DNA of 38,635 nucleotides from Nitrospirota bacterium (GTDB taxonomy: Bacteria; Nitrospirota; Leptospirillia; Leptospirillales; Leptospirillaceae): assembly GCA_023481175.1 (NCBI GenBank), contig JAMCWM010000018.1, positions 1 to 38,635 of the forward strand, read 5' to 3'. Position 1 is the stretch's first letter. Each line of letters opens with the position of its first letter. Shown here piece after piece: positions 1-38,635 of this stretch. The notes under the pieces were generated by a model. That model was not told the origin of the DNA. It saw only the letters and a program-made list of their open reading frames with translations, and made no database searches. Made by a program: the position numbers and the translations under genes.

Positions 1-2
1 TC

Positions 3-80
3 GTGCTGGCCTCCGGCCTCTTCAACAAGCCCGTTGAAGTCCCCTGGTGGGGAGGACGACCCTTGCGCCTTGTCGAATAA
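3..80 (+). CDS. C-terminal end of an unidentified gene (cut by window edge)
   Basis: An open frame enters from the left edge and ends at TAA (78-80), giving about 25 residues that read VLASGLFNKPVEVPWWGG and end in RLVE. It has no start in the window, so it is the tail of a longer gene. I do not recognise the family. It is the only coding sequence left of the accessory block and may be the last host gene before it. Confidence 0.45.
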   Translation: MLASGLFNKPVEVPWWGGRPLRLVE

Positions 81-228
81 TCTCCCCGAATGTTAGGTTG
101 ATTCTGCTCCGTGGAAATCCAGGCTAGGAGCCTGAGAAAAAATCAACCGAGGCTCAAAGGCACATCTTTCATGCCCACAGACTACACGAAAACTTTGGCG
201 GTGTTCATCCCCTACTTATGGGGCAAGG

Positions 229-408
229 TCAGGACTTGACCCCTGTGATCTGTTTTTCCAGATCGGACTTGACCCCGACCAGATCGGTCTTTGTGGCGAG
301 TTCGCCCGAGGCGACATGGCTCCAGGCGCGGGCCAAAGCCTCTGCCTGTTCCAGAGGGAACCCCGCCTCTTTCAGTTCTGTAGCAACGGACAACGTATCG
401 AAGGTCAT
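229..408 (-). CDS. Short coiled-coil protein resembling the N-terminal part of DUF1640 proteins
   Basis: The 59-residue frame begins MTFDTLSVATELKEAGF and continues with an Ala/Glu-rich helix, then ELATKTDLVGVKSDLEKQI. This pattern (FDTL, then a helical segment, then ATK-DL heptads) is what I know from small DUF1640/CCDC90-like proteins of bacteria, usually about 90-120 residues with a C-terminal membrane anchor. Here the frame stops after the first heptads, so the anchor is missing and the gene may be 3'-truncated. An AGGA ribosome site lies 6-7 bases before ATG 408. The IS66 element is inserted about 110 bp upstream of this start. Function unknown. Confidence 0.5.
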   Translation of the reverse strand: MTFDTLSVATELKEAGFPLEQAEALARAWSHVASGELATKTDLVGVKSDLEKQITGVKS

Positions 409-514
409 CGTTTTTCCTGATTCTAAGGGATCGGGGCCGCCTTTTGCAATCGAAGACTAACGTTTACAGTTGGACGAAAAATTGACCGAATCCGCAGCGC
501 AAGCCCCTTGATTC

Positions 515-522
515 ATGGGGTG
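515..522. repeat. 8-bp target site duplication of the IS66 element, left copy (ATGGGGTG)
   Basis: ATGGGGTG directly precedes the left inverted repeat and is repeated exactly at 3132-3139, directly after the right one. Eight base pairs is the duplication length known for the IS66 family. Confidence 0.93.
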
Positions 523-542
523 GTAACCATTCGCCGAACCCA

Positions 543-1424
543 TCAGAGGGGGTCTGAGGTGAGGACCTGCCGGAAACGTCTGTGGAGAGGAAAGAGGTAG
601 ATGTCCTTGACGGGAAGGGCGTACTGGTTGAAGACGTCCTTCTTGCCCCGGCCCTGGGTCTTGCCGACATGGATCCAGTTGGCGGCCTTGTAGCAGGTTC
701 CCCGGAAGCGGTCGCACTCGACGAAGGTCTCGAGGAGGACGGGGGCGAATCCGTAGCGGTTCTCCCAGTCCTTGGGGAGCCGTTTGGCGGCGAGGGCGAG
801 GAGGCGGGAGGCAAGGTTTTTGGTGCGGATCCAGGGGAAGATGAGGAAGCGGGCGTTGTTGACGACGAGAGAAAGACGGGCTTCGCGGATCTCTCGGGAC
901 CAGCCGATCCAGAGGTCTCTGGGGGCGACCTTCCAGGCGGAGGCCCCGAAGCCGAGGCAGGCCAGGGGGATCTCTCCGGACCAGGCGATGTAGCGGATCT
1001 GGGCTCCGGGAAGGGTCTTGTGGCCGAGGTAGTGGTAGCGGTGGATGAAGTCGTTCCAGAGTTCGCTTTCGAGACGGGAGCCGACCGGACGCAGGGCAAG
1101 GTCCGGCCATCGCGGGAGGGGCCGGTCGTCGACCGGTCCGGGGTCGGTCCTGCCGGGATGGCGGATCGTCCAGGGACGCGGAGGCAGGCTTGTGGGGCTC
1201 TGTCTCCGGAGGGGAGGAAGAGTGAGCCGACCGTCCCGCTCCATGTCGAGGAGCGCCGCCCGACAGCTCATGTCCTTGAGGGAGCCGTTGGGCTTCGTCC
1301 ACCCGAAGATCCGGCAGATGCGTCGCGAGAGTTCCGTCCGGTGGAGGGTCGGATCCTCCCGGATCCAGGTTTGGATCTGAAGGATCTCGTCGGGAGAGAA
1401 ATCCCGTCCCGAATAGCGGATCAT
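543..1424 (-). CDS. DruA-like DUF4338 protein, IS66 passenger gene
   Basis: The 293-residue protein starts MIRYSGRDFSPDEIL. Its ATG (1422-1424) overlaps the transposase stop codon in ATGA, so translation is probably coupled. The N-terminal part has LSRRICRIFGW, PNGSLKDMSCRAALL and a basic RDGRLTLPP segment, the usual start of DUF4338 proteins. The C-terminal half has FIHRYHYLGHKTLPG, GW-REIREARLSLVVNN-RFLIFPW, a TFVECDRFRGTCYKAANW block, HVGKTQGRGKKD, and a final KDIYLFPL. These blocks match DruA of the Druantia anti-phage system and the many DruA-like proteins found with transposons. Length is in the family's usual range and no motif looks broken. The stop codon lies inside the left inverted repeat. 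The biochemical activity is not known to me; a role in transposition, target choice or phage resistance is only inference. Confidence 0.88.
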   Translation of the reverse strand: MIRYSGRDFSPDEILQIQTWIREDPTLHRTELSRRICRIFGWTKPNGSLKDMSCRAALLDMERDGRLTLPPLRRQSPTSLPPRPWTIRHPGRTDPGPVDDRPLPRWPDLALRPVGSRLESELWNDFIHRYHYLGHKTLPGAQIRYIAWSGEIPLACLGFGASAWKVAPRDLWIGWSREIREARLSLVVNNARFLIFPWIRTKNLASRLLALAAKRLPKDWENRYGFAPVLLETFVECDRFRGTCYKAANWIHVGKTQGRGKKDVFNQYALPVKDIYLFPLHRRFRQVLTSDPL

Positions 1425-3052
1425 CCCGAATCCTGAAGGGAGTTCCGGATGAGAGCCCGGCGTTCGGAGGACAGGGACCAGGGGAGCCAGGGAGAGAGAT
1501 CGGAGGGCGCCTGTCCCCGCCGGGCGCATTCCGACAGACAATCGGACAGAAGACGGCGGACATTGAGACCGGCCCTGTCCCAGGGGACGAAGAGCGAGTA
1601 GAGGGTCGCGGTCCGGGTTCCGCTCCATGGGGCCCCGACTCCGTAAAAGACCTTCCGGCCGGTGACGGCCCCGCGGAGGGCGCGCTCGGAGGCGTTGTTG
1701 TCCATCGGAATGCGGGGGTCGTCGACAAAGAGGACCAGGCCGTCCCAATGAATCAGCAGGCTCTGGAGAACCTTCCGGGCCACCGTCTCCCGGGAGCGTT
1801 CCATCCGGATCACTTCCTCCCGGGCCGTGGTCTTCATGTCGGAGAGAAGAGAGAGAACGGCGGTCCGGGCGGAAAGACTCCCCTGCCGCATTCGGGCGGT
1901 CTCGTGAAAGAGGGTGCCGATCCGGGAGGTCCAGGAGTCGGCCCAGGAGGCGAGAGCGGGTTTTTTGACGACGGCCTGGAGGAAGTCCCGTCGGACGTGG
2001 GCCCAGCAGAAGGCCAGGACCAGTCCCGGGATCTGCCGGGCGGTGGCCTTGTAGGCGCTGTACCGGTCGACCATCAGGACTCCGGGACGTCCGGCAAAGT
2101 GCTCGAGCGGGACTTTGGAACTGCGGGAGGGATCCAGGACGAAGAGCGACGTCTCGGGCGTCAGGATCACCCAGAGCCACCAGCGGGACGGGGCGGTCTT
2201 GGACCCGAAGACGTAGTACCGGGTTTCGTCGGCCTGGGAAAAGGAGGCCTCCCGGCTTTTCCGGACGATCGCCTCATGGAAGGGCTCCAGGAAGGAGGCG
2301 ATCCGTTCGAGTCCGGAAGTGACCGTCCCGAGGGACAGGTCGAGCCCCCTCCGGTTCCAGTCGGCCAGAAGCCGGGAGAGAGGGAGATGCAGGAAAAACT
2401 TGAAGAAGAGGACCTCGACCCAGATCGACACCCCCAGCATGCCTTTGGGAATGAGGCGGGGCGGAGGGGGGGCGGTCACGATCCCCTTCCCCTCCGGACA
2501 GGAGCAGGTCTTGCGATAGCGGTTCCGGTGGATGACCCGGCGATGCGGACGGACCTCGATCTCGAGGATCTCGGAGGTCTCGGGAGGGCCGAAAGGGGCA
2601 TAGGGCTTGTGGCAGGAGGAACAGACCGTCTCGTCGGCCGGAAGGTCGATCGTCTCGCTCACCGACGGAAGATGGTCGTGGCGTTTCCTTCCGACGCTCG
2701 GAACGCCCTTTTGATGCCCCCGGGGACGGGAGGGAGGAGGCGATCCGGTCTCCGGGCCTTGCGGACCTTTTCCCCCTTCGGCCTTTTTGCCGTAAAGGGC
2801 CTGGCGAAGACGACGGATCTCGGCCTCCTGATCGTGAATCCTGTCGTTGGCCTTCTCCAGAAGGTCCCGGTTGTGAAGGGCCTGGTACTTCCAGTAGGCG
2901 GCGTTCTGTTTGGGCGAGGTGGAGTGATCCCCCATGAGACCGGCGGTGTGGGAACACGTTCGGCAGGGTTCGGGGAGAAGGGACAGATCCGGAGTCACGA
3001 TCTCGACGTCGGATCCGGAAGGTGGTAGGAGAAGAGGCTCCACAGTGTTCAT
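1421..3052 (-). CDS. tnpC: IS66-family transposase (TnpC type)
   Basis: The 543-residue DDE transposase starts MNTVEPLLLPPSG. In order it has a leucine-zipper-like coiled coil around residues 55-88, a basic linker, a zinc-binding region (CSSC 144-147 and CSC 183-185), and the catalytic domain. That domain has ADETRYYVF (D275), MVDRYSAYK (D329), the CWAHVRRDF block, and DNNASERALR (E456) as the last acidic residue. All IS66 signature blocks are intact, so the enzyme looks active. The gene ends in a 4-bp overlap with the DruA-like gene. It starts about 80 bp inside the right inverted repeat. The first part (residues 1-45) is less conserved in the family, and a downstream start such as M40 is possible. 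Confidence 0.95.
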   Translation of the reverse strand: MNTVEPLLLPPSGSDVEIVTPDLSLLPEPCRTCSHTAGLMGDHSTSPKQNAAYWKYQALHNRDLLEKANDRIHDQEAEIRRLRQALYGKKAEGGKGPQGPETGSPPPSRPRGHQKGVPSVGRKRHDHLPSVSETIDLPADETVCSSCHKPYAPFGPPETSEILEIEVRPHRRVIHRNRYRKTCSCPEGKGIVTAPPPPRLIPKGMLGVSIWVEVLFFKFFLHLPLSRLLADWNRRGLDLSLGTVTSGLERIASFLEPFHEAIVRKSREASFSQADETRYYVFGSKTAPSRWWLWVILTPETSLFVLDPSRSSKVPLEHFAGRPGVLMVDRYSAYKATARQIPGLVLAFCWAHVRRDFLQAVVKKPALASWADSWTSRIGTLFHETARMRQGSLSARTAVLSLLSDMKTTAREEVIRMERSRETVARKVLQSLLIHWDGLVLFVDDPRIPMDNNASERALRGAVTGRKVFYGVGAPWSGTRTATLYSLFVPWDRAGLNVRRLLSDCLSECARRGQAPSDLSPWLPWSLSSERRALIRNSLQDSG

Positions 3053-3131
3053 GGATCATAGAAATACCACATTTAAAGCAAGGAGTCCAGTGCCTCCAGG
3101 AAAAGGGGGGACGGGATGGACGAATGCTTAC

Positions 3132-3139
3132 ATGGGGTG
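3132..3139. repeat. 8-bp target site duplication of the IS66 element, right copy (ATGGGGTG)
   Basis: This is an exact copy of 515-522, directly outside the right inverted repeat. It lies 4 bp beyond the stop codon of the fic gene, so insertion did not change the Fic protein but separated the gene from whatever followed it. Confidence 0.93.
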
Positions 3140-3143
3140 AGCA

Positions 3144-4364
3144 CTAAGTCTCCGGAAATAACCTCGGAAAAATCGTTTCGAGCGTATCGACCGGAAACCG
3201 CAGAGATAGAGGCCCCTTTGGCGTTTCAGAAGCCAGTAAGCCTGCGGCAATAACATCATTGACGATGCGCCGCGCGCTACGCTCCGGCAGGCGGGTGATG
3301 CGCGCAGCCTCGCCACGGTCGAATTTCCCGCGTATAAACGCTTCTTCCAGAAGTCTTGCGGATTCGGGCTTGAGGGTTTCGCTGCGTTCGACATAGGCTC
3401 GTAGACGTTTCTGTAGAACCTCGAACGCAAAGAGACCGGACATGAATGTGACCTGATCGAGGCAGATGCGTACGAACCAGAGAACGAAGTCAGAAAGGGC
3501 TCGTTCGGACAGGTTTCCGCGCCCATCCAGATCCCCCTGCCGTGGCATATCGGCTAAATCCATCATCTGTTTGTATTCGCCCCTGCTCGTGAGGCCGCGA
3601 GCCAATCCTCTGGAAATGGACCAAAGACCATGCGCGCCTATTCCTGACTTCAGCGCCATCGCGTGGCTCATGAGCCGGCTGACACGTCCGTTGCCGTCGG
3701 GGAACGGGTGAATGAAATTGAACCGGTGATGCGCGGCTGAAAGGGCCATGACACAGCTTGCCATGCCGAGGTCGGCCAGGCGATAGTGGTCCTCGAAATA
3801 GGCCATGAAATCCGCGACACGATCGCTGGAAGGCGGGATGTGACGACCCACGATGACGTCATGTTCGGGGCATGAGCGCAATTCGCCGGGAACCATAGTG
3901 AAGTCGCGACCCGCTCCATGAACACGGAGCATCTCAGGCGGGAGATCCTTGTAAAATTCCCGATGCAGCCAGCGGATGAAATCGACCGAGGCTGGCTCGG
4001 GAAGACGACCTTCTGCCATCATGCTGTCGACCTGCCTCTGGACACGGGCGTGGGCGGCTGCCTCAAGTTGCAGGTTGCGGCGTTCTTTATCGTTGTTGAG
4101 TTTGCCCTCAAGTGCGCGCTCAATGTCTCGCGGGCGCGTATTATGCCCTTCAATCAGGTTGCTATAATAGGTGTTCATGATGCGAACGAGGTCGGCGAGA
4201 TTAGCGGCGGTTTCGGGATTGAGCGTGCGTCCTAAAGTGGCGGAAGTAGCGGTGAGTTCCGCAATAACATTGGCAATCTCCTCCGACGGTTTTTCCAGGC
4301 GGGTCGGCTCAATGCGATAGGGTGTCTCAAAATTGGTCATTTTGGCCGATGTTTGTGTGTTCAT
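3144..4364 (-). CDS. fic: Fic-domain adenylyltransferase (class II, self-inhibited)
   Basis: The 406-residue protein has the full Fic motif HPFPDGNGRVSR (H219-R230): catalytic His219, Asp222 and the GNGR nucleotide-binding loop. SNLIEG at residues 68-73 fits the inhibitory helix (S/T)xxxE(G/N) placed before the Fic core, which defines class II Fic proteins; Glu72 would block the active site. The family transfers AMP, or less often another group, from a nucleotide to a hydroxyl of a target protein. The C-terminal 60 residues look like a winged helix-turn-helix (ARITRLPERSARRIVNDVIAAGLL), common in this subfamily and compatible with DNA binding. MNTQTSAK precedes the conserved MTNFETPYRIEP, so ATG 4340 is an alternative start. 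No antitoxin gene is adjacent. Confidence 0.93.
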   Translation of the reverse strand: MNTQTSAKMTNFETPYRIEPTRLEKPSEEIANVIAELTATSATLGRTLNPETAANLADLVRIMNTYYSNLIEGHNTRPRDIERALEGKLNNDKERRNLQLEAAAHARVQRQVDSMMAEGRLPEPASVDFIRWLHREFYKDLPPEMLRVHGAGRDFTMVPGELRSCPEHDVIVGRHIPPSSDRVADFMAYFEDHYRLADLGMASCVMALSAAHHRFNFIHPFPDGNGRVSRLMSHAMALKSGIGAHGLWSISRGLARGLTSRGEYKQMMDLADMPRQGDLDGRGNLSERALSDFVLWFVRICLDQVTFMSGLFAFEVLQKRLRAYVERSETLKPESARLLEEAFIRGKFDRGEAARITRLPERSARRIVNDVIAAGLLASETPKGPLSLRFPVDTLETIFPRLFPET

Positions 4365-4370
4365 AGTATT

Positions 4371-4428
4371 TTATTATAAAAGAAAAACTGGAATTTTTCT
4401 ATATGCCTTGGCCGATCTTTTGGCCGAT
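4371..4428 (-). promoter_or_regulatory. Possible fic promoter (TATAAT) with tandem TTGGCCGAT repeats upstream
   Basis: On the minus strand a perfect TATAAT (4371-4376) ends 8 bases before the first fic ATG, which would give a leaderless or almost leaderless message. No good -35 box is visible. Upstream, TTGGCCGAT occurs twice exactly 12 bp apart (ending 4416 and 4428), and a third copy lies within the first fic codons (4342-4350). The repeats could bind a regulator, perhaps the Fic winged-helix domain itself; that is inference. Confidence 0.35.
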
Positions 4429-4552
4429 GTTGTATTTCGAGAATGAAGGCGATAAAAGCTATACCGGAACCCTTCGGAAACAGGGCCGCGATGTCTGGTC
4501 CGGCCTGACCAAGGCCATGAAGGGATTCCCCTTCCTCCCTTCCGACGCCTGA
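4427..4552 (+). CDS. Small ORF of unknown function, possibly the tail of a lost antitoxin
   Basis: The 41-codon frame starts ATG TTG TAT TTC GAG and ends at TGA 4550-4552. The protein contains RKQGRDVWSGLTKAMKGF and ends FLPSDA. The VWSGL-FP layout vaguely recalls the C-terminal tail of AbrB-type VapB antitoxins. There is no good ribosome site, and the start sits within the GGCCGAT repeat. It may be a remnant rather than a gene. Confidence 0.2.
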   Translation: MLYFENEGDKSYTGTLRKQGRDVWSGLTKAMKGFPFLPSDA

Positions 4553-4793
4553 TCTCCCTCTTCTGTCTCCCCGGTCATCCTTCCTGATTCTTCTCGAACC
4601 CTCCTCCCCCGATCTCTCCCAACTCCTGCGTGTTCATCTCGTGGGCCTCGGGACCTGAGTAGATACAAGAAAAGAATGGCAATCTCCCGCACTCATATCC
4701 TCCCCAAAATCTGACGTGCACCCGGAATGGAGCCAGAATTTCCTTTTTTCACAAAAATAGTGCAACATTAATTTCGTGAAAAAGGAGGTTTTG

Positions 4794-5030
4794 ATGAAAA
4801 AAAACATCACGATCGCCATCGACGACCGGCTTGCCAGGGAGGCGCGGATTCTTGCCGCCAAGAAGGACACGAGCGTTTCGGGGCTACTGGCCGATTTTCT
4901 GGAGTCCATCGTGGAAAACGAAAACCGTAGGGAAACGGCGAAAAACCATTTTTTCAACTTGGCGAAGACGGGATACGACCTGAATTATTCGCAGAGAACA
5001 TTCGACCGGAACGCGCTCCATGAGCGGTAG
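4794..5030 (+). CDS. vapB: Ribbon-helix-helix-type antitoxin of a PIN-toxin module
   Basis: The 78-residue protein starts MKKNITIAIDDRLAREARILA, the N-terminal beta strand and helix of ribbon-helix-helix DNA-binding antitoxins. A helix (TSVSGLLADFLESIVE) follows, then a flexible C-terminal tail that would wrap the toxin. ATG 4794 is chosen because AAAGGAGG sits 5 bases in front of it; the in-frame GTG at 4776 is upstream of that ribosome site. The stop overlaps the toxin start by 11 bp, the usual coupling. It should neutralise the adjacent PIN toxin and repress the operon. Confidence 0.85.
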   Translation: MKKNITIAIDDRLAREARILAAKKDTSVSGLLADFLESIVENENRRETAKNHFFNLAKTGYDLNYSQRTFDRNALHER

Positions 5031-5439
5031 GATTTTTGTGGATACGAACGTTCTGGTTTATTGCTTCGACCGGTCCGCCCCGGACAAGATGAACACGGCA
5101 CATGCGCTCGTGAACAATCTCTGGGACAACGAAAACGGGGTTCTGAGCCTGCAGGTGCTCAAGGAGTTTTTCGTGACGGTGACGTCGAAGCTGGCGGTCA
5201 GGATGGATCCCCAATCGGCCAAGTCGGCCGTCTTCGACCTCATGAGCTGGACGCTGGTTTACGAAGACCGCCGGTCCATGGAAAAAGCCTTCGAGATCGC
5301 GGAAAACTTTCGTCTGTCGTTTTGGGACGCAAACATCCTGAGCGCCGCTCTCCTGTCGAACTGTGAAGCGCTGTACACCGAAGACCTTCAGCATGGGCAG
5401 AGCATCGATGGCCTCCGGATCGTCAACCCTTTCCTATGA
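5020..5439 (+). CDS. vapC: PIN-domain ribonuclease toxin (VapC family)
   Basis: The 139-residue protein starts MSGRIFVDTNVLVYCFD. The acidic PIN residues are visible: Asp in VDTNVLVY, Glu in LQVLKEFF, Asp in SFWDANILSAAL, and Asp in YTEDLQHG. PIN toxins of this type are magnesium-dependent RNases that usually cut tRNA or rRNA. Length is normal and no motif is broken. It overlaps its antitoxin gene by 11 bp. The ISL3 element begins 60 bp after the stop codon, so this module survived that insertion intact. Confidence 0.9.
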   Translation: MSGRIFVDTNVLVYCFDRSAPDKMNTAHALVNNLWDNENGVLSLQVLKEFFVTVTSKLAVRMDPQSAKSAVFDLMSWTLVYEDRRSMEKAFEIAENFRLSFWDANILSAALLSNCEALYTEDLQHGQSIDGLRIVNPFL

Positions 5440-5491
5440 GGTCACGACGCAGGTCTCCCCCTACCGACATTCCTGAGGGGGGGGAGAGAAG

Positions 5492-5499
5492 ATCGAGAT
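5492..5499. repeat. 8-bp target site duplication of the ISL3 element, left copy (ATCGAGAT)
   Basis: ATCGAGAT precedes the left inverted repeat and is repeated exactly at 6907-6914. ISL3 elements are known to make 8-bp duplications. Confidence 0.92.
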
Positions 5500-6906
5500 G
5501 GCACTTCCGGATAATTCGTGGGTCGTTATTAAATGATAACGTAAGACTGATCTATCGAGAGAATTGAAGAGTGCATCCTGCTCCGTTTTCTGAGATGATA
5601 GGTTGTCCTAAAACCTTAACATCAAAAGAAAGGAAACAGGATGCAGATCATTACTATCCTCAATCTTGTCCAAAAATTCAAGTCCTTCGTCTACACCAAG
5701 GCCCAATGGGCTTCCGCGGAGAAACACGCCATTGAGATCTTTGTCGAGCCACGATCCAACAGTCGTCCGCAGTGTGGAAATTGCTTCAAACGGTGTCCCG
5801 GCTACGATCGGCTACCCACGAGATGGTTTCCGTTCGTCCCGCTCTGGGGAATCCCGGTGTTTCTCGTCTACTCGCCTCGGCGGGTGGACTGTCCCCGGTG
5901 TCAGGTCAAGGTGGAAAGCATGCCCTGGACGCTTCCCCACAACCCCAAGAGCCCGCTTACGGAAGCCTTCGCCTGGTTTCTGGCCCGGTGGGCCAAGCGG
6001 TTGTCCTGGAAGGAGACGGCCGAGGCGTTCCACACCACATGGGACGCTGTCTACCAGTCGGTGGCAATGGCCGTCTCCTGGGGCCGGGAACACATGAGCA
6101 CGGCCGGGATCCTGTCCATCGGGATCGACGAGATCGCCCTCAAAAAAGGCCATACCTACATCACGTTGGTGTACCAGATCGACGAGAACTGCAAACGCCT
6201 TCTGTGGATCGGCCAGGATCGGACGATGGAGACTCTCCGCGGCTTCTTCGACTGGCTGGGAGCGGAAAAAAGCGCGAGTCTCAAGTTTGTCGCCTCCGAT
6301 ATGTGGAAGGCCTACCTGACAGTCATTGCCGAGAAGGCCTCCCAGGCCATACATATTCTCGATCGATTCCACATAATGAGTCACATGGGAAAGGCGATCG
6401 ACGAGGTCCGGTCCGATGAGGTCCGCTCCCTGAAGAGCAAAGGGAAAAAACCTGTCCTGTCCAAGTCGAAGTGGATCCTCCTCCGTCGGCGGGAAAACCT
6501 CACCGACTCCCAGGAATCCCGCTTGTCGGAACTCTTGGGGTGCAACCTGAAAACGGTCCGGGCCTATCTGCTGAAAGAGTCCTTCCAGGCCTTCTGGGAG
6601 TATGTCTCTCCCGCATGGGCCGGAAAGTTCCTCGACGCATGGATCACCCGCGTTCTCCGATCGAGACTTGATCCCATGAAGAAGGTGGCACGGATGCTCA
6701 GGGGGCATCGCCCCCTGATTCTGAACTGGTTCCGTGCCAAAGGACAGGTCTCGAGCGGAACTGTCGAAGGCTTCAACACAAAAGCGAAACTGACCTCGAG
6801 AAAAGCGTACGGATTTCGGACCTTTAAATCACAAGAAGTTGCGCTTTATCACACACTTGGCAATTTGCCTACTCCAGATTTTACCCACGAATTCTTCTGA
6901 GGAGCC
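5500..6906 (+). mobile_element. Complete ISL3-family insertion sequence
   Basis: The element is 1,407 bp. The left end reads GGCACTTCCGGATAATTCGT (5500 onward). The reverse complement of the right end reads GGCTCCTCAGAAGAATTCGT. The repeats are about 24 bp (5500-5523 and 6883-6906) with about 18 matches, including an unbroken AATTCGTGGGT. Eight identical bases, ATCGAGAT, flank both ends. One intact transposase gene fills the element. It sits between two TA modules and disrupts neither. Confidence 0.95.
5641..6900 (+). CDS. tnpA: ISL3-family transposase
   Basis: The 419-residue DDE transposase starts MQIITILNLVQKFKSF. It has an N-terminal zinc-finger region (CGNC 45-48, CPRC 84-87) and a helix-turn-helix segment near 121-145. 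The catalytic residues are IGIDEIALKKGH (D163), ASDMWKAY (D220) and GTVEGFNTKAKLTSRKAYGF (E376), the standard ISL3 signature. The ribosome site AAGGAAACAGG is adjacent to the ATG. The gene is intact, and its stop codon (6898-6900) lies inside the right inverted repeat, so the end of the element also encodes the last residues (HEFF). Confidence 0.95.
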   Translation: MQIITILNLVQKFKSFVYTKAQWASAEKHAIEIFVEPRSNSRPQCGNCFKRCPGYDRLPTRWFPFVPLWGIPVFLVYSPRRVDCPRCQVKVESMPWTLPHNPKSPLTEAFAWFLARWAKRLSWKETAEAFHTTWDAVYQSVAMAVSWGREHMSTAGILSIGIDEIALKKGHTYITLVYQIDENCKRLLWIGQDRTMETLRGFFDWLGAEKSASLKFVASDMWKAYLTVIAEKASQAIHILDRFHIMSHMGKAIDEVRSDEVRSLKSKGKKPVLSKSKWILLRRRENLTDSQESRLSELLGCNLKTVRAYLLKESFQAFWEYVSPAWAGKFLDAWITRVLRSRLDPMKKVARMLRGHRPLILNWFRAKGQVSSGTVEGFNTKAKLTSRKAYGFRTFKSQEVALYHTLGNLPTPDFTHEFF

Positions 6907-6914
6907 ATCGAGAT
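6907..6914. repeat. 8-bp target site duplication of the ISL3 element, right copy (ATCGAGAT)
   Basis: Exact copy of 5492-5499 directly outside the right inverted repeat. It lies 12 bp past the 3' end of the next vapC gene. Confidence 0.92.
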
Positions 6915-6925
6915 TAAGATCGCCG

Positions 6926-7345
6926 TCAGGAAGAGCTCCCTCCGGCTGTATTGCTCCAATCCTCAAGGTGCAATCCGTCTATCACGCGAAACGCCTGGTC
7001 ATTGGTCACAAGGACCGCGCCAAGACTCTTCGAGTGAGACGCAATCAGCAAATCAAGCGGCGCCAGCCTCTTCCCCTTCCGTTCCAGGGAGGCGCGCGCC
7101 TCCGCATAGTGCTCCGCGGCCTCCTCATCCCATGGCAACACGTCAACGCATCGCAGGAATTCCCTGACCGCCGCATGAAGCCGCATGGCTTCCGGCCGCT
7201 TCGCCAGTCCGGAAAGAAGTTCGCCTTCCGTGACGGCAGAAATGCACAAGAAGGAAATCGGTACCTCCCTCGCTCTCTGCATCGCCACCGGATTCATTTT
7301 CAGCAAGCAGCTCACCGTGTTGGTGTCCAGCATATAGCGGGTCAT
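6926..7345 (-). CDS. vapC: VapC toxin (PIN domain)
   Basis: The 139-residue protein starts [19 protein letters not shown]. It has MLDTNT (first Asp), [13 protein letters not shown] (Glu), [11 protein letters not shown] (Asp), and [10 protein letters not shown] (Asp), and the [12 protein letters not shown] tail typical of the VapC/FitB group. ATG 7345 is chosen because it overlaps the antitoxin stop in ATGA and puts the conserved RYMLDTN at the N-terminus. An upstream in-frame start at 7354 would add three residues. It is an RNase toxin, paired with the AbrB-type antitoxin just upstream. Confidence 0.9.
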
Positions 7346-7602
7346 TCCGTCCACCCTTCGAACGGATCGCGCTTCTGTTCGCCCTGATTACGGTCGGAAG
7401 AACTCAAAAAATCTTCGGGCACGTCCCCCCTCTTCAACAGGGCGAAAAATCCGTCCAGAGAGTCCGGTTTGCGCGACAGGATCACATCCCCCGTTTTCGG
7501 ATCCCGGCGAATAAAAACCTCATCCGCGTTGAACCGGAACGCGACCGGCAGGCGAACCGCCTGGCTTCGACCATTCATAAACAACTTCGCAACTTGAGAC
7601 AT
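7342..7602 (-). CDS. vapB: VapB antitoxin (AbrB/SpoVT fold)
   Basis: The 86-residue protein starts [19 protein letters not shown]. The [17 protein letters not shown] block is the swapped-hairpin DNA-binding domain of VapB antitoxins, followed by [20 protein letters not shown]. The tail [17 protein letters not shown] is the usual toxin-binding segment. ATG 7602 is preferred over GTG 7608 because the purine-rich GAAGGGGG stretch then has proper spacing. The stop overlaps the vapC start by 4 bp (ATGA). Confidence 0.9.
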
Positions 7603-7633
7603 CGCCACCCCCTTCGCAAGAATCTACCATGAT

Positions 7634-7661
7634 CTATCACGCTGAGATGTAATGTATCACG
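7634..7661 (-). promoter_or_regulatory. Candidate vapBC operator: TATCACG direct repeats 20 bp apart
   Basis: TATCACG occurs at 7635-7641 and again at 7655-7661, about 35-60 bp upstream of the vapB start. The 20-bp spacing is two helical turns, fitting a VapB-VapC complex bound to one face. No convincing -35/-10 pair was found. Confidence 0.3.
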
Positions 7662-7705
7662 ATATAGACTTCTTGTCATGTGAGCGGTCGGTCAAGGGTG
7701 CTTAT

Positions 7706-7789
7706 ATGGTCCCCGCCCTGGTTGCAAAAGGTTTTTCCCTTTTCGACGTGATTCGCCAATACATCGAACAGCAGAAGCCCCCGCACTGA
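7706..7789 (+). pseudogene. Relict C-terminus of an IS200/IS605 TnpA
   Basis: A 27-codon frame ends FDVIRQYIEQQKPPH and TGA. VI-QYIE-QK is the typical C-terminal helix end of the small HUH transposase TnpA of IS200/IS605 elements. The upstream part, with the HUH and tyrosine motifs, is gone. The sequence behind it looks like the right end of such an element, including the hairpin at 7831-7850. Confidence 0.45.
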
Positions 7790-7830
7790 AAGTCGAAGAC
7801 AGGGACGCCTCCGTCGTCCGCGCTCTCCTT

Positions 7831-7850
7831 CCCCGGACTGAAGTCCGAGG
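7831..7850 (+). repeat. Hairpin like an IS200/IS605 right end
   Basis: CCCCGGACT / AGTCCGAGG pair with one mismatch around a GA loop. It stands about 40 bp behind the TnpA relict, where IS200/IS605 elements carry the subterminal hairpin recognised by TnpA. The relict probably ends near 7866-7870. Confidence 0.45.
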
Positions 7851-7934
7851 TTTGCCGCGCACTGGGTCAAGTATTGATGTTTCGGATTTTAAAAATTATA
7901 CTGGTCCAAGACTGGTCTGATTGGAGGGAATCGG

Positions 7935-8174
7935 ATGGTAACCGTTGGAGCTTACGAAGCCAAAACACACCTTACCCAGCTGCTGGATCGGGTCGCCAAA
8001 GGCGAAAAAATCACGATTACCAGACACGGGATCCCGGTGGCAACCCTTCAATCCGCGGGTCTTTCGAAAAAGGCCTCTGTTCGGGATACCATCGACCAGT
8101 TGAGGGCGTTCCGGAGCGGTCATCTCCTTGACGGAATATCGGTCAGGGAAATGATTGAAGAAGGGAGACGATGA
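7935..8174 (+). CDS. Phd/YefM-family antitoxin
   Basis: The 79-residue protein starts MVTVGAYEAKTHLTQLLDRVAKGEKITITRHG, the classic Phd/YefM N-terminal DNA-binding fold (AYEAKTHL, LLDRVAKGE, ITRHGIPVA). The C-terminal half, starting SVRDTIDQLRAF, would be disordered until bound to the toxin. GGAGGGAATCGG precedes the ATG. It overlaps the following PIN toxin by 4 bp (ATGA). It should bind the toxin and repress its own promoter. Confidence 0.92.
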   Translation: MVTVGAYEAKTHLTQLLDRVAKGEKITITRHGIPVATLQSAGLSKKASVRDTIDQLRAFRSGHLLDGISVREMIEEGRR

Positions 8175-8605
8175 TCTCCGCCCGATTTGTTGTCGACAAT
8201 TCGATTGTCATGGCATGGTGTTTCGAAGATGAAAGGAATGAGTACGCAGACTCCGTCCTCGAATGTTTGGAAGCCGGAGAAGCGTTCGTGCCTGCCATCT
8301 GGCCCCTGGAGGTCGGGAATGTCTTGCTCGTGGCGGAACGAAAAAAACGTTTGAGCGAGGCCTCAATCATTCGTTTCCTGGCTCTTGTGAACAATCTGCC
8401 GATCACGGTCGAACAGGAAACCCCGGAAAGAATGCTCAAGGAGATCCTTTCCCTGGCACGGGAGAACGGACTTTCGACTTATGATGCTTCCTATCTGGAT
8501 CTGGCGATGAGGCTCGGTCTGCCTATTTCGACGAAGGACAAGGTTTTGCTGAAAGCTGCGAAGAAATGCCAGATTCCGGTCTTCGCGCCCTCCGGTTCCC
8601 CCTGA
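8171..8605 (+). CDS. vapC: PIN-domain toxin paired with Phd-type antitoxin
   Basis: The 144-residue protein starts MISARFVVDNSIVMAWCFEDE. It has VVDNSIVMAW (first Asp), PLEVGNVL (Glu), YDASYLDLAMR (Asp), and TKDKVLLKAA (Asp). This VVDNSV-type PIN group is commonly encoded behind Phd-like antitoxins, as here. The start overlaps the antitoxin stop in ATGA. It ends 12 bp before the convergent end of the next vapC gene, so four TA modules lie within about 4.5 kb. Confidence 0.9.
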   Translation: MISARFVVDNSIVMAWCFEDERNEYADSVLECLEAGEAFVPAIWPLEVGNVLLVAERKKRLSEASIIRFLALVNNLPITVEQETPERMLKEILSLARENGLSTYDASYLDLAMRLGLPISTKDKVLLKAAKKCQIPVFAPSGSP

Positions 8606-8616
8606 AACTCGTGAAC

Positions 8617-9015
8617 TCACCCGCTGCCAACGAAGGACAACCGTGGCTCGACCAGGGCGATTCGCTCAAAATCCGCGTCATCCTGCAACAGGGGAACCTC
8701 ATGCTCGATCGCAATCTGTGCGATCAAACAATCGTGCGGGCTGCGAATAGTGAACCCCCGCCATCGGCAGCGGGCATACAAGGTGCTTGCGTTGATATGG
8801 GTTTCCAGGCTGGGAACGAGCTGCGGCAGAGAGGTGAAATGGGAGCGCAGGATTTCCAACTTTTTCGGATTCGCCGCACCCTGCAGGATTTCCTGAACAA
8901 TAATCCAGATACAGACTACATCCCCCTCCTCCAATAGCGATCGCAACCTTTCCGTTTTCTCTCTCACCTGGCCGCGCAGGTAATCGATCCAGACCGTGCT
9001 GTCAACCAGCACCAT
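8617..9015 (-). CDS. vapC: VapC toxin (PIN domain)
   Basis: The 132-residue protein starts MVLVDSTVWIDYLRGQ, a very typical VapC opening (Asp5). It continues with IIVQEILQGA (Glu), RSPHDCLIAQIAIEH (Asp) and LLQDDADFERIA (Asp). Length is standard and no lesion is visible. The start lies 14 bp inside the antitoxin gene. Predicted RNase toxin. Confidence 0.92.
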   Translation of the reverse strand: MVLVDSTVWIDYLRGQVREKTERLRSLLEEGDVVCIWIIVQEILQGAANPKKLEILRSHFTSLPQLVPSLETHINASTLYARCRWRGFTIRSPHDCLIAQIAIEHEVPLLQDDADFERIALVEPRLSFVGSG

Positions 9016-9232
9016 GAGCCCGGCCCTTCTCCTCCATGCCGGCCCGCACGGCCCGGAGATCGTAGACGGGATCCAGCAAGTCTTTCCCGGGCAGAGTCAG
9101 AAATTGAACCTGCTTGCGGCGGCTGACGAGTTCCCGCAGGGCAATTTCCACCGCCTCACGTTTGGTGCGAACATGGGCCAATGCCATGGCTTCCCGTACC
9201 AGATCCTCATCCAAGACAATATTCGTGCGCAT
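9002..9232 (-). CDS. vapB: VapB antitoxin (RHH type, DUF2191-like)
   Basis: The 76-residue protein starts MRTNIVLDEDLVREAMALAHVRTKREAVEIALRELV, the pattern of VapB antitoxins of the DUF2191 group (TNIVLDE, then TKREAVE-AL-E). ATG 9232 is chosen because AGGAGG lies 8 bases before it. The GTG at 9241 is too close behind that ribosome site. Upstream, TTATGATAC resembles a -10 region on the minus strand. The stop overlaps vapC by 14 bp. Confidence 0.9.
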   Translation of the reverse strand: MRTNIVLDEDLVREAMALAHVRTKREAVEIALRELVSRRKQVQFLTLPGKDLLDPVYDLRAVRAGMEEKGRAHGAG

Positions 9233-9449
9233 GGCATACACCTCCTGATGTGTATCATAACAGTCGGAGACAACAGTGACAACGTGCGATGTGAAAAGCG
9301 ACTGAAGCTATCAGGTCGCAGTGTCGAAATTGTCCTCCTCCCCCGGAAGGTATAAAAACCTCTCGCCTAAGTTTCGATTTCCAAAAAATAATCAAAGCGT
9401 AGTAATATCTTGAAAGAATGAGTTTTTCATTTTTAGGTACGACATTTGG

Positions 9450-9812
9450 ACCGCATCCGGGATCCCGCGCGCTCCCTTCCGGAGAAAATTCGGGCGAGAC
9501 CCCGTTTTGCGCGACCCGGACCCGGAAGGGGGCGAGCTTCGACCACTCCAGGATCTCTCTCCGGGAGAATTCGGAAACGGTCAGCACGCAGAAGGCCCGG
9601 GAGAGGGCCGGCTTCACCACGACCTCGTAGTAGAGTCGCCGCATGGCCCCTCTTTCCTCGGGAACCTTCAGATGGATGAGGTCGTGGATCGTCACGACGA
9701 AGGGAACCTTCGAATAGGCGGGAGGATTGAACCCCGGGGTCAGATAGACTCCCGGCCGCTCCTTTGCGATCTGCCAGGAGACCCAGACCGGGTCCAGCGG
9801 CGACAGAAACAA
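9450..9812 (-). pseudogene. Internal fragment of a GT4-type glycosyltransferase
   Basis: The readable segment runs from PLDPVWVSWQIAKERPG through YLTPGFNPPAYSKVPFV, TIHDLIHLKVPEE and LTVSEFSRREILEWS to VAQNGVSPEFSPEG. These are the blocks of the N-terminal Rossmann domain of family GT4 glycosyltransferases (TIHDL, TVSEFS, NGV). Both the first ~60-80 residues and the entire C-terminal donor-binding domain are missing. At the 5' side the fragment runs into a truncated tnpB; at the 3' side similarity ends near GCGP (about 9450). It cannot be functional. Confidence 0.8.
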
Positions 9813-9844
9813 GGAGCGGGGACCCCGAAAGGGTCTTCGCTCCC

Positions 9845-10756
9845 GGAAGCCGCGATGGGACAGTCTATTCCCAAACGCTCCAGAACGTGGCCGTGCGAGT
9901 GGATCTGGCGTTTCAGGCCTTCTTTCGGCGTGTCAAGAATGGCGAGAATCCCGGCTATCCCCGCTTCAAGGGAAAGGCGCAATACTCTTCCCTGACCTTT
10001 CCCCAATGGAACAGCGGGTGCGATCTGACGGGAAAGGGTCTGAGACGCTCGAAGGTCGGGACCGTTCCCCTCGTCCTCCACCGCCCGGTCGAAGGAAAGA
10101 TCAAGACCTGCACCGTTCTCCGGTCTTCCACCGGAAAATGGTGGGTGACGTTTTCCTGCGAGAACGTTCCGGAAAGGGTTCTTCCGGCCAATCCGCTTCC
10201 GGTCGGGATCGATGTGGGCATCAGGACTTTTGCGACTCTTTCCGACGAGACGGTCATCGAAAATCCGAAGTTCCTGAAACGCTCCGCCAAGAGAATCGCT
10301 CAAGCCCAGCGGAAACTGGAGCTTCAGGAAAAAGGGACCAAGGCCCGGGAACGCGCCAAAAAGGTGGTGGCGAAGGTCCACGAACGGGTCGCGTTCCGAC
10401 GAACGGACTTCGCCCACAAGGAGTCGAGGAAGATCGTGGATCGGTACGGACGGATCTTCGTGGAAGACATCACCGTCAACGAAATGAACTCCCACCGATG
10501 CTTGAACCGAAGCATCCGCGATGTGGCGTGGTCGCAATTCTTCTCCTTTCTCTCGTACAAGGCTGAAAGCGCCGGTCGGGAGTTTCGGAAGGTGAATCCG
10601 GCCCATACGTCCCAGACCTGTTCCTCCTGCGGACACCGGCAGAAGATGCCGCTGTCCGACCGGACCTATTCCTGTCCGTGCTGCGGAATGGAAAAGGATC
10701 GGGACCTCAACGCCTCCCTGAACATTTTGAGACTCGGGCTGGAGTCTCGGGGTTAG
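9845..10756 (+). pseudogene. tnpB: 5'-truncated TnpB (IS200/IS605 or IS1341-type OrfB)
   Basis: The family sequence starts abruptly at about TVYSQTLQNVAVRVDLAFQ and continues through NPGYPRFKGKAQYSSLTF. The RuvC-like nuclease core has GIDVGIRTFATL (Asp), FVEDITVNEM (Glu) and EKDRDLNASLNI (Asp). The zinc finger CSSCGHRQ...CPCCG is complete. TnpB proteins are usually 380-420 residues; about 70-80 N-terminal residues are absent and the frame upstream (9764-9845) has no family similarity. TnpB is an RNA-guided DNA nuclease in this family, so this copy keeps its catalytic residues but has lost part of its wedge domain. A start at 9764 is open but codes for foreign sequence. Confidence 0.85.
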
Positions 10757-10818
10757 CCCCCGGAAGCCCCCGCACCAACCGTTTCTCATTAGGTTTGGCG
10801 GTGGGAGCAGTCACGTAG
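10757..10818 (+). other. Likely right end of the tnpB element with hairpin; possible omega-RNA 3' region
   Basis: Directly behind the tnpB stop lies an imperfect hairpin: CCGCACCAACC (10770-10780) against GGTTTGGCGGTGGG (10792-10805) around an AT-rich loop. It is followed by AGCAGTCAC. In IS200/IS605-type elements this place holds the right-end hairpin and the end of the omega-RNA that overlaps the tnpB 3' end. No left end is visible because the 5' side is deleted. Confidence 0.4.
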
Positions 10819-10968
10819 AGGAAAAAAGAGGACGTCATTGTTTCAGGAAAGGGTTGCGGCTTCTTCCAATCCTCTTCTTGTGTGATTCCAATGGTATCGG
10901 TTTTTTCTCCAAGTTTGTTACAATCCAGGTTATGCGGCCGATGGAGAAGGCCGGTTTGCTTTCAAGAC

Positions 10969-10997
10969 TTGCCTGAAAGTGAGGGAATGCATTTTAT
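10969..10997 (+). promoter_or_regulatory. Sigma-70-like promoter of the relBE-type operon
   Basis: TTGCCT (10969-10974), a 17-base spacer and TTTTAT (10992-10997) precede the antitoxin ATG by 21 bases, with the ribosome site GGAGGG between. Four of six bases match consensus at each box. Confidence 0.4.
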
Positions 10998-11018
10998 CTT
11001 TACTCGTGGAGGGATGAC

Positions 11019-11204
11019 ATGGCGAGTGTCAGGGAGAAAATGGCTGAGGTCATACAATCCCAACCGGAAGATGCCACCTATGAAGAAATCATGCGCGAGC
11101 TAGCTTTTGAAAGGATGGTAGAACGCGGACTTTCTGATTCCCGAAACGGGCGTCTCTTCTCGAACGAGGAAATGGAGCGCCGGATCCGATCATGGCAGAA
11201 ATAA
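11019..11204 (+). CDS. Antitoxin of a RelE/ParE-type module
   Basis: The 61-residue, strongly charged helical protein starts MASVREKMAEVIQSQPED and contains TYEEIMRELAFERMVERGL, then LFSNEEMERRIRSWQ. This matches small RelB/ParD-like antitoxins with a short N-terminal dimerisation helix and a toxin-wrapping C-terminal helix. GGAGGG stands 5-6 bases before the ATG. The stop overlaps the toxin start by 13 bp. The family assignment rests mainly on the neighbour. Confidence 0.8.
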   Translation: MASVREKMAEVIQSQPEDATYEEIMRELAFERMVERGLSDSRNGRLFSNEEMERRIRSWQK

Positions 11205-11488
11205 GATGGACGGAGGAATCTGAACGTTGGCTTCGCAATATATACGATTACATTGTTGCCGATAATCCCGATGCGGCCCGGAAAGTTCTCTCCGGTATCT
11301 ACGAAAAAGCCCGGATCCTTCAGAATTTTCCTGGATTCGGACACAAATATCGGACCGAGGATGAGGGTGAGGTCAGAGTATTGCTTTATGGGCACTACCG
11401 GATCGTCTATTTACTGAGATTTCCCGAGATCTTGGACATCTTGGGTGTATTTCATGGAGCTCTCGATCTCGACAGGTACATTCCGTGA
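11192..11488 (+). CDS. RelE/ParE-superfamily toxin
   Basis: The 98-residue protein starts MAEIRWTEESERWLRNIYDYIVADNP, the standard RelE/ParE opening (W-T-A/E-E-L-IYDYI). It continues with AARKVLSGIYEKARIL, FPGFGHKYR, VLLYGHYRIVYLL and VFHGALDLDRYI. GHYRIVY and the final H-ALD box are characteristic of the ParE/RelE fold. RelE-type toxins cut ribosome-bound mRNA and ParE-type toxins poison gyrase; the sequence alone does not separate them. Start chosen by overlap with the antitoxin. Confidence 0.9.
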   Translation: MAEIRWTEESERWLRNIYDYIVADNPDAARKVLSGIYEKARILQNFPGFGHKYRTEDEGEVRVLLYGHYRIVYLLRFPEILDILGVFHGALDLDRYIP

Positions 11489-11600
11489 AGCCGTTTTCTA
11501 TGCAGTGGGATGTTCAGGAGCCACTCCCGCAAAGCTTCGTTCATGCGCGTTTGCCATCCCCGTCCCATCCGATGAAAGGATTCAATCAGCTTCGGCAATT
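11452..11600 (-). pseudogene. Relict of a BrnA-like (DUF4415) antitoxin C-terminus
   Basis: The minus strand reads EKLPKLIESFHRMGRGWQTRMNEALREWL. BrnA/DUF4415 proteins end in a ribbon-helix-helix segment of the form L-WF---G-GYQTR-N--LR-(Y/W), which this matches. The upstream beta strand and N-terminal two thirds are not found in any frame, and no BrnT-like toxin is next to it. It partly overlaps the end of the RelE/ParE toxin gene on the other strand. Confidence 0.4.
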
Positions 11601-11825
11601 TCTCTCCTACAAGTCCCGGATGTATGGAAAGAATGCGGGAAGAAATCATTCTGCAATCGAAGACTATCTCGAGGCGGAAGTGTAGAAAAATCTGGACAGC
11701 GGGAGTCTTTCGAAAGGGAGGAACGAAAGCGGAAATTTCGGGGATCAGTGGAAAGGAAAAGCGGTCGCACGACAGATAGGAGGAGATCTTGTGCGGAGCT
11801 TTTCCGACTTTAGGAAAGCGGAGCG

Positions 11826-12804
11826 CTAGCGCGCGATCTCCCTCTGGATCCCGAGAACCCGGGAAAGGTCCACTTCAAGGGCGTCGGCGATCTCCTCGGG
11901 CGAAAGGATCCCTTTCCGGAGAAGCTTCCGGATGTCTTCCTCCCGACCTTTCTCCAGTCCTTGCTCCCGGCCTTTCTCCAGCCCTTGCTCCAAGCCTCTT
12001 TTCATGGCTTCTTCTTCCAGCTCTTCGATGAAGGTGGGCATGCGCTCCTCCGCGTGAAGGTCCCTCACAAGCCGGACAAACCTCTCCCGGCCCTCGATCC
12101 TGTAATATACCACAAGATACCGGAGCACCAAAGCCAGCGCGCTGTCCGGGAGATCCTCCCCGATCGGCTCGAACAGGGCGACCATCCCCTCGAGCGGGCT
12201 CCGGAGAATATGTTTCATCGCCAGAAGGGCCGCGACCGTCTCCAGACGGCGCGCCTGCCCCCGGATCTCCCCGTCGTCGAGCGAGCCCAGGTCGAGAAAC
12301 AGCGGCGCGAAGTCCAGGGCATAGGGCCGCAGAACCTCCGGGGCCCCGGTGTGCTCGAAGAAGCGGCGCGCGTCGGCCGTCTCCTCCCCCTGGTGCAGGA
12401 CGAAGGGAAGAATCGGCGTCGGAGGACGCCCCGACCCCTCGTCCTCGCTCCAGAGCGCGACCATGTACCGGAGAAGCTGGAGGAAAAGCCCCGGGTCGGG
12501 TCGGGACTTGTGCTCGACCAGGACATAGATCCGGACAGGACCCCCGGAAGCTCCCAGGAGCCTCCCCGACAGCGCCAGGTCCAGGTGCGTCCTCTCGAAG
12601 AACGGCCCGACCCGTTCGGTCGGAACGAACTCCAGGCTGTCGATGTCGAGCGCCTTCCGGACCGGCTCGGGAAGAAATCCCCGGAGAAGATCCCGGACGA
12701 GCGCGATCTGGCCAAAGCTCGACTTGAAAAACCGGTCGTGGGGATCGGAGAGCCTGCCGTCCTTTCTGCTGGGAGGTCGGAAGCCGAAAAACCGAACGCC
12801 GCAT
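11826..12804 (-). pseudogene. rpn: Rpn-family (PD-(D/E)XK) recombination-promoting nuclease, start lost or frameshifted
   Basis: From about 12757 one frame reads KDGRLSDPHDRFFKSSFGQIA and continues to the stop at 11826. DPHDRFFK, the LVEHKS block, LLRYMVALW and the repeated QGLEKGREQGLEKGRE helix near the C-terminus are typical of Rpn/transposase_31 proteins, DNA endonucleases implicated in RecA-independent horizontal transfer. The frame is open from 12827 down, yet contains no ATG, GTG or TTG before Met at 12464, which lies past most of the nuclease core. The next frame has ATG 12804 followed by MRRSVFRLPTSQQ, which would join sensibly after a one-base change near 12765 (CAGCAGAAAGG). So this is either a frameshifted gene or one with a non-standard start. 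Confidence 0.75.
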
Positions 12805-12827
12805 ATTACAGAAAAGGGCAGGACTTG

Positions 12828-13172
12828 TCATCCCCCAACACGGGGGAGATCCCCGGCACCTTCGGGACACGCCCCCGCGCATAGGGGGGGGCATGCCGAC
12901 CCATTCCCCGGGGAGCTCTTCAGCCGATCCGGGGCCCCTTCCCCGTTGGCCGGATCCCGAGCTGCTGCCGGAAAAGCCAAATCTTTCCGGTCTCGGGATT
13001 CTTCTTCCTCTCCCGAATGGACATGGAACCAGGACAGAAGACTTGTCTCCCCGGGCAAGATATCTTTTTTAAGACCTGAAGGCCAGGGGGTTCCCGGTAC
13101 CGCATGGATTTCCCATGGGGGACGGCGACCGGGCGGACACCCCAAGGGCCGGGGCCAGAAAGAAAGAGCGTC
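12828..13172. other. Intergenic stretch with no recognisable gene
   Basis: All long frames here are GC-driven and show no family similarity I can see. A short hairpin TCCCCC-AACAC-GGGGGA lies at 12831-12847, without a T run. It separates the Rpn relict from the outer-membrane protein gene. Confidence 0.5.
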
Positions 13173-13934
13173 CTAGAGATGGATACCGAGGGTGAGGGGG
13201 ACGATGAAGAAGGGATTGGTTTTCCCTCCTGTTCCCGTCATTCCGGAGGCTCCCGACTGCAAAGGATTCATGAGGATCCCGTAGGAGGCCTCGAATTGAA
13301 GAAAGTAGAAATTGAGGCCGACGGCGGCCTGGGCGTAGGGGGAGAGGCTGGTTCCGGAGAAGACGTTCGAGACCTTCTGTCCGTTGAAGGCGGCGCCTCC
13401 GTCGGCGGCGACATAGAGATAGACGCGATTGCCCCCTAGCACTTTGACCTCGAGCCCCAGAAGAATCGGGAGCATGCTGACGGCATACTGCCCGGCCTGC
13501 GGGGGAAAGGTCCAGACGTCGGCCTGGAAGCGGACGGCCAGGTTCTGGGCGAGCCATCCCGTGATTTCGAGTCCCCCCCCGTATCCGTTTTCGACCTGGT
13601 TGTTGATGAGTGGGAGATTCTGGGACACGGGGGTTCCGGTGGGGTTGTAGAGGGTGGTGGGGATCCAGAACCCCTGGAGGGTGACCCCGACACCGGGAAG
13701 GATTGCGGGGGACTCCTCTTCCGGGGACGGGGGGCAGGGGTGGTCGAACCAGCTCCAGACCGTTCCTTCGCGGGGAGTCACCGACTCGAGCGAGTCGCAG
13801 GAGAAGTCGTCGGCGGCCAGGGCCTGACCGGGGGCCGGGAAAGAGAGAAAGAGGAAGAGAAGAAGTCCGGCGACAAACCCTCCCCGCAGGCGGATGAAGG
13901 ATTTCGGGGGGGGACCGGTGGGACACGGATCCAT
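13173..13934 (-). CDS. Outer-membrane beta-barrel protein, hypothetical
   Basis: The 253-residue protein has an N-terminal signal peptide (GGFVAGLLLFLFLSFPAPGQALA, about residues 18-40). A mature part with many alternating hydrophobic/polar segments ending in aromatic residues follows (GGGLEITGWLAQNLAVRFQ, YLYVAADGGAAFNG, AAVGLNFYFLQFEASYGIL). It ends in a beta strand, PLTLGIHL. This is the layout of small 8- to 10-strand outer-membrane barrels (OmpW/porin-like size). A GAGGAGG ribosome site precedes the ATG. The mature N-terminus has two cysteines that could form a disulphide. Specific function not recognised. No partner gene is close on the same strand. Confidence 0.7.
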   Translation of the reverse strand: MDPCPTGPPPKSFIRLRGGFVAGLLLFLFLSFPAPGQALAADDFSCDSLESVTPREGTVWSWFDHPCPPSPEEESPAILPGVGVTLQGFWIPTTLYNPTGTPVSQNLPLINNQVENGYGGGLEITGWLAQNLAVRFQADVWTFPPQAGQYAVSMLPILLGLEVKVLGGNRVYLYVAADGGAAFNGQKVSNVFSGTSLSPYAQAAVGLNFYFLQFEASYGILMNPLQSGASGMTGTGGKTNPFFIVPLTLGIHL

Positions 13935-14364
13935 AGGGAGGACCTCCTCTCTGAATGGGGTTCATCCTTTCTTATCGGAAGAAGAAGGGTTAAAGAGGAG
14001 GGGGGTGGAACTTCCGTCAAAGTGTCTTCGGACAGCCCGCCTATCCGACGGTAGAGGCCAAGGCCGCGCAACTCCTGTAAGTCGACTATCAAGAATCACC
14101 CCCTCCCGGACGGAAACAGACGGAGCGCAGACTTTCTGTGTCTCGACTTTCCGAACCGGAACGGCCGATTGAAGGGGAAGGAAGGAGGAAGATCCGGTCT
14201 TAAAAACGAGACCGGGATCGCCGCATCGATGATCGGAAAGCCCCCGGGACGCGTCCTTCGTTCGCCGGAGCGCCTTCCCCCCGCCTTCGTCCCCGCGCGA
14301 GAGAGCCGGGGCCTCGATCCTTCGAGGGCCGATCCAGGGATATTGTCGTGCGCGAGAATTGCGG
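13935..14364. other. Intergenic region, 430 bp, nothing recognised
   Basis: It carries the ribosome site of the beta-barrel gene at its left end. The remaining frames on both strands look like GC-rich noise; no RNA gene, repeat or convincing promoter was seen. Confidence 0.45.
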
Positions 14365-15309
14365 TCAGGTCTCCTGTTCCGGTTCGGGAACGACTCTTTT
14401 CATTTCCAGCCCGAAAAACCCCCAGAACCCCGCCACGGCGACCAGCCCCCCCACGATCTGCCCCAGGCCCAGGGGACGGTGAAGGAAAAGAGCCGTTCCC
14501 ACGGCCACGACGATGGGCTGGCCGTTGGACCAGAGTCCGGCCCGGGACGGACCGATATCCCGGATCGCCACATTCCAGAGGAAATAGCAGAGGAAGAGGG
14601 CTATCGCAATGGAGTAGAGAAGGGAGAGCAGGATGATCTCCGCATGCGCGCCCCGGGGCGGAAGGATCCAGGAGGGATGAACGGGAACGAGGAGAGCGCC
14701 TCCCAGAAGGATCGGCGCGAGCGTCACCTGCATCATGCTCATCCGGGAGAGAAGCGATCGGGTGATCAGAGTGGAGAGGGTGAAGAAGATCAGGGAGAGA
14801 AAGGCCATCAAAAATCCCAGCCTCTGGGCGTCGTGCGCGGCATGTCGCGCCGGCTCTCCGCGAACGACCAGGGAGATTCCGGCGCCGATCAGGAGCATCA
14901 TCCCCCACTGGAAGGAGGAGAAGGACTCATGGCCCCGGATATGGCTGTAGAGGGCGACCAGGACCGGACCCAGCGAAAGGATCAGGACGAGCGGAACGGG
15001 GTCGAGGATGGCGACGGCCCGGAGAAAGACCCACTGGTATCCGACGACCCCGACAAGGGAGAGCAGAAGGAGACGTCCCCAGTTTCCCGGGGAGATCCCG
15101 CGGAGAAAGGGAAGAAAGAAGGCCAGGACAAGAACGACCGTGGCCGCCCATCCGAACCGGAGAAAAAGGTAGCGTTCGGGATCGATCAGCCGGAGGGGCC
15201 GGTAGAGGACGACATAATGGAACCCCCAGAAGAGAACCAGCCCCCAGGCGGCCAGCGTCCCTCTTTTTCTGCGTCCCGGAAGGGAAGAGTCGGTGTTTGG
15301 TTGATCCAT
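14365..15309 (-). CDS. EamA/DMT-superfamily membrane transporter
   Basis: The 314-residue protein has ten hydrophobic segments in two five-helix halves, the EamA duplication. The first half includes WGLVLFWGFHYVVLY and RFGWAATVVLVLAFFLPFL; the second includes LGFLMAFLSLIFFTLSTLI and the final VVAVGTALFLHRPLGLGQIVGGL. A charged loop (RGEPARHAAHDAQR) separates the halves. EamA proteins export metabolites or amino acids; substrate cannot be told. It starts 12 bp after the stop of the upstream Spy/CpxP-like gene on the same strand, so the two are likely co-transcribed. Confidence 0.85.
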   Translation of the reverse strand: MDQPNTDSSLPGRRKRGTLAAWGLVLFWGFHYVVLYRPLRLIDPERYLFLRFGWAATVVLVLAFFLPFLRGISPGNWGRLLLLSLVGVVGYQWVFLRAVAILDPVPLVLILSLGPVLVALYSHIRGHESFSSFQWGMMLLIGAGISLVVRGEPARHAAHDAQRLGFLMAFLSLIFFTLSTLITRSLLSRMSMMQVTLAPILLGGALLVPVHPSWILPPRGAHAEIILLSLLYSIAIALFLCYFLWNVAIRDIGPSRAGLWSNGQPIVVAVGTALFLHRPLGLGQIVGGLVAVAGFWGFFGLEMKRVVPEPEQET

Positions 15310-15321
15310 CCGGGCTCGATA

Positions 15322-16212
15322 CTAGCGGGCGGGAGGGGAGAGAAGCGTCACGATCCGGAGAAAGGTCCCCCAGAACCTTCCCTCGAGCGGGCCGGCCGTT
15401 TTTTCGAGTTCCCCGAAGGCCTCCATGTCCACGAAGGGCTTGGCCAGGAGATCTCCCACCCGGCGGTCGGAGACGGTCTTTTCGGCGGCCAGGCTAAAAA
15501 GCCAGTTCCGGGCCTTGTCGTAGCGTGCCGACAGGGATTCCCGGGCCTTGGCCGACAGGGGGGACTTCATGGCCAGCTGCCAGCGGATGGAGAGCATCCG
15601 GTCGGCGAACATCAGGGCGGAGGTGACGGTCACATCGGAGGAGGGCAGGACGGTCTCGTTCATGCGTTTGAGCGTCATGATCTGCGGCCCTGTCAGGACG
15701 GCCTGCAGCTCTTTCAGAGCCGAGACGAACTGCATCCCCTCCTTCCCCTCCACCTCCCCGATCCGGGCATTGGCGGCGGCCAGCTTTTTCGCGGGAAGGT
15801 GCGTCCGGACGAGCATGGCTTCGAAGAGCTGGACCAGGCGCAGGTCCTCGGCATCGCTCTTGATGATCTTCTCCCGGGCCTTCAAAAGAACCTCCCGGAA
15901 GCGCCTGCGCTGGTCCGAGCTGATGGCAAGGCCCGAGTCGGCCTTCTCCCACAAGGCGACGTGGGAGACCAGGATCCCCATGAAGCGGTTGCCGGGGGTG
16001 ACCTCCATGGGGGGCGTCTGACCTCCGACGAAGGACGGCGTCTGGGCGGGAAGGACGAGTCGGTTCAGGGCTTCGTCGGTGGCGTAGCTTTCCAGCGGGG
16101 GCGGAGGCGCTGAATGAACCGTCCCTGATCGGGCCGGCAGGGCAAACGCCAGGGCCAGGGCGGCCCCGCCCATAACAGGAAATGTCCAACGTGCCAAAGC
16201 GTGCGTTTTCAC
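15322..16212 (-). CDS. Periplasmic helical protein, Spy/CpxP-like, hypothetical
   Basis: The 296-residue protein starts MKTHALARWTFPVMGGAALALAFALPARSG, a clear signal peptide with cleavage near residue 30. The mature part is almost all helix. One segment, ISSDQRRRFREVLLKAREKI, then IIKSDAEDLRLVQLFEAML, then SALKELQAVLTGPQ, has the spacing of Spy/CpxP-type periplasmic proteins, including an LTxxQ-like motif (LTGPQIMTLKRM). Such proteins act as chaperones or stress sensors. The match is weak, and the C-terminal 100 residues (RWQLAMKSPLSAKARESLSA onward) look like a second copy of the same helical plan. Likely first gene of a two-gene operon with the EamA exporter; divergent from the cytochrome gene. 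Confidence 0.55.
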   Translation of the reverse strand: MKTHALARWTFPVMGGAALALAFALPARSGTVHSAPPPPLESYATDEALNRLVLPAQTPSFVGGQTPPMEVTPGNRFMGILVSHVALWEKADSGLAISSDQRRRFREVLLKAREKIIKSDAEDLRLVQLFEAMLVRTHLPAKKLAAANARIGEVEGKEGMQFVSALKELQAVLTGPQIMTLKRMNETVLPSSDVTVTSALMFADRMLSIRWQLAMKSPLSAKARESLSARYDKARNWLFSLAAEKTVSDRRVGDLLAKPFVDMEAFGELEKTAGPLEGRFWGTFLRIVTLLSPPAR

Positions 16213-16337
16213 GACCCCCTCCTTCCCTTTTCTTGAGTCAGTCCGATCCGGACTTGTGATATGATCCCCTTAATCCGGCTACTTTATCATACATGACTCC
16301 GTTCCTCACCACCCCGAATCAAGGAAGAAAAAGAACG

Positions 16338-17102
16338 ATGGACAAATCGAGGCTTCTTTCCGACCCCGACCGCTACTATGCCCAGGTTCCCGTCTGGGAG
16401 GCAAGACTCAGGCTCTGGCACTGGACCAACCTTCTCGTCTTCCTTCTTCTGATCATCACCTACCTTCTCTTCGACAACCACCGGATGCTGGGCTTCTCAA
16501 AGCCCAGCACCGTCCTCTTCCAGAAGATGCACGTCTACCTGGGATACCTCTTTACGGTCCTCGTTCTGGGCCGTCTCCATCTCGCCTTCCGCGGCCAGGT
16601 CTTCTCCCGGTGGCGGGATCTGGACCCCCGGTACGACGGAAAGGGATTCCTCCCGGTCATGAAGGAGGAGATCGCCCTCCATCTCCGCCCGAAAACGGAC
16701 GTCCGGGGACGTCCCGTGCCGGATCCCGATCCGGGACACAACCGGCTCGGGCGCTTTCTCTATCTTCCTCTTCTGACGGTGCTTCTTCCCGCTCAGGCTC
16801 TGACGGGGCTTCTGTGGGGATCCCTGAAATTCGGAATGATCCCCCTCCCCTTTCTCCATTCCCTCCCCAAGGCAACCGCCAAGCCCCTCACATGGGTCGT
16901 TTCGAACCTCCATGCCGCGGGCTTCTATGCCCTGCTCGCCTTCCTGGTCCTCCATCTGGGGGGACTCGTCAAATACGAGCTGACCTTTGCGAGCGACCTC
17001 TTCTCCTCCATGATCCACGGGAAGAAGATCCTTACCCGCGAGTCCGCCGAAATCCACGACCGACTCACGAAGGGGAGCCGTCAGGAAAACGACCCCGTAT
17101 AG
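16338..17102 (+). CDS. b561-type membrane cytochrome (Ni/Fe-hydrogenase cytochrome b subunit-like)
   Basis: The 254-residue protein starts MDKSRLLSDPDRYYAQVPVWEARLRLWHWTNLL. Haem-ligand histidines sit in membrane helices: RLWHWTNLLVFLLLI, KMHVYLGYLF, LGRLHLAF, NLHAAGFYALLAFLVLHLGGL. Four to five helices with paired histidines fit the di-haem b561/HydC-type cytochromes that pass electrons between quinone and a soluble partner. ATG 16338 has AAGGAAGAAA in front; the start at 16293 would add 15 residues of low quality. No catalytic subunit lies next to it, so the partner is unknown. It stands alone between divergent and convergent neighbours. Confidence 0.85.
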   Translation: MDKSRLLSDPDRYYAQVPVWEARLRLWHWTNLLVFLLLIITYLLFDNHRMLGFSKPSTVLFQKMHVYLGYLFTVLVLGRLHLAFRGQVFSRWRDLDPRYDGKGFLPVMKEEIALHLRPKTDVRGRPVPDPDPGHNRLGRFLYLPLLTVLLPAQALTGLLWGSLKFGMIPLPFLHSLPKATAKPLTWVVSNLHAAGFYALLAFLVLHLGGLVKYELTFASDLFSSMIHGKKILTRESAEIHDRLTKGSRQENDPV

Positions 17103-17104
17103 GG

Positions 17105-17128
17105 CCCCTCCCCCGGTCGCAAGAGGGG
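17105..17128 (+). terminator. Possible terminator hairpin behind the cytochrome gene
   Basis: CCCCTC (17105-17110) and GAGGGG (17123-17128) can pair directly behind the stop codon, but no T run follows, so it may only be an mRNA-stabilising hairpin. Confidence 0.3.
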
Positions 17129-17322
17129 GATACCCGTCGATGCAGGCTCTGAAGGTCCTGGGCCTCTTCTGTCTTTAAGGGAACGGTCGGAATCGACGGG
17201 CGGAGCGACTCTTCGGTAATCGCGTGACGGTCGCAGGGTAGCCGGGAGCCTATGCAGCCCCCCAAGGTCGGGTAACAAACATAAACCGTTCCGGGAATCC
17301 CAAGAAGCGGGGCAACCGGGAA

Positions 17323-17700
17323 TCAGGGTGTTTTTGCAATATACCGGACCCCTTCCTTGTTCTCGAAATCACGATCCTGGGTCCAGAGAAGCGCTTGGAA
17401 TTTTCGCGCGGTAGCCAGCATGACACTGTCCGCCAACGGAAGTCTTTCCTCATGCCCCAAAGAGGCGGCCGATATGGCCAGATCCCCGTCCAGATCCACC
17501 ACGCGTCCCTCCATCATCAGGGTGACTGCCTGAAGGGCGTCGTTCTCGCCTCGTTGCTGGAGAACCCTTTTAAATACCTCCAAAAGACTGATCGAGGGGA
17601 CAATCAGCTTCTCTGGCTCCTCGATGGCCGGAGCAAAAAAGTCCGCATTGGGCCCATCGGCAAAATATTCTAGCCATCCCGAAGAGTCCACCACATTCAT
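17323..17700 (-). CDS. vapC: VapC toxin (PIN domain)
   Basis: The 125-residue protein starts MNVVDSSGWLEYFADGPNADFF, a typical VapC opening with the first Asp in VVDSSGWLEYF. It continues with ISLLEVFKRVLQQ (Glu), LADSVMLATARKF (Asp) and WTQDRDFENKEGVRYI (Asp). The start ATG (17700) overlaps the antitoxin stop. Intact and of normal length, so it should be an active RNase toxin. Confidence 0.92.
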   Translation of the reverse strand: MNVVDSSGWLEYFADGPNADFFAPAIEEPEKLIVPSISLLEVFKRVLQQRGENDALQAVTLMMEGRVVDLDGDLAISAASLGHEERLPLADSVMLATARKFQALLWTQDRDFENKEGVRYIAKTP

Positions 17701-17903
17701 GGTCGGTCTCTGTCCCTCGAGACATCCGTCTCGATTCCGGGAAGAAATCCCCTCATTTCACGAGGTTTCTTCACCGGAATAAACTCGATCCTGCCCTTGT
17801 AAGAGAGGGCCTGGACCTTCTGTCCCGGATGAAGATCAAGAGATTCGCGGATCTTTTGCGGGATAACGACCTGGAATTTTGGGGAAATGGTCACAATAGA
17901 CAT
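17697..17903 (-). CDS. vapB: AbrB-family antitoxin (VapB/MazE type)
   Basis: The 68-residue protein starts MSIVTISPKFQVVIPQKIRESLDLHPGQKV, the AbrB/SpoVT DNA-binding motif (T-S-K-Q-V-IP--IR--L---G). The tail PREMRGFLPGIETDV carries the FLPGI-type toxin-binding segment seen in many such antitoxins. It overlaps vapC by 4 bp (ATGA). It probably represses its own promoter; a clear promoter is not visible in the AT-rich leader at 17,904-17,960. Confidence 0.92.
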   Translation of the reverse strand: MSIVTISPKFQVVIPQKIRESLDLHPGQKVQALSYKGRIEFIPVKKPREMRGFLPGIETDVSRDRDRP

Positions 17904-18184
17904 ACGCTTCTCCGATCGATAGTATTTTTGTGTAATTATACGAGAAATTCGCCATTCCGATCAAGGAAGACATTGTCCCTTGCGTCCGATCCAAATACGA
18001 CCCCAAGATGTTCCGACCGATCGGGATCTCTCCTTCTGTCCAATGAGCAAGGCCCTCAAGGAATGCATCATCCGGGACATTCGCATTGATTCGCCAAGAG
18101 TACCGATTCAGTGGGTGTGGATATTCCAGGACTGATTTTTGCCTGCCTTCTCCCAGGTGCCGTGACGGACCCTGGATTTATGCG

Positions 18185-18210
18185 AAAAAAAGGGGGCCCG
18201 AAAGGCCCCC
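18185..18210 (-). terminator. Strong intrinsic terminator of the glnK/amt/porin operon
   Basis: GGGGGCC (18192-18198) and GGCCCCC (18204-18210) form a GC-rich hairpin with a CGAAA loop. On the minus strand it is followed by seven T residues (18191-18185). It begins 36 bp past the PII stop codon. The other side is TTTCTCTTTC, so it may also work in the plus direction. Confidence 0.9.
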
Positions 18211-18245
18211 TTTCTCTTTCTCTTGATTTCTTCGAGATCGGAAGG

Positions 18246-20088
<1,843 letters not shown>

Positions 20089-20165
20089 GTTCTGTTCTCC
20101 TCAAGTGGAGGTTGATAAGGGAGGACCGCAGATCTTTCCGCGGCCCCCCGTGGTTTGGGACTGAC

Positions 20166-21587
20166 CTAGAAGGTGTAGATCAGCTCGAGGTCGACGGTGT
20201 CCTGGGAGTAGAGGGCCGGACCCCGGTTGGCCGAACTGTAGAGACTGTTGTTGAACAGGGCATTGTTCGAGTTGTCGTGGCGATACTCGATCCGGCTGAT
20301 GATGTTCGGATAGAAGTTCCACTGGAAGTCCACCGTCTCGTCGTTGATGGCCGTTCCGGGGATCCCCGTCATGAAGCCGTTGGGGTCGTAGTAGACCTCG
20401 TAGCGGGCCACGAGATCCATCGTGTCGCTGATGTCGTAGCGCACGAAGTTCTCGCTCGAGTACCAGGTGGCGTTGCCCACCGGCATCCCGGTGGTGGAGC
20501 TGATCTGGCCCTCGGCCTGCCAGCCGTAGGAGTCGTCGGTGACCAGGGTGAAATGGGCGAACGGCCCCACCTCCACCACGAAGGCTCCGTAGTTTCTCCA
20601 GGTCGGCGTGTTGGCGTTCCCGTTGGTGTACTGGGCCTGGGCCGCAGGTGAAATGGCCCCGAAGAAGAGCGGGTCGAAGTACATGTTCCGCACCTGGGGT
20701 CCCAGGTATCCCGAGAAGTTGATGTTGAGCCAGGAGACGGGATTGGCCACCAGTCCCAGCTCCAGGTCCTGGAAGTAGGAGCCCTCGTTGGACTGGAAGT
20801 TCGAGTTCCACCCGTTGTTCACCCCCAGGTAGAAATTGGTGGTGGCGTTGGGGGCGTAGTGCACCCGGACCCCGGTCTGGGTATAGGGCCCGAGAAAGAA
20901 GGTGTAGCCGTCGGAGATCATCCAGTTGCCGTAGGGCTGGATCACCTCGAAGTTCGCGAGCGTCTGGAACTGTCCGGTGTAGACCTCGAGCTCCTTGTTG
21001 GTGTCGGGCACGAGGAAATTGATGTAGGCCTCTTCCATCCAGAAGGAGGAGTAGGGCATGCCGGCGGCGTTGGGAGCCTCGAGGGTGGTGCCGTTCGAGC
21101 CAAAGGCATGGCCCCCGCCCAGGGCCCCGTAGTAGCCGGGAGAGAAGTTCTGGGCCGACGCGTAGGCGCCGGGACCGAAGTCGGTCCGGAGGACGAAGCC
21201 CACCCCGTCGTCGTCGGGACGCCAGAGCTTGAGCTGGGCCATGTTGACGTTGAAGGAATTGGCCCCGTAGTCGTAGGCCCGGAAGTCGGTGGTTCCCGCC
21301 GAGGTCGGATTGTACTGGGCGTAGACGTCCACGAAGCCCTTGAGGTGGATGTTCATGGCGGGCACCACCAGATCCGACGGGGGGGCCGGCGCGGCCGCGG
21401 GGGCTCCCGCCGGAGCGGGGGCGGGCGAGGCGGTTGTTCCGGACGAGGCCGGGGCGGAGGCCGCCGGGGTGCCCGAGTCGGCAAAGGCAATGCCGGTTGT
21501 CGTCCCAATGATTTCCTGGGCCCCCATGAGGAATGCGGAGGCCAGAGCTATACGGCTCCATCGCGCAAATCGACGGTCGAGCGTCAT
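20166..21587 (-). CDS. Outer-membrane porin, BBP2-like, of the nitrogen cluster
   Basis: The 473-residue protein has a signal peptide (RIALASAFLMGAQEIIG ... AFADS, about residues 1-37). A long Ala/Pro-rich low-complexity linker follows (about 38-75), then a beta-barrel starting MNIHLKGFVDVYAQYNP. It contains many strands ending in aromatic residues, and the last residue is Phe (DLELIYTF), the outer-membrane assembly signal. The blocks LKLWRPDDDGVGFVLRTDFG and MEEAYINFLVP resemble the BBP2/DUF1597 porin group. Its place before amt and glnK suggests it lets ammonium or another nitrogen source cross the outer membrane; that is inference. GAAGGAG precedes the ATG by a normal distance. Confidence 0.85.
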   Translation of the reverse strand: MTLDRRFARWSRIALASAFLMGAQEIIGTTTGIAFADSGTPAASAPASSGTTASPAPAPAGAPAAAPAPPSDLVVPAMNIHLKGFVDVYAQYNPTSAGTTDFRAYDYGANSFNVNMAQLKLWRPDDDGVGFVLRTDFGPGAYASAQNFSPGYYGALGGGHAFGSNGTTLEAPNAAGMPYSSFWMEEAYINFLVPDTNKELEVYTGQFQTLANFEVIQPYGNWMISDGYTFFLGPYTQTGVRVHYAPNATTNFYLGVNNGWNSNFQSNEGSYFQDLELGLVANPVSWLNINFSGYLGPQVRNMYFDPLFFGAISPAAQAQYTNGNANTPTWRNYGAFVVEVGPFAHFTLVTDDSYGWQAEGQISSTTGMPVGNATWYSSENFVRYDISDTMDLVARYEVYYDPNGFMTGIPGTAINDETVDFQWNFYPNIISRIEYRHDNSNNALFNNSLYSSANRGPALYSQDTVDLELIYTF

Positions 21588-21846
21588 CGGTACTCCTTCG
21601 GTTAAGGATAGTGAAAAGCGGGACCCTGAGGTAAAATGACCGTCAGATCCAATTAAGGCCGGATTTCCGGCATGTCGATCGGGAAAAGAAAGAGAACCGA
21701 TGGCCTAAGGCGGCGCATCGAAAACACAGGATAAGATCTCGGCGGCGAGAAATGATTCACGTCTGGAACGGCTCTGTTCCGGAGGGTTTTGTCAGCACCC
21801 GTCTTATTCCCGGCAGGGGAGGGACGGGGATGACACCCCCACCCTA

Positions 21847-21863
21847 TTCAAAAACTGTGCCAA
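21847..21863 (-). promoter_or_regulatory. Sigma-54 (RpoN)-type promoter upstream of porin-amt-glnK
   Basis: On the minus strand the sequence is TTGGCACAGTTTTTGAA, against the consensus YTGGCACR-N4-TTGCW. The -24 GG element is perfect; the -12 element is GA instead of GC. It lies about 260 bp before the porin start, with an inverted repeat GCCGG-AAAT-CCGGC in the leader (near 21,660-21,673). Location and form fit nitrogen-controlled expression. Confidence 0.65.
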
Positions 21864-21936
21864 ATTTAAAAATCGTTATTACAATATTACTTACTATTTT
21901 ACCCTCGTCTTTGGAGGCCGAGCCGAACTAACAAAA

Positions 21937-22318
21937 ATGTCCACAGAGCGACAACACTCTTTGTCCATGTTCTTACACTTGTTTTCCCGGAAGGCTTCTT
22001 TCGTCCAGGACGCCTTCGCCTTTCGCCTCACCCGGAAGGAGTTCCCGACCCTGCCCCGCAATGAGGACCTCACCTCTCCCAGGCGCTCTGTGCCGGTGAT
22101 AGGGGGAGAGGCCATGCTCTTCCTCGCGGAGGATCCGGACGGGAACGGGAAGCCGGGGAGGCGTCCGGGGGATCGAATTTTTTCGGACCTCCCCGGGGAG
22201 ACGGCGCGTCGCCGGCCCTCGCCACGGATCCGGAGTCGGAACCCGTTTCCCCCTATCGCCAGGCCAATGAAGGAGACGCGCGGACAGGATCGAATCGGAC
22301 AAGGAACAAGAGACGGAA
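21937..22318 (+). pseudogene. Probable decayed RelE/HigB-like toxin upstream of the NadS-like gene
   Basis: NadS/HigA-type antitoxins normally follow their toxin gene. Here the 380 bp before the antitoxin contain only weak traces in an open frame (AFRLTRKEFPTLPRNEDL, then PVIGGEAM). I regard it as the probable position of a lost toxin; similarity is too weak to be sure. Confidence 0.2.
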
Positions 22319-22645
22319 ATGGAGCGTGACATCTGGCAGGAGGTTCTGGACGGGGTTCGCGAAATCCTGTCCGGAAAAGGGAAGAAGGTCTCCGTCTCAT
22401 TTCCTCCGGCCGCCCGCGCCCGCCAGGCGACGGGTCTCTCCCGGGGGGAATTTTCCGAAATTCCGGGGGTCTCGGCCCGGCCCCTCCGGGACGGGAAACA
22501 GGGCCGCAGAAAACCCTCTGGAGCCGCGGCGCCCCTTCCCGGGATCGCCGAAAAGAATCCCTCCCCCGGCGCAAAGCGCACACGGGAGGAAACGTTCATC
22601 GAAGGACTCCCCGCATGGCCTGGTCCCACATCCACCCGGCCCTGA
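22319..22645 (+). pseudogene. Degenerate NadS/HigA-type helix-turn-helix antitoxin
   Basis: The frame starts MERDIWQEVLDGVREILSGK and continues ATGLSRGEFSEIPGVSARPL, then GRRKPSGAAAPLPGIAEKNP. This follows the NadS antitoxin pattern (RDIGQEILEGLREIK, then a TGLSQ-FA-LLGVS-RTL-WEQGRR-PSG HTH, then L-IAEKNP). Conserved positions are replaced (Leu-Gly pair, Trp-Glu before the Gln-Gly), and after the HTH the frame runs on into unrelated residues overlapping the next gene. It is an antitoxin in decay, probably no longer paired with a working toxin. Confidence 0.55.
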
Positions 22646-23058
22646 TCCATTTCGTGGTCGGCCTTGGCATCATCGTTTTTCTATGGGACCTCGTCCGCCT
22701 GAGCCACCCTCCGGGGGCACGGGAGGACGACGGTCCTTTCGGGCTGGCTCTCGAAGGAGTTCTGGGGATCGTTCTTCTCGGTGTGGCCACAGGTTGGATC
22801 GCGCTCGCCCACGACACGGTCCTTCAGAACGGAGGGCGGGAGATCTTTCTGGGAAGTCTGCATGGAAAGATGGGGGTGTTCTTTCTGGGGCTCTCGACCG
22901 CCCGCGTCCTGGGGGGACCCGCCCCCCGAAGCCTCCGCCTCCGGAAGTTCTGGGCGGGCATCGACATCGGACTGATCCTCCTCCTTTTGGGAACCGCCCT
23001 CCTCGGAGAACGGCTCGTCTTCCACCTGGGACTGGGACTTTCCGGCCTCACCCTTTGA
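22615..23058 (+). CDS. DUF2231-family integral membrane protein
   Basis: The 147-residue protein starts MAWSHIHPALIHFVVGLGIIV. HPALIHFVVGL is the DUF2231 signature. Four hydrophobic segments follow (about 10-30, 45-65, 85-103, 115-140). A second conserved His lies in GSLHGKMGVFFLG. Members of this family are often found near haem or c-type electron-transfer proteins, but the role is unknown. GAAGGA precedes the ATG. The last 11 bp overlap the convergent PLP-enzyme gene, so the two genes share their 3' ends. Confidence 0.8.
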   Translation: MAWSHIHPALIHFVVGLGIIVFLWDLVRLSHPPGAREDDGPFGLALEGVLGIVLLGVATGWIALAHDTVLQNGGREIFLGSLHGKMGVFFLGLSTARVLGGPAPRSLRLRKFWAGIDIGLILLLLGTALLGERLVFHLGLGLSGLTL

Positions 23059-24256
23059 GGCCGGAGAGGGCCGCCTCCACATCCCGGCAAAGATCGTCGG
23101 GACTTTCAAGACCGACCGAAAGCCTCACCAGCCCCTCCTCGACGCCCAGGGATCTCCGGACCTCCGGGGGGAATCCGCGATGGCTCATGGAGGCGGGATG
23201 CTCGACTAAAGAGGCGGGATCCCCCAGGCTCACCCCGATCCGGATGATCCGGAGACGGTCCATGAAGGCCCGGGCCGTCTCTGCCGACCGGAACAGGACG
23301 GAGAGCATTCCGCCCGTTCCCTTCATCTGCCGGAGGACGATCCCGTGGCCCGGATGGTCGGAAAGGCCGGGATAGAGGACACGGACAACCTTGCCGTTGC
23401 CGGCAAAAAGGCGGGCCAGAAGAAGGGCCCTCCGGGAGTGGGCCTCCATCCGGAGGGCCAGGGTCTTGATCCCCCGGAGGATGAGCCAGGCATTCATGGG
23501 CGAAAGCGTCGCCCCCAGAAGGGAGGCCTCGACGGATCTCAGGCTTTTGATCGCCTCCCGTCCGCCGACGGCCACGCCGCCCAGGAGATCGCCGTGGCCC
23601 CCCAGATATTTGGTGGCGCTGTGGATCACGAGGTCGGCTCCCAGGAGAAGGGGATTCTGGAGGGCCGGCGAGGCGAAGGTGTTGTCGACCGCCAGGGGAA
23701 CGCCATATCTCCGGCACAACGCGGCTGTCGCCTCGAGATCGACCAGGTCGAGGGTGGGGTTGGAGGGGGTTTCCAGAAAAAGCCCGCAGGCTCCCTCGTC
23801 CAGAGCTTCCGCAAGACGGGAGAAGGCCTCGGGCCCCTGCCGGAAATCCACGAACCGGACCGTCGCCCCCAGGGGGATCAGCATCGACTCGATGAAATGC
23901 CGGGTTCCGCTGTAGAGATGGCGGGAGAAAAGAAAGGGCGTCCCTTTCTTTTGCCAGGACAAGAGGACGGCAGAGATGGCCCCCATCCCGGAGGCAAAGG
24001 CGACCCCCTCCTCGCCGCCCTCGAGACGGGCCATCGTCCGTTCAAACTGGCGCACCGTGGGATTTCCGGACCGCGAATAGACAAATCCCTCTTCCTCGCC
24101 CGAAAGGACCCGATCCACCGTCTCCATGGAGGGGAAGGTGTAGGTCGAGGTCATGTAGATCGGCGGGGTCAGCGCCCGGAAGGGATCGCCCCCCTCCTCT
24201 CCATGGACCGCGATCGTGTCGAATCCCCTGCCCTCGCCCGTCGTCTCTTCTGCCAT
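23048..24256 (-). CDS. Cys/Met metabolism PLP-dependent enzyme (cystathionine gamma-synthase / gamma-lyase family)
   Basis: The 402-residue fold-type I enzyme has the full family set: TPPIYMTSTYTFPS, FVYSRSGNPTVRQFE, ASGMGAISAVLL, the LETPSNPTLDLVD block, AVDNTFASP, and the PLP lysine in HSATKYLGGHGDLLGG (K216). It catalyses exchange or elimination on cystathionine, O-acyl-homoserine or methionine. The position that is Cys116 in dedicated methionine gamma-lyases lies in HLYSGTRHF here, so that activity is less likely; MetB, MetC/CGL or MetZ remain possible. AGGAGGGG precedes the ATG. No other methionine gene is adjacent. Confidence 0.9.
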   Translation of the reverse strand: MAEETTGEGRGFDTIAVHGEEGGDPFRALTPPIYMTSTYTFPSMETVDRVLSGEEEGFVYSRSGNPTVRQFERTMARLEGGEEGVAFASGMGAISAVLLSWQKKGTPFLFSRHLYSGTRHFIESMLIPLGATVRFVDFRQGPEAFSRLAEALDEGACGLFLETPSNPTLDLVDLEATAALCRRYGVPLAVDNTFASPALQNPLLLGADLVIHSATKYLGGHGDLLGGVAVGGREAIKSLRSVEASLLGATLSPMNAWLILRGIKTLALRMEAHSRRALLLARLFAGNGKVVRVLYPGLSDHPGHGIVLRQMKGTGGMLSVLFRSAETARAFMDRLRIIRIGVSLGDPASLVEHPASMSHRGFPPEVRRSLGVEEGLVRLSVGLESPDDLCRDVEAALSGLKG

Positions 24257-24547
24257 CTCCCCTCCTGTCCTTTCCTTATCCTCCCCGCGCGGGAGATGCG
24301 GACCGCTCCCGGTCCGGCCGCCTCAAGAAAACACCCCGTCCGGCCGAAGAGTCCTCTGTCCGGCCGCGGCCATCTCCTGGGAACAAACAATCGATATAAT
24401 ATAAAAATACATTTTCCCCTGTATTCTTATATTATTTTTACTTTAATTTTTGCTTTAATGAAACAACCGATCATCCTGCATCCCACGCATTGCAACTGAA
24501 ATCGGGGCGGTCCGGCCCCCCCCGGAGCCTCAGTCAAAGGAGCCACG
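24257..24547. promoter_or_regulatory. AT-rich divergent intergenic region with a TATAAT box
   Basis: Between the PLP-enzyme gene and the chemoreceptor lies a markedly AT-rich stretch (24,390-24,470) in an otherwise GC-rich surrounding. A perfect TATAAT stands at 24395-24400 on the plus strand, but no -35 partner is convincing. No flagellar sigma-28 box was found. The chemoreceptor ribosome site AAAGGAG is at its right end. Confidence 0.35.
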
Positions 24548-26344
24548 ATGGACAGGGCAAAGACACATGAAGGAAAAAAGTTCCGGACACGGAGCAATGT
24601 CGTGATCGCCATTCTTGTGGCAGTCGTCACCGTCGCCGGTCTGGTTTTGGTGGTCGCAAGCCTCGCGAAGCTCTCCCGGGCCTCGGGCGAGCTGGCCGAG
24701 GTCGGAAATGTCAGGAACTCTCTCCTGCGCCTCCAGTCCGACGCCGGAGCCTTCTACCTGAAATCCGACCCCGCCCTCTACCGGGATTTCCTTGCCACCA
24801 GCGACGAACTGGCCCGAAGGATCAAGGGTCTCCGGGGACTGACGGGGGAAGAGCGCAAGGAGGTCGGGATTTACCTGATCCAGATGCGGGCCCTTTCGAC
24901 CCTGCTCTTCCACACCTCCTCCCCCAAGGTCGAGAAGCAGGGCTTCGCCAGCGTCCAGAACCTGGTGAGCCTCCTCGACCAGAACGTCGCCAGGAAGGCC
25001 CTCGACCGGGAGACGCAAGGTTACGACCGGGAGGCCGCGCGCATCCGGGCGATCGTCATCGGGAACAGCCTGATCATCCTGATTCTTGCGATCCTTTCGT
25101 CCATCATGACCGTGCGTCTCGCCAGAAACGTCCGGACCGGACTCCTCGATCCCCTGCACCTTCTGGACGAGCAGGCCCAGGAAGCCCTCCACTTCCGCCT
25201 CTCCGACCGGACGATCGAGAGTCCCTACCGCGAGATCCTGAGCGTCAGCCAGACCATCCGGTCGGTCCTCAAGATGGTCTTCACCACCTTGAACCGCCTT
25301 CCGGGGCTCGGCCTGGCCATCGCCGACACCGACATGGGCTCGGGCAACGAGGGGAACCGGATCCTCTACGCCAACGATACCATGCAGACGCTCTACCAGG
25401 CCATGCGGTCCGATCTCGAAAAATTCACGGGCCGCTCCCTTCCCCCGGATCTCGTGGGCCTGTCGATCCACCAGTTCCACCGGGATCCGGACCTGGTCCG
25501 GAAAGACATTCTCGCCATTGGTCCGGACCAGGTCCGGACCAATGCGGTGATCCCGGTCGGACCGCGCTTCATCTTCTCCCAGTCCTTCACCCTCGTCGAC
25601 GAGGAGAGAAATCCCCAGGCCTATGTCACCGTCTTCTCCGACGTGACCCGGGAAGAGAACCTGAACAAGGGGATCAAGACCGCCGAAACCAGCGGAACCC
25701 ATCTGACCGAGTCCATGTCCCGGATCACCGAATCGGTCACCACCATCACCCAGCGTCTCGACATCATCTCCCGGGAGTTCGAGGGAATCAACAAGGAAAC
25801 CCGGCGGGGCGGGGACATCGTCTCCAATCTCTCCCAGACCGTCGGCGACCAGACCAAGCTCATGACGACCCTCCGCTCCGCCACGGAATCGATGAACGCA
25901 AAGTCGACCGAAATCCAGCAGATCACCGAAGCCATCAGCCGCATTGCCGAACAGATCAATCTCCTGGCCCTGAACGCCGCCATCGAGGCCGCCCGGGCGG
26001 GAGAACAGGGGCGGGGCTTCGCCGTGGTCGCCGACGAGGTCAGAAAGCTCGCCGACCAGACCTCCCGGTCGGTGGGCGACATCGGGACCATCATCCACTC
26101 GACCGTCGAGGAGACCCGGCGGAACAGCGCCCTCCTCTCCGAACTCGGAGCGGCCGTGGTCACGACCCAGGAGCGGACGGAGGAGACGAAGCAGGCCTTC
26201 GCCACCATCGAGAAATCCCTGGAGAAGCTCTCGGGGCTCTCCGAAGAGATCCGCTCCCAGATGGGAATCTCCTCCCAGACCGTTCAGGGCATGGACTCCC
26301 TCGTCGGCGAGACCCTCCGCAACTATCAGGTCCTGCTCAAATAA
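24548..26344 (+). CDS. Methyl-accepting chemotaxis protein with a cytoplasmic PAS-like domain
   Basis: The 598-residue protein has a membrane helix near residues 17-40 ([20 protein letters not shown]), a helical periplasmic sensor to about 165, and a second helix ([20 protein letters not shown]). A HAMP-like stretch is followed by a PAS-like segment at about 250-365 ([15 protein letters not shown] ... ILYANDTM ... [15 protein letters not shown]). Then comes the signalling coiled coil, with hairpin tip [20 protein letters not shown] and [21 protein letters not shown]. The receptor should control a CheA-CheW complex. The PAS-like domain between membrane and signalling region suggests a second, internal cue such as redox or oxygen. 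There is no C-terminal CheR-binding pentapeptide. A terminator follows. Confidence 0.92.
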
Positions 26345-26357
26345 TTCGCCAGAGTCT

Positions 26358-26385
26358 CCGGAGGTCATGAAACTCCGGTTTTTTT
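26358..26385 (+). terminator. Intrinsic terminator behind the chemoreceptor
   Basis: CCGGAG (26358-26363) and CTCCGG (26373-26378) pair around a 9-base loop, followed by seven T residues. It ends the chemoreceptor transcript 40 bp past its stop codon. Confidence 0.88.
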
Positions 26386-26444
26386 GTGTTATGCTTTGAA
26401 AAAATCGGCGGCAGGCATTCACCAGGAGAGGAGGACGGGGGTCC

Positions 26445-27422
26445 ATGAAAAAAAGCCTTCCCACGCACAATCAGGGATCGATCCAGCAGGAGCTTCTTCG
26501 GGCTCTCCGATACCACCGCCCCCTCTCCCTCCTGGCCATCACGGCCGAATACTCGACCACCCCCTCGCTCCTTTCGGCAGGAACCCGATTTCACGACATC
26601 CTCCGAAAGCATCTGCGAAACACCGACATCGTCGCCGAAGACACCGAGACCCGCGTCTACCTCCTCCTCCCCGAAACCCCCATCGAGGGCTCCCTGATCC
26701 TGGCAAACCGGCTGGTGCGGGACCTTGTCTCCCCCGAAGGGCTCCTGAAGTCCCTCCATATCGGCCTCAGCGCCATCGACGAGGGTGTCTACCGGGCCGA
26801 TGACCTCATCAGCACCGCGATCATTTCGAACATGGCCGCCCAATCCGCCGGCCGCCCCATCTTTTCCATCGCCACCTTCCGCGACAAGTCCCTGTCGCTT
26901 TCCGCCATGGTGGCCGTGGCCCTGAACCTTCCCGTCGACGACCTCGAGGAGCTTTCCGCCTTTCTCGAGCGGACCCGCCACGAACCGGAGGGCATCCGGA
27001 AATCCGCCTCCGAGCTTGCCGTCAGGCTTTCGAAAAAGCTGAAGCTCGACGACGACACCCAAGAAATCGTCCGTTTCTGGATTCTGATGCACGATCTTCC
27101 CCGGAACACGACACCTGCGCCGGGCCCCGACGAAACTCTCCCCCACCTCTCCCGCCGGAAGAAGGCCTTTCACGCGAGTCTCATGAACTACTCCACCCTC
27201 GCGGAGAATCCGGCCAAGAGAGAGGCCAAAGCCCGGGCTCTCCTTGACGTCTTCACCGCCGTCCTCCAGGAAATCGAGGCCTATCACAACCCGACGCAGG
27301 AGATCTTCGAAGACATCCTCCGGAAGGTTCTGGCCAGTTGCAAAGACCGGGGAATGGACAAGCAGGTCCTGGCTCTCGTCCAAAAGACCTCCTCCGCGGA
27401 GTGGTTTTCCTATCCTTCCTGA
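26445..27422 (+). CDS. Protein with a degenerate GGDEF-like N-terminal domain
   Basis: The 325-residue protein starts MKKSLPTHNQGSIQQELLRALRYHRPLSLLAITAE. RALRYHRPLSLL, FHDILRKHLRNTDIVA, VYLLLPETPIEGSLILANRLVRDL and LHIGLSAIDEG follow the strand-helix plan of diguanylate cyclase (GGDEF) domains. The catalytic GGDEF loop is replaced by EDTETR, so it should not make cyclic di-GMP but could bind nucleotide or act as a scaffold. The C-terminal 180 residues are helical, with no domain I recognise. It follows a chemoreceptor, and its stop lies 15 bp from the convergent permease gene. Confidence 0.65.
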   Translation: MKKSLPTHNQGSIQQELLRALRYHRPLSLLAITAEYSTTPSLLSAGTRFHDILRKHLRNTDIVAEDTETRVYLLLPETPIEGSLILANRLVRDLVSPEGLLKSLHIGLSAIDEGVYRADDLISTAIISNMAAQSAGRPIFSIATFRDKSLSLSAMVAVALNLPVDDLEELSAFLERTRHEPEGIRKSASELAVRLSKKLKLDDDTQEIVRFWILMHDLPRNTTPAPGPDETLPHLSRRKKAFHASLMNYSTLAENPAKREAKARALLDVFTAVLQEIEAYHNPTQEIFEDILRKVLASCKDRGMDKQVLALVQKTSSAEWFSYPS

Positions 27423-27437
27423 GTCCACGGCTTCCTT

Positions 27438-28349
27438 CTAAAGCGCCCGCACCCGGGGGTCCACTCCTTCCTGAAGAAGGTCCCCCACCAGGATGGCCAC
27501 CGTCAGAAAAACCGTATAGACCAGCGTCGTTCCCATGATCAGGGGGTAGTCCCGGTTCATGACGGACAGGACGAAGACCCGTCCCATGCCCGGAATGGCG
27601 AAGACCGTTTCCACGACGAAGGAGCCTGTCAGGAAGGCCGCGGCCAAGGGTCCGATCAGGGCGAGGACGGCATTGAGGGAGGGCAGGATCAGGTGAAACA
27701 GGATCCGTCGGGCGGGGAGAATGCCGTTCGCGAGCGAGGTCCGGTAGAAGGGGCTCTCGAGGGTCTCCTCCATCGAGGCCGCGAAGACCCGGGCTAGGTA
27801 GCCGGCCGGAGCGATCGCAAGGGCTGCGACCGGAAGAACCGCCGACCGCCATCCTTCCCAGAGGGCCACGGGGAAAAGACCGGCCCGGAGGCCCAGGACC
27901 TCGATCAGGACCGCCGCGAGCAAAAAGGAGGGAAGTCCGACCAGAAGCGTGGTTCCGTAACGGAGAATGCGGGAGAGGGTCCGCGGGCCGATGCCGATCA
28001 AAAGGCCCAGGAGGAGTCCCAGGAGAAGGGAGACAAGAAAGGCCAGAACTCCCAGGGTGAGGGAGACAGGGAGGGTCTGGGAGATGATTTCCGAGACGGG
28101 AATGCCGGTGGCCTTGTAGGAGGTGCCCCAGTTTCCGGAGAGCATCTGGCCAAGCGTCAGGAGGTACTGTTCCCACAGGGGCCGGTCGAGATGGTAGGTC
28201 TTCAGAAGGTTCGCCATGACGTCGGGAGGAAGGTGGCGCCCTTCGGAAAAAGGGTTCCCGGGCGCGAAGCGCGTGAGAAGAAAGGTCAGGGAGTAGACCG
28301 CCCAGAGCAGGACGACAGAAGAGAGAAGGCGCCGAATGAGCCGGCTCAC
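27438..28349 (-). CDS. Peptide/nickel-type ABC transporter permease (DppB/OppB family)
   Basis: The 303-residue protein starts (GTG 28349) VSRLIRRLLSSVVLLWAVYSLTFLLTRFAPG, the standard DppB opening with TFLL-R-APG-PF. HLDRPLWEQYL, then a periplasmic loop, follow. The EAA-like loop is SPFYRTSLANGILPARRIL, then FHLILPSLNAVLALIG. The end FVVETVFAIPGMGRVFVLSVMNRDYPLIMG is characteristic. The start overlaps the stop of the companion permease (GTGA), so translation is coupled. Here the DppC-type gene comes first and DppB-type second, the reverse of the common order. No ATPase or binding protein is in the window. Confidence 0.92.
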   Translation of the reverse strand: MSRLIRRLLSSVVLLWAVYSLTFLLTRFAPGNPFSEGRHLPPDVMANLLKTYHLDRPLWEQYLLTLGQMLSGNWGTSYKATGIPVSEIISQTLPVSLTLGVLAFLVSLLLGLLLGLLIGIGPRTLSRILRYGTTLLVGLPSFLLAAVLIEVLGLRAGLFPVALWEGWRSAVLPVAALAIAPAGYLARVFAASMEETLESPFYRTSLANGILPARRILFHLILPSLNAVLALIGPLAAAFLTGSFVVETVFAIPGMGRVFVLSVMNRDYPLIMGTTLVYTVFLTVAILVGDLLQEGVDPRVRAL

Positions 28350-29269
28350 CGGGAGACTCCGATGGTGCGGGCGATCCGGTCCGCCAGGACCTGGAAGCTC
28401 ACCAGGGAGAGCACGATGAAGCCCGCGGGCCACAGCAGCATGAAGGCCGAGACGGGAAGCGCCTTCCAGCCTTCGTTCACGAGGACCCCCCAGCTTGCGG
28501 CCGGCGGGGCGAGGCCCAGACCGAGAAAGGACAGGGTCGACTCTCCCAGGATCCCGCCGGGGATCCGGAAGAGGAACATGACCAGAATGACCGGCAGAAC
28601 ATTGGGAAGAAAATGCCGGAGCACCAGGCGGACAGGCCCCACCCCCGAGGCGCGCGCCGCATCCATGAAGACCGCATCCCGGAGGCGGAGGGTCTCCGAA
28701 CGAAGGACGCGGGCCACCCCCATCCATCCCCCGATGGACAGGGCCACGATGACGGCCAGAAGGCCATGGCCAAGGACCAGCATGAGAATGGTGGCGATCA
28801 GGATCTCGGGTAGGGCGTACCAGACCTCGAGGGTCCGCATCATCACCGGATCCCAGGGATGGCCCAGAAACCCGGAGACGATTCCCCAGAGGCATCCGAG
28901 AAGGGTCGAGAGGATCCCCACCGAGAAACCGACCGTGAGAGAGACGAGGCTTCCCGTCACCAGCCGGGACCAGAGATCCCGGCCCAGGAAGTCGCACCCC
29001 AGGACATGGCCGGAGGTGAGGGGGGGCGCCAGGACGAGCCGGGCATGCTGGGAGAGCGGATCGATTCCCGTCCACTTTCCGGGCAGAAGGGCCCACAGGA
29101 AAAGCGAAAAGAGAAGGAGAAAGGAGACGATCGCCCCGGAGGGGACTCCCCGCCGGACGAGGCTGACGGCCCCCGAACGGGAAGGGACGGCCCCCGGAGA
29201 AGATGGCCGCTCCGGGGTGGCGGTCAAAAGGTGAGGACCTTCCGTGCGGACAGAAGACGTTCTACGCAT
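28346..29269 (-). CDS. Peptide/nickel-type ABC transporter permease (DppC/OppC family)
   Basis: The 307-residue protein has a first helix (IVSFLLLFSLFLWALLPG), the GHVLGCDFLGRDLWSRLV block of DppC proteins, further helices, and the EAA motif DAARASGVGPVRLVLRHFLPN that contacts the ATPase. STLSFLGLGLAPPAASWGVLV follows near the end. ATG 29269 has no good ribosome site. A TTG at 29227, overlapping the upstream stop as TTGA with GGAAGG before it, is an attractive alternative start (14 residues shorter). With DppB it would form the membrane channel of a peptide, nickel or similar importer. Confidence 0.9.
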   Translation of the reverse strand: MRRTSSVRTEGPHLLTATPERPSSPGAVPSRSGAVSLVRRGVPSGAIVSFLLLFSLFLWALLPGKWTGIDPLSQHARLVLAPPLTSGHVLGCDFLGRDLWSRLVTGSLVSLTVGFSVGILSTLLGCLWGIVSGFLGHPWDPVMMRTLEVWYALPEILIATILMLVLGHGLLAVIVALSIGGWMGVARVLRSETLRLRDAVFMDAARASGVGPVRLVLRHFLPNVLPVILVMFLFRIPGGILGESTLSFLGLGLAPPAASWGVLVNEGWKALPVSAFMLLWPAGFIVLSLVSFQVLADRIARTIGVSR

Positions 29270-29490
29270 TGTTCATCCGTGAGACACTGGGAGAAGGGCG
29301 CACGCCCCCGACCCTCCACATCCTGAAGGAGATAGAAAAGATTCTCTTCGCCGGACCAGGGATGATTCACCCCTTCCCCGTAAAAGATGACGGTCGTCTG
29401 CGGTGTCATGAGACTCTCCGCAACCGGCGGAGGAGGAAAGGTTCCCACAAGCAGAACGAGGCCGGCCTCCTCTCCGCGGACTCCACTCAC
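29224..29490 (-). CDS. Small DsrE/DsrH-like protein, third of a trio
   Basis: The 88-residue protein starts (GTG 29490) MSGVRGEEAGLVLLVGTFPPPP, with strand LVLLVGT, helix AESLMT, strand TTVIFYGEGV and ENLFYLLQD. YLLQD and the small size recall DsrH/TusB. It starts 2 bases after the stop of the preceding DsrE-like gene, with AAGGAGGA about 11 bases before the GTG. The 3' end overlaps the permease gene by 46 bp if that starts at 29269. There are two Cys (QCLTDEQC) near the C-terminus. Identification is by position and fold pattern only; sequence similarity is weak. Confidence 0.55.
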   Translation of the reverse strand: MSGVRGEEAGLVLLVGTFPPPPVAESLMTPQTTVIFYGEGVNHPWSGEENLFYLLQDVEGRGRAPFSQCLTDEQCVERLLSARKVLTF

Positions 29491-29492
29491 GG

Positions 29493-29867
29493 CTACTCGA
29501 TCCTCCTTAAAATGGGAATGACCAGGTCGGCCGAAGAGACAATTTTTTGGATGTCGCCCTTTCCCGCGAGTGTGACGAAGTCCGGGACGGGACGGTCCAG
29601 AAAGACGCGGTCCAGTTCGGAGTCGAGGGCGACGACATGGACTCCCAGCTCGTTCAGAAGCGGAATCACTTCGACGATTTCCGGAGGGAGTCCCAGGAGC
29701 TTGGGCGCAATCGGAAGAAGAATCCGGACTCCCTCTCCGAGAAGGACAAGGGTGACGGGACGGTGGGAGACGGAAAACCCCAGAGCCATCCGGAGCCCCT
29801 CAAAGAATCGGAGGTGGGCGGTCGGGGAGGCCTCCAGGACGAAGACGACATTTTTGTGCTTGCCCAT
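29493..29867 (-). CDS. DsrE/DsrF-like family protein
   Basis: The 124-residue protein starts MGKHKNVVFVLEASPTAHLRFFEGLRMALGF. The alternation of strands and helices (VVFVLE, HLRFFEGLRMALGFSV, VTLVLLGEGVRIL, LLNELGVHVVALDSELD) and a last helix ending ADLVIPIL match the DsrE/F Rossmann-like fold. It has no cysteine at the sulfur-carrier position, as in DsrF-type subunits. It lies between the two other DsrE-like genes (14 bp and 2 bp gaps). A structural partner of the Cys-bearing protein is likely. Confidence 0.7.
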   Translation of the reverse strand: MGKHKNVVFVLEASPTAHLRFFEGLRMALGFSVSHRPVTLVLLGEGVRILLPIAPKLLGLPPEIVEVIPLLNELGVHVVALDSELDRVFLDRPVPDFVTLAGKGDIQKIVSSADLVIPILRRIE

Positions 29868-29881
29868 CGTTTTTAAAGAAC

Positions 29882-30238
29882 CTACGCCGTAAAGGGAAGA
29901 AAGAGGTCGGCCGATCCGGCCATCTGACCCAGCTGGACCTGGGTTTCGAATCGGACGCCGGGCGGAAGCGCCCCGGGTCCCAGTCCCCGGATCTCCGCCG
30001 TCGACTGGCAGACGGCAATCTCCCCTCCGGCCTCAAGGACCGGAAAAAGAGGAAAGGAGTTCGGGCCTCTCCCGTGGACGGGAACCAGCCCCAGGATGGC
30101 GTCATCCATCACGAAGACCGTCAGGCGGGCTCCGGCGGCCACAAACGAGACGGCAAGACGAACGAGGGTCGCAAAGGGTGTCCATTCCGGGCTGCGAAGA
30201 AGGAGCATGACGACGCGCGGCGCGGATCGGGCCTCCAT
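29882..30238 (-). CDS. DsrE-like (TusD/DsrE) sulfur-relay family protein with candidate active Cys
   Basis: The 118-residue protein starts MEARSAPRVVMLLLRSPEWTPFATLVRLAVSF. Strands VVMLLLRS, LTVFVMDDAILGLVP and EIAVCQSTAEIRGL and the end SADLFLPF give the DsrE fold. Cys in EIAVCQSTAEIRGLG sits where DsrE/TusD carry the persulfide cysteine. DsrE/TusD proteins move sulfur atoms in tRNA thiolation or sulfur oxidation. The ATG overlaps the stop of the upstream membrane protein gene (TGATG), so expression is coupled. Confidence 0.75.
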   Translation of the reverse strand: MEARSAPRVVMLLLRSPEWTPFATLVRLAVSFVAAGARLTVFVMDDAILGLVPVHGRGPNSFPLFPVLEAGGEIAVCQSTAEIRGLGPGALPPGVRFETQVQLGQMAGSADLFLPFTA

Positions 30239-30882
30239 CAGGCGGTCTGTGCCCCGATCTTTTCCGACCCCGCATGGCGCTCCTCAAAGCCTCCGGCCAG
30301 GGACAGAAGGCGGGACAGGGTCGACATCATGGCCTCGGGAAGGGTTTCGGCCACCCCTTCGAACTGCTTGCTGGCGATCAGGGACCCGTCCCACAGAAGA
30401 ATCTGGTTGTAGGCGGTCAGGGAGGAAATCTCCCGGGCCAGTTCGGGGGAGGCAAGGAGTGATCCGGCCCGGCCCGGCTCCGGCGAACGGACGTCAAAGG
30501 GAATGCCGGTCACCGGCACGACGGACCCGACTTCTTCCTCGAGCTTGGCCTTCTGTTCCGGCTTCGGTTCCCGGAAGCCGTCCTTCTGGAGGAGCAAGAC
30601 CTTGTCAGGGGTCGAAACCCCCATCTCCACGACGAGATTCAGGACGCTGACCGTATGATTTTCCGCCGTATGGAAAAAGATCTTGACCGGACGGCCTTCG
30701 AAGGTGCCGGAGAGATAGGGATAGGACCAGATGGCCGAGCGCCCGGCCGCCCCCGAAAGACGGGAGGCAAGGTCGTTGAAGGCGGCAAATATTTTCTGTC
30801 GATTGACGAATCCGTGGACAAAAAAACCCAGCCCCACCGCTGCGATGATGCCGAAGAAGGTGAGGGGAACATAACTGATCAT
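30238..30882 (-). CDS. Membrane-anchored protein of unknown function, coupled to the DsrE-like trio
   Basis: The 214-residue protein has one N-terminal membrane helix (PLTFFGIIAAVGLGFFVHGFV) and a soluble part, probably cytoplasmic or periplasmic, with strands such as SAIWSYPYLSGTFEGRPVKIFF and VSVLNLVVEMG. A later helix is SSLTAYNQILLWDGSLIAS. I do not recognise a family. Its stop overlaps the start of the DsrE-like gene by one base (TGATG). The four genes from 30882 down to 29224 have gaps of 0-14 bp, so it is the first gene of the operon and may anchor the sulfur-relay proteins to the membrane; this is inference. Confidence 0.65.
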   Translation of the reverse strand: MISYVPLTFFGIIAAVGLGFFVHGFVNRQKIFAAFNDLASRLSGAAGRSAIWSYPYLSGTFEGRPVKIFFHTAENHTVSVLNLVVEMGVSTPDKVLLLQKDGFREPKPEQKAKLEEEVGSVVPVTGIPFDVRSPEPGRAGSLLASPELAREISSLTAYNQILLWDGSLIASKQFEGVAETLPEAMMSTLSRLLSLAGGFEERHAGSEKIGAQTA

Positions 30883-30951
30883 CGGATGCCTCGAATCACG
30901 AGCCGGAGGGAAGGAACCCTCCCCTCCGGTCAGGGTCAGCCAAAGGGAATA

Positions 30952-32007
30952 TCAGGAGTGAAGGATCATGCCTCCGACGCCGACAACCCAGCCATGGGTT
31001 CTGTCAGGGAAGGTCATGCCGTAAAGATCGAGTTTTGTTCCGCTCTTGACCAGGGTCCAGTGGTTGCCGCCATCGACGGTTTTCATGAAGATTCCGAGAA
31101 CGCCGGCGACATACCCGACCTTGTCGTCAAGAAAGACGACGGCGTGGAGGTCGTTGGACTCGCGTTCCATGCCGGCCACGCCCCAGGTCAGGGGTCCGCG
31201 TCCCGGACTGTTCTGGATGACCCAGCTCTGTCCACCGTTGGAGGTGAATTCGATGATCCCGTGGGTCCCGACAACCCAGCCGCGGTTCTGGTCGATGAAA
31301 TTGACGCCGTAAAGATCCTTGCGGACGGGATTGTTCTGCTTCTTCCAGGTGTTTCCCCCATCCGAAGTCGACAGGATCAGTCCATCCTGTCCGACGGCCC
31401 AGCCGTGGCTCGCATCGCCCTTGAGAAAGGTCACCCGCATGATCCACTGGGCGGTATCCGTCGACACCTTCGCCCAATGGGCGCCCCCGTCGGTCGTATG
31501 AAGGAGCGTTCCCGCAAATCCGGAGACCCATCCGTTCTGGCGGTCCATAAAGGTCACGCTATAGAGGTCGAAGGGGACGCCCGTCTCCTGTGTCGACCAG
31601 GTCTTTCCGCCATCGGAGGTGGAGAGGATGAGGCCGTTGTTTCCGACGGCCCAGCCATGGGCCGGATCGACAAAATCCACCGAATGGATCCAGTGGGTCG
31701 TTCCGGTATTGAGCGGCGCCCAGGTTTTCCCGCCATCGGTGGTGTGGATGATCACCCCCGAGGCCCCGGTCACCCAGCCTTCGTTGGCGCTGATGAAGTC
31801 GACCCCGTCGAAAGGAACCCCGACCCCGAGAGAATCCGCGAACCGCCAGCGGTCGGCCGCGTCGGCAGACGCAAGCCCTCCCGAGACAAGCCCTGTCCCG
31901 CAGAGGACGGCGGTCATCGCCCCTGCCAGGATCCCGGAAAGCACCCGGTTACGGATCCTTCCGCTCCACGTTGTCCCCTCGACCTTCCCATACCCATATT
32001 TTCCCAT
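30952..32007 (-). CDS. Exported seven-repeat YCF48-like beta-propeller protein
   Basis: The 351-residue protein starts MGKYGYGKVEGTTWSG, then a signal-like segment (RVLSGILAGAMTAVLCGTGLVSGGLASADA). Seven repeats follow, each with the form V-F-D---GWAVG--G-IL-T-DGG-TW: GWVTGASGVIIHTTDGG, GWAVGNNGLILSTSDGG, GWVSGFAGTLLHTTDGG, and so on to GWVVGVGGMILHS. Seven repeats fit one closed propeller. YCF48 is a photosystem II assembly factor in phototrophs; in others the fold appears as an exported or envelope protein of unknown role. ATG 32007 is chosen because GGAGGG lies before it; the longer frame upstream lacks similarity. The final repeat is truncated after the blade core, as expected at a C-terminus. 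Confidence 0.88.
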   Translation of the reverse strand: MGKYGYGKVEGTTWSGRIRNRVLSGILAGAMTAVLCGTGLVSGGLASADAADRWRFADSLGVGVPFDGVDFISANEGWVTGASGVIIHTTDGGKTWAPLNTGTTHWIHSVDFVDPAHGWAVGNNGLILSTSDGGKTWSTQETGVPFDLYSVTFMDRQNGWVSGFAGTLLHTTDGGAHWAKVSTDTAQWIMRVTFLKGDASHGWAVGQDGLILSTSDGGNTWKKQNNPVRKDLYGVNFIDQNRGWVVGTHGIIEFTSNGGQSWVIQNSPGRGPLTWGVAGMERESNDLHAVVFLDDKVGYVAGVLGIFMKTVDGGNHWTLVKSGTKLDLYGMTFPDRTHGWVVGVGGMILHS

Positions 32008-32170
32008 GCATACCCTCCGGATCCGAGATGTTTTTGATGATGCCGCAACCATGGCGGAAGGCCTCCGCCCTCCACGAAAAGCAGGGAAATAGAGACCAGA
32101 GACCGGCGGAAAGCCTTTCCCTGGAAAGGAAAACAGACACTCAAACTGTCGAAATCGGAAAATGACCTTG

Positions 32171-32199
32171 ATTGTATCCATATTCTGCCGACATTGCAA
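32171..32199 (-). promoter_or_regulatory. Sigma-70-like promoter of the YCF48-like gene
   Basis: On the minus strand: TTGCAA (32199-32194), exactly 17 bases, TACAAT (32176-32171). It would give a leader of about 155 bases before ATG 32007. Confidence 0.55.
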
Positions 32200-32281
32200 A
32201 TTGATTTCGATCCCAGGCCGGTTGACCACCAAAATTATCCGGGAGACCAAGAAATTCGAGGATCCGATCGGGCCAATGAGC

Positions 32282-32520
32282 TCAATACAGGATCTCTTTC
32301 TGAAGTGATAGATGCTCCAGCAGGGGGCCCAGTGTCAGGGCCGGAAAGAAGGTAAGAACTCCCAAGACGATTATGAATCCGACAAGAAAAACACCGAAAA
32401 TGCCTGTATCGGTCCGAAAAGTCCCGACATTCGCGGGATGTTTGCATTTTTGGGCAAAGGATCCGGCCAAGGCCAGCAGAGGGAGAAAAGGAAGGTAGTG
32501 GCCGAATCGGTCGGAGCCGA
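32282..32520 (-). pseudogene. kdpA: C-terminal stub of potassium-transporting ATPase subunit KdpA
   Basis: The minus strand reads DRFGHYLPFLPLLALAGSFA, then GTFRTDTGIFGVFLVGFIIVL, GVLTFFPALTLGPLLEHL and the stop. This is the end of KdpA (P-LA-AGS, GTF-T-T--F---L-G, LTFFPALALGP--EHL). About 85% of the gene is missing. The break is at about 32,520, next to the mazF start. No kdpB or kdpC follows on the other side. The stub shows a deletion or rearrangement through a former kdp operon. Confidence 0.8.
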
Positions 32521-32523
32521 AAA

Positions 32524-32931
32524 ATGGCCCTAAAGAAATCCGCGGGAACGGCCCGTCCGCCCTGGGTGCCGGAGCGTCAGACCATTATCTGGATCGACGG
32601 AAACCCGCAATCCGGACGAGAAATGCGCGACGTTCATCCCTTTTTGGTTCTTTCTCCGCGGATTTTCAATGAAAAAACATCCCTCGTCATCGGATTGCCC
32701 ATGACAACAGCCGAATACAACGCAGACAATCCATTCGCCATCCCCGTCGGGACGGCAAAAAGCCGAAACGCGAGCAAAACAAGTTATGTGTTGTGCCATC
32801 AGCCCAAATCGTTCGACTGGCGTGTTCGCAAGGCTGGACCCCACCCGATGGGAAGGCTGCCGGATGCCCAATTCGAGGAAGTCTGCGCCTGCCTGGATCA
32901 GATCATCGAAATCGGCAAGGCACGGTCATAG
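32524..32931 (+). CDS. mazF: MazF/PemK-type endoribonuclease toxin without visible antitoxin
   Basis: The 135-residue protein has QTIIWIDGNPQSGREMRDVHPFLVLSPRIFNEKTSL; the WID-NP--GREM-D-HP-LVLSP-FN pattern and GLPMTT match the MazF/PemK SH3-like RNase family. SYVLCHQPKSFDWR and a C-terminal helix (FEEVCACLDQIIEIG) complete it. MazF cuts mRNA at short sequences. A MazE antitoxin should precede it, but the upstream DNA belongs to the kdpA stub. An open plus-strand frame ends VVAESVGAEKWP with a 10-bp overlap; it might be a shadow of kdpA or a truncated antitoxin tail. The start ATG has no strong ribosome site. Confidence 0.85.
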   Translation: MALKKSAGTARPPWVPERQTIIWIDGNPQSGREMRDVHPFLVLSPRIFNEKTSLVIGLPMTTAEYNADNPFAIPVGTAKSRNASKTSYVLCHQPKSFDWRVRKAGPHPMGRLPDAQFEEVCACLDQIIEIGKARS

Positions 32932-32985
32932 CCCTGCCTATTCCCCCCAGGTCTGGGAGAGCTTTAAAATCCGGAAGCTTTCCCT

Positions 32986-33206
32986 CTACAAGCGGTTCTG
33001 CGTTCCCAATACAAGATCGTGGATCCCGAGAAGCAAACGGTCCAGATTATCCGCTCGACCGACGGAACATGCCAGGCTCCCGTCGAGATCCGAAAGGACC
33101 ATCCGCGCCCCCGGCCTTCCGGGGGGAGTTCCAGGGCGAGGTAGTCCTCCGAGAGGAGAGAGAGGCATGTGACCTCCGCCAGGCGGTGGAAAACCTCTCT
33201 TGACAT
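32986..33206 (-). pseudogene. Frameshifted small gene of unknown function
   Basis: One frame reads MSREVFHRLAEVTCLSLLSE then DYLALELPPEGRG; the next frame continues ARMVLSDLDGSLACSVGRAD, NLDRLLLGIHDLVLGTQNRL and stop. Together they make a coherent 73-residue protein, so a one-base change in the C6/G5 homopolymers near 33,110-33,130 probably split it. Family not recognised. Confidence 0.4.
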
Positions 33207-33307
33207 TCTGCGATGACGATATATTCTGTCGAAGAGACACCATTGGCAACATTTCTTACCCATAATGTCAATATGGCATTCATGTCAGCATTCCAAAGGA
33301 AACTTCC

Positions 33308-33529
33308 ATGAGCCTTGATCGTATCACCATCAACCCCTGGCAGTGCGCTGGGCGCCCTTGCCTCCGTGGGCTGCGCATTCGGGTCCAAGACATCCTCGAG
33401 CTCCTGGCGGAAGGGGCCACGACTGGAGAGATCTTGGAGGATTACCCCTACCTGGAGCCAGAGGATATTGCGGCCTGCCTGAAGTACGCCGCACAACAAG
33501 CCAATCACACCATTCTTTTTGTGGCCTGA
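33308..33529 (+). CDS. DUF433-family antitoxin
   Basis: The 73-residue protein starts MSLDRITINPWQCAGRPCLRGLRIRVQDILELLAEGAT. The pattern RI---P---GGRPC-RG-RI-V-D-L-LLA-G-(S/T) and ILEDYPYLEPEDIAACLKYA is the DUF433 signature; these proteins are antitoxins with a helix-turn-helix, usually paired with a DUF5615 PIN-like toxin, as here. The stop overlaps the toxin start (TGATG). It appears intact although its toxin is broken. Confidence 0.9.
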   Translation: MSLDRITINPWQCAGRPCLRGLRIRVQDILELLAEGATTGEILEDYPYLEPEDIAACLKYAAQQANHTILFVA

Positions 33530-33863
33530 TGAAGTTTTTCGTGGACGCCCAACTGCCACCAGCCTTGGCTCGCTGGATCAACACGCAAGGCCATACGACC
33601 ATATCCATGTCGCTGACATGGATATGGTCGGTGCCAGCGACCCGGAAATCTGGGAGAGGGCCTGCCGTGAGGATGCGATCATTGTAAGCAAGGACGAGGA
33701 CTTCGCCACGCTCCGCACCATCCAGGAAACGGGTCCGTCCGTCATATGGTTGCGAATGCCCAATTGTCGAAAACAGGCTCTGCTCAATGGCTTCGCCAGC
33801 CTCTGGCCACAAATTCTGGAACGGTTGAGCCAGGGTGAATGCCTCATCGAGCTGAGGGGGTAA
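33529..33863 (+). pseudogene. DUF5615 PIN-like toxin, frameshifted at a palindrome
   Basis: From ATG 33529 the frame reads MKFFVDAQLPPALARWINTQGHTT, the expected DUF5615 opening (first Asp in FVDAQLPP). It then turns into nonsense (ISMSLTWIWSV). In the +1-shifted frame the protein resumes as HIHVADMDMVGASDPEIWE, REDAIIVSKDEDFATL, and continues to ELRG at 33863. A single-base indel near 33,600 explains the break. The indel sits at the edge of a 16-bp perfect inverted repeat (33596-33630). Unless translation shifts frame, the toxin is not made. Confidence 0.85.
33596..33630. repeat. 16-bp perfect inverted repeat with 3-bp spacer inside the DUF5615 toxin gene
   Basis: CGACCATATCCATGTC, spacer GCT, then GACATGGATATGGTCG. 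Both arms match at all 16 positions. It lies exactly where the reading frame breaks. Confidence 0.95.
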
Positions 33864-33935
33864 GTTTTTTATCGTGCACCCCCTTGACCCCGAATCAACA
33901 AATCCCCCCCGTCTCAGGGATGACGAAGGCCACGA

Positions 33936-35174
33936 TCAGGAGCCCGGAGAGATCCGGTAGAGATGGGAGGCCCCGAAAAGGACCAGGTCCCGTCCGTCAT
34001 CCGCCAGGGTCCGCCTCCTTGGATGGGCTCCCGCGGGAAGGGCCACAATCGCGCCCCTTCGACGGATCAGGCGGGCGAGGTCAAGGGGCTCCCCCGGCCC
34101 GAGCTTTTCGAGCCCGGAAGAGAGGTAGGCGGGATTGATGCGGACCAGGACCCACCGGTCTTCCAACCCCCTGGCGATTCCTCCCGGAGGAAACAGGTAG
34201 ACAAGACGGTTCCCCCACCAGGAAGCCGCCACCGGAGATTCCGGGGAGACCACCCGATGGCAGTCCGAGAGCCCCCTGTTCCCACCCGGCTCCGGGATCC
34301 GGCAAATCCTGGGGCTTCGCCCCTCGAAAAACCCCATTCCCGGACCGGCCGGGAGGATCCCCATCGAGCTTCCCACCCCTTCCGGAGCCCGGACGGGATC
34401 GTTCCGGATCTCTCCCTGAGGATTCGGAGTTCTCCGGGTCAGGTAAAAGCGGCAGGAAAAACAGGGAACCCCGGAGGGCAGGGTGGCGTGCGGCACCAGA
34501 AGCGGGGGAGGGCCCGAAGAAAGGGAGGTCTCGGAAGGCAGGGGGATGTACCCGGCAGGATCTGACCACAGGATCCTGTCATGCATAAAAAGAAAGGGCT
34601 GACCCGATTCGACCCTTCCGCTGTCGTACCCCAGCCAGAGAATCCGGGCCTTCCTGTCCAGGAAAAGGACGCGGACGGCCACATCGGCAGATTCGGGAAA
34701 ATAGTCCACCTGCCCCTTGAGAGCCACCCGTTCCTTCCCGGCCTTCTCGTGGAGGGCGATCTGGAAGGAGCGCACGACGGCGCCTCCCCCGCTCCGTTCG
34801 CCTCCCAGGAAAAGATGCCCTTCCCCGATCGCCGCGGCACGGACTCTGAAGTCGGGAAGGGAGGGAAGCGCGACGCCCGTCCAGGTCTCCCTCCAAAGGT
34901 CCTTCGCCCCCATCGGATGCTCGACGGTCAGCCGGAAAAGCCGGTTGGTTCCGGAAGAGGAGAAAAAATAATAGGCGCCCCCGGGCCCGCGCCCGAAATC
35001 GGCATCCGGGGAGATCCTGGCGTGGGGGGGAAGAGTGAGGGAAGAAAGATGAAGAGTCCCCGGCCCGGAAGGAGCGGGGGCGGAGAGAGTGGCCGGAAGG
35101 ACGACCGATGAAAGTAGGACCGCTCCGAAGCGGCGTCTGAGGAAGGCAAGGATATGTCCGGGTTTCACCTGCAA
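33936..35174 (-). CDS. Exported hypothetical protein, beta-rich
   Basis: The 412-residue protein starts MQVKPGHILAFLRRRFGAVLLSSVVLPATLSA, a signal peptide with basic N-region and cleavage near residue 32. The rest consists of many short strands with W/Y and G turns (GAYYFFSSSGTNRLFRLTVE, HLFLGGERSGG, ILWLGYDSGRVESGQPFLF, WGNRLVYLFPPGG). This suggests a beta-propeller of WD/YVTN type. There is one C-x-x-C (CFSC) in the middle and more Cys later. No known family. The frame is long and codon choice is like the neighbours. It is flanked by relicts on both sides. Confidence 0.55.
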   Translation of the reverse strand: MQVKPGHILAFLRRRFGAVLLSSVVLPATLSAPAPSGPGTLHLSSLTLPPHARISPDADFGRGPGGAYYFFSSSGTNRLFRLTVEHPMGAKDLWRETWTGVALPSLPDFRVRAAAIGEGHLFLGGERSGGGAVVRSFQIALHEKAGKERVALKGQVDYFPESADVAVRVLFLDRKARILWLGYDSGRVESGQPFLFMHDRILWSDPAGYIPLPSETSLSSGPPPLLVPHATLPSGVPCFSCRFYLTRRTPNPQGEIRNDPVRAPEGVGSSMGILPAGPGMGFFEGRSPRICRIPEPGGNRGLSDCHRVVSPESPVAASWWGNRLVYLFPPGGIARGLEDRWVLVRINPAYLSSGLEKLGPGEPLDLARLIRRRGAIVALPAGAHPRRRTLADDGRDLVLFGASHLYRISPGS

Positions 35175-35275
35175 AGGATCTCCTCCCTGCTCGGGTTCCT
35201 TGGTCCGGAGGACGTCCTGCGCCCCCCCGCGGGGCCACTATACCACGGAAAAGAGGCGGCGTCCCATCCGGGACC

Positions 35276-35461
35276 CTATCCGTTTCCGGCACGCGCGTAG
35301 CGCACAGGCCAGGGAATCTCCCGGCCGAGCCTCCGGGCCGCATGAAGGGGCCAGTAGGGATCCCGGAGCATCTCCCGGGCGAGGCTCACCGCGTCGGCCT
35401 GCTCCCTGACCGTCCATGGCTCGAAAAGCTTGACCACTTCCTCTGGTCCCGTCGATATCAC
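35276..35461 (-). pseudogene. C-terminal stub of an Old Yellow Enzyme-family NADH:flavin oxidoreductase
   Basis: The sequence AVSLAREMLRDPYWPLHAARRLG followed by WPVRYARA is the C-terminus of the YqjM-like Old Yellow Enzymes (ADLVALAREMLRDPYWPLHAA-ELG---PWP-QY-RA). The preceding residues (EEVVKLFEPWTVREQ) fit the last helix before it. The FMN- and substrate-binding parts are missing, and no earlier blocks are found upstream in any frame. Confidence 0.7.
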
Positions 35462-35777
35462 TCCCTGAGCCCTGGGAAGGGACGGATCCGGAAAGAAATC
35501 CGGATCAGGATACGAACGAGGTCGGAATCTTCCGCCAATCCGGCCACGATCGCGGGCGCAAACGCCGCTTTTTTTCCGTCCTCCGGCGACCTTGCCGGCG
35601 TCGCAAGGACTGAAGATTCCTCCGTCCCGGTCCCGCCTTTATCCCCGTCTCTTTCTTCTCCCTCCGGTCTCCCCTTTCCGGTCTCCCGCAAGGAGTGCTA
35701 TCCTTGGTCCAGGCCATCCCGGGCAAGGCCCGGTCCCGGCACTCCCTCGATTTTGACATGACGGAAAGGACCTCCCC
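35462..35777. other. Intergenic region before the aldehyde dehydrogenase, with a perfect hairpin
   Basis: GATCCGGA-AAGAAA-TCCGGATC (35485-35506) is a perfect 8-bp hairpin without a T run. Open frames here have no similarity I recognise. The ribosome site GAAAGGA of the next gene is at its right end. Confidence 0.45.
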
Positions 35778-37268
35778 ATGATCGACGACATCCTGTCCCG
35801 CTCCCCCATCCCCTTTCTGGTGGCCGGAGAGTGGACGGACAATGCCGCGCACCTGCCCCCTCACACCCTGTCCTCCTTCACGACCAGGCTTCCGGGATTC
35901 CCGGGGGAGCGACCCGAATGGACGGTGGCGAGACCGGGAACCGCGGAGGTTCTCCGGGCCGCCCTATCCCTGGCCGAGGGTCAGAGGATCCTCTCCTCCC
36001 TTCCCCGCCACCGGCGGAGGGAAATCCTCGAGAACACGGCAGGCCTTCTCGAACGCCACCGGACTCTTCTCTCCGGCCTGATGACCGCCGAGGTCGGGAA
36101 ACCCCTCTCGGCCTCCCTGGCCGAGGTCGACCGGGCGATCGCGACCTTCCGGGTCGCGGCTTCGGCCACAGGCCAGGAGGGATTCGCCTCCCTGCCCGGA
36201 GAGATCGTCCCCCAGGGTACCGGCATGATCGGACTCGTGGACCGCGTCTCCGCCGGCCCGGTCCTGGCGATCACCCCCTACAACTTTCCGCTGAACCTCC
36301 TGGCCCACAAGGTGGCCCCGGCGATCGCCACTGGAAGCGCCCTGGCGGTCAAGCCCGCCCCCCGGGGAATGACGACGGCCATCGCCCTGGGGGTCCTGCT
36401 TCTCGAAGCGGGCCTTCCCCCCGAGTCCCTCTCCGTTCTCCCCTGCGACCTTCCCGATACCGAGCGCCTGATTCTCCACCCCGCCCTGCCGGTCATCTCC
36501 TTCACGGGATCGGCCCCGGTCGGCTGGAGCATCAAAGACCGCGTTCCCCGAAAAAAGGTCCTGCTCGAACTCGGTGGAACGGCGGCCGTCATGGTCGCCG
36601 AAGACGGGGAGACCCCCGAGCTCCTCGACCGTCTCGTGACCGGAGCCTTCGCCTATTCGGGACAGGTCTGCATCTCGATCCAGCGGATCCTTGTGGCGCG
36701 GCCCCTCTTCGAGCGGATCGCGAACGGATTGACGGAAAAGATCGGGAAGCTCGAGGCGGAAGGACGGATCGGCGACCTTGCTTCTCCCCGGACCCTGATG
36801 GGTCCGCTCATTCGGCAGAGCCATGCCGATACCGTCCGGCAGAAGGTCGAGGAGGCGGTCAAGAGGGGGGGGCGCCTTCTTCAGCCCCTGCGCCAGGAGG
36901 GCGCCCTCCTCTACCCCACCCTTCTGACCGGAACAGGGGAGGACTGGCCGATCGAGCAGGAGGAGATCTTCGGCCCCGTCGCGACCATCAACCCCTTCGA
37001 CCGCCCCGAGGAGGCGATCGACCGGATCAACCGCTCCCGTTACGGCATCCAGGCCGGCATCATGAGCCGATCGGTCGACCGGGCGATCGGCTGGGCCCGA
37101 AAGATCGAGGCCGGGGGAGTCCTGGTCAACGAGATTCCCACCTTTCGGCTGGACCACTGGCCTTACGGGGGGGTGAAGGACTCCGGCTCGGGATTCGAGG
37201 GGGTCCGCTACGCCATGGAAGAGATGAGCCGTCCTCGCCTCCTGGCGATCCGTCTTCCTCCCCCCTAA
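35778..37268 (+). CDS. NAD(P)-dependent aldehyde dehydrogenase
   Basis: The 496-residue protein has all aldehyde dehydrogenase landmarks: ITPYNFPLNLLAHKVAPA (N169), the AVKPAP lysine (K192), SFTGSAPVGW, LLELGG (general-base Glu264), AFAYSGQVCISIQRI (nucleophile Cys298), EEIFGPVATI and GVKDSGSGFEG. The oxyanion Asn and nucleotide-binding residues are kept. QVCISIQRI and the short N-terminus place it near lactaldehyde/non-phosphorylating glyceraldehyde dehydrogenases and related enzymes; substrate cannot be fixed. GAAAGGA precedes the ATG. The stop codon TAA was created by IS630 insertion at its TA; without the element the stop would be TAG. Confidence 0.92.
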   Translation: MIDDILSRSPIPFLVAGEWTDNAAHLPPHTLSSFTTRLPGFPGERPEWTVARPGTAEVLRAALSLAEGQRILSSLPRHRRREILENTAGLLERHRTLLSGLMTAEVGKPLSASLAEVDRAIATFRVAASATGQEGFASLPGEIVPQGTGMIGLVDRVSAGPVLAITPYNFPLNLLAHKVAPAIATGSALAVKPAPRGMTTAIALGVLLLEAGLPPESLSVLPCDLPDTERLILHPALPVISFTGSAPVGWSIKDRVPRKKVLLELGGTAAVMVAEDGETPELLDRLVTGAFAYSGQVCISIQRILVARPLFERIANGLTEKIGKLEAEGRIGDLASPRTLMGPLIRQSHADTVRQKVEEAVKRGGRLLQPLRQEGALLYPTLLTGTGEDWPIEQEEIFGPVATINPFDRPEEAIDRINRSRYGIQAGIMSRSVDRAIGWARKIEAGGVLVNEIPTFRLDHWPYGGVKDSGSGFEGVRYAMEEMSRPRLLAIRLPPP

Positions 37269-38505
37269 TAGTTTGTTTCACTAAAAGATAGACGTATCAT
37301 GCTGATTCAGACTCGAAGTCGAAATTTCTCCATTGGTGGACGACCGGGCTGGCGTTTATCTCCATCACCCCTTTTTGGATGCGGTCCTTGAGTTCTTCCA
37401 GGGAGGCCACCCGGATCTGCTTGAGGAAGGTCCGGCTCATCTTGGAAAACAAGGTTTCCACCAAGTCGAGCCACGACCCGTGTTTGGGCGTATGGACATA
37501 GATAAACCGGTTGGGCCGGGTCGCAAGGTAGGCGCGGGTCTCCTTGGAAATATGGGCGGAATGATTGTCCAAAACCACCCGGATCGTTACCTCAGGAGGA
37601 TAATAGGTATCGATCTCCTTGAGAAGGCCGACAAACTCCCGGCTCCGATGGCATTCGTGCACCTTTGCGATCACATGACCGTCCTGAAGGTCCAGCGCCG
37701 CCAGAATGGAGACTGTTCCTAGGCGCTTGTATTCGTAGTCCCGGGAGACGGTCGGGTGCTTTCCTGGAACCGGAGGAAGGTCCGGAGCGACCGTGGCCAG
37801 AGACTGAACGCCCGGTTTCTCGTCCACGCTGACCGTGATGACCGGACGGCCGTCGGAGGTTTTCTGCTTCCCTGTAGACCATGAGAACCTCGCGCATCTT
37901 CCGGTCGAACTCCGGATCTTTCCGTTCGAGGTAGTCGGTGATCTTGTGGGGTTTCAGGGTCTGACCCTCCAGTATCCGGTGAACGGTCGCCTTGGCCGCT
38001 TTGGCAAGGCAGGGATGGCCCGCAGCTTCGGCCCGGCTCCGGACATAGGCCGCCAGCGCGCTTCGGGTCCAGAGTTCCGCCGCCATCCCCAGATCCTTGG
38101 GAGGGGTGCAGGCCAAGGAGACCACCCAGGCCTTGGCGTCCGGCGTAATGACCGGATCGCGGGGACCATGGTAGAGATCGGCCAGTCCGGCCTCGTACCC
38201 CATCGACAGCGCCTTGTCGATGCATTTGTAGACGGTTTGTCGATTCACTCCGACATTTCTGGCAATGTCCTGGATCGGCATTCTACCCGAATAGGCCAGG
38301 AGAATTTTAGCCCGCTGGATCTCCCGCAAGGGAGCTTTTCGGGATGAAGCGAGAGATTCAAGGCGTTGTCGCTCTTCATCGGTCAGAATCAACGGCGCTC
38401 TCAGTGTTGTTCTGGACATCGGGACCTCCTGGGGTTGAGGGTAGGACTTCTCCCGCAAAATATCAAACCCAGGACATTATGTCCTTTTTTAGTGAAACTG
38501 ACTTC
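37268..38505 (-). mobile_element. IS630-family insertion sequence
   Basis: The element is about 1,238 bp, bounded by TA at 37266-37267 and 38506-38507, the known target duplication of IS630. Left and right ends share GTTTCACTAAAA as terminal inverted repeat, 7 bases from each end; about 16 of the first 21 positions match. The transposase on the minus strand is split by a frameshift. The exact left boundary depends on which TA is chosen (37266 or 37269); equal end lengths favour 37266. Confidence 0.85.
37297..38419 (-). pseudogene. tnp: IS630-family transposase split by a frameshift
   Basis: ATG 38419 (GGAGG before it) starts MSRTTLRAPLILTDEERQRL. A helix-turn-helix (IQDIARNVGVNRQTVYKCID) follows, and the frame is read to about 37,880 (REVLMVYREAE). 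The protein continues in another frame as QKTSDGRPVITVSVDEKPG, then RDYEYKRLGTVSILAALD, VLDNHSAH and TPKHGSWLDLVETLFSKM to FDFESESA. Catalytic Asp (SVDEKPG), Asp (LDNHSAH) and Glu (DLVETLF) are all present. The two frames meet at GGGAAGCAGAAAACC. This is either a one-base deletion or a +1 programmed shift as known for some IS630 members. If not programmed, this copy cannot transpose itself. Confidence 0.85.
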
Positions 38506-38561
38506 TAGCTCTACAACGACATGGATCATAAGCTGACCAAAAACTGGTCCGATTCACAAAA

Positions 38562-38599
38562 CCCTCCCCCTTTGGACAAGGCAGATCGAGGAGGGATTT
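38562..38599 (+). terminator. Possible terminator downstream of the IS630 insertion
   Basis: CCCTCC (38562-38567) and GGAGGG (38590-38595) can pair around a long loop and are followed by ATTTT. Before the insertion it would have stood about 50 bp behind the aldehyde dehydrogenase stop codon. Confidence 0.3.
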
Positions 38600-38635
38600 T
38601 CTAAAAAATCGGGGAAAAGAAGAAAGAACACCCGC

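Follow-up and report, generated by a model that had tools for sequence, protein, structure and literature searches.

Insertion sequences (IS elements) are commonly regarded as needing no more than a transposase, joined in the IS66 family by small accessory proteins. In a stretch of 38,635 nucleotides from a Nitrospirota bacterium of the Leptospirillaceae (contig JAMCWM010000018.1, positions 1 to 38,635; hereafter the window), an IS66-type element carries as its second gene a relative of druA, a component of Druantia anti-phage systems. This raises the question of what such a gene does in an insertion sequence: whether it is defence cargo, a chance capture or a partner of the transposase.

The presence of a bounded IS66 element with an 8-bp duplication, inverted ends and two genes was borne out by direct reading and Pfam. 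The element occupies positions 523–3131 (2,609 bp), has both genes on the minus strand and is flanked by two copies of the target-site duplication ATGGGGTG (515–522 and 3132–3139). Its terminal inverted repeats are located at 523–546 on the druA side (GTAACCATTCGCCGAACCC...) and at 3108–3131 on the tnpC side (GTAAGCATTCG..., read on the minus strand); relatives have similar ends of the pattern GTAA..ATTCG..GAACCC. When GTAACCATTCGCCGAACCCATCAG (druA side) was compared with GTAAGCATTCGTCCATCCCGTCCC (tnpC side, reverse complement), 17 of 24 positions matched, for which a simple binomial estimate gives ~2e-5 expected by chance in a 300×300 search. The IS66 family has inverted ends tipped with GTAA and duplicates 8 bp of its target, and the window element shows both features. 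Canonical members also possess the accessory genes tnpA and tnpB, and members with tnpC only exist. In the window element tnpA and tnpB are absent, and only 99 nt lie outside tnpC and druA, so that neither accessory gene could fit. Elsewhere in the assembly, three contig ends (C37, C18 and C14) carry 228, 127 and 126 bp of the element ends at 100% identity, next to three different 8-bp flanks; the assembly therefore holds at least three, and most likely four, insertion sites. The ORFs nearest to the element, among ten window ORFs scanned, were assigned to Fic, DUF6364, PIN and ISL3.

The tnpC gene (1421–3052, minus strand) encodes an IS66 DDE transposase of 543 amino acids (PF03050, E 9.9e-56; NF033517, E 4.6e-83, above the cut-off). 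The second gene (543–1424, minus strand) encodes 293 amino acids, and its relation to DruA, predicted from motifs, was confirmed by a match to the PF14236 (DruA/DUF4338) profile (E 1.4e-43; 149.6 bits versus a curated cut-off of 27). The stop codon of tnpC and the start codon of druA overlap in an ATGA at 1421–1424 (minus strand). The original prediction had described the two genes as translationally fused; the overlap is present, but the window copy encodes two separate proteins and the wording was too strong. As read from the sequence, the overlap suggests coupled translation of tnpC and druA. Of the 30 unfused relatives that have a tnpC stop, 23 show an NTGA overlap, which is ATGA in 20; these 20 carry more weight than the 23 together, because an NTGA overlap arises easily when two genes stand in that relative frame. 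Two relatives encode a single TnpC-DruA protein carrying both Pfam domains.

We asked how regularly the two genes occur together. First scans of genome contigs and viral contigs with the single window protein found no relatives. The genome loci studied are the best 80 of 573, a choice that favours DruAs resembling that of the window, and 13 of the 80 come from one Accumulibacter genome. Pairs of tnpC and druA occurred in eight phyla (phylum taken from record titles), with complete ends and duplications in three of them. In an end search over 54 relatives, many of them on short contigs, 20 had tnpC-druA enclosed by matching ends and perfect duplications of 8 bp, whereas 34 gave no such combination. 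Of the 20, 12 belong to one Accumulibacter genome, where a perfect 8-bp duplication flanks 12 of the 13 copies examined. Across 30 genomes picked for holding druA, at least 64 of 82 tnpC matches have druA no more than 164 nt downstream, the tnpC matches being segments, such that one gene may count twice, and the druA side comprising 84 of the matches listed. A sample of 245 genomes of the window's phylum, with many close relatives and with reference transposases partly drawn from the same loci, contained 39 PF14236 places; at 25 a transposase gene on the same strand lies no more than 1.9 kb away, and the remainder are six long defence-type genes, three genes standing alone and five unresolved places. 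DruA relatives occurred in only two plasmid records, and tnpC had no match in plasmids at 1e-40. Recurrence across genomes with ends and duplications rules out a one-off capture of druA and bears out its role as a regular transposase partner.

The partnership extends to other transposases. The PF14236 domain is fused to Tn5-like, IS701 and ISAs1 transposases; druA is also followed by an ISAs1-like transposase gene, with 9-bp duplications, and at two loci (L105 and L127) a Tn5-like transposase gene precedes druA inside ends and duplications. In a second IS66 group druA lies upstream of tnpC, and at two loci of the order tnpB-druA-tnpC (L122 and L277) the TnpB gene was confirmed by Pfam; at L122 the leading ORF, which occupies the tnpA position, had no Pfam match. 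DUF4338 had been proposed to replace the function of TnpA and TnpB, an idea ruled out by these two loci, which keep TnpB beside druA and tnpC. We regard the coupling of druA to transposases as well supported, and its recurrence across bacteria and transposase kinds suggests an overlooked partner of transposition.

This partner is not obligate. In the genus of the window element, a tnpC-only relative (L224) is bounded by ends of the same kind and by an 8-bp duplication; together with L227 it apparently represents one element in two genomes, which has no druA and whose related tnpC is in broken frames. At a further locus of the genus (L225), where the left end is missing, a related tnpC likewise stands without druA. 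These loci exclude druA as an obligate partner, and since L224 has ends of this kind, druA is dispensable at least sometimes. The original prediction had named druA-less copies with the same ends and a one-off capture as observations that would speak against it: the former exist, but the latter fails. Where present, druA is under purifying selection, with dN/dS of 0.09–0.28 compared with 0.12–0.42 for tnpC (8 of 9 pairs computable; some sequences occur in more than one pair, and in several pairs synonymous change approaches or exceeds saturation). Distances of TnpC and DruA were correlated (Mantel r 0.73, a value reached by none of 9,999 permutations; 31 of 34 IS66 tnpC-druA rows), a correlation that may in part reflect common descent alone.

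As its leading idea, the original prediction cast DruA as cargo directed against phages or plasmids. The gene belongs to the same Pfam family as Druantia DruA, 52 of 58 relatives gave matches to PADLOC DruA1, all of them weak (best 7.2e-7), and related long DruAs lie in operons of defence appearance. However, the window protein had no PADLOC match even at E 10. Six long DruAs from the same phylum formed a separate clade, without transposases and on a very long branch, in a quick tree with long branches whose group labels come from neighbour matches (a second tree was of the same quick kind); four of the six were scanned with PADLOC and gave E values of 2e-82 to 1e-122. These long DruAs are the defence-type reference of the tree, and no complete Druantia locus was identified in the genomes searched. 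Druantia companions such as DruE were absent among the ten window ORFs scanned, and the element itself has just two genes. As far as PADLOC and the DruA tree reach, close kinship to Druantia is thus rejected, and a Druantia-type defence gene was not borne out. Moreover, fusion or overlap with several transposase kinds and a conservation equal to or above that of the transposase are unexpected for cargo, and the residues shared with Mom (see below) are not conserved in the defence-type clade, where the alignment is uncertain. With the IS clade this far from the defence type, we give the cargo explanation a slim chance.

What, then, might the protein do? The structural model of the window DruA (pLDDT 90.7) has a helical N-terminus, probably winged-helix-like, and a GNAT domain. 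Foldseek returned GNAT-type enzymes: the 50 PDB matches with E of 0.001 or less are annotated as acetyltransferases or as related enzymes that transfer acyl groups, with TM-scores by query length of 0.25–0.39. Among these Mom (8bv8) ranked fourth, behind RNA- and protein-modifying GNATs (TmcA, RimI), and its superposition was poor (TM 0.38/0.52, rmsd 6.6). Mom is carried by phage Mu, itself a transposing element; it modifies the amino group of adenine and protects phage DNA. Apart from DruA itself, Mom was also the sole GNAT-type Pfam model to match the family: 29 of 58 members matched it with E of 0.1 or less, the best at 7.9e-6. The window protein itself had no match to this model, and the one member scored reached 19.6 bits, under the Pfam cut-off of 27.1. 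Profile alignment of DruA with Mom by hhalign gave 93.4% (E 2.4e-7), and a PDB sequence search with the DruA profile yielded five weak matches to unrelated proteins.

The hhalign alignment of the two families places Ser206 of DruA (codon 807–809, minus strand) on the Mom serine that is alanine in the inactive mutant structure 8bv8, and His131 (codon 1032–1034, minus strand; HYLG motif) on His48 of Mom (HYS motif). Of 58 aligned members, 57 have serine at position 206, as do 83 of 86 in a wider set that leaves out the defence type; His131, Arg192 and Tyr245 are invariant (58 of 58 each). The alignment of 58 members comprises the window protein and 57 of 61 sequences kept (L097, L126, L144 and L146 were left out), after removal of five matches in which a stop or break left fewer than 270 residues and of near-copies more than 85% identical. 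Those IS701 and ISAs1 fusions that were aligned keep the GNAT portion without the N-terminal one. The Mom-like position Asn249 is glycine in 5 of 7 IS701 and 4 of 7 ISAs1 sequences, a point against the Mom-like reading.

The explanation that we consider best, at somewhat less than an even chance, is that druA encodes a transposase-coupled, Mom-like GNAT acyltransferase that would act on nucleic acid. Other GNAT activities have to be weighed against it. DruA could tune transposition up or down by acylating the transposase or a protein of the host: the protein acetyltransferases RimI, Naa60 and NatE are among the top structural matches, fusion or overlap would place the enzyme on its substrate, and TnpC and DruA distances correlate. 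Pairing with several transposase families, however, makes a shared protein target less likely than shared DNA, and the GNAT-type Pfam match besides DruA is to a DNA modifier; we think this explanation unlikely, if still worth considering. An RNA- or tRNA-directed GNAT, a modifier or toxin with a regulating or addicting effect, would fit the top Foldseek match, the tRNA(Met) cytidine acetyltransferase TmcA, yet a two-gene element without a partner antitoxin gene and the fusions to transposases make it very improbable.

Alternatively, DruA could be a non-catalytic DNA-binding subunit that serves the ends, target choice or structure, with the GNAT fold as a scaffold. The helical, winged-helix-like N-terminus of the model, the lack of tnpA and tnpB in the window element and the existence of a relative that has similar ends but no druA are consistent with such a role. 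In contrast, near invariance of the Mom-equivalent residues (H131, R192, S206 and Y245) speaks against it, as does the fact that the aligned IS701 and ISAs1 fusions keep the GNAT portion rather than the N-terminal one; we therefore consider a non-catalytic subunit quite unlikely.

For the Mom-like acyltransferase, catalysis, DNA as substrate and the purpose of the modification are steps that we infer. DruA would bind DNA via its helical N-terminus and modify a base in the element or at the junction during transposase action, most simply the adenine amino group, as Mom does. Such a modification might shield either the transposition intermediate or the newly made copy against nucleases of the host, or it might serve to mark the ends. 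Against this role, protection as Mom provides it to phage DNA is not obviously a need of an insertion sequence. We found no measured activity for such proteins in the literature; a catalytic hypothesis is now offered for a family whose function has been listed as unknown, and the link to Mom makes it directly testable via a modified base.

A conserved enzyme that is joined to the IS66 transposase and recurs with ISAs1-like, IS701 and Tn5-like ones points to a step of transposition not recognised so far. It is conceivable, though we would not favour it as it stands, that several IS families carry or fuse their own Mom-type base modifier working with the transposase, that base modification is a general, overlooked step of DDE transposition, and that the Druantia-type DruA is a divergent branch. 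Counts of defence genes from PF14236 alone would be inflated, since many of the genes to which Pfam gives the DruA label belong to transposons.

Our results indicate both likenesses to known systems and differences from them. With the tnpC-only type of IS66, presumably the ISBst12-like subgroup, the window element shares the IS66 DDE transposase, GTAA-tipped ends, the 8-bp duplication and the absence of tnpA and tnpB; it differs by its second gene, druA, linked to tnpC by the stop/start overlap. A DUF4338 domain fused to DndF is called GNAT in PMC10853773, in agreement with our assignment, but the partner described there is a defence protein without a transposase link. The DruA of Druantia (PADLOC DruA1) belongs to the same family, PF14236, whereas the window protein is shorter (293 amino acids versus ~380–390 in the long DruAs), has a transposase partner and is separated by a very long branch. 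Compared with Mom of phage Mu (PF25680, PDB 8bv8), DruA is borne by an insertion sequence instead of a phage, has an extra N-terminal part and is only ~18% identical in the profile alignment; the two have in common a GNAT-type fold and, in the same order, the motifs HY, N-x-x-S, [ST]-F-x-[DE] and G-x-x-Y-x-A-x-N-[FW].

The window carries a complete IS66-type element at 523-3131. Read directly, an 8-bp target duplication (515-522 and 3132-3139) flanks inverted ends that are identical at 17 of 24 positions. Its two genes lie on the minus strand: tnpC (1421-3052), confirmed as a transposase gene by both Pfam and NCBIfam, and a druA-like gene (543-1424), assigned to the DruA family (DUF4338, PF14236) by Pfam and without a model in NCBIfam. 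The druA ATG overlaps the tnpC stop in an ATGA. The original prediction of such an element, with a DruA-related second gene overlapping the transposase stop, thus holds. Identical element-end pieces recur at the ends of three other contigs, each beside a different 8-bp flank, which puts the element at no fewer than three and most likely four insertion sites in the assembly. Degenerate remnants elsewhere in the assembly (C14:35223-35522, C5:22657-22778 and C40:8228-8333) come from other druA-like genes or from the druA end of the element. Beside the element lies a Fic protein gene (3144-4364), which ends four bases away from the duplication. Further neighbours are a DUF6364/PIN pair resembling a toxin-antitoxin system (4776-5439) and an ISL3 transposase gene (5641-6900).

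An alignment of relatives, run against one genome per species (84,980 species), gave at least 573 matching stretches, of which the best 80 were kept. In 54 of these best 80 loci an IS66-type tnpC, in some recognised only by a partial or weak match, lay directly upstream of druA, which rules out a one-off capture. By record title the tnpC-druA loci belong to Acidobacteriota, Pseudomonadota, Bacillota, Planctomycetota, Verrucomicrobiota, Spirochaetota, Thermodesulfobacteriota and Actinomycetota, mostly as MAGs for which single assignments may be wrong. As to how often the pair sits within shared ends, a perfect 8-bp duplication and matching ends enclosed it in 20 of the 54 loci searched. These comprise 12 of the 13 copies in Accumulibacter ACC003 and eight loci from Pseudomonadota, Bacillota and Thermodesulfobacteriota (L099, L110, L112, L114, L115, L121, L129 and L133); at a further locus, L130, the duplication matched at seven of eight positions. 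In 30 source genomes, every one holding druA, druA followed within 164 nt downstream of 64 of the 82 tnpC segments among the matches listed. Among the same matches, 12 of the other 18 segments had druA 323-3,796 nt downstream and the remaining six lacked one within 4 kb (four of these at ≤32% identity).

The two genes are also coupled in their translation signals and evolution. Among 30 unfused relatives that have a tnpC stop, this stop overlapped a possible druA start as NTGA in 23 (ATGA in 20), and two loci (L119 and L135) encode both domains in a single protein of 808 and 824 aa. Eight of nine pairs allowed computation of dN/dS, which was 0.09-0.28 for druA and 0.12-0.42 for tnpC and lower for druA in seven of the eight. 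Across 31 elements, TnpC and DruA distances were correlated (Mantel r 0.73; none of 9,999 permutations as high), some of which would be expected from common descent alone, and in 464 of 465 comparisons DruA was better conserved than TnpC.

Nevertheless, druA is optional in IS66 elements of the window's genus. Another element of this genus (L224, G006:C59) has the same kind of ends, an 8-bp duplication (GATCGAAC) and tnpC in broken frames, and contains no druA; a related tnpC (L225) has no druA behind it. A related element with the same kind of ends and no DUF4338 gene therefore exists, one half of what would have counted against the original prediction; the other half, a one-off capture, was not borne out. 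A quick TnpC tree of 52 rows placed the window in a clade of 30: 28 tnpC-druA rows, L225, and L226, which was not assigned as with or without druA. We read L224 and L225 as probable losses of druA, the sampling having been steered by druA. The fetched stretches around six IS66 transposases of the phylum that are more distant (L289-L294) had no druA.

DruA is not confined to one kind of transposase. The other 26 of the best 80 loci comprised six with druA before IS66 tnpC, seven with a Tn5-like transposase, one each with an IS701-like (L096) and an ISAs1-like transposase (L149), two with another, Pfam-confirmed DDE transposase (L106, L123), three resembling L123 by appearance (L125, L142, L148), and six in which a transposase was not found (L098, L138, L141, L147, L150, L151). 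Tn5-like, IS701 and ISAs1 transposases also occur with the domain as an N-terminal fusion. In the second IS66 set, with druA ahead of tnpC, tnpB precedes druA at L122 and L277, and one member, L155, is bounded by matching ends and an 8-bp duplication. Matching ends enclosed druA and a Tn5-like transposase at two of six loci searched (L105, 8-bp duplication; L127, 9-bp) and were not found with such a duplication at the other four. A second repeated element of Accumulibacter ACC003, druA followed by an ISAs1-like transposase gene, was compared in two copies (L228, L235), which are 99.9% identical over 2,819 bp, each with its own 9-bp duplication. This genome has 19 druA at about 35% identity among the matches listed, apparently of the ISAs1-like kind. 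One viral-collection contig carries druA then IS66 tnpC near both ends (L153, L154).

In the window's phylum, 25 of 245 genomes hold 39 PF14236 places: 25 with a same-strand transposase within 1.9 kb, six long DruAs without a transposase, three lone genes that share a conserved chromosomal neighbourhood, and five fragments or contig ends left uncategorised. The lone genes (L040-L042, three genomes of the window's genus) encode proteins about 56-59% identical to that of the window, are under purifying selection (dN/dS 0.13-0.17) and are perhaps a domesticated copy.

In a quick tree built from 92 DruA sequences and labelled by partner (two IS66 gene orders, Tn5, IS701, ISAs1, other DDE, defence), the label changes at least 16 times, and well-supported branches force at least two changes for Tn5, at least two for IS701 and one for ISAs1. 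The DruA domain has therefore probably switched transposase family more than once, which is the strongest argument that its role belongs to transposition rather than to any single transposase.

The model of the window DruA (mean pLDDT 90.7) combines a mixed alpha/beta domain with an N-terminal helical part that we interpret as a winged helix. Foldseek returned GNAT enzymes, to which DUF4338 has been assigned in print (PMC10853773): TmcA first, RimI second and the DNA-modifying Mom of phage Mu fourth (E 5.8e-5, TM 0.38/0.52, rmsd 6.6). Since TmcA and RimI rank above it, the fold by itself does not point to Mom specifically. Sequence comparison with Pfam models, unlike fold, does: of 24,736 models, Mom matched 29 of 58 aligned DruAs (best 7.9e-6), and apart from DruA itself only PaaX (two members), TCAD9 (one) and DUF3557 (one) matched any. 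Aligning nine Mom proteins with the 58 DruAs by hhalign gave 93.4% probability (E 2.4e-7). Both share the motif order HY, N-x-x-S, [ST]-F-x-[DE], G-x-x-Y-x-A-x-N-[FW]. The crystallised Mom (PDB 8bv8), titled 'inactive mutant S124A', differs from the phage Mu protein, first residue aside, at the serine aligned with Ser206 of the window protein, the numbering being offset by ten; Ser206 is serine in 57 of the 58 members and in 83 of 86 in a wider set.

Mom is described as transferring an acyl group to adenine N6 (PMC7824862). We propose that DruA, made together with the transposase, would bind DNA and acylate a base at the element or inside it; the acylated base may then protect the transposition intermediate, or the newly made copy, against nucleases, or mark the ends. 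Of this, the linkage, the selection and the Mom-like residues are shown, whereas the chemistry and its purpose are inferred. The main rival explanation is that DruA acylates the transposase itself. In the literature, DUF4338 also appears within a Druantia description and as a table entry; none of the papers searched names both DruA and IS66, and no report of the pairing was found among them (including PMC8565338; ISfinder and InterPro were outside the scope).

A second gene of Druantia-type anti-phage function, as initially proposed, was not borne out. PADLOC gave no match for the window protein, and in the 92-sequence tree, which set IS-linked beside defence-type copies, six long DruAs (L265-L270) stand off from the remaining 86 on a very long branch. 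Residues such as His131 and Ser206 are not kept in these six, with the caveat that the two groups align uncertainly, and the three scanned with Pfam match DruA and not Mom. The name DruA therefore denotes a family, not a defence function. The long DruAs lie in operon-like clusters amid other genes, with no transposase nearby; a HerA-like ATPase is a neighbour at both loci scanned for it (L265, L266), and a companion protein of about 385-400 aa is without a Pfam match in the two cases scanned. The arrangement resembles a DruA-HerA defence system that lacks part of the Druantia set.
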